Shown here piece by piece: positions 1-64,000 of a stretch of 64,000 nucleotides of DNA. The translations under genes were made by a program, and so were the position numbers. Below the pieces are notes generated by a model that was not told where the DNA came from, did no database searches, and saw only the letters and a program-made list of their open reading frames with translations. Every line of letters starts with the position of its first letter. Position 1 is the stretch's first letter. Source of the DNA: Archaeoglobus neptunius (GTDB lineage Archaea; Halobacteriota; Archaeoglobi; Archaeoglobales; Archaeoglobaceae); contig NZ_JAEKIW010000009.1 of NCBI RefSeq assembly GCF_016757965.1, positions 1-64,000 of the forward strand, read 5' to 3'.

Positions 1-141
1 ATGGAGAGGGTGAGTGCAATAGCCAGCCAGACCCTCCAGGTTCTGATCGAGAACTTCAAGATATTTGACTCCACGGGCAATGACGTTTCAAGGGATTACG
101 CTGAAATGATGGCAAATGGGGGGAGAAAAGAGTTCACATGA
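1..141 (+). CDS. methyl-accepting chemotaxis protein, C-terminal end (partial)
   Basis: Only the last 46 codons are inside the window; the frame is open from base 1 and stops with TGA at 139-141. The visible sequence (…IASQTLQVLIENFKIFD…) aligns with the extreme C-terminus of the complete MCP at 8183-9310 (…[16 protein letters not shown]), which is the end of an MCP cytoplasmic coiled coil. It lies 28 nt upstream of the hemerythrin gene and in the same orientation as the che genes, so it probably heads or belongs to the che operon. Its sensor part and any membrane segments are outside the window. The first codon is ATG by chance or is an internal Met. Confidence 0.7.
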   Translation: MERVSAIASQTLQVLIENFKIFDSTGNDVSRDYAEMMANGGRKEFT

Positions 142-169
142 ATTTTTAATTTTTGAGAGGTGGATGGAT

Positions 170-562
170 ATGATCTCGTGGAGTGATAAGTTTAGCGTTG
201 GGGTTAAAACGATAGATGAGCAGCACAGGAAGCTTGTGGAGATGCTTAATGAGCTTCACGGGGCGATGAAGATTGGAAAGGGAAAGGAGGCCCTGTCGAA
301 CATTCTGGAGTCGATGTTTGACTACGCAAAGGAGCACTTTGCGACGGAGGAACGCTACATGGAGAAGTACAGTTTTCCGGGAACTGTGAAACACAAAAGC
401 GAGCATAAGGAGTTTGTTGACGCAGCTACGGATTTCTACACCCGGTATCTGGGTGGGTCTGCAACTTCAATAGAGGTTTACAACTTTCTGCAGAAGTGGC
501 TGGTCAACCATATACTAAATACGGACAAAAAACTGGGCAAATTTCTTTGTGAGGTGAGATGA
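170..562 (+). CDS. bacteriohemerythrin (oxygen-binding, chemotaxis operon)
   Basis: This is a 130-residue four-helix O2-binding protein with a diiron site. The full ligand set is visible: His in DEQHRKLVE, HFATEERYME (His plus Glu), HKSEH (two His) and HILNTD (His plus Asp). The start at 170 (MISWSDKF) follows a GAGGTGG ribosome site at 157-163. An ATG at 116 in the same frame would overlap the upstream MCP and adds residues not typical of the family. The stop overlaps the start of cheW (ATGATG at 559), so translation is probably coupled. Placement between an MCP and cheW suggests oxygen delivery or sensing for taxis; that role is inference. Confidence 0.9.
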   Translation: MISWSDKFSVGVKTIDEQHRKLVEMLNELHGAMKIGKGKEALSNILESMFDYAKEHFATEERYMEKYSFPGTVKHKSEHKEFVDAATDFYTRYLGGSATSIEVYNFLQKWLVNHILNTDKKLGKFLCEVR

Positions 563-1038
563 TGCAGGCGGAAGGACAGGTTTTGAAGGGTGATGAAACA
601 GTTCAGGTGATAGTCTTCAACCTCGGAGACGAGAGGTACGGGGTGGACATCTCTCAGGTTAGGGAGATTATCAGGCCGACGCAGATAACCCGAATTCCCA
701 ATGCCCCCGATTTTGTGGAGGGTGTGATAAACCTGAGAGGGCAGATAACCACCATAATCAATCTGAGAAAGCGGTTTGGGATGGAACCGAAGCCGATAGA
801 CAACAACACTCGCATCATAGTCGTTGAGTTCGAGAATGCGGTGATCGGCATGATGGTGGATACGGTAAACGAGGTGAAGTACCTTTCTACTTCGGACATC
901 GAGGCTCTGCCCAACATAATCACGGCCAGAGAGGAAGCAAAGTTCCTCAAGGGGGTGGGAAAGCTTCCGGACGGTCTGCTGATAATGATAGACCTGAACA
1001 AGGTGTTGAGTGAAGATGAGGTGGAGAGGCTGAGGTGA
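559..1038 (+). CDS. cheW: chemotaxis coupling protein CheW (copy 1)
   Basis: CheW is the SH3-like adaptor that joins MCPs to the CheA kinase at the inner face of the membrane or in cytoplasmic arrays. The 159-residue protein has the family pattern: an N-terminal VFNLGDERYGVDISQV segment, IPNAPDFVEGVINLRG in the middle and a C-terminal KLPDGLLIMIDLNKVL. GAGGTGAG precedes the start; ATG at 559 or 562 is possible. It overlaps the hemerythrin stop by 4 nt. A second copy lies at 11296-11772, and a 62-nt stretch (718-779) is identical in DNA to that copy (see findings). Confidence 0.95.
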   Translation: MMQAEGQVLKGDETVQVIVFNLGDERYGVDISQVREIIRPTQITRIPNAPDFVEGVINLRGQITTIINLRKRFGMEPKPIDNNTRIIVVEFENAVIGMMVDTVNEVKYLSTSDIEALPNIITAREEAKFLKGVGKLPDGLLIMIDLNKVLSEDEVERLR

Positions 1039-1052
1039 GCTTGAGGTAGCCT

Positions 1053-1859
1053 ATGAGCGAGAATAAGGAGCTCAGGATACCGGTGGAGTATTTCGACAAT
1101 GGCTGGAAAAAAGGGGAGGCGACAATCTCAAAAACTGCGATATCCTTTGCCGGACTGACAATTCCATTCAAAGAAATCCAGGATCTCGAAAAACTGAATT
1201 TTGAGGGTAAGGAGGCGATAAGGATAAAGAAGGACGGAAACTACTATCTCCATTTCGGAAACAGACAGGATCAGATTTTCAGATATCTGGCATTCAACCT
1301 GAAATCGGACAGATTTGCCGTTTATTTCCTCTCCCCCGCAACACGTGGGGGTGTGGTTGTGAGCGATAGCAAGTGGGACAAGGGGTATCTGAGCATAACC
1401 GATGAGGCGCTGTGGTTTCTGTCAACTTCAAGACAAATTCGAATTTCGATTGAAAATCTGGGCTCCGTTGGGAAGGACGTGAGAACGGTGGGTAAAAAGC
1501 AGAGGGTTGTTCTCGTCATCACGCATGTGGAGAACGGCGAGGTAATCACGAGCTTCGTTCTCTGTCCTGAAACCACCATGGACATGCTTCAGGAGTATAT
1601 AAAGAACATAATCGACAGACACAAGCCGAATGAGGATCTTTCAGAAATAGAGGAGCAGATTCTGACGATGGTGTATACCGGGGTGGATTCAGTGAGTGTT
1701 GAATCCATTCTGGGAATAACCACAGAAGAACTTAACAAGCTGTACGACAGGCTCGTGAATTTGGGTCTGGCGAGGGTTGTGAAGATACGAAAGGAAATTG
1801 AGCTCACACCCAGAGGTGTGGCTCTTGTTAGCGATATTATGAAAAAAGCTGCGAGGTGA
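1053..1859 (+). CDS. cheF: archaeal taxis adaptor CheF (DUF439 family)
   Basis: CheF proteins are archaea-specific and connect CheY to the archaellum motor switch. This 268-residue protein has the family layout: a beta-rich N-terminal part (about residues 1-190) and a C-terminal winged-helix-like segment (about 200-265, from EIEEQILTMVYTG to ELTPRGVALVSDIM). The start at 1053 follows GAGGTAG with good spacing, 14 nt after the cheW stop; cheY begins 6 nt after its end. Assignment rests on family pattern and its place between cheW and cheY. No archaellum gene is in the window, so its target lies elsewhere in the genome. Confidence 0.85.
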   Translation: MSENKELRIPVEYFDNGWKKGEATISKTAISFAGLTIPFKEIQDLEKLNFEGKEAIRIKKDGNYYLHFGNRQDQIFRYLAFNLKSDRFAVYFLSPATRGGVVVSDSKWDKGYLSITDEALWFLSTSRQIRISIENLGSVGKDVRTVGKKQRVVLVITHVENGEVITSFVLCPETTMDMLQEYIKNIIDRHKPNEDLSEIEEQILTMVYTGVDSVSVESILGITTEELNKLYDRLVNLGLARVVKIRKEIELTPRGVALVSDIMKKAAR

Positions 1860-1865
1860 GGATGT

Positions 1866-2231
1866 ATGCCAAAAGTGTTGATTGTGGATGATACGGCTTT
1901 TATGAGGAAACTTCTGAGAAATATACTGTTTTCCGGCGGTTTTGACATCGCCGGGGAGGCTGAAAATGGAAAACAGGCAGTGGAGATGTACAAACAGCTC
2001 AAGCCCGACATCGTCACCATGGACATCGTAATGCCTGAAATGAATGGCATCGAAGCGCTGAAGGCTATAAAGAAAATGGACCCAAATGCGAAGGTTGTGA
2101 TGTGCACGGCTGTTGGGCAGGAGCAGATGGTTAAGGCAGCGATAAAACTCGGAGCGAAAGGATACATCGTCAAGCCCTTCCAGGCTCCGAAGGTTATTGA
2201 GGAGCTGAAAAAGGTATCCGGAATGAGTTAA
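1866..2231 (+). CDS. cheY: response regulator CheY
   Basis: A stand-alone receiver domain of 121 residues, the diffusible output of CheA. The acidic pair is VDDTAF, the phosphoacceptor Asp lies in KPDIVTMDIVMPEMNG, the switch Thr in VMCTAVG, and the conserved Lys in YIVKPF. No output domain follows. The gene overlaps cheB by one base (TAATG at 2229-2233). Phospho-CheY should act on CheF and the motor and be dephosphorylated by CheC encoded downstream. Confidence 0.96.
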   Translation: MPKVLIVDDTAFMRKLLRNILFSGGFDIAGEAENGKQAVEMYKQLKPDIVTMDIVMPEMNGIEALKAIKKMDPNAKVVMCTAVGQEQMVKAAIKLGAKGYIVKPFQAPKVIEELKKVSGMS

Positions 2232-3283
2232 TGATTATGAGAGTGCTTGTGGTTGACGATTCGGCGCTCGTGAGAATGGCGGTCAGCGACATACTGAGTA
2301 AAGCAGGAATGGAAGTAGTTGACACGGCTAAAAATGGGAAGGAGGCTGTAGAGAAGACGCTAAAGCTAAAACCGGATGTCATAACTCTGGATATCAACAT
2401 GCCCGTTATGGACGGCCTTACAGCACTTAAAATCATAATGGAGAAAAGGCCAACACCTGTGGTGATGCTGAGCTCTTTAACAAAAGAGGGTGCCAGAGAG
2501 ACTCTGGAAGCTCTGAAGATCGGTGCGGTGGATTTCGTAACAAAGCCCGATGGCGCCCTGGTTGATCTTTCATCAGTTGCACAGGATCTTGTGAACAAGG
2601 TCAGTATGGCGGCGACAACCTCTCTCAACGTCCTGAGACTTCAGAATCTCAAGAAGATAAAGGGTGAGGTGGTCAGGGGTAACTGGAAGGGCAGGACCAA
2701 GGATGTGTGCGTTCTTATTGGCTCTTCAACAGGTGGACCTTCTGCGCTGGAAATGATAATTCCCAGACTACCTGCAGACATTCCTTCTCCGGTCTTCGTT
2801 GTTCAGCACATGCCTCCTGGATTCACGAAGCAGCTTGCTGAGAGGCTCAATTCCATGTCAGAGGTTGAGGTGAAAGAGGCTGAGAACAATGAGAGGGTGA
2901 AGGACGGAGTCGTCTACATAGCTCCCGGTGGATACCACATGAAGGTGAGGAGGGCTGCCAATGTGGTCCGCATAAAAATCGTCGACGGAGAGCCCGTAAA
3001 TGCGGTGAAACCGTCCGTTGATGTCACGGCCGATTCCGTGGTGCAGGCTTACGGTGGAAACGTTGTTGGGGCAATACTTACCGGAATGGGGGAGGATGGG
3101 GCATATGGGATGAGGCTGATAAAGGAGAAGGGTGGACTAACTGTGGCGAGCAGTGAGGATACATGTGTTGTGTTCGGTATGCCAAAGGCCGCAATAGAGA
3201 TAGGGGGCATAGTGTCGGTGAAGCCGGTTTTTGAGATAGCAGAAGAGATCGTTCGATTTTTGGAGGTGAAGCTGAATGAGTGA
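2231..3283 (+). CDS. cheB: protein-glutamate methylesterase CheB
   Basis: The 350-residue CheB removes methyl groups from MCP glutamates, giving adaptation. An N-terminal receiver (phospho-Asp in KPDVITLDINMPVMDG) is followed by the esterase domain with the Ser-His-Asp triad: GSSTGGPSAL, VVQHMPPGFTKQLAERL and LTGMGEDGAYGM. Starts at 2231 or 2237 are both possible. Its end overlaps cheA by 8 nt, so the two are probably translationally coupled. Confidence 0.96.
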   Translation: MIMRVLVVDDSALVRMAVSDILSKAGMEVVDTAKNGKEAVEKTLKLKPDVITLDINMPVMDGLTALKIIMEKRPTPVVMLSSLTKEGARETLEALKIGAVDFVTKPDGALVDLSSVAQDLVNKVSMAATTSLNVLRLQNLKKIKGEVVRGNWKGRTKDVCVLIGSSTGGPSALEMIIPRLPADIPSPVFVVQHMPPGFTKQLAERLNSMSEVEVKEAENNERVKDGVVYIAPGGYHMKVRRAANVVRIKIVDGEPVNAVKPSVDVTADSVVQAYGGNVVGAILTGMGEDGAYGMRLIKEKGGLTVASSEDTCVVFGMPKAAIEIGGIVSVKPVFEIAEEIVRFLEVKLNE

Positions 3284-5216
3284 TGATATGGACGATTACA
3301 AGCAGGAATTTATCCAGGAGGCGAGAGAGTACCTCGAAATTATGAATCAGAACTTTATAAAGGTCGAAAAAGGTGATATCGATGCCATCAACGAGATTTT
3401 CAGAATGGCGCACACGATCAAGGGGATGGCAGGATTCATGGGCTACAGGAATCTTGAGGAGCTCTGTCACAGGCTTGAAAGTGCAATGGGGAAGGTGAGA
3501 GATGGGGAAATTGAGGTAAGTGGTGAGCTCATAGACGTAATGCTCAAGGCTGTTGATGCAATTGAAGAGATGATTGACAGAATAGAGGAGGAGGATAACG
3601 ATAACGTTGATGTTGAGACCATTATTGACGCTATTGGTAAGTTTCTGGAGATTAAGGAGGAAAGGTCGGATGTTGCTGTGAATCGTGGAGAGAATCTTGA
3701 GAAGGCAAATCTCAGGGTTGACGTCTATCTCAGCGAAGACTGCATAATGAAAAGCGTAAGAGCGGCGCTGGTTGTGGAATCCCTAAGTGAGATTGCCGAA
3801 GTTATCGGGACCATACCGGATGAAGGTGATATGGAAAAGGAGCAATTTGACGGTCACTTTACTGTTTTCCTCAAGGCTGCAGATTCCAAAGCCGTTGAGG
3901 ATGCCGTCAGCAAAATTGCAGAGATAGACAGGTTTGAGGTCGCACCAATTGAAAGTGAAAGGGCTGATAAAGCCCGAAAAGAAGAGAAGAAGCCGGAAGT
4001 CCAGAAAGAAGAACGGGAAGAGGTCAGGATCGGGGATACAATTAAAAAGAAGAATAAAAAGCTTGAGAGCATCAGGGTGAATATTTCTCAGCTTGACACC
4101 ATCATGAATCTCGTTGGTGAGCTCGTCATCAGCAAAGGCAGGCTTCTGCAGATTGCGAGTGAATACAACATTCCAGAACTGAAGGAGGCGGTTGCGATAA
4201 TGGATAAGTCCATCACGAGCCTTCAGGACGAAATAATGCAGATAAGAATGGTGAAGGTTGAGAGGGTTTTCAACAAGTTTCCGAGAATGGTTAGAGATCT
4301 GGCAAGAAAGCTTGGAAAGAAAGTTGATTTTGTTATGGAAGGGCTTGATACCGAACTCGACAGGACAGTTCTTGACGAGATCAGCGATCCTCTCGTCCAT
4401 CTTGTGAGAAATGCGGTCGACCACGGAATCGAGTCTCCTGAGGAGAGGAAAGCGGCAGGAAAGGACGAGGTCGGAAAAATAAAACTCTCCGCATGGAGGG
4501 AGAAAAATAACATAATTATCGAGCTTGAAGATGACGGAAGGGGACTGGATGTTGAGAAGATCAGGCAGAAGGCTGTTGAGAGGGGATTGATCACTCAGGC
4601 AGAAGCCGATGCGATGAGTGAAGATGAGCTGAAGATGCTGATATTCTCGCCGGGATTCTCGACGAAGGATGCTGCAACAGAGGTCTCTGGAAGGGGAGTC
4701 GGAATGGATGTTGTCAAGACAACTGTTGAAAGGCTTGGAGGTAGTGTCAGGATAAGCTCGCAGAAGGGGAAGGGTACAAAGGTCAGGATACACCTACCAC
4801 CCACGGTTGCGATTGTAAAGTCTCTGCTGGTTAAGGTTGCAAATGAGACCTATGCAATTCCGATTTCAAGTGTTGTTGAGGCTCTGTATGTAAATGAGGA
4901 TAACTGGAAGGTTATCCACGGGAATCCATTTTTGATTGTTCGTGGAAAGCTTGTACCGGCTTTCAAGCTCAGAGAGCTTTTTAATGTTGTGAACGGCAGC
5001 CCTGAAAGGGAGGTTGGAATAATTGTGGAAAAGGAGGGTGAAAAATATGCCCTGATAGCAGATACCATTGCTGAACAGCAGGAGATTGTTATAAAGCCTT
5101 TAACTGGATATCTGGCCAAAATAAAGGGGTTTAGTGGTGTAACGATCCTTGGAGACGGCAGAGTTGTGCCCATACTGGATATATCCAGCCTGTTGGGAGG
5201 TGATAGGCTTGCATAG
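3276..5216 (+). CDS. cheA: chemotaxis histidine kinase CheA
   Basis: The 646-residue CheA has all the usual parts in order: an Hpt (P1) domain with phosphorylated His in MAHTIKGMAGFMGY near residue 48; a P2-like response-regulator docking domain around 145-230; a charged linker; a dimerization helix pair around 265-330; an ATPase domain with N box HLVRNAVDHGIE, G1 box EDDGRGLD and a GRGVGMD G2 box; and a CheW-like P5 domain from about 510. It is the central kinase fed by the MCPs in this window. It overlaps cheB upstream and cheC downstream, 8 nt each. Confidence 0.96.
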   Translation: MSDDMDDYKQEFIQEAREYLEIMNQNFIKVEKGDIDAINEIFRMAHTIKGMAGFMGYRNLEELCHRLESAMGKVRDGEIEVSGELIDVMLKAVDAIEEMIDRIEEEDNDNVDVETIIDAIGKFLEIKEERSDVAVNRGENLEKANLRVDVYLSEDCIMKSVRAALVVESLSEIAEVIGTIPDEGDMEKEQFDGHFTVFLKAADSKAVEDAVSKIAEIDRFEVAPIESERADKARKEEKKPEVQKEEREEVRIGDTIKKKNKKLESIRVNISQLDTIMNLVGELVISKGRLLQIASEYNIPELKEAVAIMDKSITSLQDEIMQIRMVKVERVFNKFPRMVRDLARKLGKKVDFVMEGLDTELDRTVLDEISDPLVHLVRNAVDHGIESPEERKAAGKDEVGKIKLSAWREKNNIIIELEDDGRGLDVEKIRQKAVERGLITQAEADAMSEDELKMLIFSPGFSTKDAATEVSGRGVGMDVVKTTVERLGGSVRISSQKGKGTKVRIHLPPTVAIVKSLLVKVANETYAIPISSVVEALYVNEDNWKVIHGNPFLIVRGKLVPAFKLRELFNVVNGSPEREVGIIVEKEGEKYALIADTIAEQQEIVIKPLTGYLAKIKGFSGVTILGDGRVVPILDISSLLGGDRLA

Positions 5217-5817
5217 TATTGAGGATCTTGGAGAAATGGAGCTTGATGCTCTTAAGGAGCTGGGTAATATTGGTGTTGGGAAAGCTGCAACGTCCCTCTC
5301 CCAAATGCTTGGAAGGACAATTGAGATGAGTGTGCCCGAAGCCACGATCGTCAGAATCCAGGACCTTCACAAAGTGATCAACGCTGAGGAGATGGTTGCA
5401 GGAGTGGTTACAGGACTTGAGGATATTGAAAACGGACATTCCGGATTTCTGTACATTACCTTCCCGGAGAAATCATCCAGAAAGCTCGTGGAGATACTGC
5501 TCGGAGATGTCAGCGATGAGGAGATGGTGGACTCGACCTTAATGGAGATAGGCAACATTCTGTCCTCTGCATTCTGCGATGCAACCGCTGAAATGCTGGG
5601 TGTGATGCTGATTCCAACACCACCGAGCTTTGGAAGGGACTTTGCGATTGCGGTGATAGATGCGATAGTTTCGCAGCTTGCGGATAAAAGTGACTACGTC
5701 GTGCTGTTCGAAACGAAGCTTGAGGAAAGCGAGAAGGAGATAGAAATTCTCGTTATGCTCATTCCGAATGAAAAATTCGTGAGCTACATTCTCCAGCTTC
5801 TTGGAATGGTGGAATGA
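5209..5817 (+). CDS. cheC: CheY-phosphate phosphatase CheC
   Basis: CheC of 202 residues with both phosphatase signatures intact: the first E..N pair in KELGNIGVGKAATSLSQM and the second in LMEIGNILSSAFCDA. I chose the TTG at 5209 because GGGAGGTGA (5196-5203) sits at proper spacing and the protein then begins right at the family N-terminus (HSIEDLGEMELDAL). An ATG at 5149 would add 20 residues read from inside cheA. The TTG start overlaps the cheA stop by 8 nt. It probably works with CheD, encoded next with a 4-nt overlap. Confidence 0.93.
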   Translation: MHSIEDLGEMELDALKELGNIGVGKAATSLSQMLGRTIEMSVPEATIVRIQDLHKVINAEEMVAGVVTGLEDIENGHSGFLYITFPEKSSRKLVEILLGDVSDEEMVDSTLMEIGNILSSAFCDATAEMLGVMLIPTPPSFGRDFAIAVIDAIVSQLADKSDYVVLFETKLEESEKEIEILVMLIPNEKFVSYILQLLGMVE

Positions 5818-6290
5818 TGGGCAATGAGATCCTTGTTGGCATCGGCGAGTTCAGGGTTGCAAAGGGGGCAGTGCTGAAAACAGTCGGTCTTGGATCGTGT
5901 ATTGGCATTGCTCTGTACGATCCGAAGCTCAGGCTGGGTTCTCTGGCCCACGTCATGCTGCCCCAGTCCAACAACGGAACAAAGAGAAGTGCAAAGTACG
6001 CAGATCATGCTGTGGAGATGATGATGGAAGCGATGGAAAGGCTGGGGAGTGATAGAAAAAGGGTTGTGGCGAAGATGGCTGGAGGTGCGCAGATATTCAA
6101 GCACATGACAATGGATATGCTGAGGATAGGTGACAGAAATGTGGACGCCATCAAAACGATCCTGAAAGACTACGGCATAAGGGTGGTATCTGAAGATATA
6201 GGAGGTAACGAGGGAAGAACTGTCTATTTTTTCACCGGCGATGGAAGAATGCTGGTCAAGTACAGCAAGGGTGGTGAGCTGTGGATCTAG
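5814..6290 (+). CDS. cheD: chemoreceptor glutamine deamidase CheD
   Basis: CheD deamidates glutamines of MCPs and stimulates CheC. The 158-residue protein has the catalytic Cys in VGLGSCIGIALYDP and the catalytic His in LAHVMLPQ, plus the conserved KMAGGAQIF segment. Start ATGATG at 5814/5817 overlaps the cheC stop, and its own 3' end overlaps the GTG start of cheR by 10 nt. The chain of overlaps from hemerythrin to cheR argues for a single polycistron. Confidence 0.95.
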   Translation: MMGNEILVGIGEFRVAKGAVLKTVGLGSCIGIALYDPKLRLGSLAHVMLPQSNNGTKRSAKYADHAVEMMMEAMERLGSDRKRVVAKMAGGAQIFKHMTMDMLRIGDRNVDAIKTILKDYGIRVVSEDIGGNEGRTVYFFTGDGRMLVKYSKGGELWI

Positions 6291-7096
6291 CCTTCAGAAC
6301 CCTCGTGGATTACGTCAGCAGAGAATCCGGAATAGACCTTCACCAGTACAGGGAGAGCTACCTGAAGAGGAGAATAGAGCTTAGGATGAAGATGCTGGGA
6401 GTGAGGGATTTTGGAGAGTATCTCAGGCTGATAAAGGCAGATGGGGAAGATGAGGTGAAAAAGCTGATCAACACGATCACGATCAACGTTACAGAGTTTA
6501 TGAGAGACAGAACACCTTTTGAGTACCTCATGAAAGTCATACTGCCCGAAATAGCAAGCAGAAAGAGGAGGGTTAACAGCAACATTGTCCGATTCTGGAG
6601 TGCCGGTTGTTCGTGTGGGGAAGAGCCGTACAGTCTGGCAATATGTGCACTCGAGGCTCTTGGAGATGGCTGGATGATCTCAATCTATGCCACGGATATT
6701 GATGATGCCTGCCTTGAGATGGCGAGGGAGGGATTTTACAAACCGACCCAGCTCAAAAATCTGAGCAGGGCGCTCATCAACAAATACTTCGATAGGGAGG
6801 GTGATGGTTACAGGGTCAAGAGTTTTCTGAAAAGGTATGTCAGATTCAAAAAACACGATCTTACAACTGACGAGCCTGTATCGAGGTATCTTGATGTCGT
6901 TTTCTGCAGAAACGTGATGATTTATTTCAGCGAGAATCAGAAGGCAAAGGCTGTCAACGATTTTTACAACGCTCTGATTGCCGGAGGTTATCTTGTGATA
7001 GGCAAAAGCGAAACGCTGCCGGCGGGTTTCAAGAGCAGGTTTGAATGTGTAAATTTGAGAGAGAAGGTCTATCGAAAAATTACAGACAGTACCTGA
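6281..7096 (+). CDS. cheR: chemotaxis methyltransferase CheR
   Basis: The SAM-dependent enzyme that methylates MCP glutamates. The 271-residue protein has the N-terminal helical domain (GIDLHQYRESYLKRRIELRM) and the Rossmann domain with the SAM loop FWSAGCSCGEEPYSLAI and the family motif VVFCRNVMIYF. It begins with GTG at 6281, overlapping cheD by 10 nt, with GGTGAG just upstream. It is the last che gene; its stop overlaps the convergent PIN-domain gene by 17 nt. Confidence 0.95.
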   Translation: MDLAFRTLVDYVSRESGIDLHQYRESYLKRRIELRMKMLGVRDFGEYLRLIKADGEDEVKKLINTITINVTEFMRDRTPFEYLMKVILPEIASRKRRVNSNIVRFWSAGCSCGEEPYSLAICALEALGDGWMISIYATDIDDACLEMAREGFYKPTQLKNLSRALINKYFDREGDGYRVKSFLKRYVRFKKHDLTTDEPVSRYLDVVFCRNVMIYFSENQKAKAVNDFYNALIAGGYLVIGKSETLPAGFKSRFECVNLREKVYRKITDST

Positions 7097-7499
7097 GATA
7101 GTCTTTGACGTGAATGGCCGGATAACCACTCTTTTTTAATCTCGCTGCAACTTCCTCATCGGCTGTAACGTACATCTCTCCCATTGATATTGCGAGGACC
7201 ACGCATGTTGCGGTTGACAGGTCAATTTTCAGCTTTTTTGAAATTTCTCCTGCCATAAATATCTGTTCGGTGCTGATTTTAACGGAGATGTAACCCAGAA
7301 GTTTATCCACGAGGGAGATCAGTTTCTGTAGAACCTTCTGGTCCGTTACCTCTCTGGAAATTCTCTCGAAGATCTCGTATCTGGCATTTTCAGGTATCCT
7401 CACAGTGAGTTCGCCGTTAACTGCCTTTTCCCTGAGCTTCATAGATTCAATGCTGTTGCCGAGCAACCACTCAATGAAGACAGATGAGTCGATAATCAT
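7080..7499 (-). CDS. vapC: PIN-domain protein, VapC-like toxin
   Basis: A 139-residue PIN-domain protein of the VapC type, expected to be a metal-dependent RNase. Acidic residues of the active site are visible: Asp in MIIDSSVFIEW near the start, Glu in ENARYEIFER, Asp in KIDLSTATCVVLAI and Asp in VTADEEV. It lies 4 nt downstream of the VapB-like gene on the same strand, the normal antitoxin-toxin order. Its end overlaps cheR by 17 nt. The RNA target cannot be told from sequence. Confidence 0.85.
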   Translation of the reverse strand: MIIDSSVFIEWLLGNSIESMKLREKAVNGELTVRIPENARYEIFERISREVTDQKVLQKLISLVDKLLGYISVKISTEQIFMAGEISKKLKIDLSTATCVVLAISMGEMYVTADEEVAARLKKSGYPAIHVKDYLRYCL

Positions 7500-7503
7500 G
7501 GTC

Positions 7504-7692
7504 TCACCTTCCCAGCAAAGTTCTGATCTCGTCTATCTCCGACCAGATACTCTTTATTTTCTCCTGCCTCACCTTTTCCTCGATTTTGCTCCTCAGATAC
7601 TCGCTCCAGTTGGTATTTATATTTTCCATCTCAAACTTTAGCCATTCTGGAATTCTAAAAGAAACGATTGCGTTCTTTCTTTCACTTCCCAT
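7504..7692 (-). CDS. vapB: VapB-like antitoxin
   Basis: A 62-residue protein with an N-terminal ribbon-helix-helix pattern (NAIVSFRIPEWLKFEME) followed by a charged, amphipathic C-terminus (RSKIEEKVRQEKIKSIWSEI) that would wrap the toxin. It precedes the PIN gene by 4 nt. The promoter looks leaderless: an AT-rich TATA-like run around 7705-7725 lies about 25 nt upstream of the ATG at 7692. Such antitoxins usually repress their own promoter; no clear operator palindrome is visible. Confidence 0.75.
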   Translation of the reverse strand: MGSERKNAIVSFRIPEWLKFEMENINTNWSEYLRSKIEEKVRQEKIKSIWSEIDEIRTLLGR

Positions 7693-7817
7693 ATCATAAT
7701 TTTCTTTTTGTTTTTTAAAATATTTTGGCTTGTTTATTATTTTTTATATAACAGAATGTAATACGATAATGTTTACAGTCCGTTAAATTAATATGTTTCA
7801 TAGTGTACTAAATAGAA
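7693..7817. promoter_or_regulatory. divergent promoter region, vapB and winged-helix regulator 1
   Basis: This AT-rich 125-nt gap carries two outward promoters. For the minus strand there is a TATA-like run near 7705-7725. For the plus strand GTTAAATTAAT at 7782-7792 lies about 30 nt before the ATG at 7818. The sequence AATACGATAAT at 7760-7770 recurs in variant form near the other regulator and MCP genes of this island and may be an operator (see findings). Confidence 0.45.
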
Positions 7818-8090
7818 ATGGGTATTGAGGCAGAGCTCGATGGAAAGATCGAAGCATACAGGTCAGCCACTCATCATGGGGCATTGAAGATCATGTTCAT
7901 TCTGGCCAGTGAAGAGGCAGGTTTTACGGAGATCATGTTCAGATCCAGACTGAGTCCAAGCGTGCTCAACAAACTGCTGAAGTCTCTTGTAAGATACGGA
8001 ATGATCAAAAAAGATGATGGTAAGTATACCCTAACAAGAAAAGGAGAGCTGATTCTGGAGAGGCTGCTGGAAATCGTGGAGCTCCTTTAA
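7818..8090 (+). CDS. winged-helix transcriptional regulator 1
   Basis: A 90-residue single-domain DNA-binding protein. Helices for an ArsR/PadR-like winged helix are visible: FTEIMFRSRLSPSVLNKLLKSLV as recognition region, then a wing KKDDGKYTLTRKGELI and a final helix. It is paralogous to the regulator at 9379-9666: the cores share the pattern FT-x-x-M-x-x-x-x-RL-x-P-x-VL-x-x-x-LK-x-L, then Y-x-LT-x-KG. It has no ligand domain. It lies 92 nt upstream of a soluble MCP gene, an arrangement repeated at 9379-11295, which suggests that each regulator controls a nearby chemoreceptor; this is inference. Confidence 0.75.
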   Translation: MGIEAELDGKIEAYRSATHHGALKIMFILASEEAGFTEIMFRSRLSPSVLNKLLKSLVRYGMIKKDDGKYTLTRKGELILERLLEIVELL

Positions 8091-8120
8091 TTGCGGAAGT
8101 GTAATTGCTTTTATGAAGAA

Positions 8121-8155
8121 ATATTTTATATATTACTTTCAATAACGAAATCTGC
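8121..8155 (+). promoter_or_regulatory. promoter of soluble MCP 1
   Basis: ATATTTTATATATTA (8121-8135) is a strong archaeal TATA element. The predicted start point near 8150 falls on AATAACGAAATC (8141-8152), a variant of the AATACGA motif found near the other regulator and MCP genes. An operator overlapping the start point would give repression. Confidence 0.4.
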
Positions 8156-8182
8156 AATTGATATCCGAGTTCAGTAGCGGGG

Positions 8183-9310
8183 GTGGTGGGCGTGGGTTCA
8201 GAGGTTTTTGAAGTCGAGCAGGTGAGTAGTGAGACACGGAGTATCGAGCAGATAGAGTATGCGCTGAAGGAGCTGATTGCAGGCAACTGGACTGTGAGGC
8301 TGGAGAGAGCGGAGGATGAGAGGTACAGCCAGATCTTTGAGCTAATAAACACTCTGGCAGCAGATCTGGGATCGCTTTTTGGAGAGATGGTAAAGGCAAT
8401 GAAAGAAACTGAAGAGATGGCAAAGGAGAATATGGAAGCCATCAGCCAGCTCAATGCCGGGATGCAGCAGATTTCATCAGCTTCACAGCAGATCGCAACC
8501 GGGGCAGAGAATCTCTCAAGACTTGCGAACAGTTCTCACGCTCTTGTCAGGGAAACGATGAATCTTTTTGAACTTCTAAATGACAACATAGCGGAATCCA
8601 GCAAGTATGCAAACAGCGCAATGGAGTATGCAGAACAGGCGAGAGAAAGCGGGGAGGTTGCACTTGGGAAACTGAAAGAAATGATCCACGAAATAGAGCT
8701 TGCAGGCAGCATCGTCGAGGAGCTTAACAACACCGTCAAGAACATAGGAAAGGTTACGGAGAGAATCAAATCCATTGCAGACCAGACCAATCTCCTCGCC
8801 CTTAATGCAGCAATTGAGGCTGCAAGGGCAGGAGAGCATGGCAGAGGGTTTGCCGTTGTTGCGGACGAGGTCAGAAAGCTTGCCGAGGAGAGCAGAAAGA
8901 GCACGGAGGAGATTGCAGAGATCGTGAGGAGTGTTCAGGAGGGGACCAGCAAGGTTATCGAGGCTGTCAGGAAAGCCAAAATGGAATCCGATGAGGGTGG
9001 AGACAAAATTAATGCAGCCCTCAAAATGGCCGAGGAGATAGGAAATATGGTTGGAGTGATAGGCGAAAAACTGCAAGAGGTGGCGAAGGAGTCCAGGAGG
9101 GGGGTGGAGAAGCTTGAGAGTCTGGTAAAGAACATTGAAGAGGTCGCATCAACTGCAGAAGAAGCCGCAGCAGCAAGTGAGGAATCCTCTGCGGCCATAG
9201 AGGAGCAGACCGCAGCCGTGCAGCAGATAGCCAACGGCTCCGAGAGATTGCTGCAAATTGCGCAGGACAATATGGAGGTTCTGATGCAGAGATTCAGAAA
9301 TCTCACCTAA
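8183..9310 (+). CDS. soluble methyl-accepting chemotaxis protein 1
   Basis: An MCP of 375 residues with no transmembrane segment and no periplasmic domain, so it should signal from the cytoplasm. The N-terminal ~70 residues look like one HAMP-type unit ([20 protein letters not shown]). A long coiled coil follows with the highly conserved signalling tip ([20 protein letters not shown] and [18 protein letters not shown]). Gln/Glu-rich segments ([20 protein letters not shown]) hold likely methylation and deamidation sites. GTG codons at 8183, 8186 and 8192 are all possible starts; 8192 has the best-placed purine-rich site. A 140-nt part of the hairpin tip is almost identical to MCP 2. Confidence 0.92.
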
Positions 9311-9348
9311 GGTGGTTCCAGTTTAAATGTCCAGGTTTTGTCAAAAGT

Positions 9349-9371
9349 AATGCAGCTTTCCTGCATTTTTT
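9349..9371. terminator. hairpin plus T-tract terminator between convergent genes
   Basis: AATGCAG (9349-9355), loop CTTTC, and CTGCATT (9361-9367) form a perfect 7-bp stem followed by a run of T to 9371. It lies between the stops of the plus-strand MCP (9310) and the minus-strand regulator (9379). Hairpin terminators of this bacterial look are unusual in archaea, where T-tracts alone normally end transcription. Confidence 0.55.
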
Positions 9372-9378
9372 CAGGCAT

Positions 9379-9666
9379 TTATACTGAGAACTCCAGTTCT
9401 TTTAAAATTTCAAAAATCATCCTTCCCTTTTCAGTCAGGCTGTACATATCCGACTTTTTTTCAACTATTGCGTACTCCATCAAAGTTTTTAAATGTCTGC
9501 TCAGAACTCCGGGATTCAACCTGGTTTCCAGCATCAGGTGGGTAAATTTAAGCGAGTTGATTTCAAGGCAGGATAGAATTTCAGTTACACCAGATCGGGC
9601 CAGGATTTTCAAGATGTCTTCTTTTTTATACACGACCCGAGGGTTGGTTACATTTTCAGCACCCAC
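9379..9666 (-). CDS. winged-helix transcriptional regulator 2
   Basis: A 95-residue paralogue of the regulator at 7818-8090. The winged helix runs from EILSCLEINSLKFTHLMLET through LNPGVLSRHLKTLMEY to the wing KSDMYSLTEKGRMIF. It begins with GTG at 9666, with GGTGAG about 10 nt upstream; the TATA-like CTTTTTAAC lies at 9706-9714 on the minus strand. It is divergent from soluble MCP 2, so both could be controlled from the shared 237-nt gap. The inducer is unknown. Confidence 0.75.
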   Translation of the reverse strand: MGAENVTNPRVVYKKEDILKILARSGVTEILSCLEINSLKFTHLMLETRLNPGVLSRHLKTLMEYAIVEKKSDMYSLTEKGRMIFEILKELEFSV

Positions 9667-9903
9667 TCTCTCACCCTGATTAAGATTACCAGTACTATCA
9701 TTAATTGTTAAAAAGTTTTTCGCAATACGAGAAATTAATTATCCAAATTTTGAAATGAAATATGAAAAAGGGATGACAACTTTGTATTTTTTTATCGACT
9801 TTTTTAATGAAATTCATTTCTTTCATTGATGTGCTGAAATTTTATGTTAGAAATTATATTGTATTACGAAAATTTTATACGTTTTGTATAACGTGCATTT
9901 GTT
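9667..9903. promoter_or_regulatory. AT-rich divergent control region, regulator 2 and MCP 2
   Basis: A 237-nt gap with no gene. The minus-strand promoter uses CTTTTTAAC at 9706-9714, with CGCAATACGA (9721-9730) just upstream of it. The plus-strand promoter has AAATTTTATAC at about 9870-9880, giving a probably leaderless mRNA for the ATG at 9904. Just after it, TATAC-GTTTT-GTATA (9876-9890) is an inverted repeat with 5-bp arms, placed to block initiation. GTATTACGAAAA (9861-9872) resembles the AATACGA motif. Confidence 0.45.
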
Positions 9904-11295
9904 ATGAGTAGCGTAGTTGAAAGCTCCGAATTTGGAATGGGGGACGAGATATTTAGGGAGCTTGCCAACGCCATTTCCAGATTAAAGGCCGGAGATTTCA
10001 ACGTGAAACTACCAGCAGAGAAATACAGTGGAAAGGTAGCAGCAACGTTTGAGGAATTCAACTCCTTCATCGATGACATGAGGGCTCTATTTGCTGAGAT
10101 ACTCAGGGTGTCTGAAGAGGCGGCGAAGGGAAATCTGAGTGTCAGGGCAAACGTTAGGGCATACGGGGAATACGAAAAACTTGTGGAGAACATAAACAGG
10201 CTGATAGATGCTATTGTTGTACCTATAAGAGAGGGTATAGAGGTCGTCAAAAGCTATGCTGAGGGAGATTTAACGAGAAGGGTTAGAAAAGACGTGGAAA
10301 TGTACGGCGAGTTTGCAGCATTTGCCGAATCTTTAAACGAGCTTGGAGAAAGTATGAACAGATTTGTAAAGGACATGAGGCAGATCGGTGAGGAAAATAC
10401 GGTAGGAATGCGGGAGATCAAAGAGGCGATAAGTCAAATAAACGCTGGCATGGAACAAATAAGTGCGGCATCTCAGCAAATGGCTCAGGGAGCAGCAAAT
10501 CTATCGAGAATCGCAAACGAGACAGCAGTGGAAGCGAGAAACGTGGTGGAAAACATAAAAAGACTGACTGAAAATGCTAAAATTTCGTCGGAATTTACAA
10601 AAAAAGTTGTAGAGAACATTCAATCATCCGAAAGTGAGGGTAGAGATGCGCAACGAAGCATAGAAGCGATTGTAAATGAAATCAGCAGTGTCGCTAAAAT
10701 TGTAAGTGAGCTTGATGTTGCTGTTAAAAATATCGATAAAGTTACTGAAAAGATCAAATCCATTGCAGACCAGACCAATCTCCTCGCCCTTAATGCGGCA
10801 ATTGAGGCTGCAAGGGCAGGAGAGCATGGCAGAGGGTTTGCCGTTGTTGCGGACGAGGTCAGAAAGCTTGCCGAGGAGAGCAGAAAGAGCACACAGGAGA
10901 TTAACGAGATTGTGTCAACGGTTCTGTCTGAAACTCAGAAAGTTACAGAAGCAACGAAAAATGCCCATGAACTCTCAGAGAGCAGTTCGAGGGGTATATT
11001 GGCTGCTTTATCAAAGAATACAGAGATCAGAAAGATGGTAGAAGAAATACAGGAGAAACTGATGGAAATAGTACAGGAGGCAGATGAGGGATTCCGCAGA
11101 GTAGAGCAGATCGCAAGAAACATTGATGAAGTGGCCTCAACTGCAGAAGAGTCTGCAGCATCAGCAGAAGAGACTTCTGCGGCTATAGAGGAGCAAACTG
11201 CAGCAGTGCAGCAAATAACGGCCAGTGTCGAGCAAACATCTGCTTCTGCTGAACGGACAGTCGGGTTTATCGATGACATGTACACAACGAAGTAG
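9904..11295 (+). CDS. soluble methyl-accepting chemotaxis protein 2 with tandem HAMP units
   Basis: A 463-residue MCP without membrane segments. Its N-terminal 165 residues look like three consecutive HAMP-type units (around [28 protein letters not shown] and [14 protein letters not shown]). The MCP coiled coil follows, with the standard hairpin tip and Gln/Glu-rich methylation segments ([18 protein letters not shown]). Poly-HAMP chains are known in soluble receptors and transmit signals along the coil. The start at 9904 fits a leaderless mRNA. It ends directly before the GTG of the second cheW, so the two are co-transcribed. The tip DNA (10753-10892) matches MCP 1 at 139 of 140 positions. 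Confidence 0.92.
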
Positions 11296-11772
11296 GTGAA
11301 ATATGAGAGAGAGCCTGAATCGTCCAGTGCAACACTACAGGTTGTAATCTTCAGCCTCGGCAACGAAAGATACGGAGTTGAGACCTCACAGGTTAAGGAG
11401 ATCATCAGGGTGGAGGAAATCACATCAATACCAAACGCTCCGGACTTCATAGAGGGTGTGATAAACCTGAGAGGGCAGATAACCACCATAATCAATCTGA
11501 GAAAGCGGTTTGGAATGAAACCAAAGCCGATAGACAACGACACGAGAATAATAGTTTTCGAGCACAACGGAAGCACAATAGGAATGATGGTCGACACCGT
11601 CACAGAGGTCAGATACCTGTCAAAAGAGCACATAGATGAGCTTCCAAGCATAGTAACGGCAGGGGCCAGGTCAAAGTTCCTCAGAGGTGTGGGGAAACTG
11701 CCCGATGGACTGCTGATTCTGGTTGACCTGAACAGACTGCAGGAGGAGGAGTATGAACTTCTTTCATCTTAA
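11296..11772 (+). CDS. cheW: chemotaxis coupling protein CheW (copy 2)
   Basis: A second CheW of 158 residues, closely similar to copy 1 (IPNAPDFIEGVINLRG, GVGKLPDGLLILVDLN). It starts with GTG at 11296 immediately after the TAG stop of MCP 2, with little ribosome-site sequence, so it likely depends on translation of the MCP. Bases 11452-11513 are identical to 718-779 of copy 1. It may be the dedicated coupler of the two soluble MCPs. A T-run (TTAATTTTTT) follows the stop. Confidence 0.93.
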   Translation: MKYEREPESSSATLQVVIFSLGNERYGVETSQVKEIIRVEEITSIPNAPDFIEGVINLRGQITTIINLRKRFGMKPKPIDNDTRIIVFEHNGSTIGMMVDTVTEVRYLSKEHIDELPSIVTAGARSKFLRGVGKLPDGLLILVDLNRLQEEEYELLSS

Positions 11773-11921
11773 TTTTTTGGCCCTGGCAGGATATCTTTAA
11801 CCGCTGGCGCTCCTTAATCATGGCATTCTTGATTTATCATTCATTCTTATCGTTAACACTACGGAAGAAGATGTAGTTCAGTTTACCGGAAACTAATTTG
11901 GGGAAACCTCCTGTCAAAAAA
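11773..11921. other. convergent intergenic gap with T-tracts
   Basis: This gap lies between the stop of cheW copy 2 and the end of htpX. TTTTTT directly after the cheW stop and TTTTTT on the minus strand near 11915-11925 are likely archaeal T-tract terminators for each side. No open frame or RNA gene is recognised here. Confidence 0.4.
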
Positions 11922-12926
11922 TTAAAATATTCCGATACTCTCGATAAATCTCAGTCTTTTTGGAACTGGTGGGTGGGTTGATAGGAACTCCTGAATTGGG
12001 GAAACCTTCTGGTTCTTTAATCTTTCAATGTCCATTTTTGTTATGGGCTCGGCGACAGCATTTACGAAAGCATAGATGAACAGGGTTTTGAATTTGCTGT
12101 CTGCAATTGCATCCATGTATCTCGGATAGCTGTGGTAGAAGAGGTGTATCTTGGCCAGCCCCCTCTGCATCGCTTCCTTGCTGGTGGCTCTCACACCCTC
12201 AAAATCTGCGTAGTATTCTCTAAGCCTGCTGAAAGCCAGAACGAGTATCTGGACTATGAATGAAACGAGAACTGCAGCAAAGCCAACTGCAGCAAGCTGC
12301 ATCCCTCTTCTGTCGTCTCTGAAAGATGCGTGGATCATTGCATATCCGAGGTAGAAAATGATTGAGGGGAGAAGTCCAAACAGCAGCATTACAAGGTTGT
12401 CCCTGTGCTTGTGATGCCCCAGCTCATGCCCGATAACGGCTTCCAGCTCATCACTGTCAAGCATACTGATAAGGGTATCGGATACAGCGACGTACTTCCC
12501 TGTCAGTACGTTTCCGTATGCAAAGGCATTTGGTGGCCCTCTAACTGCAACCGCCTTTGGCGGACTGACGTTGAGCCTCCTCGCAACGCTGTTAACAACC
12601 ATTTGCAGGTTTTCGTCTCTCTTTGCGGAAAAGCTGAGGTTTATGATGAATGGTGAAATAATGTACATCAGCAGGTTAATCAGTATTAGGAACAGAATCA
12701 AGCCGTAAATGCTGACATAATAGCCTGCAAAACTCAGTATGGCATAAATTGTTACTGAGGATATCAGCAAAATCATCAGACCGAGGAGAACCATTGACGT
12801 GAACAGTGAGAATCTGCCTGAAACTCTGCCAGCAACTTTCGGTGCAATGGTGCTGGCCAGCAGCAGCATCAGTGCGTATCCGAGCATTGCCAGCAGCATG
12901 TAGACGGGATCGAAGAAGAATATCAT
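11922..12926 (-). CDS. htpX: M48 family membrane zinc protease (HtpX-like)
   Basis: A 334-residue membrane protease that degrades misfolded membrane proteins. The metal site HELGHHKHRD (HEXXH at residues 167-171) sits between membrane segments; hydrophobic stretches cover about 8-25, 43-70, 75-98, 180-198 and 208-228. The likely third zinc ligand is a Glu in LREYYADFEG. The promoter looks leaderless, with GTTTTTAAC about 25 nt upstream of the ATG. The gene is divergent from the small membrane gene at 13005. Confidence 0.88.
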   Translation of the reverse strand: MIFFFDPVYMLLAMLGYALMLLLASTIAPKVAGRVSGRFSLFTSMVLLGLMILLISSVTIYAILSFAGYYVSIYGLILFLILINLLMYIISPFIINLSFSAKRDENLQMVVNSVARRLNVSPPKAVAVRGPPNAFAYGNVLTGKYVAVSDTLISMLDSDELEAVIGHELGHHKHRDNLVMLLFGLLPSIIFYLGYAMIHASFRDDRRGMQLAAVGFAAVLVSFIVQILVLAFSRLREYYADFEGVRATSKEAMQRGLAKIHLFYHSYPRYMDAIADSKFKTLFIYAFVNAVAEPITKMDIERLKNQKVSPIQEFLSTHPPVPKRLRFIESIGIF

Positions 12927-13004
12927 GTCAGGTTTTTCTGTCTTTCTGTTAAAAACGGTTTCTCTTCAACAAAGCTTTTAAACAGATCGTCGAACATATG
13001 TTCG

Positions 13005-13148
13005 ATGAAGTGGCTTGAAGGTCTGGTTGTGGTTGCAGCGATGACTGTACCTTTTATGGCAATAAGGAGTTATGATCTTACCACTTATATTTACTGGAGT
13101 CTTGTAGCAGCGTTGTATCTGATATACATAGCAATATCGAGGTGGTAG
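13005..13148 (+). CDS. small membrane protein, possible symporter partner (47 aa)
   Basis: This short frame begins with ATG at 13005 and stops with TAG at 13146-13148, two bases before the likely TTG start of the symporter. The product has two hydrophobic helices (about residues 4-18 and 28-44: LEGLVVVAAMTVPFMA and YWSLVAALYLIYIAI) joined by a short loop. Several sodium/solute symporters are encoded with a tiny two-helix protein just upstream (the DUF3311/DUF997 type), and this matches that pattern in size, topology and position. Specific family membership is inference. A TTTTAAA element lies about 25 nt upstream. Confidence 0.6.
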   Translation: MKWLEGLVVVAAMTVPFMAIRSYDLTTYIYWSLVAALYLIYIAISRW

Positions 13149-13150
13149 AG

Positions 13151-14518
13151 TTGAACGAGTTCCTCTATGCCTTCGCTCTCTATACCGTAATTGGCACAGC
13201 CATAGCTCTGCTGGCTATGAGGGGATTGAGGACGCAGGAAGAGTACTACATAGCGGGCAGGAATGTAAGCGGAGTGGTTTCCGCCCTGACGTACGCTGCA
13301 ACCACGTACTCTGCCTTTATGATGGTGGGACTTGTGGGGCTGAGCTACGCAACCGGTGTTGGTGCACTCGGTTTCGAGCTGTTCTACCTTGTCGGCACAC
13401 TTTTCCTGCTCTCCTACTATGCCCCGAGAGTATGGGAGATGGCAAGGGATCGGGGTTACATCACACCCGGAGACATGATTGCCGAGAGGTATGGAAAAGA
13501 AGTGGCGATGCTGATGTCCGTTTTGGTCACTGTTGCTCTCATTCCTTATATTTCCGTCCAGCTCATCGGTGTGAGTCTGATCCTTGACAAGACCGGGGCA
13601 ATGAGCTTCGAGATGGGTGTTGCTGTGTCGGCGATTCTCGTCGCTCTGTGGGCCTTTCTTGGAGGTTTAAGGGGGGTTGCATGGACTGACGCCGTTCAGG
13701 GCGTTTTCATGCTTTTAATGGCCATCGCAGCCGTCTTCTGGGTTTACAGTTTTGGATTCTCCCAACATAACTTTTTCGTCGAGACTTCAAGGCTTGGAGA
13801 TCTCCTCATCGTCCCAAACAAAATATGGACGCCGATAAGGTTCATATCACTGACGGTTCCCTGGTTTTTCTTTGCCCTCACGAACCCTCAGGTGTTCCAG
13901 CGCCTCTACATACCCAGAGACAGAAAGGCCCTTAGGAGGATGGTCATTCTTTTTGGATTTTTCGGTCTTGTTTACACCGTTCTGGTGACATTCTTGGGTA
14001 TTGAGCTCAGAGTTCTGACCGAAACTGGAATGTTTCCCGGTGTCGGTGACAGGGATGCGGTAACTCCGACTCTCCTCAGCCATATGCCTACTCTGCTTGC
14101 AGTGGCGATTTCAATCAGCATTTTCGCAGCAGCCATCACCACGGCAAACTCCATCGTCCTGACCCTTTCTTCAATGATATCCAGAGATCTGCTTGGTAGC
14201 GAAAGAGTTGATGCGGGGAGGATTTTGATTGTGGTAATAACCGCAGCAATTTCGATCTTCGCTCTTACCAGACCCGGTTACATTGTGGAACTGTCAGTTC
14301 TCAGCTCTACCATTCTTCTCTGCCAGCTTCCACTGATTCTTGGTGTGTTTCATTTCAGCAAGGGTGGAAGAACAGCGGGGATGGCAACACTCCTTGCGGG
14401 ATTCATGACGGCGACCCTGCTGAGCTATCTGAAGTTATCCCCGCTTGGAGTTCCAGTTTCGGTCTGGACTCTCCTTGTGTCGTTCCTGACATTCTTTGCC
14501 CTATCACGTCTTAGATGA
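13151..14518 (+). CDS. sodium:solute symporter (SSS family)
   Basis: A transporter of about 455 residues with roughly 13 hydrophobic segments. SSS features include EEYYIAGRNVSGVVSALTYA near the N-terminus, GYITPGDMIAERYG, and the late ITTANSIVLTLSSMISRDL segment that belongs to the sodium site region. I prefer the TTG at 13151 because GAGGTGG (13139-13145) lies 5 nt upstream; the GTG at 13142 would overlap that site. The substrate cannot be assigned; organic acid, proline or pantothenate-type solutes are typical. Its stop overlaps the convergent cbf5 gene by 15 nt. Confidence 0.88.
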   Translation: MNEFLYAFALYTVIGTAIALLAMRGLRTQEEYYIAGRNVSGVVSALTYAATTYSAFMMVGLVGLSYATGVGALGFELFYLVGTLFLLSYYAPRVWEMARDRGYITPGDMIAERYGKEVAMLMSVLVTVALIPYISVQLIGVSLILDKTGAMSFEMGVAVSAILVALWAFLGGLRGVAWTDAVQGVFMLLMAIAAVFWVYSFGFSQHNFFVETSRLGDLLIVPNKIWTPIRFISLTVPWFFFALTNPQVFQRLYIPRDRKALRRMVILFGFFGLVYTVLVTFLGIELRVLTETGMFPGVGDRDAVTPTLLSHMPTLLAVAISISIFAAAITTANSIVLTLSSMISRDLLGSERVDAGRILIVVITAAISIFALTRPGYIVELSVLSSTILLCQLPLILGVFHFSKGGRTAGMATLLAGFMTATLLSYLKLSPLGVPVSVWTLLVSFLTFFALSRLR

Positions 14519-15487
14519 CTTCCACGCTCTGGGGTAAACTCCCCTCTCCATTACAACCCTTTCTATATCTGCTGCAACACCTTTTTTAAGCCTGAAAATC
14601 TCCTCAGCATTCATTAAAGCTTTGCCGATTGCCACAAGCTCGTTTTTCAGTGTAAATATTGCAACAGTTTTATCTTTTTCAACTGACTTTTCCACGAACG
14701 CCACGCCCCTCACAGACAGACTGGCACCGTGGCAGATCGCATCAACTGCGGTATCCTTAATCACGATCTTCGGTATGTCTGCCACCGCCATCTCCATCGG
14801 CTTTATGATTTCTCTCAGGTACTTTTCCTCTCCATCCTCCTTCCAGAAGACGTATGCATCAAGCAAGTCCTGAAGGGTGTAACACATATCCTCTCCAAAT
14901 TTACCTGTTCTTGTCCTTCTGAGCTCCTGCATATGGGCTCCGGTACCGAGAACTTCTCCAATATCTCTGCAGAGCTTTCTTATGTAAGTTCCCGACTCGG
15001 TGACAACTCTGAAAAGTACATCTCTACCATCGATTTCCAGTATTTCGATATCGTAAACTTCCCTTATCCTTAGTGCCTTCTTTACTGCAGATTTTAGCGG
15101 GGGTTTCTGATATATCCTTCCAACAAAGAGTTTCATCACCCTTTCAATATCCGCCTTTCTTGCATCTCCGTGAAGTCTCATCAGGCAGATGTATTCCTTT
15201 CCAGACTCCTGAAGGAACTTAACAAGCTTCGTCGCAGTTTCAATGAAAACGGGAAGCACACCGGTAACTCTCGGATCGAGAGTTCCCGCATGTCCAGTTT
15301 TTTTAACCTCAAGAATTTTTCTGATCCAGACAACAACCTCGTGGCTGCTGGGACCCATGGGTTTGTCTATGCAGACAAATCCCTTCTTAATGTACTCCTC
15401 TATCGGTCTTTTTGCAGGATAGCAGCCGTACTCCTCACTCGTTACGGCATCGTCCTTGATGTAGAAGTTTTCAAGCTCTGACCTCAC
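14504..15487 (-). CDS. truB: tRNA/rRNA pseudouridine synthase Cbf5 (TruB family)
   Basis: Archaeal Cbf5 makes pseudouridine in rRNA as the catalytic part of H/ACA RNPs, and U55 in tRNA. The 327-residue protein has the catalytic Asp in HAGTLDPRVTGVLP, the KPMGPSSHEVV and KEYICLMRLHGD segments, and a C-terminal PUA domain (about 240-320). Length and order match the archaeal family. It is the last gene of a minus-strand run that starts upstream, and it overlaps the convergent symporter gene. Confidence 0.93.
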   Translation of the reverse strand: MRSELENFYIKDDAVTSEEYGCYPAKRPIEEYIKKGFVCIDKPMGPSSHEVVVWIRKILEVKKTGHAGTLDPRVTGVLPVFIETATKLVKFLQESGKEYICLMRLHGDARKADIERVMKLFVGRIYQKPPLKSAVKKALRIREVYDIEILEIDGRDVLFRVVTESGTYIRKLCRDIGEVLGTGAHMQELRRTRTGKFGEDMCYTLQDLLDAYVFWKEDGEEKYLREIIKPMEMAVADIPKIVIKDTAVDAICHGASLSVRGVAFVEKSVEKDKTVAIFTLKNELVAIGKALMNAEEIFRLKKGVAADIERVVMERGVYPRAWKSSKT

Positions 15488-15525
15488 ATTGAGTGAAGGG
15501 CAGCGGACTTTTTAACATTTTTCGA

Positions 15526-15780
15526 TCAGGACATAAAAGCCATGTAGAGAGCTCCAATCATCTCGGCAAGCACCGCCACGATCAAAACCCTGATGTTTTT
15601 CTGGCTGAATGGTATAATGGCGATAAGAGCCAGAGCTGGGAGGAGAGTCATCCAGAACATTGCAAGCATTACATGGTCAACTCCGAGAGCATATTTTATT
15701 ATAAAGAGAATGGTGATTGCTGCCAGAGAAACATAAAATCCAAATCTCACGATCTCTGCAAATATGCTGTCGTCTCTCAT
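15526..15780 (-). CDS. small membrane protein next to TauE (possibly DUF1634)
   Basis: An 84-residue protein with three predicted membrane helices (about 12-28, 35-55, 62-82). I start it at the ATG at 15780 (MRDDSIFAEIVRFGF), which overlaps the TauE stop by 4 nt, so the two are translationally coupled; longer frames upstream are only shadow of the TauE gene. TauE/SafE exporters are often encoded with a small membrane protein of the DUF1634 family; the topology and the C-terminal segment fit, but the match is loose. Confidence 0.65.
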   Translation of the reverse strand: MRDDSIFAEIVRFGFYVSLAAITILFIIKYALGVDHVMLAMFWMTLLPALALIAIIPFSQKNIRVLIVAVLAEMIGALYMAFMS

Positions 15781-16634
15781 CCCATCAGCCCCGCAACACC
15801 CTTGTAGATGTTTGTTGCAGACGCAACGAAGAGTATGAACATAACACTCGTCCTGATCAGTCCCGGACTGACTCTCAGTGTTAGCTCTGTGCCGATTTTC
15901 GATCCCAGCGTCATGCCGAGCATTGCAGGAACGGCGATCTCGGGTATAATGGCTCCTTTGGACATGTAAACCCATGCGGCGATTGATGTGTTGAGCAGGA
16001 TTATCAGCATACTTGTTGCCACTGCAACTCTTATTGGCAGGAGCATTACCAGATTCAGCACCGGTACATTTGCCCATCCTGCACCAAGCCCGAACATACC
16101 TGCTATTAACCCTACGAAGGCAAACATGACCAGAGCAAGTGATGTATTGCTTGCAGAATAGGAGATCTGCTTACCAAGACTTGGCTCGAAGCACTCCCCC
16201 CACATCGAAAAAGCTCTGCATATTCTGTCCTTCTCTCCAGGCTCTGGAAACTCCACTCTCTCTGTCAGGGCCATTATCAGCAGTATCAGGGCAAGAAGAA
16301 CACCGAGCAGAAGAGTTATGTAGTATTTTCCCTCAGGAAACTCTCTTGAGATGTAAAGCCCCAAGTATCCACCCACAAACGCAGTAAGGTTGGATACAAG
16401 GATGAGAGGAAGAACCATTCTGAGGTTTGTAAAGCCTCTTTTAATTGACGTTGGCGAAGATGCCATCGCAGAGGTCAGAGCAACCATGACACCTCCACCT
16501 CTCACATAGTCAACATTGATGCCCGAGAATGCTGTGAGGAGTGGAACGAACATCACACCTCCGCCAACTCCCGAAAGTGGTGCGACAATTCCTATGATCA
16601 GCGAAAACAGGAATATCCACAGCTCCGCGCCCAT
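15777..16634 (-). CDS. TauE/SafE family sulfite/organosulfonate exporter
   Basis: A 285-residue membrane transporter with about eight helices in two repeats. Each repeat begins with the family glycine motif: IIGIVAPLSGVGGGVMFVP near the N-terminus and LIAGMFGLGAGWANVPVL in the middle. The family exports or imports sulfur-containing anions, which would fit a sulfur-handling member of the Archaeoglobales, but the substrate is not shown by the sequence. It lies 1 nt after the UspA gene and overlaps the next small membrane gene, so it is part of an operon. Confidence 0.87.
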   Translation of the reverse strand: MGAELWIFLFSLIIGIVAPLSGVGGGVMFVPLLTAFSGINVDYVRGGGVMVALTSAMASSPTSIKRGFTNLRMVLPLILVSNLTAFVGGYLGLYISREFPEGKYYITLLLGVLLALILLIMALTERVEFPEPGEKDRICRAFSMWGECFEPSLGKQISYSASNTSLALVMFAFVGLIAGMFGLGAGWANVPVLNLVMLLPIRVAVATSMLIILLNTSIAAWVYMSKGAIIPEIAVPAMLGMTLGSKIGTELTLRVSPGLIRTSVMFILFVASATNIYKGVAGLMG

Positions 16635-16635
16635 G

Positions 16636-17058
16636 CTAATCCCTGCATATGAGCAAGTTTGATCTGGACCTTTTCAGCAGCACCTCACATGGATCCTTTC
16701 TGAAAAGTCCCGAGATCGACCTCTTCATGCCAACCACTATCAGGTCTGGATGCATCTCCTTTTCGAGAATCAGTACCCTGTCTGCGTACTTTCCAAAGGA
16801 TACCTTGACATCTGAAACTGTAAAACCAGCATTCTCAAGTTCCTGCTTGTACTTTTCCAGTTTCTCCATGGTGTGAGAGATCAGCCTGTGATACGAGCTC
16901 AGCTCCTTCTCCTCCGAAACGAAGGGTGGAATCTCCATTTCACGTATGTACAGAATTGAAACCTCTCCCCTTAAACCGTCCTCTGCCAGTTCAAGCAATT
17001 TTTTAAATGCTGTTTTGCCTCTCTCTGTGTCATCCAGAATTAAGAGGATTTTTTGCAT
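16636..17058 (-). CDS. universal stress protein (UspA) family
   Basis: A 140-residue single Usp domain: beta strand KILLILDDTERGKTAFKKLLELA, a helical insert, then PDLIVVGMKRSISGLFRKDP. The C-terminal nucleotide loop lacks the usual G-2X-G-9X-G(S/T) glycines, so it is probably of the non-ATP-binding kind. AGGGAGGGG precedes the start. Usp genes are often coupled to transporters and may bind or regulate them; here it sits between the DUF22-like gene (11 nt) and the TauE exporter (1 nt). Confidence 0.82.
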   Translation of the reverse strand: MQKILLILDDTERGKTAFKKLLELAEDGLRGEVSILYIREMEIPPFVSEEKELSSYHRLISHTMEKLEKYKQELENAGFTVSDVKVSFGKYADRVLILEKEMHPDLIVVGMKRSISGLFRKDPCEVLLKRSRSNLLICRD

Positions 17059-17069
17059 TTCCCCTCCCT

Positions 17070-18395
17070 CTACTGCAATCCCTCAACATACCCCATCAGC
17101 TCTTTCTCGGACATCCTGACGAATTTGTTGTATATCTCTCTAACCTTCTCAAGCGAGCTTATCTCCACCTTGTAAAAGTTTATCACTCCTATAAGATCTC
17201 CTTTTTCAATATTGCCGTCAAAAATCGGAAGAAATGCAGCCTCTCTAACCTTTCCACCCTCCTCGACCTTCCAGGGTGTCTCGCACACGAGGTCAACCAT
17301 GACACCATCGGAGTGGCGCATCGTCTGCAGAGGGTAGACGATGGTGTTGGGCGGGACTTCAATCTCCCTTATTCTCACCTTGACAGTTTTGCCTGCCTTA
17401 AGATTTATGTTCTCATCTGCAACTAAAACCTCCCACCTTGCAATCGGACTCCTTTTGTATCCGTAAGGCCTGATTGCTACATCTTTCCGAACAATTTTGT
17501 CTCCTTCTCTGTAAACTATCCGGAAACTCTGATCATCCCTGTTCAACACCAGCGGTGCAAGCTTCCCGACTCCTACGTAGTACACGTTTACAACACCGAT
17601 GAGGTCTCCCTTTTCAATTCTCCCATCCTCAAATGCGAGAAAAATTGCCTGGTGTATTTTCTTAGCTTCTTCAACCTTCGCTGGCTTTCCCAGATGCACA
17701 ACATCAACGACTGTGCCAAATGGATTTCGAGTTATCGATAAAGGCACGACGACTGTGTTGGGGGGTAGTTCGATTTCTCTTATCTTCACCCTTAAAACGT
17801 CGCCTGCCCTGAATTCCACGTCTTCATCTGCAACTAAAACCTCCCAAACCCCGACATTTGTTCTTGTGTACCCAAAGACCTTTGTCCTTATCCTTTTTCT
17901 CCTTATCTCGCTGTTGTGCCTCCAGGTAATCTTCGCCTCGACGAACTCCTCCCGCAGTTCGACTTTTTTAGGCTTCAGGTTGAGGAGTTTTGATAGAAGT
18001 CCGGTTTTTATAAAAAAGACTTTGAGAACCCCTACAATATCTCCCTCCTCAATAACCCCGCTATCTACGGGCAGGAACAGAACCTTGTTAATGCACTTTT
18101 CGTCCTCGACCTTTGACGGCATTCCGCATTCAATCACGTCAAGAACCGTGCCAAGGGCATGCCTCATTATGTGCAGCGGACCCACCATCGTGTCTCCTGG
18201 CAGTGTGAAGGGATTTATCTCGACAATAACAGGCTTCCCGGCCTCCACCTTAATGCTTTCCCTCGCTATAAGTGTTTTCCATTGGGTAACGGGAGTCATC
18301 CTGTAGCCGAATGGCTTCAATTCCGTGTTGAATCTCTCTCTCCTTCCGCCTACTTTATCGACCCAGTAATTCATCCTGACCTTCACTGCTATCAC
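17070..18395 (-). CDS. triple-repeat protein, DUF22-like
   Basis: A 441-residue soluble protein made of three similar units of about 140 residues. Each contains a segment like WxxLVADExxxxxAGxxxxVxIxExxxPxxTxVxPL, then V-x-DVV, and ends with F-x-DGxIEKGDLIGVxNxYxV. I believe this is the archaeal family DUF22; function is unknown. No membrane segment or cysteine-rich site is present. The start is GTG at 18395 with a TATA-like TTAATAAA about 25 nt upstream, so it may have its own promoter inside the run. It sits between a PAS histidine kinase gene and the UspA gene. Confidence 0.6.
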   Translation of the reverse strand: MIAVKVRMNYWVDKVGGRRERFNTELKPFGYRMTPVTQWKTLIARESIKVEAGKPVIVEINPFTLPGDTMVGPLHIMRHALGTVLDVIECGMPSKVEDEKCINKVLFLPVDSGVIEEGDIVGVLKVFFIKTGLLSKLLNLKPKKVELREEFVEAKITWRHNSEIRRKRIRTKVFGYTRTNVGVWEVLVADEDVEFRAGDVLRVKIREIELPPNTVVVPLSITRNPFGTVVDVVHLGKPAKVEEAKKIHQAIFLAFEDGRIEKGDLIGVVNVYYVGVGKLAPLVLNRDDQSFRIVYREGDKIVRKDVAIRPYGYKRSPIARWEVLVADENINLKAGKTVKVRIREIEVPPNTIVYPLQTMRHSDGVMVDLVCETPWKVEEGGKVREAAFLPIFDGNIEKGDLIGVINFYKVEISSLEKVREIYNKFVRMSEKELMGYVEGLQ

Positions 18396-18431
18396 CGTCT
18401 ACTGAGTATGTCATGTTTATTAAGGTATATT

Positions 18432-19412
18432 TTAAAAATTTTGTGCTGGAAACTCGATTAGAAAAGAAGCGCCCTTTTCGAAACCTTCCTCAAGCCTGAT
18501 GCAAGCTCCGTAAGTTTCAAGTAGTTTTCTCACAATATAAAGACCCAATCCGCTGCCCGATCCGGAAGTGACACCCCTTTCAAAAATTCCTTCTTTCATA
18601 CCTTCAGGAATGCCAGTACCGTTATCTCTGACTCTTATGTATATTTTGTCATCCTCCCACACCTCTATCTGGATCTCACTGGCTCCACCGTGCTTTATGG
18701 CATTTCCAATGAGATTCTCGAAAACGCTGTAAATACCGTCATTAGCTCTGACCTCTGCGTCGCCTATCAGCTCGATTTTAATATCATGACCCTTTGCGAC
18801 CTCTTCAACAACCTCACTTATTTTGTAGGTATCCGTAATACCATCACTGGCCAGTTCGAGGGCTTTTATTTTCCCGATAAGCTCTGTTCCTTTTTCTATA
18901 CTCTCTCTGATTTTTGAGAGTAACTCTTTGTTGAAACTTTCCTCCAGAATCTCGGTGTACGAGTATATGCTGGTGAACACGTTAAGTATATCGTGCCTCA
19001 TAACGCTGTTCAGAAATTTGAGATGGTTCAGGAGGTCATTAATTTTTTCCTGCATTTCTATTCTGTCTGAAACATCGGTAAAGATCAGAACATAGTGTTT
19101 CTCTTTGCCGCTACCTACCACGCTGAATCTGACCTCATTCCACTGATATCCATCCTTTTTAATGGCTTTAATCAGGAGCGGGTATGGTATTTTGTCAATA
19201 CCTCCTTTCAGGGCTTTTTTAAAAGAATTGACTACCAGATCTTTACTGTCGGGATGAATGGCGGCGAAAGGATCTTTTTCGAAGTTATCCGGGTTAATCC
19301 CGGTTTTCTTGACTATTCTGTTGTTGATATATAAGAGCTTCCCACCAGAGTCGAAAATTGCAATTCCTGCTGGGAGATCATCAATTATCCTTTTCCAGTC
19401 TATCATTGACAA
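18432..19412 (-). CDS. PAS-domain sensor histidine kinase (soluble)
   Basis: A 326-residue cytoplasmic kinase. A PAS domain (about 8-125, from LPAGIAIFDSGGKLLYINN to IFTDVSDRIE) precedes the His box VMRHDILNVFTSIYSY and an ATPase domain with N box FENLIGNAIKHG, G1 VRDNGTGIPEG and G2 GSGSGLGLYIVRKLLE. There are no membrane helices and no receiver gene next to it, as in many archaeal orphan kinases. It starts 36 nt after the RuBisCO stop on the same strand, so it may be co-transcribed with it. Confidence 0.9.
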   Translation of the reverse strand: MSMIDWKRIIDDLPAGIAIFDSGGKLLYINNRIVKKTGINPDNFEKDPFAAIHPDSKDLVVNSFKKALKGGIDKIPYPLLIKAIKKDGYQWNEVRFSVVGSGKEKHYVLIFTDVSDRIEMQEKINDLLNHLKFLNSVMRHDILNVFTSIYSYTEILEESFNKELLSKIRESIEKGTELIGKIKALELASDGITDTYKISEVVEEVAKGHDIKIELIGDAEVRANDGIYSVFENLIGNAIKHGGASEIQIEVWEDDKIYIRVRDNGTGIPEGMKEGIFERGVTSGSGSGLGLYIVRKLLETYGACIRLEEGFEKGASFLIEFPAQNF

Positions 19413-19448
19413 TGGTGCATAACTGTGAAATAAAATGCTTGCGGAATG

Positions 19449-20768
19449 TTAAACCGGTGTTGTCTTTCCCCACTTTTCAAGTGCTCTTTTGAGCTCTGCG
19501 TGCTTCTCAGCGTAATCTTCCAGCGGAATGTTCTGGAATATGGCGTAGAGTGCCTGCCTGACTGCTCTGGCACCTGCCAGAGGGCCATCAGGGTGACCGA
19601 GAGTTCCGCCACCGACCTGTATCACAATATCGCCTCCAAGTGCCTCGATCACCGGTTTCAGGTTGCCCGGATGCAGTCCACCCGAGGAGACGGGCATTGC
19701 CGGTTTTATGTGGTAGAATTCCTGCCTCATATGGTAAACGTCCCCGTTTTCTGGCTCGAAAACATCCTTGCTGAAAACTCTGGCGTACTGTACAACCTCC
19801 CTCCTGCCACCTTCGAGCTTTCCTGCCCCTGCAGTACCAACATGAAGCTGGTCGATACCTATTATGCGGTAAAGCTTTGCCAGAACGAACATCGAGATCC
19901 CGTGAGATGGATTTCTGGTAAATGCAGCATGCATGGCCCTGTGACCGTGAATAGCAAGTCCGTAATCTCCGGCAAGGTCTCTGATGTACTCCAGAGCTCC
20001 CCACCCTGTAACAACGACATCAACCATCACGTACGGATTTCCGAGTTCCGCAACGAGCTTGAGTCTTCTCTCCATCTCGCGAATGTCGGATGTTATGTTT
20101 GCAAACCACACCTTCTTTTCTCCAGTCTCACTCTCCACCCTTTCTATTACTCTCATTATCCTGTTTGCCCTCTCCTCAAATCTGCAGTAGTCGGGACTGG
20201 TGAGGTTCTCGTCGTCCTTTATGTAGTCCATTCCCCCGCTCAGCAGATCATAGGCAAGTTTCTCCACCTCTTCGGGAGAGTATCCCACCTTTGGTTTTGG
20301 CACGGTTCCGACTATCGGCCTGTCCTTAACCCCGAATATTTTTCTGACCCCGTCTCTACCCATTCCCGGTCCTTTAAAACCTTTCAGGAACTTTTCCGGG
20401 AAATATAGGTCTTCCAGCCTCAGGCCGGCGACCCTCTTCATTCCGAAAACGTTTCCGGCAATTGATGCGAGCAATCCCGGCATGTTGTGCAGTTCGAACA
20501 GTTCAACGGGATAGGCAATCTTCACGATCCATGAATCACCCGTTCTGTGAAAATCGTAGGCTCTGGCGGAAAGATCTTTGACCCTCTTTTCATCATACCA
20601 GTTGTAGAGGGTTGTCCAGGTTCCGGTGCTGCTCTCGGCAGCAACAGCACCTGCCGCATCTTCAATGCTGAAACCTCCGGCGGGTTGAATTCTGAAAACC
20701 GCAATTACATTCTCTCTCAGATCGGGTTCATAGCTTCTGTCAACGTACTCCCCATACATCTCGAACAT
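19449..20768 (-). CDS. rbcL: form III ribulose-bisphosphate carboxylase large chain
   Basis: A 439-residue RuBisCO. Active-site motifs are intact: KPK (158-160), the carbamylated Lys in GGMDYIKDDENLTS (KDDE at 184-187), HGHRAMHAAFTR, SSGGLHPG and GGGTLGHPDGP. Length and the absence of a small-subunit gene fit archaeal form III, which uses ribulose bisphosphate made from nucleoside monophosphates; the other genes of that AMP pathway are not in the window. A TATA element at about 20791-20799 gives a leaderless start at 20768. A histidine kinase gene follows 36 nt downstream. Confidence 0.96.
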   Translation of the reverse strand: MFEMYGEYVDRSYEPDLRENVIAVFRIQPAGGFSIEDAAGAVAAESSTGTWTTLYNWYDEKRVKDLSARAYDFHRTGDSWIVKIAYPVELFELHNMPGLLASIAGNVFGMKRVAGLRLEDLYFPEKFLKGFKGPGMGRDGVRKIFGVKDRPIVGTVPKPKVGYSPEEVEKLAYDLLSGGMDYIKDDENLTSPDYCRFEERANRIMRVIERVESETGEKKVWFANITSDIREMERRLKLVAELGNPYVMVDVVVTGWGALEYIRDLAGDYGLAIHGHRAMHAAFTRNPSHGISMFVLAKLYRIIGIDQLHVGTAGAGKLEGGRREVVQYARVFSKDVFEPENGDVYHMRQEFYHIKPAMPVSSGGLHPGNLKPVIEALGGDIVIQVGGGTLGHPDGPLAGARAVRQALYAIFQNIPLEDYAEKHAELKRALEKWGKTTPV

Positions 20769-20843
20769 GATCAGTCTTCTTTACCAAACGTTTAAATCTT
20801 TTCCATTTTTGGAAATTTTCGGAGTTTTGGCCATCTGTTCTGT

Positions 20844-20882
20844 CTCCGGCAATTTAATTAAACTCTCCGGAAAGCGGAGATT
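20844..20882 (+). promoter_or_regulatory. radical SAM gene promoter with repeats and hairpin
   Basis: AATTTAATTAAA (20851-20862) is the TATA element for the ATG at 20883. It is flanked by two copies of CTCCGG (20844-20849 and 20865-20870). The second copy also forms an inverted repeat, CTCCG-GAAAG-CGGAG (20865-20879). The arrangement could be a repressor site or a short 5' hairpin. Confidence 0.4.
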
Positions 20883-21866
20883 ATGCCGGATATCGTTCAG
20901 GTTGAGGTTTCCACAAAATGTCAGCTTAACTGCCTCATGTGTCCCCTTTCCGCCTTCAAAGATGTATGGACTGGAAAGAATATGGAAATGGACGTATTCC
21001 TGTCAATTCCATTCAAAAGGTTTCGCTATGCGCACCTTCAGGGATGGGGAGAACCCCTGCTTAATCCCTCTATCGGAGATATGATTGAGCTGGCATCGAA
21101 GTACTGCAGTGTTGGTTTGACCACCAACGGTCTGCTCATTGAAAAGCACATCGATACCCTGCTCAAAACAGACCTTGTTGCTGTTTCAGTTGGGGGTGGA
21201 AAGGCGTCAGTGCACGAAGATGTCAGGAAAAGCAGTCTTGAGAAGATCCTGAATGGGATAAAAACGCTATCGGAACAGCGAGTAAACAAAAGACCTAGAA
21301 TCGTTATACCAACCCTTATGCTCAGAAACACCATCAAAAGCCTTCCCCAACTCATCGACCTCGCCCATCAGCACGGGGCAGATGAGGTCATAGCGAACAA
21401 CTTTGATTACATCCCCACTCGTCATCATGCGAGGTTCAGGGTTTTCGGGACTAAGGCGAGTCCTGAAGTTGAGGAAGCAATCAGTGAGGCAGAAAAAAGG
21501 GCAGAAGAGCTTGGAATTGGTTTCACAGCCAGACCGAGAGTTATGGAAGAGGCTCTCGTCTGTGCGGAGAATCCCGTGAATAACTGTCTTGTGACGGTTG
21601 ATGGTAAAATCGCCCCCTGTGTTTATCTGCATTTGCCAACTTCATCGGATTACATTTCGAGGTACTTTGAAGGCAGGGAGTTTCTGGTTCCGAAGGTGTA
21701 CTTCGGTACGGTGCAGGATTTTGACAGAGTGTGGGGAAATCGAAACTACCGAACTTTCAGAAGGATGTTTGAAAGGAGGCTTTCCCTTCTGAGGCAGTTT
21801 TTCTCCTTCAGCCCCTCACCACTGCCTGACGTGTGCAAAACCTGCTACAAGGCATACTCAGTGTAA
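20883..21866 (+). CDS. radical SAM protein with C-terminal cysteine cluster
   Basis: A 327-residue radical SAM enzyme. The SAM-binding cluster is CQLNCLMC (Cys 13, 17, 20), with a GWGEPLLNP segment and a TTNGLLI strand typical of the barrel. Further cysteines near the C-terminus (VCAENPVNNC, IAPCVYLH and DVCKTCYKA) suggest a SPASM-like auxiliary cluster domain. The substrate is not known. It is divergent from the RuBisCO gene across 114 nt and overlaps the convergent beta-propeller gene by 9 nt. Confidence 0.88.
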   Translation: MPDIVQVEVSTKCQLNCLMCPLSAFKDVWTGKNMEMDVFLSIPFKRFRYAHLQGWGEPLLNPSIGDMIELASKYCSVGLTTNGLLIEKHIDTLLKTDLVAVSVGGGKASVHEDVRKSSLEKILNGIKTLSEQRVNKRPRIVIPTLMLRNTIKSLPQLIDLAHQHGADEVIANNFDYIPTRHHARFRVFGTKASPEVEEAISEAEKRAEELGIGFTARPRVMEEALVCAENPVNNCLVTVDGKIAPCVYLHLPTSSDYISRYFEGREFLVPKVYFGTVQDFDRVWGNRNYRTFRRMFERRLSLLRQFFSFSPSPLPDVCKTCYKAYSV

Positions 21867-22799
21867 GCTGTACAGTGACAGGCTTTTGTTACTCACGGCA
21901 ACCAGCCCATCCCCGAATTTCAGAGGCACACCGTCAACTTTGAGCCTTTCTTCAGTTTCACCATTCTCGGATAGAACAAGTATGGTATTCTTCGCACCGA
22001 CGTACATCCTGTCCTCGCAGTGCAGACTCACTGCCGGGGCATCAAGGGTTTTTTCCCACAGGACTTCGCCATCCTTAGTTATACATCTCAGCAGATTTCC
22101 GGACGATAAAAGTACAAACTCCCTCCCAGCGCTGACATCCGGGTTGCTGGCATGGATTCTCCATATCTCCGTCACATTATTGTTCAGTTCAAATAATATC
22201 GCTTCATTCCTATTTAGCACGATCACACCATTTCCAAAAGCCACCAGTTTTTTCACCGGGATGCTGAAAGTCCATTTGGGCTCCCCTTTCCTGCTGAAAA
22301 CGTACAGGTACCGATCAGTTCCAGCTATTATCCGGTCTTTGAGGAAAAGGAAGTCCTCCACCCTCCCGGCAACTCTTTTTTGAAATACTCTCTTCCTTTT
22401 GTGGGTGTAAACGTAAACGTACTCGTTCATGAATTCTGTACCGGCCGCCACAACGTCATTCCCGAGTTTTACGGCCGTTACATCTTCAGGTCTCCATCCC
22501 AGGCTTGCGGTCGTCGCAAACTGGTGTTCCCACAGCAGCTCTCCGTCGATTGTGTACAGGTAGAGCTTACCATCCATGAAGTTCGTTCCCACGGCTGCGA
22601 GTGATTGCCCAGCATCCAGTGCGGTTATGGCAACATCACCGTAGGGATCTCTGTAGAAGGTTGTGTGCATATCATGTCTCCATGAAAGCCCATCTAAATC
22701 GAAGCACAGGAGTCTGTTTCCTGAACTTACCAGAATGTGATCTTCAGCGATGGTTATACCGGATATTTCTCCTGTATTATACTTCCAGAGCCTGTACAT
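21858..22799 (-). CDS. beta-propeller repeat protein (PQQ/WD-like), cytoplasmic
   Basis: A 313-residue protein made of about seven repeats, each with a pattern such as ITIAEDHILVSSGNRLLCFDLDG, VGTNFMDGKLYLYTIDGELLWEH and LKDRIIAGTDRYLYVFSRKGEPKW. Aromatic and 'D/K-G-E-LW' turns are typical of PQQ-like or WD beta-propellers. There is no signal peptide, so it should be cytoplasmic and act as a binding scaffold. No catalytic residues are evident. It may form a unit with the convergent radical SAM gene or stand alone; function unknown. Confidence 0.7.
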   Translation of the reverse strand: MYRLWKYNTGEISGITIAEDHILVSSGNRLLCFDLDGLSWRHDMHTTFYRDPYGDVAITALDAGQSLAAVGTNFMDGKLYLYTIDGELLWEHQFATTASLGWRPEDVTAVKLGNDVVAAGTEFMNEYVYVYTHKRKRVFQKRVAGRVEDFLFLKDRIIAGTDRYLYVFSRKGEPKWTFSIPVKKLVAFGNGVIVLNRNEAILFELNNNVTEIWRIHASNPDVSAGREFVLLSSGNLLRCITKDGEVLWEKTLDAPAVSLHCEDRMYVGAKNTILVLSENGETEERLKVDGVPLKFGDGLVAVSNKSLSLYSLH

Positions 22800-22804
22800 G
22801 GTCT

Positions 22805-22838
22805 CAAAAGTTTAAAAAAGATTAAAAAATTTGGGGAA
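22805..22838 (-). terminator. T-tracts ending yeiH-1; also promoter of the propeller gene
   Basis: On the minus strand the yeiH-1 stop is followed by runs of T (TTTTTTAATCTTTTTT). They would act as an archaeal T-tract terminator. The same AT-rich run supplies TATA-like sequence about 25 nt upstream of the propeller gene start at 22799. Confidence 0.45.
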
Positions 22839-22840
22839 GT

Positions 22841-24385
22841 TCAGCCGCCCCAGCCTGCTGTTGACCAGTACCAGCCGAGCACGAAGATCGACATCAGGGC
22901 TCCGAGTATGACGTTCACTATTGCTCCTGAGGAGAATGCGATCCACGGATTCTTGCCCGTTGCAGCAAGCTCTCTGAATCTCGTTGTAAGACCAATGCTG
23001 AAGAACGTGAATATGAACGTCCATGTTCTCATTGTTTTTATCGGTGCGACGAGCAGAGGTTTCATCTGGCTTGTGTAGACATCCATCGGCACTCCGACTG
23101 TCAGGATGGTTATGAACAGAGATGCCACGAAGAAACCGAGGACGAACTTTGGAAATCTCCACCAGATCTCCATTGCTGACGGTTTCTGCCCGGTTTCCTC
23201 CACTTCCCACCTTGTTGTGGCAATGATCGCCATCACGAAGGCCCAGAGACCGATCCAGATATCTCTGCCTATAACCTTCATCAGTGTGAAGGTTCTGATG
23301 GCTATGTCATCAACATCAACGCCAAGAGACTTTGCATGAGCGATTGCCTGCGCAACGGTCTGTCCTGTTCCGAAAACAATGGCGTTTGGCGGTAAGTTGG
23401 CGAATATGCTGCCATACGCAGCAGCCGCAGCAAATCCTGCTGCATCTGCAAACTCAGACGTTCCGATCCACGCTCCCGCAACACCCGGATGGAGGACAAG
23501 AGCTCTGCTGATGAGCGGAAGTGCGAAGATCATGATTATGGCCCAGACGATGACCGTGGTGATACCCATTGCAGCATGCTCTTTTCTGGCCCTAACCGCA
23601 GCCGACATCGCAATTGATGCCGAAACACCACAGACAGCTCCTCCAGCTCCAAGTACCGATGCAAAGCGCCTGTCCATTCCCAGAACCTTCGTTCCTACGA
23701 GGTATATTGTCACGAATGTTGAAACCGCTATTACCGTCGCCTGTATGAAGGCCACTGGTCCGGCGTATATGATCAGGGTGAACGGCAGCGTCGCACCGAG
23801 CAGGACGATACCGGTCTTAATATAGTATTCCACTCTGAACCCCGCATCCATCCACCTCGGCAGTATGTTCATGTTGCCTATAACCAGACCCACGATCAGT
23901 GCGAACAGTGGCGCTTCCAGGTTGTAGTGGTGCGCTGTTTCGTTTGCTGAAAACACGGCTATCAATACAGAGAATATATACACGAAGATGAACGCAGGCA
24001 CAAACTCGCTAGGTTTGAATCCCAGAATCGCACTGCTTATTGTGAACACCACCAGCCAGAAGATGAAGTTGGCGAAGTACCACCCTGCCTTTGCTGCAAA
24101 GTGCTGCCCCAGTATTGCATATCCCTCAGGTGTAAAGCTCCACTTGGGGGGATATACCGCCAGTGGTTTGAGTGTGCCTCCTGTGTAGTACAGTGCCGCC
24201 GCCAGTATGATTACGATGAAGGCCATCCACACTGCCCACCAGTCCTCTGTTTTCCAGAGAGTCTGCCATCCTCTTACCACTTCGACCCTGATCTCTTCCT
24301 CGAAACCGCATGCGGCGCATCTCCAGAGATCTTCGAGTTTTGCCATTGATTCTCCACATTTCGGACACTTTTTCTCATCACCCAT
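22841..24385 (-). CDS. YeiH/UPF0324 family transporter with N-terminal zinc ribbon
   Basis: A 514-residue membrane protein of the UPF0324 (YeiH, putative sulfate exporter) family, unusually long. The first ~35 residues form a zinc ribbon (CPKCGESM then CAACGFEEE). About 12 membrane helices follow, with an additional N-terminal pair not present in the second copy. Family-defining segments are LEAPLFALIVGLVIGN, the glycine/cysteine motif GAGGAVCGVSASIAMSAAV, and FTFFSIGLTTRFRELA. I start at ATG 24385, preceded by GAGAGGTGG; an in-frame TTG at 24400 is weaker. It is downstream of the membrane sensor gene, separated by a 103-nt region with three TGACG repeats. Confidence 0.85.
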   Translation of the reverse strand: MGDEKKCPKCGESMAKLEDLWRCAACGFEEEIRVEVVRGWQTLWKTEDWWAVWMAFIVIILAAALYYTGGTLKPLAVYPPKWSFTPEGYAILGQHFAAKAGWYFANFIFWLVVFTISSAILGFKPSEFVPAFIFVYIFSVLIAVFSANETAHHYNLEAPLFALIVGLVIGNMNILPRWMDAGFRVEYYIKTGIVLLGATLPFTLIIYAGPVAFIQATVIAVSTFVTIYLVGTKVLGMDRRFASVLGAGGAVCGVSASIAMSAAVRARKEHAAMGITTVIVWAIIMIFALPLISRALVLHPGVAGAWIGTSEFADAAGFAAAAAYGSIFANLPPNAIVFGTGQTVAQAIAHAKSLGVDVDDIAIRTFTLMKVIGRDIWIGLWAFVMAIIATTRWEVEETGQKPSAMEIWWRFPKFVLGFFVASLFITILTVGVPMDVYTSQMKPLLVAPIKTMRTWTFIFTFFSIGLTTRFRELAATGKNPWIAFSSGAIVNVILGALMSIFVLGWYWSTAGWGG

Positions 24386-24439
24386 TCTACCACCTCTCAA
24401 CTACCTCGCTTCCAACCAACGAATCCCACATTCATAACT

Positions 24440-24491
24440 CGGATTTTAATAAATATTAGAATATCGTCAAAAAAAGCGTCAAATAGCGTCA
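24440..24491 (-). promoter_or_regulatory. yeiH-1 promoter with three TGACG direct repeats
   Basis: On the minus strand TGACG occurs at 24491-24487, 24481-24477 and 24469-24465, that is with spacings of 10 and 12 nt, about one helical turn. The TATA-like AATATTTATTAAAA lies just downstream (about 24458-24445), and the yeiH-1 ATG at 24385 is about 60 nt further. The position upstream of the TATA box is that of an activator array. Confidence 0.5.
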
Positions 24492-26615
24492 GACCGCCCT
24501 CAACATCTCCTTTGCCTCATCTGTGACCTCCAGAGTCTTCAATCTTCCATCTTTAATAATTTTAATTAGCCCCTTATCTATAAGGTGTGTGATCCTTTTT
24601 TTGGCAGTATTTCTTGTTATGTTAAAATTGGACATCACATCCTTTATCGAGGGTCTGATCCCCATTCTGTTTTTGGAGTAGATGTATCTCAGCACATCGA
24701 AAATTTCGTTCGGCAGCTCAATGTCCTTGGCCTTGATTACAGCGCACTCCATCCTCAGAAGTTTCATTTCATTCTCACCTATCAAATCGCTGTCGGATAC
24801 AACAACAAGAACACCCTTGTTCAGAACAAAGAAGACATCTTTCAGCTTTTGCAGAAGCTCGTATACTTCTTCAAAATTTCTTTTTAGCAAAAGGTAGTCG
24901 AGATCGAGCAGTACAGCGTTTTTCCAGCCGGGCATGTTGACTATCTCTCTGTAGATTTTCTCAGGATCCGGTTCAAGAGTTCTCTCTTTCCTTCTTTCTG
25001 CCAGCATGAGATGGTTGTCCTCATGAACACCAATCAGCTCAGGATATCTTCTGCTGATCACCTTTCCAGTGTACCCGCATTTTATCAGATCGTTTATCAC
25101 ATCAACGGCCAGATCGAAACTTTCGGCAAAGTAAACCCTGCCTTTTTCGACCTCATATTTGAGCATTCTTCTCTCTGCTTCTCTTTCGCTCTCCTTTTTA
25201 AGTGAAACATCTCGTGATATTACTGAGAAACCTGTGAGTTCTCTTTGCTCATCAAACAGCGGTGAGATCGTAACCTCAACATCAATAACTCTGCCATCTT
25301 TCCTGAGTCTGCGCGTTTCGAATCTCAAATCCTCCTCACCACTCCTCAATCTTCTGATTATGAACTCTGTTTCGCTTTTTATTTCGTCCGGAAGTAGTTC
25401 AGAAGAGTTCATTCCAATTGCCTCGCTTTTGGTCCATCCAAAAAGCTTCTCTGCAGTTCTGTTCCAGCTTGTGATCACACCGTCCATGTTTACTGAGTAA
25501 ATTGCATCGTTGGAATTCTCAACAATATTGGCCAGATGCATGAGCTCTTTCTGAACCTCGAGAATTTCTCTGGTTCTTCTCTCCAGTTCTTCACAGGTAT
25601 TTTTGAGATCAATTTCCGCCTTTTTCCTTCTGGTTATGTCTCTCATAATGGCCACGAACCCGACGAGCTCATTTGAGGAGTCGTAGATGCTTGTGAGGGT
25701 CTGATCCACGATGAGCGTGCTCCCGTCTTTTCTTATTCTCAGGGATTCTATGTCCTTTACGTGTCCCTCCAGAACGGCTTTCCTGAAGTTTCTCCTGCAC
25801 TGCTCCCACTGCTCTCTCGGCAGCAGAAATGTTAGGGGTTTACCAATCGCCTCTTCAGCAGAGTATCCAAACATCATTTCTGCCCCTCTGTTCCATACCA
25901 TTATCCTGCTGTCCGTGTCCAGAATCACAATGGCATCAACCGAATGCTCTAGAATTTCTCTGAAAAAGGCCAGTTCTCTTTCTATTCTCTTTCTGTGACT
26001 GATATTTCTGGCAAAACATCTGTATATACCGTTTGCCCTCTTTACAGTCACCTCAAAAGAATGGAGGGTGCCGTTGAGTCCCAGAAACTCAAACTCAAAC
26101 TTATTTTCTTTTTCGAGCTTTTCGATTGGAAAGCTCTCAACAACGTCAGTTATCTTTCTTCCGGTGATTTCTTCATCCGAATAACCCATATAGTCTTTTA
26201 CATTAGGACTTGTGTATGTGATCTCGTAATTTTCATTAAGCTCAAACAACCAGCCATCAATCTCCTCCACAACACTTCTAAATCTTTCTTCGCTCTCTTT
26301 GAGCGATTTTCTTTCCCGTTCAAGCTCTTCGACCATCCAGTTAAATGTTCTTGCCAGTTCTTCAAATTCGTCTCCCGTTTCGACCTTAACCCGGTCAAGC
26401 TCACCGGAGACAACCTTTCTGAATGCCTCATTCATCCTTTCGATCGGCTCGAGAATGCTGCCCGCCACGAACAGTGCTACTATTGCGATCACTATGGAAA
26501 CATAGATGTAATGGGAAACGTCAATTCCACTTATTTCAACAACTGAAATTCCCAGTGCGAGGGATAAAGCGGAAATGAAAAGAAGCAGCAGTAAGAATTT
26601 ACCGAACAGCCTCAT
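24489..26615 (-). CDS. membrane HAMP-PAS-PAS-PAS-DUF835 sensor with C-terminal winged helix
   Basis: A 708-residue sensor. Two membrane helices (about 6-28 and 36-54) with only a short outer loop precede a HAMP domain (to about 105) and three PAS domains (about 108-215, 220-345, 370-490). The next segment (about 500-625, MLKYEVEKGRVYFAESFD to VVSDSDLIGENE) looks like DUF835. The last ~70 residues are a winged helix (IKDVMSNFNITRNTAKKRI, HLIDKGLIKIIKDG). There is no His box or ATPase domain, so it cannot be a kinase; it looks like a membrane-anchored transcription factor. The ATG at 26615 overlaps the yeiH-2 stop as ATGA; longer frames upstream lie inside yeiH-2. Confidence 0.8.
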   Translation of the reverse strand: MRLFGKFLLLLLFISALSLALGISVVEISGIDVSHYIYVSIVIAIVALFVAGSILEPIERMNEAFRKVVSGELDRVKVETGDEFEELARTFNWMVEELERERKSLKESEERFRSVVEEIDGWLFELNENYEITYTSPNVKDYMGYSDEEITGRKITDVVESFPIEKLEKENKFEFEFLGLNGTLHSFEVTVKRANGIYRCFARNISHRKRIERELAFFREILEHSVDAIVILDTDSRIMVWNRGAEMMFGYSAEEAIGKPLTFLLPREQWEQCRRNFRKAVLEGHVKDIESLRIRKDGSTLIVDQTLTSIYDSSNELVGFVAIMRDITRRKKAEIDLKNTCEELERRTREILEVQKELMHLANIVENSNDAIYSVNMDGVITSWNRTAEKLFGWTKSEAIGMNSSELLPDEIKSETEFIIRRLRSGEEDLRFETRRLRKDGRVIDVEVTISPLFDEQRELTGFSVISRDVSLKKESEREAERRMLKYEVEKGRVYFAESFDLAVDVINDLIKCGYTGKVISRRYPELIGVHEDNHLMLAERRKERTLEPDPEKIYREIVNMPGWKNAVLLDLDYLLLKRNFEEVYELLQKLKDVFFVLNKGVLVVVSDSDLIGENEMKLLRMECAVIKAKDIELPNEIFDVLRYIYSKNRMGIRPSIKDVMSNFNITRNTAKKRITHLIDKGLIKIIKDGRLKTLEVTDEAKEMLRAV

Positions 26616-27598
26616 ACGACACCACTCCCCATTAGCAGTCCCAGTACCGCAACTCCAATACCCCACCCACCGTATGCGACGAGCAGAGGTCTGATTCCTA
26701 CTCTCTGCACCCGTCTGAGGTTTACGGTATACCCGATGGCAGCAAGGGTTGTTGAGAAAACCACTGTTGCCACAGGCCTGAGAGTTTCGACAATCTCGCT
26801 GGGCAGGTAGGTTGTGGCAAAGAGGGCAACTCCCAGAAAGCTGACAACGTACCACGGGACATAAAACCGGCTTTCAGAGTACATTATTGACAGGATGAGT
26901 GCGACAAGGGCTATCATTGCAATTCTTATCCCCTTCACAGCCAGTGCCTCGTTCTCGACACCAAGAAACTGGGAGGAAATTTTGACAAGTCCGGTCTGGT
27001 GTAGCGTTGCTCCGGCGAGAACTGCATAATCTTCTGGGGTTATACCAGTAAAATGCGCAATCCCCGGATATATTATTGCTCCGGTTAGTCCAACAGCGGT
27101 TATGATCATAATTGCAGCCGAAAAATCTTCTTTTCTCGGTTTCAGTAGAGGGGAGATTATGGCTATTGCCGAAACACCACAGATACTGCTTCCACATGCA
27201 AGAAGGAGAGAAAACTGTTTGTTAATTCTGAGCAGCTTTGAAAGCCAGATAATTGAGATAAAAATTATTGATGCAACGAACAATGTTGCCACGACAACCT
27301 CCGGCTTGAATTCACCCAGATAGGGGATGTTGATATTAAGTCCGTAGAGCGTTATACCGACTGGCAGGAGAACCGCCAGAGATTTCTCGGCTGTCGACTT
27401 CTTTTTTTCATCATCCTGTATGTTTCCGGCTATTATTCCGAAAACAAGGGCGAGGAAAAGCGGCTCAAATGCCGGATCGTAGATGTTTATGATGTAAGCT
27501 ACAACCCCACATGAAAATAGGAGCAAAATGATGAGTACATCAGTTTTGCTGACTGCCAGCTCTTTTGCAAGATCGGGCATTTTTATTGTGTCAAGCAT
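26612..27598 (-). CDS. YeiH/UPF0324 family transporter, standard length
   Basis: A 328-residue membrane protein of the UPF0324 family with about ten helices. It shares with the longer copy the segments FEPLFLALVFGIIAGN and ACGSSICGVSAIAIISPLL, but lacks the zinc ribbon and the extra N-terminal helices. The family is described as putative sulfate exporters; evidence for the substrate is weak. Its stop overlaps the start of the sensor gene by 4 nt (ATGA), so transporter and sensor are co-translated. The promoter has TTTATATA at 27622-27629, leaderless. Confidence 0.85.
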   Translation of the reverse strand: MLDTIKMPDLAKELAVSKTDVLIILLLFSCGVVAYIINIYDPAFEPLFLALVFGIIAGNIQDDEKKKSTAEKSLAVLLPVGITLYGLNINIPYLGEFKPEVVVATLFVASIIFISIIWLSKLLRINKQFSLLLACGSSICGVSAIAIISPLLKPRKEDFSAAIMIITAVGLTGAIIYPGIAHFTGITPEDYAVLAGATLHQTGLVKISSQFLGVENEALAVKGIRIAMIALVALILSIMYSESRFYVPWYVVSFLGVALFATTYLPSEIVETLRPVATVVFSTTLAAIGYTVNLRRVQRVGIRPLLVAYGGWGIGVAVLGLLMGSGVV

Positions 27599-27675
27599 CT
27601 AGCCAATAATCGAGGTTGACATATATAAATTTGTTTTGGGAGTATCTTTAAATACACTAACATTTAACCGAATTC
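27599..27675. promoter_or_regulatory. divergent leaderless promoters of yeiH-2 and the Lrp gene
   Basis: This 77-nt gap has one TATA box per direction: TATATAAAT at 27621-27629 serving the minus strand (start 27598), and CTTTAAATA at 27646-27654 serving the plus strand (start 27676). Both are about 25 nt from the start codon, so both mRNAs probably lack 5' leaders. Confidence 0.6.
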
Positions 27676-28167
27676 GTGGACAGCGAAGAGTTAGAAGTCC
27701 TGAAAATGCTGGAAGAAAACAGCAGGATGAGCAACGAGGAAATAGCGGAAGTTCTGGCTTTGCCTGTTGAAAGGGTTGAGGAGATTGTGAGGAAGTTCGA
27801 GGATGAGAGAGTGGTGCTCAAATACAAGGCGATTGTTGACTGGGAAAAGGTTCAGGAGGATTTTGTTTATGCTTTAATAAACGTTAAGGTTTCTCTCACA
27901 AGAGAAAGAGGTTATGATGATATTGCCAAGAGAATAGCGAAGTTTCCCGAGGTTCATGCGGTGAGACTTGTGAGCGGTGAGTACGACTTTCAGGTTGTTG
28001 TCAGGGGAAAGAGTCTGAAAGATGTTGCGTTTTTTGTTGCAGAAAAGATTTCCACGATTCCTGAGGTTCGTGATACGTTCACACATTTTGTTCTGAGAAC
28101 CTACAAAGAGGAGGGCGTAAATCTGTTTAGCGATGAGGAAGACAGGAGGCTTGCCTTTGTCCCGTAG
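27676..28167 (+). CDS. Lrp/AsnC family transcriptional regulator
   Basis: A 163-residue Lrp-type regulator: N-terminal HTH (LKMLEENSRMSNEEIAEVLA, VERVEEIVRKFED) and C-terminal RAM domain (VYALINVKVSLTRERGYDD, HAVRLVSGEYDFQVVVRG) that binds amino acids and forms oligomers. It starts with GTG at 27676 on a leaderless mRNA. It overlaps the aminotransferase gene, a common pairing in archaea where the regulator senses the amino acid made or degraded by its partner. Confidence 0.92.
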   Translation: MDSEELEVLKMLEENSRMSNEEIAEVLALPVERVEEIVRKFEDERVVLKYKAIVDWEKVQEDFVYALINVKVSLTRERGYDDIAKRIAKFPEVHAVRLVSGEYDFQVVVRGKSLKDVAFFVAEKISTIPEVRDTFTHFVLRTYKEEGVNLFSDEEDRRLAFVP

Positions 28168-29311
28168 AGTTGCGAAAAGGGTTGATGAGCTGAAACCGTC
28201 GGGAATACGGAGATTTTTCGACTTAGTTGTAGGAAGGGATGATATAATATCCCTTGGTGTGGGAGAACCCGATTTTCCTGTTTCATGGAGGATAAGGGAG
28301 GAGATGATCTACTCCTTGGAGAAGGGTTACACGTCCTACACTTCAAATCTCGGACTGCCTGAGTTGAGAGAGGGGATTGCCGAATACTACACAAGATTTG
28401 GTGTTAAAGCTCTTCCGGAACAGGTGCTGATAACTTCGGGTGTCAGCGAAGGTGTGGACCTTGCCATCAGGACTCTGATCGAGCCGGGAGACGTTGCCCT
28501 GATCCCCGAACCGTGTTACGTGAGTTACAAACCTCTGGTCGAGATCTGTGGAGGTGAGGCGGTAACGATTCCAACCATTCCTGAGTTCAAGCTCACGTAC
28601 GAAATACTCATGGAATACGCCGATTCTAAGCCGAAAATTCTTATTCTCAACTACCCATCAAACCCGACGGGTGTCAGCTATACAAAGAAGGAGCTTGAAG
28701 AAATTGCAGATGCGGCAAATGAGTTGGATTTAATCATCCTGTCAGATGAAATCTATGCTGAGCTTACCTATACCGGAAAGCATGTGTCCCTTGCATCTCT
28801 CAACGGTATGGAGGATAGGGTTGTCATATTCAACGGTTTTTCAAAGGCTTTTGCAATGACCGGAATGAGGATCGGATACGTAATCGCACCACCTGACATA
28901 TTTGCCGGAATGCTCAAGATACACCAGTATTGCATGCTATGCGCACCCATCACAGGTCAGATAGGGGCTGTTGAAGCTTTGAAAAGTCTCGATGAAGTGG
29001 ATAGGGTGAGGGCGGAGTACATGAGAAGAAGAAATTTCGTTTACAAGAAACTCAGCGAAATTTTTGAGATTAAGAGACCGGATGGAACGTTTTATGCCTT
29101 TCCGAATATTTCTTCGACTGGAATGTCGAGTGAGGAGTTCGCTGAAGGCCTTCTGATGAAAAAGAACGTTGCTGTTGTACCCGGAAATGCGTTTGGAGAG
29201 TGTGGAGAGGGTTATGTAAGGCTGGCCTTTGCCGTTAAGTTCGACAAGCTGAAGGAGGCAATGGAGAGGATAAGGGAGTATGTTGATGAATATGGCAAGG
29301 GTAAAGGTTAA
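28157..29311 (+). CDS. PLP-dependent aminotransferase class I/II
   Basis: A fold-type I aminotransferase, about 384 residues. The cofactor Lys is in FNGFSKAFAMTGMRIGY; LNYPSNPTGVSY carries the Asn that binds PLP, ILSDEIYAELTY the Asp/Tyr, and EGYVRLAFAV the carboxylate-binding Arg. It resembles archaeal aspartate/aromatic aminotransferases; substrate not certain. The best start is TTG at 28157, 7 nt after GGAGG (28145-28149); the ATG at 28133 has no such site and would overlap the Lrp gene more. Confidence 0.92.
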   Translation: MSRRVAKRVDELKPSGIRRFFDLVVGRDDIISLGVGEPDFPVSWRIREEMIYSLEKGYTSYTSNLGLPELREGIAEYYTRFGVKALPEQVLITSGVSEGVDLAIRTLIEPGDVALIPEPCYVSYKPLVEICGGEAVTIPTIPEFKLTYEILMEYADSKPKILILNYPSNPTGVSYTKKELEEIADAANELDLIILSDEIYAELTYTGKHVSLASLNGMEDRVVIFNGFSKAFAMTGMRIGYVIAPPDIFAGMLKIHQYCMLCAPITGQIGAVEALKSLDEVDRVRAEYMRRRNFVYKKLSEIFEIKRPDGTFYAFPNISSTGMSSEEFAEGLLMKKNVAVVPGNAFGECGEGYVRLAFAVKFDKLKEAMERIREYVDEYGKGKG

Positions 29312-29558
29312 GCTGTTTGCCAACTTCAGAGAGGCTGCTGGAGTGAAGGAGATTGAGTTAGAGGGGGAGAGGGTAGAGGATGTACTGGACAGCCTTGTCG
29401 AGAGGTTTCCCCAACTCGGAGAAATGTTCTACGAGGGTGGAACGCTGAGGGATTATGTTCACATCATGGTAAATGGCAGGAACGTGAGAGGGGATCTCGG
29501 TTACTCACTGAATGATGGAGATGTTGTGGCAATCTTTCCGCCTGTGAGTGGGGGTTAG
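29286..29558 (+). CDS. MoaD/ThiS-family sulfur carrier protein
   Basis: A ubiquitin-like protein of about 90 residues ending in the diglycine (FPPVSGG) that is adenylated and thiocarboxylated to carry sulfur for molybdopterin/tungstopterin or thiolation reactions. The core VKVKLFANFREAAGVKEIELEG and LNDGDVVAIFPPV fit MoaD. Several ATGs are in frame (29280, 29286, 29292); 29286 has AGGGA at 8 nt. It overlaps the end of the aminotransferase gene. Confidence 0.88.
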   Translation: MNMARVKVKLFANFREAAGVKEIELEGERVEDVLDSLVERFPQLGEMFYEGGTLRDYVHIMVNGRNVRGDLGYSLNDGDVVAIFPPVSGG

Positions 29559-29596
29559 GATAAATTTTTTATTGTAATGACAACAATTATTATCGA

Positions 29597-32137
29597 ATGG
29601 ACAGCAAAGCAGTCTCTCCGCTGATCGGATTCGTTTTGCTTCTGGCGATTATTATGGGATTAATTGGTGTTATGCAGGCCCAGTTGGTTCCTGCATGGAA
29701 CAGGGCTGTTGAGGCAAAACATATGGATGAATTGAGCTATGAAATCGCAGATTTAAGTGAAAGCATCTCCATAGCTGCTTCAACCGGGAACCCTGCGAAG
29801 GTTGTAGTGGATGCAGGAGTGAGATATCCAAATTATTACGTTTTGCTCTCCCCATCAAAGGGGTCCGGTACTGTGAGCAGCAAGGTTCTGAGTGTTAATA
29901 TATCCGGTATTGGGAATTACACAACCTCTGCCATTGTTTTCAGGCCCAACTATTTTTACTCCCCTTCTCCAGAATTAGTATACGAGCATTCGGCGGTTTT
30001 CAAGATTGAGAGTTCCAGTTTTGTTGTGGACTCAGGTCAGAGCTCTTTTTCGAGAGATCGAATTGTAATATATCTGGTAAATGCCACCTTTCAGTCTTTT
30101 GCCACAACCGGTAATGTTAACCTCGTGGTTTATCCGATTTCGTACGGAGGAGTGCAGAGATATTCGGGTACGATAACGTTTGAGTGTTACAGCGAGAGGA
30201 CGGCTGAATGGTGGAATTCGACTCTTGCTTCAATTTACGGTAGCAGCAATGTGTCAAGAACGGGCAATACTGTTGAGGTTAGGACCAGCAATGTGAGACT
30301 TTCGATAGTTTACCTTGAAGCTTATGCTACAGCTTCCGGGGAGGTAGAGGTGAATGAGAAGCCTCAACCTGCGAAAGTGCTGAAGCTGTCAGCCCCCTCT
30401 TATGTTGTCTATCAGGGAGTTACTGTTCCTCTCGGTGTCAGGGTTGTGGATGAATACTGGAACCCAGTTGAGGGTGCTGAAGTTACGGTGAGTGTTGATG
30501 GCAATATTGCTTTAAGGGCGAACACAAACGAGAGAGGGGAGCTGTGGTACTACTACCAGGCCTTTGAGGCCGGAACCCACACCATAGTGTTCTCCACAGG
30601 TGTCGGCAGCGTTACCTATACAGTTGAGGTGCTGGAAAAACCTACTTCGACCGGAATTTTCTCTGTAACTTGGGATGTGGGAGACAACTATACCCTGGAT
30701 GCGTCGATTGAGGGGGTTAAGGAGTTCAGAGTGAGGGTGACATATTCCGGAACAGCAATAAGTAACGTTAACGTTGACATTGCAGCCGATAATACAAGCG
30801 TCATATCATTTATGCCGGATAGTGGTTTAACAGATTCCAATGGAGAACTGGCAGTTACAGTTATACCTCTGAAAAATGGAACTGTAAACCTAATAGCGTC
30901 AGCAGGTGGTAGTGTTGCAGTTCTCAAAATAACTGTCATAAATGCAGGTGCAGGCGTATGTCCTGCGGGGTGGATGTACTACAGAGATATCCAGATTCAG
31001 AATAACGTCAACAGAGATCTGTATAACTTTCAGGTTCTGATAACTCTCAACTCACAAAATCTGAATTACACACAGAGTGATTGCTCGGACATAGTTTTCT
31101 ACAACGGCAGTCAGAGGCTTGACAGGTGGATTGTGGAGGGGACGTGTGGAACATCGAATCTGAAAATCTGGGTCAAGGTTCCTTACATCCCAAGTAATGG
31201 GGTAACCACCATCAGAATGTATTACGGCAGCCCGTTCTCCGTTCCGAACAGCATAAATACATTTGATGTTGTTGGCGAGGCGGGTGTTGTGTCGGTAGGC
31301 GGTGTGGAAAAAACTGTGAACCTGCAGAACGTCTACTCTGATCCGGTTGTGTTTGCCGTTCCGAAACTTGATCCGGGTGAGTACAGAAGTGGAACCACAG
31401 CGGCTCAGCATCACCTCATCACGTCCGTTTCTCAGGACTCTTTCACCATCAAGCAGGTGGAGTCACCTAGTGGGGATGGTACGATAACAGAGACGGACGT
31501 CTCCTATATTGTTCTTGAGAAGGGGGTCTACTACATCGGGTACGATTTGCTTGCAGAGGTAGGGAGCATGAACGGGAAGGGAACGTACACCACGGTCAGT
31601 CTGAACGCTCCCTTTAGTGGATCTCCAGCCGTGCTGGCAGATTTGCAGGGACCAGCAAAGCGAGGCAATACTCAGTATGAGGATGTTTATGCGAGGGTTA
31701 AAGGAGTTAGTTCGACAGGTTTCCAGGTCCAGATTGAGATGGATGACAACAGCTATCCTCCGAGCAGTCTTAGAGGTACTATTGCCTATGCCGCCATAGG
31801 GCAGGGTTATGATTCGCTTAACAGTCTTGAGGCCAGACAGACGTCAGATTCGATCACGGATAAGTTCTCTCAGATATTTTTCACACGCAGCTATTCAACA
31901 ATTCCCTCTGTCGTAGCTCAGTTGGTAAGTGAAGATGGGTGGAACTCCGCGTACGCTGTAACGCGCAATGTGAATTCGAATGGATTTGAGGTCGCCGTTG
32001 AGGAACCGGCAGGCTGGGATGGACCTCATACTACAGAAAAAATTGCGTGGGTTGCAGCTCACCAGGACCTCATATATGGCAGGAAATACGTTGAAATTAT
32101 GCCAACGGTGTCGGTAGGAGCGGAGAACTCATGCTGA
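29597..32137 (+). CDS. large surface protein with pilin-type N-terminus, DUF2341 and lectin-like repeats
   Basis: An 846-residue exported protein. It begins with an archaeal class III (pilin) signal, KAVSPLIGFVLLLAIIMGLI, then a helix ending PAWNRAVEAKH. Residues about 50-255 form an ectodomain homologous to the next gene product. Ig-like/Big units follow (about 255-345 and 350-455), then a DUF2341 domain (about 458-555: GWMYYRDIQIQN to IRMYYGSP), and two repeats of about 100 residues ending GTIAYAAIGQG and EKIAWVAAHQD, which resemble H-type lectin units. NxS/T sites are frequent. It is far longer than ordinary pilins, suggesting an adhesin displayed on a pilus or membrane-anchored. Leaderless promoter: TAAATTTTTTATT at 29561-29573. 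Confidence 0.75.
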   Translation: MDSKAVSPLIGFVLLLAIIMGLIGVMQAQLVPAWNRAVEAKHMDELSYEIADLSESISIAASTGNPAKVVVDAGVRYPNYYVLLSPSKGSGTVSSKVLSVNISGIGNYTTSAIVFRPNYFYSPSPELVYEHSAVFKIESSSFVVDSGQSSFSRDRIVIYLVNATFQSFATTGNVNLVVYPISYGGVQRYSGTITFECYSERTAEWWNSTLASIYGSSNVSRTGNTVEVRTSNVRLSIVYLEAYATASGEVEVNEKPQPAKVLKLSAPSYVVYQGVTVPLGVRVVDEYWNPVEGAEVTVSVDGNIALRANTNERGELWYYYQAFEAGTHTIVFSTGVGSVTYTVEVLEKPTSTGIFSVTWDVGDNYTLDASIEGVKEFRVRVTYSGTAISNVNVDIAADNTSVISFMPDSGLTDSNGELAVTVIPLKNGTVNLIASAGGSVAVLKITVINAGAGVCPAGWMYYRDIQIQNNVNRDLYNFQVLITLNSQNLNYTQSDCSDIVFYNGSQRLDRWIVEGTCGTSNLKIWVKVPYIPSNGVTTIRMYYGSPFSVPNSINTFDVVGEAGVVSVGGVEKTVNLQNVYSDPVVFAVPKLDPGEYRSGTTAAQHHLITSVSQDSFTIKQVESPSGDGTITETDVSYIVLEKGVYYIGYDLLAEVGSMNGKGTYTTVSLNAPFSGSPAVLADLQGPAKRGNTQYEDVYARVKGVSSTGFQVQIEMDDNSYPPSSLRGTIAYAAIGQGYDSLNSLEARQTSDSITDKFSQIFFTRSYSTIPSVVAQLVSEDGWNSAYAVTRNVNSNGFEVAVEEPAGWDGPHTTEKIAWVAAHQDLIYGRKYVEIMPTVSVGAENSC

Positions 32138-34215
32138 ACGATAAAGGAGTTGCACCATTGATAGCTTTCATTCTCCTTTTCGGTATAATTGTAGGTTATA
32201 TCGCTCTGCTGCAGTCAAGTTTCGTGCCTGAGTGGAACAGGGAGGTGGAGATTAAACACTCACAAAGGATTGTGGATGAACTCAGGACCCTTGAGGTAAT
32301 GTTGAGCAATTGCGAATCGGGGAAGGTTGTTGTGGATACGGGTGTTGTGTATCCGCAACGCCCTCTGCTGGTCAATCCGCCATCCGCCTTTACAACGGTT
32401 GAGGCCTACGAGTTAAATGTGACCATCAATGGAAAGTCGTATCCATCCATGGGTATTGCATTCAAGACAGGCTACCATTATCTATCATCAACTATTTTTT
32501 ATTTGGAACATGCAGCTCTTCTAAAACTTCAGAACTCGCATGTGGTAGATTATGGTGGTATTTCATGGACGAAAGATAAAATAGAGATTTTGCTGCTAAA
32601 CACAACCTTCAAATCCTTTTCTTCCAACAAACCGGTAACATTAGTCATCGATCCGATCTCGTATGGAGGTGAGAAGTTCTATCGCACGCTCAATCTGACC
32701 TTCGAATCTGCAAATGAAGAAACGGCATCTTGGTGGGAGGAAAAGCTGAAAAGTGAAGGGTTGAATGTAACGAGAGAAGGAAGAATTCTGAAAGTAAATG
32801 AAACCAACGTCACGGTCTCATTACTTTACGTCGGACTGTCCACCAGGACACCCAGCTTCCAACCACTTTTTCCATGCAGCATAGTCAATGTAACTGAAAG
32901 AGACCTCGAAGTCACTCAGGGTGATACTCTAACGCTCACGTCCAGAGTGGTGGACAGATTGGGAAATCCCGTTAGAAAATATCCGGTAGAGATTACGTTT
33001 CAGCCTGCAACGGCCGAAAATCCAAATCGGGAGGTATATACTGACAAAAATGGAGTTGTTTGGACGTACTTCAATGCCGTGGCCAGCGGACTAAACATCG
33101 TGCGCTTTTCAGGATGTGGCAACTCCACAGAATTTACAATAAACGTAAACCCTGCAACCGGTCAAACCTGTAATTTTGAACTGCAGTGGCTGGATGGTAG
33201 TAGCTACACGTGGAATACCAAGAAAAATGAGAGCAGAATTTTTGAGGTTGAGTTGAAATACAATGGAAATGCGGTGGAAAACGCCCTGCTCACGTTAAGT
33301 GTGGATAACCAGAGCGTCGTCAAAGTTTCTGGGTCAAATCCAGAAACAGACCAAAATGGGCGTGCCTGGATAAATCTTACTGCCACCGATTCCGGAAATG
33401 CGAAACTTCTGGCATATTACGGCGGATGCTCCGCAATTCTCAATCTTGTTGTGAACATTTCAACAAAATATCCAGTTGCTGCATTTACGTACAGTCCTTC
33501 GTATCCGTCTGTCGGTGAAACCATAACTTTCGATGCTTCATCGAGCTATGACCCTGATGGCAGCATAGTGAGCTATGAATGGGACCTTGATGGGGATGGC
33601 AGCTATGGTGACGCTGTTGGACAAACTGTGACCTACACCTTTTCAACTTGGGGCAGTCATACGGTTGGTTTGAGGGTTACGGATAACGACGGACTTACGA
33701 ATACAACAAGGGTGATCGTTTACGTTGGGGATCTGGTTTACAATAACGATGCAATTGCCGATGATGGGCCCGACAGTCCAGTGTTCTATGATGCTGACGG
33801 AGGGGTGATATTCAGCGTAACAAACCGCTACCCGACAGAGGTCGTTATCGACAAAATCACAATAGATACGTCCTTTTCCTTCATAGACTACTTGGACGAT
33901 TCGCTGGATTACGGAGCAAATAACAAGCCTAAGTATGCGGAAATATACGTTGATGCCACCATACCCAGCTATGTGGACTATTACGGCGGCGTGAGCATAC
34001 CTGCAACTGTTGACCTCGGTGTTGACGGTAACGAGAACAGCGGAACCAATGCGGTAGTCGGTAGAAACTCCACTGCTACCTTCTACTTGTATGAGTTCTA
34101 TTATTTTGGAGGCCTCTTCAATGCGAATATGCATGGTGAGGTGCTTAGTGTGACGGTTCAGTATGTTGTAGGGACCGAAACTAAAACGAAAACGTTTACG
34201 TTTACAGTCAGTTAA
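32131..34215 (+). CDS. large surface protein with pilin-type N-terminus, Ig-like and PKD domains
   Basis: A 694-residue partner of the preceding gene, overlapping it by 7 nt. The N-terminal signal KGVAPLIAFILLFGIIVGYI and the following PEWNREVEIKH match the first protein, and the ectodomain to about residue 255 is homologous (shared VVVDxGVxYP, DPISYGG-like and EETASWW-like segments). Two Ig-like units (about 255-345, 350-445) precede a PKD domain (about 450-535: PVAAFTYSPSYPSVGETITF, SYEWDLDGDGSYGD, VGLRVTDNDG) and a C-terminal beta-rich domain with Asp/Asn-rich loops. It has no DUF2341 or lectin-like repeats. The two probably form a heteromeric cell-surface structure; this is inference. Confidence 0.75.
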   Translation: MLNDKGVAPLIAFILLFGIIVGYIALLQSSFVPEWNREVEIKHSQRIVDELRTLEVMLSNCESGKVVVDTGVVYPQRPLLVNPPSAFTTVEAYELNVTINGKSYPSMGIAFKTGYHYLSSTIFYLEHAALLKLQNSHVVDYGGISWTKDKIEILLLNTTFKSFSSNKPVTLVIDPISYGGEKFYRTLNLTFESANEETASWWEEKLKSEGLNVTREGRILKVNETNVTVSLLYVGLSTRTPSFQPLFPCSIVNVTERDLEVTQGDTLTLTSRVVDRLGNPVRKYPVEITFQPATAENPNREVYTDKNGVVWTYFNAVASGLNIVRFSGCGNSTEFTINVNPATGQTCNFELQWLDGSSYTWNTKKNESRIFEVELKYNGNAVENALLTLSVDNQSVVKVSGSNPETDQNGRAWINLTATDSGNAKLLAYYGGCSAILNLVVNISTKYPVAAFTYSPSYPSVGETITFDASSSYDPDGSIVSYEWDLDGDGSYGDAVGQTVTYTFSTWGSHTVGLRVTDNDGLTNTTRVIVYVGDLVYNNDAIADDGPDSPVFYDADGGVIFSVTNRYPTEVVIDKITIDTSFSFIDYLDDSLDYGANNKPKYAEIYVDATIPSYVDYYGGVSIPATVDLGVDGNENSGTNAVVGRNSTATFYLYEFYYFGGLFNANMHGEVLSVTVQYVVGTETKTKTFTFTVS

Positions 34216-34271
34216 CTGTCGACATAAAAGACAAGCGCCTTCAGTCTGAACCTAACAGGTTGAAAAGCTGT

Positions 34272-35048
34272 TTAGTGCGACAACAGCAGCCCCAAACCAA
34301 ATCCGACTATGGCTCCGAAGTTCACAAATGGCAAACCGGGATGCGCACCACCCCTCTTCTCTACTATATAGAGCAGCAGCATGAGGCCGATAAAACCGCC
34401 AAGGAGTGAGAAAAGAGCTGTTAACTTTATAAACCCCAGTTCGGGAGAGTTCGAGAAAGCTTGGGCAGAAACCACCAGGATGTTCGGCATGACAACGTCT
34501 CCCACACCCATGTAGGCGTTACCATCCTTTTTTGGGATGATGAAGAGCATTGGAGCGTTTATAGCTGTGACAGACTCGGCAAGACTTATCATGTGTTTGG
34601 TTCTGTAGACCGAGATTATGTCATATACTGCGAGAACCGTAAGCAAAAGAATGACAGGTAGAGGTTCAAGGCTTATTCCGAAGATCGCAGTTATTCCGGC
34701 TGCGAGCATCAGAGCTGCCGCGTTTATCAGCAACCAGTGTGGCTTCTTTGCAAGAAAGACGACAATAGCAATTGAAATTAAAATGGAGAAGATTCCAACA
34801 AAGGGGGACAGAACATAGAAGATTGATATAAACGTGAGGAAGTATATCACGGCCTTTAAAATTACCGAGTACCGTACAGCGAGAAGTATGAATGCTGTAA
34901 AGGCTATTATGAGTCCGAAGTAGAGCATGGAGTTGGACACGTCTGATGGATTCTCAAAAACAACCATCCCTGCTTCTTCATACTTCGGCGTTGCGGCAAG
35001 TGCCAGTAGAGCGGATAGGATGAATATGACTCCGAAAAAATATCTCAA
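34272..35048 (-). CDS. presenilin-like intramembrane aspartyl protease (A22)
   Basis: A 258-residue multi-helix protein of the archaeal presenilin homologue family. Both catalytic Asp motifs are present: VLAVYDIISV (Asp143) and YMGVGDVVMPN (GxGD, Asp184); the third motif is HPGLPF (237-240), at the place of PAL. Nine membrane helices are expected. The start overlaps the stop of the PIN-ATPase gene by 4 nt (ATGA). It is convergent with the pilin-like genes, 56 nt away. Confidence 0.88.
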   Translation of the reverse strand: MRYFFGVIFILSALLALAATPKYEEAGMVVFENPSDVSNSMLYFGLIIAFTAFILLAVRYSVILKAVIYFLTFISIFYVLSPFVGIFSILISIAIVVFLAKKPHWLLINAAALMLAAGITAIFGISLEPLPVILLLTVLAVYDIISVYRTKHMISLAESVTAINAPMLFIIPKKDGNAYMGVGDVVMPNILVVSAQAFSNSPELGFIKLTALFSLLGGFIGLMLLLYIVEKRGGAHPGLPFVNFGAIVGFGLGLLLSH

Positions 35049-36814
35049 CCTATCACCCTGAGCTTAATCGGCTGCCCTTTTGCGAGGGCAAGCCTTAAGC
35101 TCTTTCCACCCTCCTTATCTTTCCTTATCCTTATCCATCCCTTTCTGCTCACAAGAGCCGTGAAAAGGTACTCCTCTCCTGCATAGACGTCGACGGTTTT
35201 CCCCTCCAGTCCCTTCGCCTGGATCACATAGTGTTTCCCGGTCTCCTCAACCTCCGCATCAAACTCGCCACTCATTTCCTTTGGAACGACATCAATGGAA
35301 AGCTGCAGTTCCTCCTCAATTGTCTTGATTCTTTTCCCCTTTCTTCCAATAAGGGTGGATATAGCTCTTTCAGGCACCTTAACCACCGCTTTTCTGCCGG
35401 CAAGCTCCACCTCAAAGTCGTCGATGTATCGGCCTATCTTCTCTTCAAGAGCGGCTTTGAGCTTCTCATCTGACTCAATGGGCATCACCACAATCTGCTC
35501 CCCGTAGGTGTAAATTTCAAACTCGAGTTTTTTGGTTTCGAAGTCCCTGACTTCTATAACCGGTCTCGCCAAATCCGCCTCCAACATGCCCGTCGGAACC
35601 TTTACGGTGAAGCTCAGCTCGTAAACCTTGACGATCTTTCCGGCTTCGATGAAAACAACCGTATCAACAACCTGTGGGATCATCCCCAGCTCGACCCTGC
35701 CGATCATCCTCTGTATGGCGTCAACGGCCCTCGTTGCATGTGTTACCCCAATCATTCCCACACCAGCAAGCCTCATATCGGAAAATACCTGAAAGTCGGA
35801 GGTCCTCCTCAACTCGTCATAAATCGTGTAATCAGGCCTTACAAGAAGCAGAATATCGGATGTGAGTGACATGTCTCCTTCAAGCGGGGCATACTGTGTG
35901 ATTTCATCACTCACCATCAAATCCCTCGGGCTCTCCATCGTCTTGACCACATAGCCGTTTTTAAGAAGGTAGTTCGCAACGCTCGCAGCGAAAGTGGATT
36001 TTCCGGCTCCGGGTGGGCCGGCGATGAGTATCCCCCTCTGCCTCTCCACGATCCTCCTCTTCAGTTCCTCACTAACTCCGTACTCGTCAATTGAAACTTG
36101 GGCTATCGGCCTTACAGCCGTTATCTCCATCCTGTCGGCGAACGGCCTTTCGGCGATTGCAATTCTCAGTTCCCTAAGCTGGACAACCGTTGCTCCCCTT
36201 CTTTCAATCTCAATGCTGCTGTCCTCATCCTGTCTTGCAGCCTCAAGTATCTCGCTGGCTATCTCGTTCAGTTCTTCGTAGCTCATCGGCCTGTCACCAA
36301 GCTTCACGAGTTTAAGGTCACCAATTTTTCCTCGCTTTGCGTAGGGCGGCACCCCCTCCCTCAGATGGACGCTTGCGGTGTCTGGTGTGAAAAAGGACAT
36401 GATTTTTGTTTCTTCCGGCTTTATAACTTTCGGTCTGACGTAAATTGTGTTTATTCCCTTTGCCCTTGCAACCAGATGCTGAACCCTATCCGATGTGATC
36501 AGAACAGCGTCAAATTCAGCGGCAACCTCTCTTATGAGGTTGTCAATTTCGCCTCCTTTTGCAAGACGGATGTGTTCGAGCTTTGGTCTCTCACCGGCAA
36601 ATATGACCTCAAAACCCCTGTCTTGAGCGAACTTTACTATCTTTTCCACCTCGCTCAGTCCCTGAAAGCCGGTCATCTTTCCAAAATTGGCCTGTGCTTC
36701 TAGTTCGGCGATTACGGCCTCAGGGATTATTATCGTTCCCTTAATCTCACCACTTTCCAGCATTCTGGATATCCTACCCGAAATCACAACACTTGTATCA
36801 ACAGCGTACTTCAT
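35045..36814 (-). CDS. PIN domain-ATPase-KH protein (PINA family)
   Basis: A 589-residue archaeal protein with an N-terminal PIN nuclease domain (Asp6 in [11 protein letters not shown], acidic residues near 37-39, 91 and 109), a VirB11/PilT-like ATPase (Walker [10 protein letters not shown] at 266-273; [14 protein letters not shown]) and a C-terminal KH domain (about 484-515, [18 protein letters not shown]) plus a small beta domain. PINA-type proteins are hexameric ATPases acting on nucleic acids. The start ATG at 36814 follows GAGGTTGG; in-frame codons further up lie inside hisI. It overlaps hisI by 17 nt. Confidence 0.9.
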
Positions 36815-37121
36815 GATCCAACCTCCTGTAAAAGCATGAGTAGTTTCCCGTATGACAGGCATTACCTCTCTGCTCAACCAGGTAGAGCAGAGCATCACAA
36901 TCACAATCGTATCTAACTTCAACAACCTTCTGAACGTTTCCGGAACTCTCACCCTTTTTCCACAGCTTTTTCCTGCTCCTGCTCCAGTAGTGAGCGTATC
37001 CGGTTTTCAGGGTTAATTCAACAGCCTCTCTGTTGGCGTAGGCCAGCATGAGGACCTCTTTTGTTTTTACATCTTGAGTGATGACAGGGATCAGACCTCT
37101 CTCATCGAATTTCAGTTCCAT
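36798..37121 (-). CDS. hisI: phosphoribosyl-AMP cyclohydrolase
   Basis: HisI opens the adenine ring of phosphoribosyl-AMP in histidine synthesis. The 107-residue protein has the metal-binding motifs: [18 protein letters not shown], the DCDCDALL segment with Asp and Cys ligands, and [14 protein letters not shown]. No HisE domain is fused, as in most archaea. No other his gene is nearby. It is followed, with a 17-nt overlap, by the PIN-ATPase gene. Confidence 0.95.
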
Positions 37122-37163
37122 ACCCCAGTTTCTGTGGAATTGTAAAAATAGTTTTTTAAAAAA

Positions 37164-37292
37164 TTGGGTTGAAGCCTCCGGGATAGCTGCTGCAGAAAGT
37201 GAAAAATAGCGAGAATGCTTTCAGGTACTCGAGGTTCAGTCCCAGCAGCCGCATAATACATGAAAGATACCGGAGACTATCTGGTATTTTTG
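37164..37292 (+). ncRNA. candidate small structured RNA upstream of purS
   Basis: The 251-nt gap between hisI and purS has no convincing gene. It holds a TATA-like run (TTTTTTAAAAAA, 37152-37163), a 7-bp pairing of GCTGCTG (37186-37192) with CAGCAGC (37243-37249), and a hairpin ATACCGGA-GACTA-TCTGGTAT (37267-37287, 8 bp with one G·T pair) followed directly by TTTTT (37287-37291), like a terminator. Together they suggest a transcript of roughly 110 nt. No known RNA family is recognised; it could also be the purS leader or chance. Confidence 0.3.
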
Positions 37293-37372
37293 CATCAATT
37301 GAGTTTTTTCCAACCGTTCCACAGCCGACCTCTATCGCTCATTTTTTAAAGTTGAACGTGCAAGAATCTCTC

Positions 37373-37615
37373 ATGATTGCTGACGTTTACATCGAACTCA
37401 AAGAGGGTGTTGCTGATCCCGAAGGTGAGGCGACGCTTAAAGCGCTGAGATTGCTTGGATTTAAGAGAGTTAAAAAGGTGTCAACTGTTAAGGTTTTTCG
37501 TCTGGATATAGAGGCAAGAAGCAAAGATGATGCGGAGAGAGAGATAGCAGAGATGTGCGAAAAGCTGCTTGCAAATCCGGTTATTCAAAGGTACAGAATT
37601 GAGTGGAGAGAGTGA
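37373..37615 (+). CDS. purS: phosphoribosylformylglycinamidine synthase subunit PurS
   Basis: The small bridging subunit of FGAM synthase (PurL/PurQ/PurS), 80 residues: [28 protein letters not shown] and the end [11 protein letters not shown] are typical. I start at ATG 37373 because TTTTTTAAA at 37342-37350 is about 25 nt upstream (leaderless), and PurS proteins begin here; the open frame to 37199 has no family similarity. purL follows 4 nt downstream. Confidence 0.92.
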
Positions 37616-37619
37616 GACC

Positions 37620-39920
37620 ATGTACAAAAGGGTTGATGTCCCATTCGAGCTTTACGAGATCCAGATTCTGGAAGCGAGTGACGGGCAGCTTGAAAAGATA
37701 AGTGAAGAACTTGGACTGGCATTAAACGTAGACGAAATGAAGAGGATTAAAGAGTACTTCCGAAAGAAGGGGCGAAATCCATACGACATCGAACTTCAGA
37801 GCCTCGCCCAGGCGTGGAGCGAGCACTGCTGCTACAAAAGCTCGAAGTACTACCTCAGACAGTACCTGCTTGACGCTTCCAAGGCGGACTACGTAATCTC
37901 AGCCATAGAGGAGGATGCGGGAGTTGTTGAGTTTGATGACGAGTATGCCTACGTTACAGCTTTCGAAAGCCACAATCATCCCTCAGCCATCGAGCCCTAC
38001 GGTGGGGCTGCAACCGGAGTTGGTGGAATTTTGAGAGACGTTCTTTGCATGGGCGCTCAACCAGTGGCGTTGATCGATCCACTATTTTTCGGTAACCTTG
38101 ATGTGTCCCATGATAAACTTCCAAAAGGAGTCAAGCATCCGCAGTATCTGCTGGCGGGTGTTGTGGCGGGCATAAGAGACTACGGCAACAGGGTTGGCAT
38201 CCCCACAGTTGCGGGGATGGTATTTTTCGATGACTCCTATCTCACGAACTGCCTTGTTAACGTTGGATGCGTTGGAATAGTGAGAAAGGACAGAATCATA
38301 CACAGCAGGGCAGGTGGAGTGGGTGATATTTTCGTCCTTGTGGGGGGGAAGACGGGGAGAGATGGCATTCATGGCGTAACCTTTGCCTCTGCGGAGCTTG
38401 ATGAAAAGAGCGAGGAAGAGGCGAGAGGTGCTGTACAGCTCGGAAATCCGATCATGAAGGAGCCCCTCATTCACGCCTGCCTTGAGGTCGTCGAAAAGGG
38501 GTTGCTGACCGGAATGAAGGATCTGGGTGGAGGTGGGTTGAGCTGCGTAATCGGGGAGATGGCTCTTGCCGCTGGCTACGGGGCTGAGGTTTACCTGGAC
38601 AAGGTTCCGCTGAAGGAGGAGGGTATGGCTCCCTGGGAGATCTGGATTTCAGAGAGTCAGGAGAGGATGATGCTAACGGTAAGGCCGGAGCACATTGACG
38701 AGGTTCTTTACATCTTCCAGAAGTGGGATGTACCGGCAACAGTCGTTGGCAGGGTGATTGGGGAGAAGGTCACCAGGATCTTTTACATGGGATACAAAAT
38801 CTACGAGATGGATACCGAGTTTGTTACTGCAGGACCGGAATACTGCCGCCCGTACACTTCAAAAAAGCCCGAAAAGGAGCTTCACGAAGAAATTGAACCT
38901 CCGGTGGATTATGTTAAGACCTTCTTGAAGATGCTCTCCCATCCAAACGTGGCGTTCAAAGAGTGGATCGTTAGACAGTACGACCATGAGGTGAGGGCAT
39001 CTACCGTTCTTAAACCATTGCAGGGCAGAATGAACTTTGAGACTCACGGAGATGCTGCCGTGATAAAGCCGACAAGATCCTGGAAGGGGCTGGCGATAAC
39101 CGCTGACGTCAATCCCTGGATGTGCAAAGTGGACCCCTACTGGGGTGCCGCAAGCTCCTTCGATGAGATGGTGAGAAATCTTGTTGCCGTCAACGCCGTT
39201 CCTCATTCCTTCAACGACTGTCTGAACTTCGGTAATCCAGAAAAGCCTGAAAGAATGGGGGAGTTTGTTGAGTGTGTCAGGGCCATTGGGTGGATGGCCA
39301 GGGGGACGGCAATTCCATGCGTTAGCGGGAATGTCAGCTTTTACAACGAGACACCTTACGGTGCTGTCGCACCCACTCCGTCACTTCTTGGCATCGGACT
39401 GGTGGAGGACACCAGAAAGACCGTAACGAGCGATTTCAAGGGAAATGGTGCGGTAATTCTTGTTGGAGAGACAGAAAAGGAGTTTGGCGGAAGCCTTTAT
39501 TCTGTCGTGATGGGTCAGAAATGTCACAGGGTTCCCAGAACTTCTCCCGAAAGGCTGAGGGCTTACACTGATGCGATGCTTGAGTCATTCAGAAGATTTA
39601 GGGTTACGGCCTGCCATGATGTCGGCATGGGTGGTCTGGCAGTCTGCATAGCGGAGATGTGCTTTGGGAGGGGGATTGGCTTTGAGGCGGTCAGAAACCT
39701 GAGCTTCATAGAGCTGTTCTCGGAATCCAACACGAGGTGGATTTCCGAGGTGGATAAAGAAGAGGCAGAAGAGTACGTCGAGTTCTTCAGGTCTAAAGGG
39801 TTAAAGGCTGAGCTGATTGGTTACAGCGAGGGCTCTGCAATAAACTGCGGCACATTCAGCGTTGATCTGGAGAAGGCGGAAAATGCCTGGAGAACGGGGT
39901 TCTCAAGGTATCTGGTGTAG
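37620..39920 (+). CDS. purL: phosphoribosylformylglycinamidine synthase subunit PurL
   Basis: The 766-residue ATPase subunit of FGAM synthase (fourth step of purine synthesis). Motifs include [37 protein letters not shown], a glycine-rich [15 protein letters not shown] and the second-half [12 protein letters not shown]. Size is that of the small PurL that works with separate PurQ and PurS. purS is directly upstream; purQ is not in the window. ATG at 37620 is preceded by GAGAGAGTGAG. Confidence 0.96.
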
Positions 39921-39935
39921 AACGAATTTAAATTT

Positions 39936-40676
39936 TTACGGGTTCTGCGAGCTGTGAACGAGTCCGCTCAGAATTCTCATAACCGTTTCGCCCTCCTCTT
40001 TCGATGAGGCAGTGGTGATGACATGAACCTGCTGAACTGAGGATCCGTCGATCAGCAGGGCCCTGAGATTGCCCTTATCATCGCTCCTGGTTAGCTTTAA
40101 TTTCACACCTCCCCCTGCAGAGGTGGCGTTCCCCTCAATAACTCCCGGTACTATCTTTTTCACGTAAGGTGACTTGGCGAGTGAAAGTATAAGGTTTAAC
40201 CCCTCCCGTCCTCCAATAATCGTGGAATGGCTGCCGTGAATTTTATCCTCCGGTGCCGTGTCTACAGTTTTAAGTCTGATCTTTGTTCTGAGAGTTTTTT
40301 CAAGCCTCGAGAAGAATTCCTTTTCATCACTGAACGTGTCGGTTGTTGATATGGAGAATGGATAGAGAAAGGGTCTGAGGAACTCGAGCGCCTCGTCTAT
40401 AAGTTCTACCTCACTTCCGGAGATGTAGATGTCCTCAACCCTCCTGTCGTAGATTTTTTCGGCGATAACCTCGTATAAATTCCTTAAAGATACATCATCA
40501 TCGTATCTTCTGAAACTCATCGTCTCGTTTCCGTACTTTCCCACAAGCAGGACTGTTGCCCTCAACCTGGAAACGTGAATTCCACAGCCCAAAGCATTTC
40601 TTTTTCCGCAAAACAGACAAAATTGGGTAGGGGAGCGCAGCTCCGCTCCGCAGTCACACCTCAGTCGTTGAAACAT
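39936..40676 (-). CDS. zinc-ribbon protein of unknown function (possibly DUF2103)
   Basis: A 246-residue soluble protein. The N-terminus has a zinc ribbon of four Cys (RCDCGAELRSPTQFCLFCGKR). The C-terminal half has a segment HGSHSTIIGGREGLNLIL followed by VKKIVPGVIEGNATSAGGG, which I associate with the archaeal 'predicted metal-binding' family DUF2103, from memory and with moderate certainty. It overlaps the GTP cyclohydrolase gene by 16 nt, so the two are co-expressed. No catalytic role can be given. Confidence 0.5.
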   Translation of the reverse strand: MFQRLRCDCGAELRSPTQFCLFCGKRNALGCGIHVSRLRATVLLVGKYGNETMSFRRYDDDVSLRNLYEVIAEKIYDRRVEDIYISGSEVELIDEALEFLRPFLYPFSISTTDTFSDEKEFFSRLEKTLRTKIRLKTVDTAPEDKIHGSHSTIIGGREGLNLILSLAKSPYVKKIVPGVIEGNATSAGGGVKLKLTRSDDKGNLRALLIDGSSVQQVHVITTASSKEEGETVMRILSGLVHSSQNP

Positions 40677-41818
40677 ATCATGTGGCCCATCTTGTCCTTT
40701 TTTGCCTTCAGGTAGGGCAGGTTCACATCACAGGGTTCGATCTCAATGGGCTCTCTCACAACATCGAATCCGTATTTTCTGAGCTCCTCGATTTTCAAGG
40801 GGTTGTTGGTCAGAAGTCTGATGTTTTTGACCCCTAGATCCATCAAAATTTGGGCAGCAACGCCGTAGCTCCTCAAATCCGGTGGAAATCCAAGTTCTAT
40901 GTTTGCATCGACGGTGTCTATTCCATCCTCCTGAAGTTTGTAGGCCATGAGCTTGTTTATCAGGCCTATTCCTCTTCCCTCATGCCCTCTCATGTATATG
41001 GCCACACCTTTATCCTCTCTGTCTATCATCTTAAGTGCATTCTCAAGCTGATCTCCGCAATCGCATCGTAGGGAGTGAAATACATCGCCTGTCAGACACT
41101 CGGAGTGGATTCTTACCAGAACGTTGCCCTCACTCACGTCTCCTCGCACAAGGGCCACTATTTCTCCAAGAGGGGTCTTGTATCCTACAGCCTTGAATAT
41201 CCCGTAAAACTTTGTTGGTAACGTGGCTTCCACAACCCTCTCTACGATTTTCTCGGATCTTATCCTGAACTCGATCATGTCCTTAATCCTGAAAACCGGG
41301 ATGTTGTTCTTCTCGGCAAACTTAAGGGCGTACTCCTCGCTCGCAACCCCACCTTCAGCCGTCATGAGGGGGGCGTAAACGGCGGAAGGTCTGAATCCGG
41401 CCATTCTTGCGAGGTCCACACAGGCTTCAGCCATTCCCGGCCTCTCGAGCACACCCATTTCTTTAGTTTCCTCGACAAAAATCCTGCCCGGATACTGAAT
41501 TTCCCTGATCTTCCCGCTGACAAGGTCTCTGATAAACCCGGCCCTATCCTCAGCCGATATCTTGTCGAGCTTCGGGTCTATGGGAATGAGATTTCCATTC
41601 TGAAATCTGAATCTGTTGAGGCCGAGAGATAGAATTTTGCCCCACGGGAGGGCTAAACGAATCTCATCGCAGTTTTTCATCATGAAATTGATTAACTCTC
41701 CGGTAATCACTTCGGCAGGAATGCAAATAGCGCTTTTACGGTCAAGAATCATTACCGGCTTTCCGGCCTTTACATGTGCGGCAATTTCTTCCATAGGCTT
41801 CTTGGTTGAGAAAGGCAT
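40661..41818 (-). CDS. ribA: GTP cyclohydrolase II with degenerate RibB-like N-terminal domain
   Basis: A 385-residue two-domain protein. The C-terminal half (about 195-385) is a complete GTP cyclohydrolase II: zinc site C241-x10-C252-x-C254 (SECLTGDVFHSLRCDCGDQL), MRGHEGRGIGL, and PDLRSYGVAAQILMDLGV with LLTNNP. The N-terminal half resembles RibB (dihydroxybutanone phosphate synthase) in fold, with ISAEDRA and MAEACVDLARMAGF, but the acidic DDEDRENEGD loop is shortened to LDRKSA and the catalytic RxGHTEA is RPGMAEA. So the GTP step of riboflavin synthesis is supported, the butanone step is not. It overlaps the zinc-ribbon gene downstream. Confidence 0.85.
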   Translation of the reverse strand: MPFSTKKPMEEIAAHVKAGKPVMILDRKSAICIPAEVITGELINFMMKNCDEIRLALPWGKILSLGLNRFRFQNGNLIPIDPKLDKISAEDRAGFIRDLVSGKIREIQYPGRIFVEETKEMGVLERPGMAEACVDLARMAGFRPSAVYAPLMTAEGGVASEEYALKFAEKNNIPVFRIKDMIEFRIRSEKIVERVVEATLPTKFYGIFKAVGYKTPLGEIVALVRGDVSEGNVLVRIHSECLTGDVFHSLRCDCGDQLENALKMIDREDKGVAIYMRGHEGRGIGLINKLMAYKLQEDGIDTVDANIELGFPPDLRSYGVAAQILMDLGVKNIRLLTNNPLKIEELRKYGFDVVREPIEIEPCDVNLPYLKAKKDKMGHMICFND

Positions 41819-41830
41819 ATAAATTTTGAT

Positions 41831-42046
41831 TCAATCCTCCCTAACACCCTTTGGTTTCGTTCTGTCATCTTCTTTCCTTTCAAATCTCTTCTCTTCCAGC
41901 AGTTCCTTGTACTCACCCTCTGTCATTTCAAGCACAAAGCTTCCGATATATCCGCAGTTTTTGCAGTAATACTTGCCGGTGTATCCGCCGGTGTCCAGCT
42001 CCACATCCTTTGACTTGCAAACCGGGCAAACAAGAATCCTCTTCAT
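41831..42046 (-). CDS. small zinc-ribbon protein
   Basis: A 71-residue protein with one zinc ribbon, CPVCKSKDVELDTGGYTGKYYCKNCGY, and a charged tail (EYKELLEEKRFERKED). It lies between aCPSF1 (69 nt upstream) and the riboflavin gene (12 nt downstream) on the same strand. Such small archaeal ribbons are common near RNA-processing and transcription genes; no function can be assigned. Confidence 0.75.
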   Translation of the reverse strand: MKRILVCPVCKSKDVELDTGGYTGKYYCKNCGYIGSFVLEMTEGEYKELLEEKRFERKEDDRTKPKGVRED

Positions 42047-42115
42047 ATTACAACTACACTTAGGGGAATATAGATTTAGCGATCAAACTTTTAACCAACA
42101 GAGCCGTGTGTCAGA

Positions 42116-44014
42116 TCAGGCAAACCTTATCGTCTCCAGATTAAGAGGTGCTCTGGTTTCAATTCTGTACGTCTTGTAAATGCTCGATGCGAGGTCTATG
42201 CACTTTGACTCATCTCCGTGCACTGTTGCGACCTTTTCTGGCTTTGATTGCAGGTACCTTATGTATCTGATAAGCTGGTTTCTGTCAGAGTGTCCTGAAA
42301 ATCCATCCACGGTCTCGACCTCCATTTTAACTTCCACGACTTCTCTTCTTCCGTTGACCGGGAATGGAACCTCCTTCCAACCCTTCTGAACTTTTCTTCC
42401 CAGAGTTCCCTCCGCCTGATAACCCACAAAGACTATTGTATTCCTCTCATCCCCTGCCAGATGGCGGAAGTACTCCATCACCGGTCCGCCATTGAGCATA
42501 CCGGAGGTGGCTATCACAACGCACGGAGATGGGTCGGTTATTACCTCTTCTCTCTTCGACGATGAGTCAACTCTGACGAAATTCTCGCTTATGAACGGGT
42601 TTATGCCGTGGTAGAAAATCAGATCCCTCAGGTGGGAATTCAGGTACTCAGGATATGCCGTATGAATTGCTGTCGCCTCGTATATCATACCGTCCAGGTA
42701 TACATGGACCTCTCGCAGCTTCCCCTCTCTCATCGCCTCCTCCAGAACGATCATGACCTCCTGACTTCTTCCAACGGCAAACGTTGGAATGAGAACTTTC
42801 CCACCCCTGTCCAGGGTTCTGTTTATCACCTCGATGAGCTTTTCCTCCGCATCCCTCCTTGACGGCTGAACATCGTTCGAGCCTCCGTAGGTGGCCTCCA
42901 TAATAAGGGCTTCAAGTCTCGGAAAGTTCGTGGCTGCTCTGTCGAAAAGTCTCGTCTTCTCGAATTTAAAATCACCCGTAAATGCTATGTTGTAGTGCCC
43001 CTCACCAATGTGAAAGTGGGCTATCGCAGAGCCCAGGATGTGTCCAGCGTTGTAGAATGTTAGCCGTATATCGGGGCTTATGTCCGTAACAACGCCGTAG
43101 TCGAGGGTTATTGTATGCTTCAAAGCCTCTCTGATGAGGTTGGAATTGTAAGGTACAGTCCCTCCCTCCCTCGCAGCGACCTCCAGGAAGTCAAGCTGGA
43201 GCAGCACCATGAGGTCTCTGGTGGGCGGGGTGAGGTAAATCGGACCCCTGTATCCGTACTTGTAGAGCAAAGGTATGAGTCCGCAATGGTCAAGATGGGC
43301 ATGAGTTATCACAACCGCATCCAGAGCATCGAGCGGCTGGACTTCGGGAACGTAGAGATAGGGAGTACTGGATAAATTGCTGACATTCACACCGCAATCG
43401 ATAAGAATCCTGCTCTCAGGAGTCTGCAGAAGATAGCAGCTCCTTCCGACCTCTCTGCTCCCACCCAGGAATGTCACTCTTACCCACTTGTCCTCCATGA
43501 GTATTCCGCGGTGTATCCTCTCTCCGATTCTTCTCAGAGTCTCGGCTCTCTCCTCTCTTACGCTGAGGAGATAGTTCCGTATGTTTTCTATTATCTTTGA
43601 CTTAATTGGCGGGGTTCTGACGACTCTGGGACTCCATCCCACTGCCTTCATTATCTCTCTGAAGGTGGAGCCCTGCTTTCCAATTACAACTCCGGGTTTC
43701 TCAGCCTCAATAATTACCTCTCCATTCTCCTCATCAAAAAAGATGTTTGATATTCTGGCATCTTCGGGTACAATTCGCATTATTACCTCTTTTGCCTCCT
43801 CAGGAGGTTTCAGGGACTTGGGATCGGCCCTGATAATTATCCTCTTTCTCAAATCTTTGGCGAGCTTCTTGACTATGTCTACTTCTGCCAGTTCCTGAGG
43901 GTTCTCGACGTAGATAACCAGTTGAGGACCCTCAAACTCTATTGACTTTACCCTTACGCTTCTCGGGAGATACTCCTTTACCTTTTCTCTAATCTCGTCC
44001 AGATACTTCGACAT
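42116..44014 (-). CDS. aCPSF1/FttA ribonuclease and transcription termination factor
   Basis: A 632-residue archaeal CPSF73 homologue. Two KH-like units fill residues 1-150 ([20 protein letters not shown]), followed by the metallo-beta-lactamase core with HAHLDH at 238-243 and the beta-CASP domain ([43 protein letters not shown]). This is the general transcription terminator of archaea, cutting RNA after U-tracts. It fits the T-tract endings seen in this window. It starts 1 nt after the proteasome gene stop. Confidence 0.96.
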
Positions 44015-44015
44015 T

Positions 44016-44660
44016 CTACTTCCTGAACTTTGCCAAGATTTCCTCTACTTCTTCTGGGGTAAGCTGGTAGTACTCAGACTCGGTAATTTTTACAACGTCA
44101 ATTCCGTCTCCTGATGCAGAATCTCTCCTCATTGCTGAGTATATTGCCCTTATGGCGAGTTCCAGTGCATCATCCACACTCATTTCGGGTGTGAATCTGT
44201 CTTCCAGCACTCCGTATGCTGTGAGGCTTCCGCTCCCCGTTGCTACGATGTCCTTCTCTTCGATTGCACCGCCAATTGGATCAATTGAGTAAATTCCCAT
44301 CCCCTCGGAATCCAGTCCGCCGATGAGGAGCTGTACAAGGTAGGGGAAGTAGCGGTAGGAGTTGAGCAGATTGGAGGTGAGGGTGGCAACTGCCCTTATA
44401 GTTGGCTTTCTTTCTCTTCTGATTTCATAGAGGTTGGTTTCAATCTTGATGATCCTTGCGAGGAACTGTGCATCTCCCACACTTCCCGCTGTGGTCATTG
44501 CCATCCTGTCTGCTATCTGGTATATTTTCTTGGCCCTTCTGCTGGCAATGAAGTTTCCCATTGTGGCTCTTTTTTCGGTGGCCATCACTACTCCGTCCTT
44601 ACAAACCAGACCTATTGTTGTGGTTCCCTTATATATCTTCTCTTCTATCATGCTCATCAC
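44016..44660 (-). CDS. psmB: proteasome subunit beta
   Basis: The 214-residue catalytic subunit of the 20S proteasome. A 12-residue propeptide ends at Gly before the N-terminal nucleophile Thr ([13 protein letters not shown]), and Lys in [10 protein letters not shown] is the partner residue. It starts at 44660 (alternative ATGs at 44657 and 44651). Followed directly by aCPSF1. Confidence 0.96.
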
Positions 44661-44743
44661 TTTCTTTTCGAGTTTTTTAAAACAGCCCTAAGGCAAGAGA
44701 ATCTAGGAAAAAAGATTTTTAAATGTTTCGTTCTTTTGAATTT

Positions 44744-45292
44744 ATGTTCGAAGAAGCGATAAAAGTTGGAAAGCTTCTCGCATCAGCAAAACTCATTGAT
44801 GGTGCAAGTGGCAATATGAGTTTTAAAATTGGAGATACGATTTACATTACAAGGACTGGGGCAAATCTCGACGAACTGAAGAATGAACACTTTGTCAAGC
44901 TCAAGCCTGGCGAATTTACAAGGGAAGCCTCTGTTGACCAGCTAATTCATGTGAAAATTTACGAAAAGACTGACTACAGTGCAGTGCTTCACTGTCACGG
45001 AATTTTCAATGTTGTTATAGGAGGGAGGATGAGCAGAATAGAACCCGTGGATCTCGAAGGAAAGCTGTACTTTGGAGAGATAAGGGTTTTGGAAGGTCAG
45101 TTTGGGTCTCCTGAACTGGCCGAGCAGATTTCGGATGAGGTAAAGGAAAGGGGGGTGGCAGTTGTCAGAAATCATGGTATGTATGCCGCAGGAAAGAACC
45201 TGAGAGATGCGTACAACAAGGCGAGCTATCTCGAACATTCATGCGAAATAATTTACAGATCCAGACTACTGGACTTTCTGCACGAGCCTTAA
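44744..45292 (+). CDS. class II aldolase/adducin family protein
   Basis: A 182-residue zinc aldolase-type protein. The metal ligands are His in LHCHGIFN and His in VVRNHGMYAAG; IDGASGNMSFKIGD holds the phosphate-binding Gly/Asn. It resembles fuculose-1-phosphate aldolase-type archaeal enzymes. The ATG at 44744 is about 25 nt from the TATA box TTTTTAAAT (44716-44724), arguing for a leaderless start there rather than the upstream ATG at 44723. It overlaps the convergent MfnF-like gene by 27 nt. Confidence 0.85.
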   Translation: MFEEAIKVGKLLASAKLIDGASGNMSFKIGDTIYITRTGANLDELKNEHFVKLKPGEFTREASVDQLIHVKIYEKTDYSAVLHCHGIFNVVIGGRMSRIEPVDLEGKLYFGEIRVLEGQFGSPELAEQISDEVKERGVAVVRNHGMYAAGKNLRDAYNKASYLEHSCEIIYRSRLLDFLHEP

Positions 45293-46210
45293 CATGGCGA
45301 AGGCTGGAAAAAGATTTGAATACTCTCCGTAAAGCTCTGACAGCAGCCTGCACTCCACGCCCATTTCGTCGCAAGCATCTTTAATTAAAAACTCCCCTAT
45401 CCCGCACGCAAGAACCACATCAATTCTTCCGATTTTATCCCCGAGCACTTTTTTAAGCCTGTTTTTCATGGATTCTTTTGCCATAAAGGCCAGCTCTTTT
45501 ACTTTTTCTTCACCAATCTCTTCGAGATCACAGCAGATGGTTCTTGCAAGCCTTCTCATGCACGAAACAACGTCTCTGTCTTTTCCATCGGGAGTCTCGC
45601 AAGTGTAGACATCCTCCCCTATATCGCCGGTGATTCTGAAGACGTCAGCAGTTATTGAGAAAAACTCAGGGCAGAGAGGCGTACCCTTAAACTCCTGGAG
45701 GACGTAAAAAACCGGTGTTCGCAAAATTCCAAAGTAAATCATCTCTCCCCTTGTCAGTCTCTCAAAATCCGTTTTTGAAGCATTTATTTTATCGGTAACA
45801 GGAATGATATCTGTTGTTGTGGAACCCATGTCCACAAAGAGGAAGTTCCTGTAACCCTCACTCATAAGAAAAACCGTTGAAGCAATCCAGTTACTCGCAG
45901 CGAAGTCTGACGGACTATCCACACTTTTTCTCAGGTTTCCATGTATGTCGAGGAAGTAGACTTCATCAAAAGCTCTGCAGCACGCATCTGCAATATACCT
46001 CACTCCATCCTCCTTGCTTTCAAAAACGTCGGAGAGTTCCGCAGTCATCACAACACCAGCTTTTTCTACTCTGTACTCTTTAGAAAGTTCTATCAATGTT
46101 GTTTCGAGCTTGTCGGCCATTTTCCACATTGGAAAATATATTATTCTCCCCCCTCCGTTAAATGCTACCTTCAAGTTGGCACCACCAACATCAATCCCCA
46201 AAAAACTCAT
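45266..46210 (-). CDS. H4MPT-linked C1 pathway protein, MfnF-like (ASKHA fold)
   Basis: A 314-residue kinase/hydantoinase-like ATP-binding protein: N-terminal phosphate loop FLGIDVGGANLKVAF and second loop FVDMGSTTTDIIPV. This family is found in organisms with tetrahydromethanopterin or methanofuran; the MfnF member joins the furan and tyramine parts of methanofuran. I start at ATG 46210 because GAGGTTGG is directly upstream; longer frames lie in the PhnP-like gene. It overlaps that gene by 20 nt. Confidence 0.8.
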   Translation of the reverse strand: MSFLGIDVGGANLKVAFNGGGRIIYFPMWKMADKLETTLIELSKEYRVEKAGVVMTAELSDVFESKEDGVRYIADACCRAFDEVYFLDIHGNLRKSVDSPSDFAASNWIASTVFLMSEGYRNFLFVDMGSTTTDIIPVTDKINASKTDFERLTRGEMIYFGILRTPVFYVLQEFKGTPLCPEFFSITADVFRITGDIGEDVYTCETPDGKDRDVVSCMRRLARTICCDLEEIGEEKVKELAFMAKESMKNRLKKVLGDKIGRIDVVLACGIGEFLIKDACDEMGVECRLLSELYGEYSNLFPAFAMLRLVQKVQ

Positions 46211-46955
46211 CCAACCTCCCCTCTCCGAATGAGAAGCTCTGATAGTCCTCACCAACCGGATAATTTTTGGCCGCAACGTGGTGTGGTGGGTAGAAGTGAC
46301 CTAGATGAGTCAGGACGACTTTTTCGGCGTTAACCCTTTTGGCCAGGCTCAATGCCTCCCTGGCGTTCATGTGCTTTTTGAATCTGCCCGTAGGGGCCAG
46401 CGCCTCAACAACGAGGAGATCCGGATTCTGCATTTCCTTCATGCTTTCTTCCGGTATGTGTACATTTGTATCTCCACTAACGACCACCTTGTATCCCTGC
46501 CACTCTATCTTGACCCCAACGGCGCTTACCGGAGGGTGATTGACGGTGAAGATCGTGAAGTCCATGCCACCAATCGTGAAGGGGGTATACGGTTCGACCT
46601 CGATGGTTTTGTATGTCAGAAATCTCATGAACCTGCCAATATCTTCGTGTATTTGAGGAGTGGAGTAAACCCTGACATTGTTCTGCACCCTGTAGAACTC
46701 TCCAAAACCTCCGAAGTGGTCGAAGTGGCAATGTGTCCAGATAACAGCGTCAACCTTCTCAACGCCATTGTCAAGCAGTTGCCTCCTCAGGTCTGGTGAG
46801 GTGTCTATCAAAACAGTTTTTCCACTGTTCTGCACCATTACCGAGAATCTTTTTCTCTCCCATCCTCTCTTTCTGGCATCCTCACATGTTCTGCAGTGGC
46901 AGTTCAGTACTGGCGTACCCGGAGAATCGCCTGTGCCGAGGAGAGTAACTATCAT
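46191..46955 (-). CDS. PhnP-like metallo-beta-lactamase hydrolase
   Basis: A 254-residue MBL-fold phosphodiesterase. The metal motif is THCHFDHFGG, with further ligands in VSGDTNVH and LTHLGH. The N-terminal cysteines in LNCHCRTCEDARKRG match the structural zinc site of PhnP. The real substrate in archaea is not known. It lies 1 nt after the AAA ATPase gene and overlaps the MfnF-like gene. Confidence 0.87.
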   Translation of the reverse strand: MIVTLLGTGDSPGTPVLNCHCRTCEDARKRGWERKRFSVMVQNSGKTVLIDTSPDLRRQLLDNGVEKVDAVIWTHCHFDHFGGFGEFYRVQNNVRVYSTPQIHEDIGRFMRFLTYKTIEVEPYTPFTIGGMDFTIFTVNHPPVSAVGVKIEWQGYKVVVSGDTNVHIPEESMKEMQNPDLLVVEALAPTGRFKKHMNAREALSLAKRVNAEKVVLTHLGHFYPPHHVAAKNYPVGEDYQSFSFGEGRLDEFFGD

Positions 46956-46956
46956 A

Positions 46957-48186
46957 CTAGTACGAGGTCTTTAGTTTCAGTCTTTCCTTCACTTCCTGGA
47001 TTGCCTCCACGAGATCGTGCTGAGAAAGCCTTTTTCTGCCCTCCAGCAAGGCCTTCAGAACAGCTTCTCTGACAACCAGCTTAATGTCCGCACCTGTGAA
47101 TCCATCAGTCAGCTCGACAAGCTCATCGATGTTGAAATCGCCATCGATTCTGGCCAGAAATATCTGGAATATTTTCATTCTTATTTTCTCTGCCGGTTCA
47201 GGAAACTCAATTACCTTATCGAACCTTCTCCAAACGGCCGGATCGAGAAGACTCGGATGGTTTGTTGCTGCTATCAGAAGCACACCGTCCTCAACAAGGT
47301 TTATATCGTCGATCGATTTAAGCAGGGTGTTTACAGCCCTCTTGATGGCAGCATGCTCGTCGCTCGTCCTCATTTTTGCCACATAATCAAATTCATCAAT
47401 GAAAAGTATGCACGGATTCATCTTTCTTGCTATTTCAAACACCTTCTCTATGTTTTTGGATGTCTCGCCCAGGTACTGGCTGGTTATCATGGAGAGCTTG
47501 ACTTCAAGAAGCGGCAGGTAGAGTTTCTTACTCAAAGCCCTGGCAGTTGTGGTTTTTCCAGTTCCGGGCGGCCCTATAAAGAGTAGCTTACCAATATCTG
47601 AAAGCCCTATTTTTCTCAAAAACGCCCTTTCCTCTAAGGCGATTTCTATCTTTCTGACCTCTTCAAGCTGCTCTTCGCTGAGAGCCACGTCCTTAAAGTC
47701 TACCGGAATTTCTTCCGGAGACATCACTCTGACAAGGCTGAGCATCTCTTTGGCATCCTCACTCTTTTCCAGCTCCTCAATTACACTCCTCAGCCACTCC
47801 CTGTCTCCGTGTTTCGGTAAATTTGCCTTCTTTGCTTCCTCGTAAGAAACATCGAGCGAATCGTAGTTCTGATAGTAGTAGGCCAGAGCAGGATTCTTTT
47901 TGATCCTCTCAACGCCCCTCGATGCAAACCACTTTACAGCCAAATCGAAGGATGTCAGGATGTATTGTTTGGAGAATGCATTCAAATCTACAAAAGGTGG
48001 TTTCTGTTCGATTTTTCCAGCATATTTAATCACAACATCCTCTTTTATTGTGACGGGCCTTCTTATTCCCCCTCTGTTATAGAGCAGCTTTCTGATTTCC
48101 TTCGGTATGTCGTCTTCTGTAAGCTCCTCATACCTGTTAAAAATCTCTGCAGTTAGCAGAAGTTCGACAAGCCTGACAGCACTCAT
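46957..48186 (-). CDS. AAA family ATPase
   Basis: A 409-residue protein with an N-terminal all-helical region (1-150) of unknown type and one AAA domain: Walker A FIGPPGTGKTTTARAL, Walker B CILFIDEFDYVA, sensor IAATNHP and arginine-finger region DPAVWRRFD. The AAA part is close to the proteasome-activating and FtsH/Cdc48 class, but there is no protease and no OB ring. The start at 48186 is preceded by AGGAAGTG; a GTG at 48195 is in frame. Function unclear; perhaps an unfoldase. Confidence 0.85.
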   Translation of the reverse strand: MSAVRLVELLLTAEIFNRYEELTEDDIPKEIRKLLYNRGGIRRPVTIKEDVVIKYAGKIEQKPPFVDLNAFSKQYILTSFDLAVKWFASRGVERIKKNPALAYYYQNYDSLDVSYEEAKKANLPKHGDREWLRSVIEELEKSEDAKEMLSLVRVMSPEEIPVDFKDVALSEEQLEEVRKIEIALEERAFLRKIGLSDIGKLLFIGPPGTGKTTTARALSKKLYLPLLEVKLSMITSQYLGETSKNIEKVFEIARKMNPCILFIDEFDYVAKMRTSDEHAAIKRAVNTLLKSIDDINLVEDGVLLIAATNHPSLLDPAVWRRFDKVIEFPEPAEKIRMKIFQIFLARIDGDFNIDELVELTDGFTGADIKLVVREAVLKALLEGRKRLSQHDLVEAIQEVKERLKLKTSY

Positions 48187-48353
48187 CTGAGACACTTCCT
48201 ACACATCACTTCAGCGTGATTTAAATTTTTTGGGATGGTGCAGTGTTTGAGTTTTGCCTCCTTTCTGGATTTTCACAGCAGGGTAGCAAGGATAATTCAT
48301 GAAAAATTGCGTCAGTTCATAAGAGTTATAAATGAACAAAGAGTAGGTACACC
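48187..48353. promoter_or_regulatory. katG control region with TTCAT/ATGAA repeats
   Basis: GTTATAAAT (48325-48333) is the TATA box, about 25 nt before the ATG of katG (48354). It is framed by GTTCAT (48315-48320) and ATGAAC (48332-48337), an inverted repeat with 6-nt arms. Upstream, TTCATGAA (48296-48303) is a palindrome with the same half-sites. This is a plausible operator pair for a peroxide- or metal-responsive repressor. Confidence 0.45.
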
Positions 48354-50534
48354 ATGTCCGGAAATAAAAGAAAAAGGTGGATTACGGATTGGTGGCCAAA
48401 CAGGTTGAATCTGAAGATTCTCAGGCAAAACTGCCCAACTTCCAACCCATATATGCCAGACTTTGATTACCTGAGGGAAGTTCGGAATCTTGACGTTGAT
48501 GCGGTGATAAGGGACCTGAAGGATCTAATGAGGAGCTCGCAGGACTGGTGGCCAGCGGATTTCGGTCATTATGGCCCATTATTCGTCAGGCTCGCATGGC
48601 ACAGCGCTGGAAGCTACCGTATTTACGATGGCAGAGGTGGGGCAAGGAATGGAAGCATTCGCTTCCCGCCGAGAATAAACTGGCCGGACAACATTGGTCT
48701 TGACAAAGCAATAAGGTTGCTGTGGCCGATAAAGAAGAAATACGGAAGAAGACTCTCTTGGGCGGATCTTATAATCCTCGCCGGAACCGTTGCTCTGGAG
48801 GATATGGGTGTGAAGGTCCTGGGTTTTTCCCTCGGAAGAGAAGACATCTTTGAGCCTGACGAGAGTCCGGACTGGGGTCCGGAGGAGGAAATGCTCACAG
48901 CAAGGCGTGTGAAGGAAGGAGAGCTGGAGAGGCCATTTGCTGCAACGGAGATGGGGCTGATCTACGTCAATCCTGAAGGACCGGGAGGAAACCCCTCTCC
49001 GACCGAGTCTGCGAAGGAAATAAGACTCGCATTCGCCAGAATGGGGATGAATGATGAGGAAACGGTTGCTTTGATTGCAGGGGGTCATGCGTTCGGGAAG
49101 TGCCATGGTGCTGCATCGGACAGATATCTCGGCCCCGATCCCAGTTCATCGCCGATAGAACAGCAGGGTCTGGGCTGGAAATTCGAATATGGTAGTGGAA
49201 AAGGTCCCGATACCTTTACATCCGGCTTCGAACTGGCATGGTCTCCAACACCAACCAAATTCGGAATCCAGTATCTGCACATCCTCTTCAAGTATGAGTG
49301 GGAGCTGACAAAAAGTCCTGCAGGAAGATATCAGTGGGTTGCCAGGGATGCTCCGGAGATCGTTCCTGATGCCCACGATCCGGACAAGAAGCACAAGCCG
49401 ATGATGCTAACAGCCGATCTCGCCCTGAGGTTTGATCCGGAATACGCCAGGATAGCGAAGAGGTTTCTGGAGAATCCTGCAGAGTTCGAGAGGGCCTTTG
49501 CGAGAGCATGGTTCAAACTAACTCACAGAGACATGGGGCCGCCAGACTGTTATGTTGGCCCATACGTTCCTAAGGAAACGTTTGTCTGGCAGGATCCCTT
49601 GCCGGAGAGGGATTTTGAGCTAATTGATGAGGAGGACGTGAGAAGTCTTAAGGAAAGAATCCTGAAATCTGGATTGAGCATTTCTAAACTCGTCTACATT
49701 GCCTGGGCCTCGGCATCCACCTACAGGGATTCCGACAGAAGGGGAGGGGCCAATGGGGCCAGAATTCGGCTGTATCCTATGAACAAGTGGGAGATCAATC
49801 ATCCGGATGAGCTCCCGGAGATCATATCTGTTTATGAGGGGATTCAAAGGGAGTTTAACGGGGAGCAGGAGAAAAATGGCACTGAGAAGAGGGTATCCAT
49901 CGCCGATCTGATAGTTCTTGGGGGGTGTGCGGCGATTGAAAGGGCAGCCAGAATGGCAGGATATGAGATCGAGGTACCGTTCATACCTGGAAGGGTTGAT
50001 GCTTCCCAGGATCAGGTTGAGGTTGAGTTCTACAGGGAGATAGAACCTTTTGCCGATGGGTTCCGAAACTACTTCAGATATCCGGAAAGAATTTCGGAAG
50101 ATGATATCTGCACAACTCCGGAGTACTTTCTAGTCGATAAATCGCAGCTCCTGACACTTACCGTTCCGGAAATGACGGTTTTGCTGGGTGGTCTGAGAGT
50201 TCTCGGTGCCAACTACAGGTATGCAAACCACGGCGTACTCACAGAAACACCAGGAAGGCTGACAAACGACTTTTTCGTAAACCTTCTGGATATGGGGGTG
50301 GAATGGAGGAAGGCTGATGGGTACCGCTATCTTTTCAACGGCTATGACAGAAAGACGGGCAGGCTGAAATGGACCGCCACGAGAGTTGATCTGATTTTCG
50401 GGCATCATGACGAGCTCAGGGCTGTGGCTGAAGTTTATGCCTGTGATGATGCCGGAGAAAAGTTCGTCCGCGATTTTGTGGCTGCGTGGGTCAGGGTGAT
50501 GAATCTGGACAGATTCGACTTGAAAATGGGATAA
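48354..50534 (+). CDS. katG: catalase-peroxidase KatG
   Basis: A 726-residue bifunctional heme catalase-peroxidase. Distal residues Arg79, Trp82 and His83 ([12 protein letters not shown]), proximal His245 ([11 protein letters not shown]) and the Trp82-Tyr204-Met230 adduct residues needed for catalase activity are present. The C-terminal half is the usual non-heme duplicate. Compared with the common GGHTFGKTHG the proximal loop reads [10 protein letters not shown]. It removes H2O2, useful for an anaerobe meeting oxygen. KatG is mainly bacterial and was probably acquired by lateral transfer, although archaeoglobal relatives also carry it. Confidence 0.96.
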
Positions 50535-50690
50535 TCTCCAATCATTTTTTCATTCTCTGGCGGATTCGAAATTTATTTGACTCTTTGAAGCAAGATGTAA
50601 ACCAGCCATACACCAAGAAAGTTATATTATGTAACAATCCCAGACCTAAAGAGGTTGCTTATGAAAAATTGCCGTCAAAAGGTGAGGAGG
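50535..50690 (+). promoter_or_regulatory. purE-purC-carAB-larB operon promoter
   Basis: The 156-nt gap after katG contains T-runs (CATTTTTTCATT) likely ending katG and a TATA-like GTTATATTATG at 50621-50631. The start at 50691 is preceded by GGTGAGGAGG. An in-frame ATG at 50661 with GAGGT before it is an alternative that would add ten basic residues. Confidence 0.45.
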
Positions 50691-51155
50691 ATGAAGGCAG
50701 TGATAATAATGGGTTCAAAGTCTGATGTGGAATATTCAAAGAAAATAGCGGAAAAACTCGCTGAATTTGGAATTGAGAGTGTGTTGAGAGTGGCTTCTGC
50801 ACATAAAACTCCCGAAAAAGTTCTGGAAATAATCAGGGAGTATGAGAAAGAGGATGTTATCTTTGTTACAGTTGCGGGCAGAAGTAATGCCCTGAGCGGT
50901 TTTGTCGACGCGAACACGGTAAAACCCGTTGTGGCCTCCCCACCCTACAGCGAGAAATTTGCGGGGATGGACATACTTTCCAGTATCAGAATGCCCTCTG
51001 GAGTTGCACCCCTGTTCGTAATGGAGGCGGAGAACACGGCATTAGGGGTGGCCAAGATAGCATCCCTCATGGATGAGAGTGTTGAACGTAAGGTAAGGGA
51101 TTACCAGCAACGGAAGAAGGGAGAGATTTATAAATCCGATGAGGAACTGAGGTGA
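50691..51155 (+). CDS. purE: class II AIR carboxylase PurE
   Basis: A 154-residue PurE: MGSKSDVEYSKKIAEKL, VASAHKTPEKVLE, then VTVAGRSNALSG. The AGRSN segment (instead of AGGAAHLPG) is the hallmark of class II PurE, which carboxylates aminoimidazole ribotide directly with CO2, as in the animal PAICS enzyme, rather than using N5-CAIR made by PurK. No purK is in the window. The purC gene follows 4 nt later, paralleling the animal fusion of the same two activities. Confidence 0.9.
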   Translation: MKAVIIMGSKSDVEYSKKIAEKLAEFGIESVLRVASAHKTPEKVLEIIREYEKEDVIFVTVAGRSNALSGFVDANTVKPVVASPPYSEKFAGMDILSSIRMPSGVAPLFVMEAENTALGVAKIASLMDESVERKVRDYQQRKKGEIYKSDEELR

Positions 51156-51159
51156 TTGG

Positions 51160-52155
51160 ATGGGCAGTGTTAAAGATCTGGTCGTGATTAAAGAACCCGG
51201 AGATAGCTTGGGAATCGGAAGGTTCATCTTTTCTGATCGATATTCCGTTTTTGATTATGGAGAGATGCCCGATAAAATAGAGGACAAGGGTAAAGCTCTG
51301 TGCATGGTTTCGGCATATTTTTTTGAGAAACTCGAGGAGATGGGAATCAAAACCCATTATGCCGGCCTTGTTGAGGACGGCAGGATCAGGAGATTTGACG
51401 AGGTTGAATCAGCAGTTAATGAAATGGAGATTAAGCTCGTCAGGGTTGTTAGACCTTCAAATGGGGATTACACAGTCTTTAAACGTCTTGGTGGCAATTT
51501 TCTAATTCCACTTGAAGTAATTTACCGGAACAGTGTTCCAGAAGGTTCATCCCTGCTCAGAAGAATTGAGAATGGAGAAGTTAGTCCGGAGGATTTTGGG
51601 CTGAGCAGAATAAAGCCTGGAGAGAAGCTTGAAAAGCCTGTTGTTGATTTCAGCACCAAACTTGAGGATGTGGACAGATATCTGAATCATAGAGAAGCGA
51701 TGGAGGTATCTGGACTGGAAAGGTGGGAATTTGAAAACCTGAAAGAACTCGTTATTCGGGTTGACGAGTTGATCACGAGAGAAGTTGCCAAGGCAGGGCT
51801 TGAAAATGAGGATGGTAAGATAGAGGTTGCGTTTGATGAGAACAGACGGCTGATGATTGTAGATGCTGTTGGCACTCCGGATGAGTGCAGGTTCAGCATG
51901 GGTAAATTTGAGGTCAGCAAGGAGCTTTTAAGAAGATATTACAGGAAGACTGACTGGTATGCGAGGGTACAGGCTTGTAAAGGTAAAAAGGGCTGGAGAG
52001 AGTTGGTGGGCAGACCGCCAAATCTACCGGAAAACGTAAAAAGGGGAATTTCAGACCTTTACAGGGCGTTCTGCAATGAGGTTACCGGCAGAAAACTCTT
52101 CGATGTTCCAAAACTTAAGGAGGTTGTTGCCGGACTTGAAGAGGTGTTCGAATGA
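51160..52155 (+). CDS. purC: SAICAR synthetase PurC (archaeal long form)
   Basis: A 331-residue phosphoribosylaminoimidazole-succinocarboxamide synthase. Visible features: FIFSDRYSVFDYGEMPDKIEDKG (sugar/phosphate site), KTHYAGLVEDG, VFKRLGGNFLIPLEVIYRNSVP and IEVAFDENRRLMIVDAVGTPDECRF. The length is greater than the 240-residue bacterial form, as in some archaea. It takes the CAIR made by PurE. ATGA overlap with carA at 52152-52155. Confidence 0.9.
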   Translation: MGSVKDLVVIKEPGDSLGIGRFIFSDRYSVFDYGEMPDKIEDKGKALCMVSAYFFEKLEEMGIKTHYAGLVEDGRIRRFDEVESAVNEMEIKLVRVVRPSNGDYTVFKRLGGNFLIPLEVIYRNSVPEGSSLLRRIENGEVSPEDFGLSRIKPGEKLEKPVVDFSTKLEDVDRYLNHREAMEVSGLERWEFENLKELVIRVDELITREVAKAGLENEDGKIEVAFDENRRLMIVDAVGTPDECRFSMGKFEVSKELLRRYYRKTDWYARVQACKGKKGWRELVGRPPNLPENVKRGISDLYRAFCNEVTGRKLFDVPKLKEVVAGLEEVFE

Positions 52156-53228
52156 AGGCGGCACTGGCTCTTGAAGATGGGACATATGTTGAGGGAAGAG
52201 CTTTTGGTGCTGAGAGGGAGGGATTGGGGGAGATTGTTTTCTGCACCAGCATGACCGGATATGTTGAGGCCCTAACCGATCCCAGCTATAAGGGGCAAAT
52301 CCTGATGATGACGTATCCGCTGATAGGGAACTACGGAGTTAGCAGAGAAGATTTTGAGAGCGATGGTGTGAAGGTTGAAGGTTTTGTTGTCAAGGAGCTA
52401 TGCAAAAAACCCAGCAACTGGAGGAGCGAGAAGAGTGTGGATGAACTTCTGAAGGAGTACAATGTGCCGGGCATCGAAGGCGTTGATACCAGAATGCTGA
52501 CAAGGAAAATAAGAATTTACGGCTCCATGAAAGCTGCGATTGGTGTGGGTGATGTCGAAAAAGAGGATCTAATCAGAAAGGCTGTTGAACAGCCGTTCAT
52601 CGGTGATGTCGATCTCGTTGATAAGGTGTGTGTGAGAGAAGTTAAGAGAATGGAATCTGGTGGAGATCTCGAGGTTGTGCTTGTTGACTGCGGAATAAAG
52701 ATGAGCATTGCGAGGCAGCTCCTGAAAAGGGGCGTCAACCTGACAATTGTCCCCTACAACTATCCAGCAAAGAAAATAATGGAAATGAATCCTGACGGTG
52801 TTTTCATATCCAATGGTCCGGGAGATCCGGCAAGGGTTAAGTCCACCATAGAGACGATAAGGAAACTGGCTGGACAGATTCCAATGGCCGGGATATGTCT
52901 TGGACATCAGCTCACTGCCCTGGCCCTTGGAGCAAAGACATTCAAGCTGAAGTTCGGGCATCACGGCAGCAATCAGCCCGTCAAGGATTTTGAAACAGGC
53001 AGGGTTTTCATATCGAGCCAGAATCACAACTTTGCAGTTGACGAAAAAACACTCCCAGCCAATGTTGAGGTCACCCAGATCAATCTGAACGACCATACGG
53101 TCGAGGGAATAATTCATAAGGATTTTCCGCTTATAACGGTTCAGTACCATCCGGAAGCCGGGCCCGGACCGCATGACACCTACTTCTTTTTTGACAGGTT
53201 TATTGACATGGTTAAAGAGTACAGGTGA
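52152..53228 (+). CDS. carA: carbamoyl-phosphate synthase small subunit
   Basis: A 358-residue glutaminase subunit. It has the N-terminal CPSase domain (VFCTSMTGYVEALTDPSYKGQI) and the class I amidotransferase domain with nucleophile Cys in MAGICLGHQLTAL and the His/Glu pair in QYHPEAGPGPHDT. It passes ammonia to CarB, encoded 6 nt downstream. It overlaps purC by 4 nt, linking purine and pyrimidine/arginine synthesis. Confidence 0.96.
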   Translation: MKAALALEDGTYVEGRAFGAEREGLGEIVFCTSMTGYVEALTDPSYKGQILMMTYPLIGNYGVSREDFESDGVKVEGFVVKELCKKPSNWRSEKSVDELLKEYNVPGIEGVDTRMLTRKIRIYGSMKAAIGVGDVEKEDLIRKAVEQPFIGDVDLVDKVCVREVKRMESGGDLEVVLVDCGIKMSIARQLLKRGVNLTIVPYNYPAKKIMEMNPDGVFISNGPGDPARVKSTIETIRKLAGQIPMAGICLGHQLTALALGAKTFKLKFGHHGSNQPVKDFETGRVFISSQNHNFAVDEKTLPANVEVTQINLNDHTVEGIIHKDFPLITVQYHPEAGPGPHDTYFFFDRFIDMVKEYR

Positions 53229-53234
53229 TACCAG

Positions 53235-56200
53235 ATGCCGAAAAGGGAGGATTTGAAGAAGATTATGGTGATCGGCAGCGGACCAATTGTAATCGGCCAG
53301 GCTGCGGAGTTTGACTACTCCGGGAGTCAGGCGTGCAAGGCTCTGAGAGAAGAGGGCTATGAGGTCATCCTCGTAAATTCCAACCCCGCTACTATAATGA
53401 CCGATCCCGATATGGCGGATAGGGTTTACATCGAACCCCTCGATGCGGAAATCGTTGCGAAAATCGTTGAGAGGGAAACTCCGGATGCCATCCTACCCAC
53501 CCTCGGGGGTCAGACGGCCCTCAACCTTGCGGTGCAACTCTCTGATATGGGAGTTCTAGACAGATATGGGGTTGAGCTTATAGGTGCGAAGATAGATGCT
53601 ATAAAGAAAGCAGAGGACAGGGAGCTTTTTAAAGAATCGATGAAAAGGATAGGCCTCGAAGTGCCTAGAAGTGGTGTGGCGAGTGATGTCGGTGAAGCTC
53701 TTGAAATTGCCGATGAAATTGGCTATCCTGTGGTTGTGAGGCCTGCTTTTACCCTTGGAGGCACGGGAGGAGGAATAGCCTACAACAGAGAGGAACTAAA
53801 GGAAATTGCATCTCACGGCCTTAAGATGTCGTTGATAAACCAGGTACTCATAGAAGAGGGTGTTTTGGGATGGAAGGAGTTCGAACTTGAGGTTATGAGG
53901 GACTTTGCGGACAACGTCGTAATAATATGCTCTATTGAGAACTTTGATCCGATGGGTGTGCATACCGGGGACAGCATTACCGTGGCACCTGCCCAGACTC
54001 TGACCGATGTCGAGTATCAGTATCTGAGAGATGCAGCCATCAAGATAATCAGAGAGATTGGTGTTGAGACAGGTGGGAGCAACATTCAGTTTGCCGTTCA
54101 TCCGGAAAATGGAAGGGTTGTGGCAATTGAGATGAACCCGAGAGTCAGCAGATCCTCGGCTCTGGCTTCAAAGGCAACCGGCTATCCAATAGCCAAAATT
54201 GCAGCAAAACTTGCAGTCGGCTACACGCTTGATGAAATTCCAAATGACATAACGAAAGAAACTCCTGCGAGCTTTGAGCCGACCATTGACTATGTGGTTG
54301 TTAAAATCCCCAGATTTGCCTTCGACAAGTTTCCCACCGCTGACAGCATACTGGGGAGCCAGATGAAGAGTGTTGGAGAGGTAATGGCCATAGGCAGAAC
54401 TTTCGAAGAGGCTCTTCAAAAGGCAATAAGGAGTCTGGAAATCGGGAGGTATGGCCTCGGATGCGACGGGAGGGACAGGGAAGTTACGCTGGATGAGATA
54501 AAGGAAAAGCTGAGAAATCCGAATGCCGGAAGGGTGTTTTACATTCGATATGCCCTGCAGAGGGGTATGACAGTTGATGAGATTTACAGGCTTACGAATA
54601 TCGATCCGTGGTTCATTGAGAAAATAAAGAATCTTGTTGAGTTCGAAGAGGAGCTGAAGCAATGGGCGGAGAGATGTTCGCTTGAGGACGTTCCGGATGA
54701 TGTTCTGAAAAAGGCCAAAAAACTCGGATATTCTGATAGGCAGCTGGCAACAATTTTCAACACCACTGAAAGAGAGGTAAGGAGGGTAAGGAAGAAAAGA
54801 GCGGTCAGGGCTGTTTACAAGATGGTTGATACCTGTGCTGCTGAATTTGAGGCCAAAACACCATACTACTACTCCTCGTACGAGGATGAGAATGAGGCAG
54901 TAAGAACTGACAGGCGGAAGGTCATGATTCTTGGAGCCGGACCGAACAGAATAGGCCAGGGTATTGAATTTGATTACTGCTGCGTTCATGCGGTGTTCAG
55001 TCTGAAGGAAGATGGTTATGAGACTATAATGGTCAACTGCAATCCGGAGACAGTTTCAACGGACTATGACACATCTGACAGACTTTATTTTGAACCCATA
55101 ACCCATGAAGACGTGATGAACATTTACGAAAATGAAAAGCCGGAGGGCGTCATCGTTCAGTTCGGAGGTCAAACACCTCTGAACATAGCGAGAGACCTTG
55201 AAATGAGCGGTGCAAAGATCTTGGGCACTTCAGTTGACTCCATAGACATTGCAGAGGACAGGGAAAGATTTTCGGAATTGCTGGAAAGACTGGGGATTCC
55301 ACAACCGGAGAATGGCATTGCCTTCAGCATCGATGAAGCGAAGAGGATTGCAGGCAGAATAGGATTTCCGGTTCTCGTGAGGCCGAGCTATGTTCTTGGT
55401 GGTAGAGCGATGGAGATAATCTACGATATGGAAACGCTTGAAAGATACATAAATGAGGCTCTGGAAGTGAGCCCGGAGAAACCGATTCTGATCGATAAAT
55501 TCCTGGAGGATGCAATTGAGGTTGAGGTGGATGCACTCTGTGATGGTGAGGAAGTGGTTATTGGGGGGATAATGGAGCACATCGAGGAGGCTGGAGTTCA
55601 CAGCGGAGACTCAGCATGCGTTCTTCCACCTGTTTCGCTGGATGAAAAAACGATCGATACGATTGTGGACTATACCAGAAAGCTGGCGCTGAGTCTTAAT
55701 GTTGTTGGGCTGATAAACATACAGTATGCGGTTAAGGATGGGGTTGTTTACGTTCTCGAGGCAAATCCGAGGGCAAGCAGGACTGTACCATTTGTCAGCA
55801 AGGCAACGGGATTACCACTGGCCAAAATAGCTGCGAAGCTAATGATGGGGAAAAAGCTGAGGGAGCTTGGAGTGAGGGAAAATCTCAGGCTGAAGCATGT
55901 GGCTGTTAAGGAAGCGGTCTTTCCGTTCATTAAGTTGCCAGGCGTTGATCCTGTGCTTAGCCCTGAGATGAAGTCCACCGGAGAGGTTATGGGGATAGAC
56001 TATGATTTTGGTCTGGCCTACTACAAGGCGGAACTTGGTGCCGGGATGAGACTCCCGCTGGAAGGAACAGTCTTCATAAGTGTGAGGGAAAGGGACAAAA
56101 ACGAAAAAACCGTGGAGCTTGCGAGGAAATTCAAGAAACTCGGTTTTAGGATCATTGCGACCAAAGGAACCAGGGACTTTTTGAGAGAGCATGGTATAGA

Positions 56201-56468
56201 CGTCGAGCTGATAGCGAAAGTCAGTCAGGGAAGACCGAACATACTTGATGCCATTGTGAACAGGCAGGTGGATCTTATAATAAACACTCCCAGTGGCAAG
56301 AGGGGCAGAACTGAGGGGTACATGATAAGAAGGGCCGCAGTGGACTATGGAGTGACACATATAACAACTCTGGCTGGTGCATACGCTGCGGTGAGGGCAA
56401 TAGAGGCTGTGAAAAATAGAAAAATGGTTGTGAAGTCAATCCAGGAGTACCATGAGGAAAACAGATAG
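53235..56468 (+). CDS. carB: carbamoyl-phosphate synthase large subunit
   Basis: A full-length, 1077-residue CarB with two homologous ATP-grasp halves: [20 protein letters not shown], and [20 protein letters not shown] from about 555; ATP-binding [15 protein letters not shown] and [15 protein letters not shown]; and a C-terminal MGS-like allosteric domain (from about 935). It makes carbamoyl phosphate from bicarbonate, ammonia and two ATP. Its end overlaps larB by 17 nt. Confidence 0.97.
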
Positions 56469-57141
56469 TTTTGAAGAGCTGGTAAAACTGGATCTGGAGA
56501 GATACGAGAGGGCGGGGAAGCCGGAGGCGGTGTATGCTGAGGGGAAGAGTGTAGAGGATATACTGGCTATAGCCCATAAGGTGATTAGCGAGGGCAAGTC
56601 TACATTGATAACGAGACTTACCAGAGATCAGATGGAGGCATTGAAATTTCTGGATAAGGTTGAGGTCAATGAGAGAGGAAGAATCGCTGTTGTTGGTGAA
56701 AAAAGGCAGGAAAAGATTGGAAAGGTCGCAGTGCTTTGTGCGGGCACTTCCGACACACCGGTTGCAGAGGAGGCGGTGGTTACAGCGGAGTATCTTGGCC
56801 TTGAGGCTATAAAATTTTATGATGTTGGTGTGGCTGGTTTGCACAGAATAATTGAGCCGATCAGAAGAATAAGGGAGGAGAATGTGGATAGTGTGATAGT
56901 AATAGCGGGGATGGAGGGAGCACTGCCCTCGGTCATTGCTGGAATTGTTGATGTTCCGGTAATAGCTGTACCCACATCTGTTGGGTACGGAGTAAATCTG
57001 GGAGGTATTTCGACACTCTTCGCGATGCTTCAGAGCTGCTCTTCTGGGGTTGCCGTGGTAAACATAGATAACGGCTTTGGTGCAGCAGTTTTTGCCTCCT
57101 TGATATCAAGGGTTAAGATGAAAACTTCCGGAAAACACTAA
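56452..57141 (+). CDS. larB: nickel-pincer cofactor protein LarB (PurE-like)
   Basis: A 229-residue LarB. Residues about 1-85 are an N-terminal domain, and about 90-225 form a PurE-like core: [53 protein letters not shown], and [10 protein letters not shown]. LarB carboxylates nicotinic acid adenine dinucleotide with CO2 in the synthesis of the nickel-pincer cofactor of lactate racemase. larC and larE are not in the window. Overlap with carB shows it belongs to the operon. The stop overlaps a convergent membrane-protein gene by 36 nt. Confidence 0.9.
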
Positions 57142-57393
57142 TCTGCCATAGGAATATACGTTCACCTCTAAATCGGAGCAGTTCATCTCAAGTTTTATTA
57201 TACTGCTGTGGAAGGTCTGGGTTTTTCCGCAACCGAAAAGATGGACTTCCGGGTTGTCGATTCCGGCCAGAATTAGCCTGTCTCCATCCACATATACTTT
57301 TCTGGGGTTCGAGTTCAAATGCAGTGCCACAATGTGGTAAGACAGTAAACCGATGGCAACAATTATGATCACTGCAATCAACACTCGCATCAT
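57106..57393 (-). CDS. small membrane-anchored protein of unknown function
   Basis: A 95-residue protein with one N-terminal helix (VLIAVIIIVAIGLLSYHIVAL) and a short outer domain with two Cys (HLFGCGKT and KLEMNCSD), which could form a disulfide. No family is recognised. A TATA-like AAATTTAT lies about 25 nt upstream of the start. It follows the methyltransferase gene by 33 nt, and its 3' end overlaps larB on the other strand. Confidence 0.55.
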   Translation of the reverse strand: MMRVLIAVIIIVAIGLLSYHIVALHLNSNPRKVYVDGDRLILAGIDNPEVHLFGCGKTQTFHSSIIKLEMNCSDLEVNVYSYGRLVFSGSFHLNP

Positions 57394-57426
57394 TCAGGTT
57401 TTCAAACAGGTCAAAGATAAATTTTA

Positions 57427-57993
57427 CTATTGAGGTTTGGCAATAAGACAAACGAAGTCATTTTCCGAATGCACGAGAAAGGTTTTTCTGATCTCCATAA
57501 CTTTAAAACCAGCTCTTCTCAGCATTGAAATGGCTTCATCCTCAGTGTAGAAGATTGCAATTCTGTAGAAAGGGCTTTCTCTGAACGAGTACTCTTTCCC
57601 AAGACCTGAATTCTTTGGGATTATGCACACCACCATAAACCCGTCTTTTCTCAGCACCCTCTTTGCTTCGGCGAGAACCTCAGTTGGCGAGTCCAAAAAG
57701 CATAGCGTGAATATGAGGTAAACGGATTTGAAGATGTTGTTCCTGAAAGGCAGCTTTCTTCCATCAGCCAGCAGACTCTCCACATTTCTGCTTTTGGCTA
57801 TTTTCAGCATTGCAAGAGATATGTCAACACCCACATCTATCCCCAGTGCAGATGCGAATCTTCCAGTACCAACACCAATTTCGAGTGATGGACTTGATGG
57901 TTTTGGAATTGTAAATAGCTCTCTCTCATATATCTCCCTGTTCCTGTCATACCATTCGTCATATCTCCGGGCATGTGATTCGAAAACGTTCAC
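57427..57993 (-). CDS. SAM-dependent methyltransferase
   Basis: A 188-residue class I methyltransferase. Motif I is LEIGVGTGRFASALG, motif II-like DVGVDISLAMLKIAK, then LLADGRKLPFRNNIFKSV and LRKDGFMVVCIIP. It resembles the UbiE/COQ5-type small methyltransferases; substrate unknown. It begins with GTG at 57993 with AAATAAAA about 22 nt upstream, and is divergent from the Nif3-like gene. Confidence 0.87.
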   Translation of the reverse strand: MNVFESHARRYDEWYDRNREIYERELFTIPKPSSPSLEIGVGTGRFASALGIDVGVDISLAMLKIAKSRNVESLLADGRKLPFRNNIFKSVYLIFTLCFLDSPTEVLAEAKRVLRKDGFMVVCIIPKNSGLGKEYSFRESPFYRIAIFYTEDEAISMLRRAGFKVMEIRKTFLVHSENDFVCLIAKPQ

Positions 57994-58075
57994 ATCTTCA
58001 CATCATTTCAGTTTTATTTCAGCTTTTCTCAGCGAGGTACGATAAACTAAAATAGAATTGTACGAATTGCTGATC

Positions 58076-58813
58076 ATGAGGCTTTCCGAAGTCTGTGAGT
58101 TTCTTGACGGGTATTTGAAGATAGAGCTTTATCAGGATGTTTCAAACAATGGATTGCAGGTTGAAGGGAGGGATGAAGTCAGGAAGGTGGCGTTTGCAGT
58201 CGATGCATGCATGGAGACCTTTAGAGCAGCAAAGAAGTCTGGTGCGGACATGCTGGTGGTTCATCACGGCCTCATCTGGGGCGGAATCGACAGCCTGAGA
58301 GGTGTGATGAAAAGGAGGGTCAGTTATCTTCTGGAAAATGAAATATCTCTCTACGCCGTTCATCTTCCCCTTGATGCCCACAGAGAGGTGGGGAACAATG
58401 CGGTTTTGCTTAGAAAAATTGGAGCTGAACCGGAAAGTGAGTTCGGAGAATACAGGGGTGTTAAAATAGGGTATTCGGCGGAGTTGAGCGATGCTACCAC
58501 TCCCTCCAACATTGCTGCCAGATTTCCTTCAGCCATGCTGCTCCCGTTTGGTAAGGAGAGGGTGAGGAGGGTGGCTGTGGTCTCGGGGAGAGGGGGATTT
58601 GCGATAAAAGAGGCAATAGAGTGCGGGATTGAACTCTTCATCACCGGAGAGGCTGAACATGAGGTGTACCACATCGCAAAAGAGGGTGGTGTAAACGTGA
58701 TATTCCTCGGACATTACGAGAGTGAAAGATACGGGGTTGAGAGTTTGATGAATGTTGTTGGGGAAAAGCTGAAAGTTGAAACGGCATTCATCGACGTTCC
58801 AACGAACCTCTAA
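58076..58813 (+). CDS. Nif3-like dinuclear metal center protein
   Basis: A 245-residue member of the NIF3/YbgI family (GTP cyclohydrolase I type 2-like). Metal ligands are in VVHHGLIWGG, the Asp/His pair in VHLPLDAHREVGNNA, and a C-terminal HYESERYGVES. The start at 58076 lies about 26 nt from a TATA-like AACTAAAAT, so it is leaderless; six more codons upstream have no support. Its end overlaps the convergent engB gene by 26 nt. Real activity is unknown. Confidence 0.88.
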   Translation: MRLSEVCEFLDGYLKIELYQDVSNNGLQVEGRDEVRKVAFAVDACMETFRAAKKSGADMLVVHHGLIWGGIDSLRGVMKRRVSYLLENEISLYAVHLPLDAHREVGNNAVLLRKIGAEPESEFGEYRGVKIGYSAELSDATTPSNIAARFPSAMLLPFGKERVRRVAVVSGRGGFAIKEAIECGIELFITGEAEHEVYHIAKEGGVNVIFLGHYESERYGVESLMNVVGEKLKVETAFIDVPTNL

Positions 58814-59405
58814 ATGCTTTAACAGCGTCAGTAAGTCCGCTGGAAATCAGATACTGTTTCAAATCCTTTTTTAAAATCTCAACCTTTCCCGTTTTTGCCG
58901 AAACGGGATATATGATGTGTTTCCAGTTGTGCCAGGGTGGCAGCATACCCAGTTTTTCGGCGATTTTATCCAAAATACCGGCATCGGCAACTTTATCCAT
59001 TTTGTTCGCTGCCAGAAACACTCTTGGTGTTACCTCATCGAGGAACTCGAACATTTCAATTTCAACCGGAATGTGTCCTCTCCTCTCCCATCTCTCAGCT
59101 ATTTCGACGAATGAACTGGCATCAATAACCTCAACAGCGGCTACTATTCTATCCGAGTTGTTCTCGATGTACTGCACGACAAAATCCTTGATTTTTTCAT
59201 TGAAATCTTTTCCTACCCCTCTGACGTATCCGAATCCTGGTAGGTCTGTGAAGAGAACGCTTCCTACCTGAAAGGTGTTCGGCTTCAATGTTGTTCCGGG
59301 CTTTTTTCCCCGCCTCACCCTGGTCTTCAAAAGGGCTGAAAAAAGAGTTGATTTACCGACATTCGACCTGCCGGCAAAGACGACTTCTTTAAGGCCAGAG
59401 GCCAT
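58788..59405 (-). CDS. engB: EngB family GTP-binding protein
   Basis: A GTPase of about 205 residues, of the YihA/EngB type linked to ribosome assembly. G motifs: G1 FAGRSNVGKST, G2 region KPGTTLKPN, G3 FTDLPGFGYV, G4 AANKMDKV, G5 YPVSAKTG. The likely start is MASGLKEV at 59405; a longer start at 59414 is possible. It overlaps the Sec61beta gene upstream by about 17 nt. Confidence 0.92.
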   Translation of the reverse strand: MASGLKEVVFAGRSNVGKSTLFSALLKTRVRRGKKPGTTLKPNTFQVGSVLFTDLPGFGYVRGVGKDFNEKIKDFVVQYIENNSDRIVAAVEVIDASSFVEIAERWERRGHIPVEIEMFEFLDEVTPRVFLAANKMDKVADAGILDKIAEKLGMLPPWHNWKHIIYPVSAKTGKVEILKKDLKQYLISSGLTDAVKAFRGSLERR

Positions 59406-59571
59406 AGTATGCATTGAGGATTATTACCAGAACGCCTGTTACGATTCCCGCAGCCAGAACAGTCTTTGGACTAACCTTAATACTGGTTTTCTCCTCTTCG
59501 AAGTACCTCATTATGCCTGCCGATGACATCAGGGGAGGAGTTTTGGATTTACCCTTCGACGCCTTTGCCAT
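59389..59571 (-). CDS. preprotein translocase subunit Sec61beta (SecG)
   Basis: A 60-residue tail-anchored protein: the basic cytoplasmic N-terminus with GKSKTPPLMSSAGIMRYFEEE, the conserved SPKTVLAAGIVTGVLVIIL and a C-terminal membrane helix. This is the beta subunit of the archaeal Sec translocon. The promoter is leaderless, with TTAAATATT about 25 nt upstream of the ATG. It overlaps engB. Confidence 0.93.
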   Translation of the reverse strand: MAKASKGKSKTPPLMSSAGIMRYFEEEKTSIKVSPKTVLAAGIVTGVLVIILNAYYGLWP

Positions 59572-59607
59572 GGTAAGAGTTATGTGCGTGAATATTTAAC
59601 TCTTCCC

Positions 59608-60573
59608 ATGTTCAGAGGGATCCTGATTACCCCGGAGTACGAGAAGTTCGGTGAGCTGATTCCTGAAGAGATGATTTTTGAGGAGACCAGAACCGACAAA
59701 GCCAGCTACATCATAACGCCCACATTTTTTAATGCTCACACCCATCTCGGCGATGCGGCATTGAGGGAAACTCCGAGAAAACCTCTTGAGGAGATTGTTG
59801 GACCTGGTGGTTACAAGCACAGAATGCTGGAAGGAACTGACGTAGAGAAGCTGAGGGAACATGCAGTTCTTGAAGTTGAGGCAAGCAGAAAAGCTGGAAC
59901 CTCCCATTTTCTGGATTTCAGAGAGGGGGGGGTGAGGGGGCTGGATGTGACAAGAGGTCTGGACGGTGTTTTAACCCTGGCCAGGCCATCAAGTGTTGAA
60001 GAGGCTGAAAGTATTGGCGCCTTTGGCTTCGCCTACAGCAGCACCAGAGATCATGATGCGAAGCTGGTGGAGGAAGTTAGAGAGGTTGCACGAAGAAAAA
60101 AGATGGTTTTCGGCATTCACGCAGGCGAAAGGGATTGTGAGGATGTCGATTCTGCAATAGCACTTGACCCGGACTTTGTGGTACACATGAACATGTGTCC
60201 TGAGAGAATTCAAAGTCTCATTGATGCAGAAATTCCGATTGTAAGCTGCCTTCGCAGTAATGCCTTTTTCGGATTGCTCAATACAAGAAGTTATGAAATT
60301 CTGCAGGATTACGACGGCTGGATGCTCGGCACGGATAATGCAATGACATCAACATCCTCAATCTTGGATGAAATGCACTTTGCAGCGTATATTTTAGAAA
60401 ATGATAAATCTATTTTTCGAGCTGCAGTCAGAGGATATGAGCTGTTTGGGGTTGAGAGTGGATACATCATTTTTAACAGAAGGTACAGCTTTAAGAGAAC
60501 GTCTAACTTTATTTCAACTCTGGTCAGGAGGGCTGGTATTTACGATATAGAAACAGTTTTAATAAAAAAATAA
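59608..60573 (+). CDS. metal-dependent amidohydrolase family protein
   Basis: A protein of about 321 residues with the amidohydrolase TIM barrel. The HxH pair is in FNAHTHLGD, a later metal His in FGIHAGE, another His in FVVHMNMC, and the catalytic Asp in MLGTDNAMTS. It resembles archaeal imidazolonepropionase/cytosine-deaminase-like members; the substrate is not known. ATG at 59608 matches the usual N-terminus (MFRGILITP); a GTG at 59584 is in frame. The stop is 2 nt from the convergent HdrD-like gene. Confidence 0.82.
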   Translation: MFRGILITPEYEKFGELIPEEMIFEETRTDKASYIITPTFFNAHTHLGDAALRETPRKPLEEIVGPGGYKHRMLEGTDVEKLREHAVLEVEASRKAGTSHFLDFREGGVRGLDVTRGLDGVLTLARPSSVEEAESIGAFGFAYSSTRDHDAKLVEEVREVARRKKMVFGIHAGERDCEDVDSAIALDPDFVVHMNMCPERIQSLIDAEIPIVSCLRSNAFFGLLNTRSYEILQDYDGWMLGTDNAMTSTSSILDEMHFAAYILENDKSIFRAAVRGYELFGVESGYIIFNRRYSFKRTSNFISTLVRRAGIYDIETVLIKK

Positions 60574-60574
60574 A

Positions 60575-61729
60575 TTATTCCTCACCGTATGCGGATTCAA
60601 AGACCAGTTCTACTATATCCTTCACGACGAGCTGTTTGTCCAGCTTTTCAGTTTTTACACCATCTTCAAGCATTAGCAGGCAGAATGGACATGCGACCGC
60701 AAGCACCTCTGCACCGGTTTCAGCAGCCTCCTGTGCCCTAACTCTGGCCGGCTGTATCTCACCCGGATAATCTCCCACTATGTTCCCTGCACCGCCACCG
60801 CAGCACAGAGACATCCTTCTGTTACTCCTCATCTCAACAAGCTCCACACCCGGTATCATTTTCAGAATCTCTCTTGGAAGGTCGTAGATTCCGTTATATC
60901 TTCCGAGATAGCAGGAGTCATGGTATGTAACCTTCACGTCAAGTGAGTTCTTCAACTGAAGCTTTCCGCTTTTTATCGCATCCCTCAGAACCTCCAGGAA
61001 GAGTTTTACCTCGTAACCCTTGTACCAGTTCTTGAATGCGTTAAAGCAATGTGGAGAGTGGGTGAACAGCTTTTGCACCCCGTATTTATCGAATGTCTTT
61101 ACGTTCTCCTCAGCAAGAAGTTCGAAAAGCCCCTCCTCACCTGCTCTTCTCACATCGTTGCCGCAGCACCCCTCTTCTCTTCCAAGCGTAGCAAAATTCA
61201 CGCCAAGATCGTTCAAAATTCTGGCCATCTTAAGTGTTACACTGATGTTCCTGTTTTCAAAGCTATGTGCGCAACCGACAAACCACAGCCATTCAAATTC
61301 CGGGTTATCTTTGACTTTTGGCACCTCCACGTCGCTTTTTTTGATCCATTCTTCCCTCTTGAATTTTCCGATTCCCCAGGGGTTCTTCTGCTTCGTTATG
61401 TTCTGGAAGAAATCTCTGATGTAAGGTGGTGTTTTGCCGTTTTCCACGAGAACCCTCTTGATTGCCAGCATGGTTTCGCTAGGCTGCACATCTCTTGGAC
61501 AGAACTCCGTGCAGAGATTGCAGGAAAGACAGAGCCACGCCTCCTCGAAGTTTTCAATGACCTCCCCGACTCCAAATCTCGAAAGCAGAACCGGTTTTCT
61601 GGGAAAGCTGGCATCTGTTGTTGAGACGGGGCAGATACCGGTACATGTACCGCATTGGTAGCATCTCACCACTCTCTCGGCACCGAACTCTTTTAAAATT
61701 TCAAAATACTCAGGGTCAATCGTAATCAT
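60575..61729 (-). CDS. HdrD-like iron-sulfur heterodisulfide reductase-family protein
   Basis: A 384-residue Fe-S protein. Two ferredoxin clusters occur near the N-terminus (CYQCGTCTGICP and CLSCNLCTEFCP), then two CCG domains, with EGCCGNDVRRAGE and LCCGGGAGN holding the cysteines of the unusual 4Fe-4S site. Domain order matches HdrD or the fused glycolate/lactate and Fe-S oxidoreductase subunits (GlpC/LldE-type). No membrane partner (HdrE) or FAD subunit lies next to it, so its electron partner is unknown. AAGGAGGA is upstream of the start. Confidence 0.88.
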   Translation of the reverse strand: MITIDPEYFEILKEFGAERVVRCYQCGTCTGICPVSTTDASFPRKPVLLSRFGVGEVIENFEEAWLCLSCNLCTEFCPRDVQPSETMLAIKRVLVENGKTPPYIRDFFQNITKQKNPWGIGKFKREEWIKKSDVEVPKVKDNPEFEWLWFVGCAHSFENRNISVTLKMARILNDLGVNFATLGREEGCCGNDVRRAGEEGLFELLAEENVKTFDKYGVQKLFTHSPHCFNAFKNWYKGYEVKLFLEVLRDAIKSGKLQLKNSLDVKVTYHDSCYLGRYNGIYDLPREILKMIPGVELVEMRSNRRMSLCCGGGAGNIVGDYPGEIQPARVRAQEAAETGAEVLAVACPFCLLMLEDGVKTEKLDKQLVVKDIVELVFESAYGEE

Positions 61730-61808
61730 TTTATCGTCCTCCTTTTGGTTAGAGATGCTCTCAATGGTGATTTAAAAGCATTTCTAAAAATGTTGAACGA
61801 AAAAAAAG

Positions 61809-63521
61809 TTAGGTCTTTTTCAGTTCCTCATCTCTCAAAACTCTGCGCAGGATCTTGCCCACGGCAGACTTGGGTAGCTCATCTCTGAATTCGACAATTT
61901 TCGGAACCTTGTAGGCCGCAAGCCGTTCCTTGCAGAACTTTATTATGTCCTCCTCTGTCACCTTGTCCGCATACTCGGGTTTAAGCACGACAAAGGCCTT
62001 GACGGTTTCACCTCTGTAGGGATCGGGAACCCCAACAACGGCAGCCTCCATTACTGCAGGATGTTCGTACAGAACCTCTTCGACCTCTCTCGGGTAGATG
62101 TTGTAACCTCCCGCTATTATCATATCTTTCTTCCTGTCAACAATGTAGAAGTAGCCGTCCTCGTCCATTTTGGCCATATCTCCGGTAAGCAACCAGCCAT
62201 TGACCAGAACTTTTTTTGTCTCCTCTTCCATTTTCCAGTAACCCTTCATAACCTGAGGTCCCTTTATTGCGAGCTCTCCCACCTCGCCAACGGGCAGAAT
62301 TCTACCCTCATCGTCCACGACAACTGAGTACGTATCGGGGAAGGGTATTCCAATACTTCCTTCTTTGTTTACCCCGTAGATCGGATTTGCATGTGTAACA
62401 GGCGAGGTTTCACTGAGGCCGTATCCCTCAACGAGCTTACCCCCCGTCACCCTCTCGAACTCCCTTTTGACCTCAACCGGCAGGGGGGCTGCACCGCTGA
62501 TACATGCTTTGATTGAGCTGAGATCGTATTTGTCAAGATCGGGATGATTGAGAATTGCGTTGTACATCGTGGGAACGCCGCAGAATATGCTTACTCTGTA
62601 TTTCTGAATGCTCTCAAGAATCCTCTTTATATCTCGTGGATCCGGAACGAGAATGATGGTGGATCCAAATGCAATGGGTGCGTTCAATGAGGTTGTCATC
62701 CCGTAGCTGTGGAAATATGGCAGAACACCTATGAACACATCATTTTCGACATCTTTTTCCGGCAGCCATTCAAGAACCTGGTAGGCGTTGGCGACAAGAT
62801 TGTAGTGGGTGGACATTACGGCCTTGGGCACGCCGGTAGTCCCTCCAGTGTACAGAAATATTGCCACATCCTCCTTCGGGTTGATTTCGGCCCTCTTTCT
62901 GGATGGCGGAGATTTCATCACGTCCTTCCAGTAGACAATTTCATCTCTTCTGTCAATGTTTACCTTCTCCTTCTTCAGCGGGTACAGGAAGTTAAGCGGG
63001 AAGGGCAGAAAATCCTCAATTTTACAGATTACAGCCTTTTTTATTTTGCCATCTTTTATCAAATTTTTGATTCTCGGATAAACCATCTCAACGAAAAAGC
63101 CGTATTCAGCTTCGCTATTTTCGAGGATATATCTGATTTCTCTTTCGGTGTAGAGCGGATTGCACTGTACAACCGTCGCACCTGTTTTGAGTATTCCATA
63201 GTAAGCTGCAACGTAGTGGGGTGTGTTGGGTAGATCAACAACAACCTTGCTGCCCTTTCCAACACCCAGCTCGGAGAGATAACCGGCCACCCTGTCACTC
63301 ATCTCATCAAGCTGCCTGTATGTTATCTTTTTTCCGAAGAAGACAAGTGCTACCTTATCCGGGTGCTTCTTGGCAGATTCCTGCAGTAGCTCATAAAGCG
63401 GCACTTCAGGGTAGTCTATATGATCCCTCACACCCTCGTCGTAGAACTTGGTCCAGATTCTGTTGATCTCCTTCTCGTCCACTTCCATTATTGTTTTTCC
63501 TTCAACACCAAGCATATACAT
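61809..63521 (-). CDS. long-chain fatty acid-CoA ligase (acyl-CoA synthetase)
   Basis: A 570-residue AMP-forming acyl-CoA synthetase. Motifs: FLYTGGTTGVPKAVMSTHYN (P-loop A3), YGLSETSPVTHANP, GWLLTGDMAKMDEDGYFYIVDRKKDMIIAGGYNIYP, and the catalytic C-terminal Lys in KSAVGKILRRVL. Archaeoglobales use such enzymes to grow on or modify fatty acids. Starts at 63521 (leaderless, TATA-like ATTAAAATA) or 63488 (MEVDEKEI) are possible. Located between the HdrD-like gene and an acetyl-CoA synthetase gene. Confidence 0.93.
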   Translation of the reverse strand: MYMLGVEGKTIMEVDEKEINRIWTKFYDEGVRDHIDYPEVPLYELLQESAKKHPDKVALVFFGKKITYRQLDEMSDRVAGYLSELGVGKGSKVVVDLPNTPHYVAAYYGILKTGATVVQCNPLYTEREIRYILENSEAEYGFFVEMVYPRIKNLIKDGKIKKAVICKIEDFLPFPLNFLYPLKKEKVNIDRRDEIVYWKDVMKSPPSRKRAEINPKEDVAIFLYTGGTTGVPKAVMSTHYNLVANAYQVLEWLPEKDVENDVFIGVLPYFHSYGMTTSLNAPIAFGSTIILVPDPRDIKRILESIQKYRVSIFCGVPTMYNAILNHPDLDKYDLSSIKACISGAAPLPVEVKREFERVTGGKLVEGYGLSETSPVTHANPIYGVNKEGSIGIPFPDTYSVVVDDEGRILPVGEVGELAIKGPQVMKGYWKMEEETKKVLVNGWLLTGDMAKMDEDGYFYIVDRKKDMIIAGGYNIYPREVEEVLYEHPAVMEAAVVGVPDPYRGETVKAFVVLKPEYADKVTEEDIIKFCKERLAAYKVPKIVEFRDELPKSAVGKILRRVLRDEELKKT

Positions 63522-63584
63522 TCTTTGGATTAAGGATATTTTAATTTTATTAAGATAAAACAGAGAAAAAAACTTATTAAAAAT

Positions 63585-64000
63585 TTATAATTTCTTTATT
63601 CTACTAACCGCCTCTTTAACCTCTTCAACTGATGCCTCCTCCTCGAGTGTGGACAGGTCGCCAAGTTCCTGACCCAGGATCAACCTCTTCATGACCCTCC
63701 TCATTATCTTTCCACTTCTGGTCTTCGGAAGGACGTTAACGAATTGAATGTCTTTGAAGACGACTATTGGCCCAAGCGTCTTCCTGACGTGATCGATCAG
63801 CTCCTTCTTTAGCTGGTCACCTGGGCTGTATCCGGGTTTGAGGACAACGAAAGCCGCTGCAACCTCTCCTCGAATGTCATCAGGAACGCCACAAACACCC
63901 GCTTCTGCCACTGCCGGGTGGGAGATCAGAGCGTTCTCGACTTCTATGGTGCCTATCCTGTGTCCTGCAATCTTCATCACTTCATCTGCCCTTCCCGTAA
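63585..64000 (-). CDS. acs: acetyl-CoA synthetase, C-terminal part (cut by window edge)
   Basis: The frame is open from the right edge of the window (TGRADEVMKIAGHRIGT…) to a stop at 63585, giving the C-terminal domain of an AMP-forming acetyl-CoA synthetase. The hinge KIAGHRIGTIEVENAL and the catalytic Lys loop VLPKTRSGKIMRRVMKR are the family signatures. The N-terminal, ATP- and acetate-binding part lies beyond base 64000. The Met at 63980 is internal, not a start. Confidence 0.9.
   Translation of the reverse strand, partial: TGRADEVMKIAGHRIGTIEVENALISHPAVAEAGVCGVPDDIRGEVAAAFVVLKPGYSPGDQLKKELIDHVRKTLGPIVVFKDIQFVNVLPKTRSGKIMRRVMKRLILGQELGDLSTLEEEASVEEVKEAVSRIKKL

Follow-up and report, generated by a model that had tools for sequence, protein, structure and literature searches.

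A predicted membrane-bound one-component regulator and a conserved TGAC repeat upstream of YeiH-type transporter genes in the Archaeoglobus family

In Archaeoglobus neptunius, the gene for a predicted membrane sensor is enclosed by two genes for YeiH-type transporters, and a short repeat array separates it from the second of them. This locus raises the question of whether the sensor controls the transporter gene behind the repeats and, if so, which ion that transporter moves. The window analysed here is a stretch of 64,000 nucleotides (contig NZ_JAEKIW010000009.1, positions 1 to 64,000), and its cassette was compared with those of related genomes.

Gene order and distribution of the cassette

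A preliminary description of the window had placed yeiH-2 (here YS), the sensor gene, the array, and yeiH-1 (here YL) on one strand, with an ATGA overlap between YS and the sensor, and this order held (Table 1). All are on the minus strand and are transcribed in the order YS, sensor, a 100-bp gap with the repeats, YL, and a beta-propeller gene. The YL start is an ATG preceded by the Shine-Dalgarno sequence GAGGTGG, from which the 514 residues are counted. The YS/sensor overlap may point to a single transcript and translational coupling, an inference made from sequence alone. The window also encodes a type III RuBisCO large subunit (19449–20768; TIGR03326, 693 bits) and a radical SAM/SPASM protein (20883–21866), whose best match, a tungsten cofactor oxidoreductase maturase, is under the cut-off.

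Table 1 Features of the cassette in the window of A. neptunius
Feature	Position	Strand	Evidence
YS, short YeiH-type transporter, 328 aa	26612..27598	-	TIGR00698 356.7 bits (cut-off 232.6); PF03601 252.8 bits
ATGA overlap, YS stop/sensor start	26612..26615	-	Sequence
Sensor, two TM helices-HAMP-three PAS-DUF835-winged helix, 708 aa	24489..26615	-	Pfam, 29-row alignment, model
HAMP domain, residues 49–99	26319..26471	-	PF00672 47 bits
Three PAS domains, residues about 121–204, 213–334, 360–470	25206..26255	-	Pfam and TIGR00229, model
DUF835 (RecA/KaiC-like), residues 501–623	24747..25115	-	PF05763 62.5 bits (gathering cut-off 33.1); Foldseek RecA, FlaH
Cys624, invariant, between DUF835 and winged helix	24744..24746	-	29/29 sensors
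C-terminal winged helix, residues 636–706, recognition helix RNTAKKR	24498..24710	-	Model, Foldseek, alignment
Putative operator, three direct TGAC repeats, 10 and 12 bp apart	24461..24491	-	Pattern, weight matrix, aligned sites
TATA-like stretch TAATATTTAT, directly downstream of operator	24448..24457	-	Conserved TAA-AT columns; promoter role inferred
YL1, long YeiH-type transporter with N-terminal zinc ribbon, 514 aa	22841..24385	-	PF03601 146.5 bits
PQQ-type beta-propeller gene, travels with YL1	21858..22799	-	PF13360

The preliminary description would have been refuted if the three genes were not neighbours in any relative. The neighbourhood search that it called for found them adjoining in most, across many genera: among 29 sensor genes (window and relatives), YS is directly upstream of 24 and YL directly downstream on the same strand of 26, with one of the remaining three at a contig border. 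The cassette is real, and the case for it is stronger than was then supposed. In genome G001, which we take to be A. fulgidus DSM 4304, it fits AF1617–AF1620. Full-length sensor homologues occur in 24 other genomes of the Archaeoglobus family, and in a 393-genome sample of the phylum, only this family gave matches that extend over DUF835 and the winged helix together, the others covering DUF835 alone. Outside Archaeoglobi, three Hydrothermarchaeota genomes have YS, the sensor, and the repeats (two TGAC copies and one inverted) with no YL behind them. Behind their operator (L083:5816, L085:6375, and L094:8278, plus strand) lies a conserved ORF of some 55 residues; it includes LWNTEEWWAVW, the signature found at the YL N-terminus, but lacks any membrane part.

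YS exceeds the curated cut-offs of both TIGR00698 and PF03601, while YL exceeds that of PF03601 only (TIGR00698, 79.7 vs 232.6 bits) and is longer and more distant. A solved YeiH structure was sought, and no PDB sequence matched YS. Two YL modules are found behind the sensor: YL1 with the beta-propeller gene, whose homologues (26–44% identity) directly follow YL1 in relatives, and YL2, which is accompanied by a small zinc-ribbon protein and a DUF5395 protein. The N-terminal zinc ribbon of the window YL1, which the preliminary description had missed, resembles the small protein of the YL2 module. The sensor tree requires several switches between YL1 and YL2. The window sensor falls in a supported clade of nine sensors; YL2 lies behind all eight others, yet the window has YL1, residues 28–514 of which share up to 85% identity with YL1 from other genera. 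The window is thus a swapped case in which the transporter was exchanged and the operator and leader were retained, which argues for the sensor and operator as the stable unit.

Several variant loci were also observed. YL2 of G001 (L049:7545–9067) is split into two overlapping reading frames, through a frameshift, a sequencing error, or a real split. In genus g12 (L042 and L059), a CGGC-domain protein gene lies upstream of the sensor, and YS is elsewhere, in a FeoB/radical SAM operon (L077). G021 (L079:3738–5173) carries an additional YS, behind which another sensor gene begins at the contig end. A distant YeiH gene at L073:3356–6035, as well as in L071 and L072, is accompanied by universal stress protein and TrmB-type regulator genes and has no operator. 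By analogy, this is possibly a further YeiH type that has a regulator to itself, and the arrangement recalls the Desulfovibrio vulgaris USP operon.

Domains and predicted fold of the sensor

The preliminary description had given the sensor two membrane helices, a HAMP domain, three PAS domains, DUF835, and no kinase module, all of which Pfam, the sequence, and the model bear out. Pfam found neither HisKA nor HATPase in the sensor, and the same run found both in the kinase at 18432–19406; the sensor is not a histidine kinase. Membrane location is predicted from two hydrophobic N-terminal helices. Because the loop between them is only about 6–12 residues long (sequence and full-length model, the latter with low confidence there), the sensor would have no extracytoplasmic domain.

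Whether the C-terminus is a winged helix was less evident, the Pfam match at residues 641–693 being weak and below the cut-off. The preliminary description had staked its claim on the last 70 residues or so adopting this fold, and in the structure prediction that it proposed they do. The AlphaFold model of residues 470–708 (15 aligned sequences) has a mean pLDDT of 85, with about 87–93 over most of the winged-helix block. Foldseek matched the last 75 residues to the winged helices of MepR (DNA-bound), BldR, and AF1382 (rmsd 1.3–2.2 Å) and the first part of the modelled segment to RecA-like proteins (RecA and FlaH). The model shows the sensor C-terminus as a winged helix behind a RecA-like DUF835. 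The full-length model (pLDDT 80.8) does not give the domain arrangement owing to its low pTM (0.38).

R668, N669, T670, and K672 of the recognition helix are invariant in the 29 aligned sensors. Cys624 is the sole invariant cysteine, and five other DUF835 proteins that were inspected have no equivalent at the corresponding position; Cys624 could conceivably react with sulfite or form a disulfide, which is only a guess. No histidine is invariant in the PAS region of the 29-row alignment, so heme sensing was rejected and no ligand can be named for the PAS domains.

A conserved TGAC element in front of YL

In the window, three TGACG copies are spaced by 10 and 12 bp, the first overlapping the TGA stop of the sensor gene itself. 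The gap sequences of all loci gave the consensus TGAYR-N5-TGACR-N7-TGACRAYAT, and the "TGACG array" of the preliminary description was therefore only partly correct, as the real element is this longer one with an adjoining TATA-like box. Regulon scans across genomes were done with patterns. The degenerate pattern occurs once in the window at up to two mismatches (0.01 expected). At up to one mismatch, it has 26 matches in 55 genomes, approximately one per genome, and none for the reversed pattern; nearly all of the 26 precede YL, and all but a few lie between the sensor and YL. A scan at three mismatches gave counts close to the reversed control and was uninformative. Pattern matches in G025, G048, and G054 were judged to be chance.

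A weight matrix built from 16 loci gave scores of 41–58 bits at sites withheld from it in several genera (G001, G003, G006, G019, G039, and G040), only 20–22 bits on sites of the divergent genus g11, and at most 8.2 bits in random (Markov) sequence of the same size. This null is somewhat optimistic, since an unexplained match in G006 (L053 at 5060), judged to be chance, reached 23.6 bits. Agreement in the operator columns is 84% (25 sites), compared with 49% in the leader downstream. The repeats stop a few bases before the conserved TAA-AT stretch, which we infer to be the probable TATA box of YL. The spacing of the direct repeats, close to one helical turn, suggests that they are bound head-to-tail on a single face of the DNA, as PhoB-type boxes are, and do not form a classic palindrome, although no binding data support this inference.

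Repeat spacing is altered at three loci (G013b, G002a, and G032b), and the first sensor gene of G019 has no operator beside it. G013 has a second operator before YS, in reverse orientation and also upstream of a TATA-like box; partial copies were seen by eye before YS in genomes related to G013. In G019, a second operator (41 bits, L062:8815–8863) precedes a gene (8907–9776) whose product belongs to the C_GCAxxG_C_C redox family and has a Tat signal and two CxxCH motifs; a UbiD gene follows it. The gene may be a second member of the regulon.

The preliminary description had only inferred that the sensor regulates yeiH-1 (YL). This claim is now supported by operator conservation, by a trans case, and by sensor-less controls, while binding itself remains inferred. 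In G040 (99% complete), contig C18 carries the sensor but no YL, which lies on C19 with the operator in front of it; the operator therefore belongs to the YL promoter rather than to the end of the sensor gene. YL is likewise preceded by the operator in G039, a genome only 76% complete in which no sensor was found. The operator is missing before YL in the sensor-less genomes G014, G016, G030, G035, and G038, and likewise in G225, from another family, which has YL without the sensor. Among YL genomes at least 90% complete, the operator is present in 18 of 18 with the sensor and in none of five without it (Fisher p = 3e-5, uncorrected for phylogeny). Joint presence might still reflect co-inheritance, as the two are neighbours in most genomes, but the trans and sensor-less cases speak against it. 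We consider it likely that the conserved triple repeat marks the promoter that the sensor controls, in the absence of DNA-binding or expression data.

Proposed mechanism, alternatives, and substrate

We propose that the sensor is likely a membrane-bound one-component regulator that switches sulfur-oxyanion transport; DNA binding, activation, signal, and substrate are all inferred. The preliminary description had suggested a self-contained membrane sensor-transcription factor acting on its own target promoter, which is supported in that the anchor and winged helix lie in one predicted polypeptide. Two helices would anchor the sensor, and since almost no loop joins them outside the membrane, its PAS domains, perhaps together with Cys624, would read a signal from the cytoplasm or from within the membrane. 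HAMP and PAS coiled coils would relay the change to the C-terminal winged helix by way of DUF835, a RecA-like domain serving as scaffold or oligomeriser. The three TGAC repeats, immediately upstream of the YL TATA box and thus in a position that suits an upstream activator, may then be occupied head-to-tail by several protomers, which would most likely activate YL; YL in turn would export or import a sulfur oxyanion (sulfite or sulfate) in Dsr sulfate reducers.

The same regulator and operator could instead work by repression, the third repeat covering the BRE until a signal frees YL under sulfite stress as an efflux defence. This is possible: the operator touches the TATA-like box, so that BRE occlusion is conceivable, and YeiH of Salmonella is stress-induced (PMC12880088). 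Against it, AF1617–AF1619 are highly expressed in ordinary growth of A. fulgidus (PMC3949148), and the G013 site before YS is likewise upstream of a TATA-like box in its opposite orientation, as suits an upstream activator. From this expression and the operator position, we hold activation to be roughly twice as likely as repression, although constant high expression in A. fulgidus does not demonstrate signal dependence.

It is unlikely that another factor, such as a neighbouring Lrp-type protein, binds the repeats while the sensor only contacts the transporters as a protein. A divergent Lrp-size gene does adjoin YS, both in the window and in three relatives from the same genus, but other genera retain the operator without having this gene next to the cassette; moreover, YL promoters lack the operator where the sensor is missing, and the sensor carries a conserved winged helix of its own. 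A role of the repeats in RNA, as a terminator of the YS-sensor transcript or a YL leader structure, can be all but dismissed. The T-rich spacers could terminate archaeal transcription, but TGAC is kept across sites and the T-runs are not, RNA folding is no better than that of shuffles (z = -0.96), Rfam gave nothing above the gathering score, and in G040 the element precedes YL where no sensor lies upstream.

Activation by the membrane-bound sensor remains our preferred reading, and the substrate is a separate matter. dsrA is present in 24 of 25 sensor genomes (sensor vs dsrA 24/1/9/21, p = 2.8e-7) and in 27 of 29 YL genomes (p = 7.3e-8; both Fisher, phylogeny ignored). The sensor and YL track dsrA, and the cassette is probably linked to sulfate respiration, as far as co-occurrence alone can tell. 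In Salmonella, YeiH is the principal factor for sulfite resistance (PMC12880088), and in Hyphomicrobium it is a candidate for sulfite export (PMC11582611). Together with the dsrA co-occurrence, these relatives favour a sulfur oxyanion, towards which we lean on balance; transport, direction, and ion are inferred indirectly. The control of anion transport, perhaps of a sulfur oxyanion, that the preliminary description had suggested thus has indirect support only. As a variant compatible with the main reading, YL may be the long-missing sulfate importer of Archaeoglobi and not a sulfite exporter. YL follows dsrA, the A. fulgidus genes are highly expressed, and sulfate import in Archaeoglobus is described as uncharacterised (PMC3949148); however, the best-studied YeiH relieves sulfite stress (PMC12880088), and CysP- and CysZ-type sulfate transporter candidates exist in Archaeoglobus (PMC5840216), so that we hold this variant only tentatively. 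A bolder reading, which we likewise hold only tentatively, is that archaeal sulfate reducers have in this cassette their regulated gateway for sulfur oxyanions: a membrane regulator of new architecture on head-to-tail TGAC repeats would switch whichever of two interchangeable long YeiH proteins is encoded behind its operator, and this transporter would be the sulfate importer (or sulfite valve) that is still unidentified in Archaeoglobi.

No description of this sensor architecture was found in the literature searched. ArnR and ArnR1 of Sulfolobus acidocaldarius (PMC6396743) similarly combine two membrane helices, a HAMP-like region, and an HTH in one archaeal protein, without a kinase and with promoter boxes before the target. 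In ArnR, however, the HTH is N-terminal and the helices C-terminal, the target is the archaellum, and there is neither a PAS array nor DUF835; membership of the sensor in the ArnR family was rejected because the order of parts is reversed. Transmembrane transcription regulators (PMC10269533) also join a membrane anchor to a DNA-binding domain, whereas the present sensor has three cytoplasmic PAS domains and DUF835 between anchor and wing and no outside domain; that survey has no mention of HAMP, wHTH, or Archaeoglobi in its main text. In Salmonella, a dedicated regulator gene beside yeiH controls it, again with a sulfur-oxyanion link, but YeiE is a soluble, sulfite-binding LysR-type protein with unrelated domains and operator (PMC12880088). 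DVU0539–0545 of Desulfovibrio vulgaris (PMC10102598) places a gene of the putative sulfate exporter family under dedicated signalling in a sulfate reducer, but through a classical two-component system with a histidine kinase and response regulator. The DUF835/iKaiC response regulators of Methanomicrobia and Thermoplasmata (PMC5847659) share PAS and DUF835 in one signalling protein, but are REC-PAS-DUF835 without a winged helix.

Archaeal membrane-bound regulators with known targets are few. Here, sensor, operator, and target can all be read from the sequence, the operator is nearly unique in each genome, and natural controls are at hand in which the sensor was relocated or lost or the transporter exchanged. 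DUF835 gains a plausible job as a relay between sensor domains and a DNA-binding domain. In A. fulgidus, where the role of the adjacent PAS gene AF1620 is unknown (PMC3949148), AF1617–AF1619 become a named candidate for sulfur-oxyanion transport in Archaeoglobus, and what may be a complete sensor-to-transporter switch tied to sulfate respiration is now open to testing.
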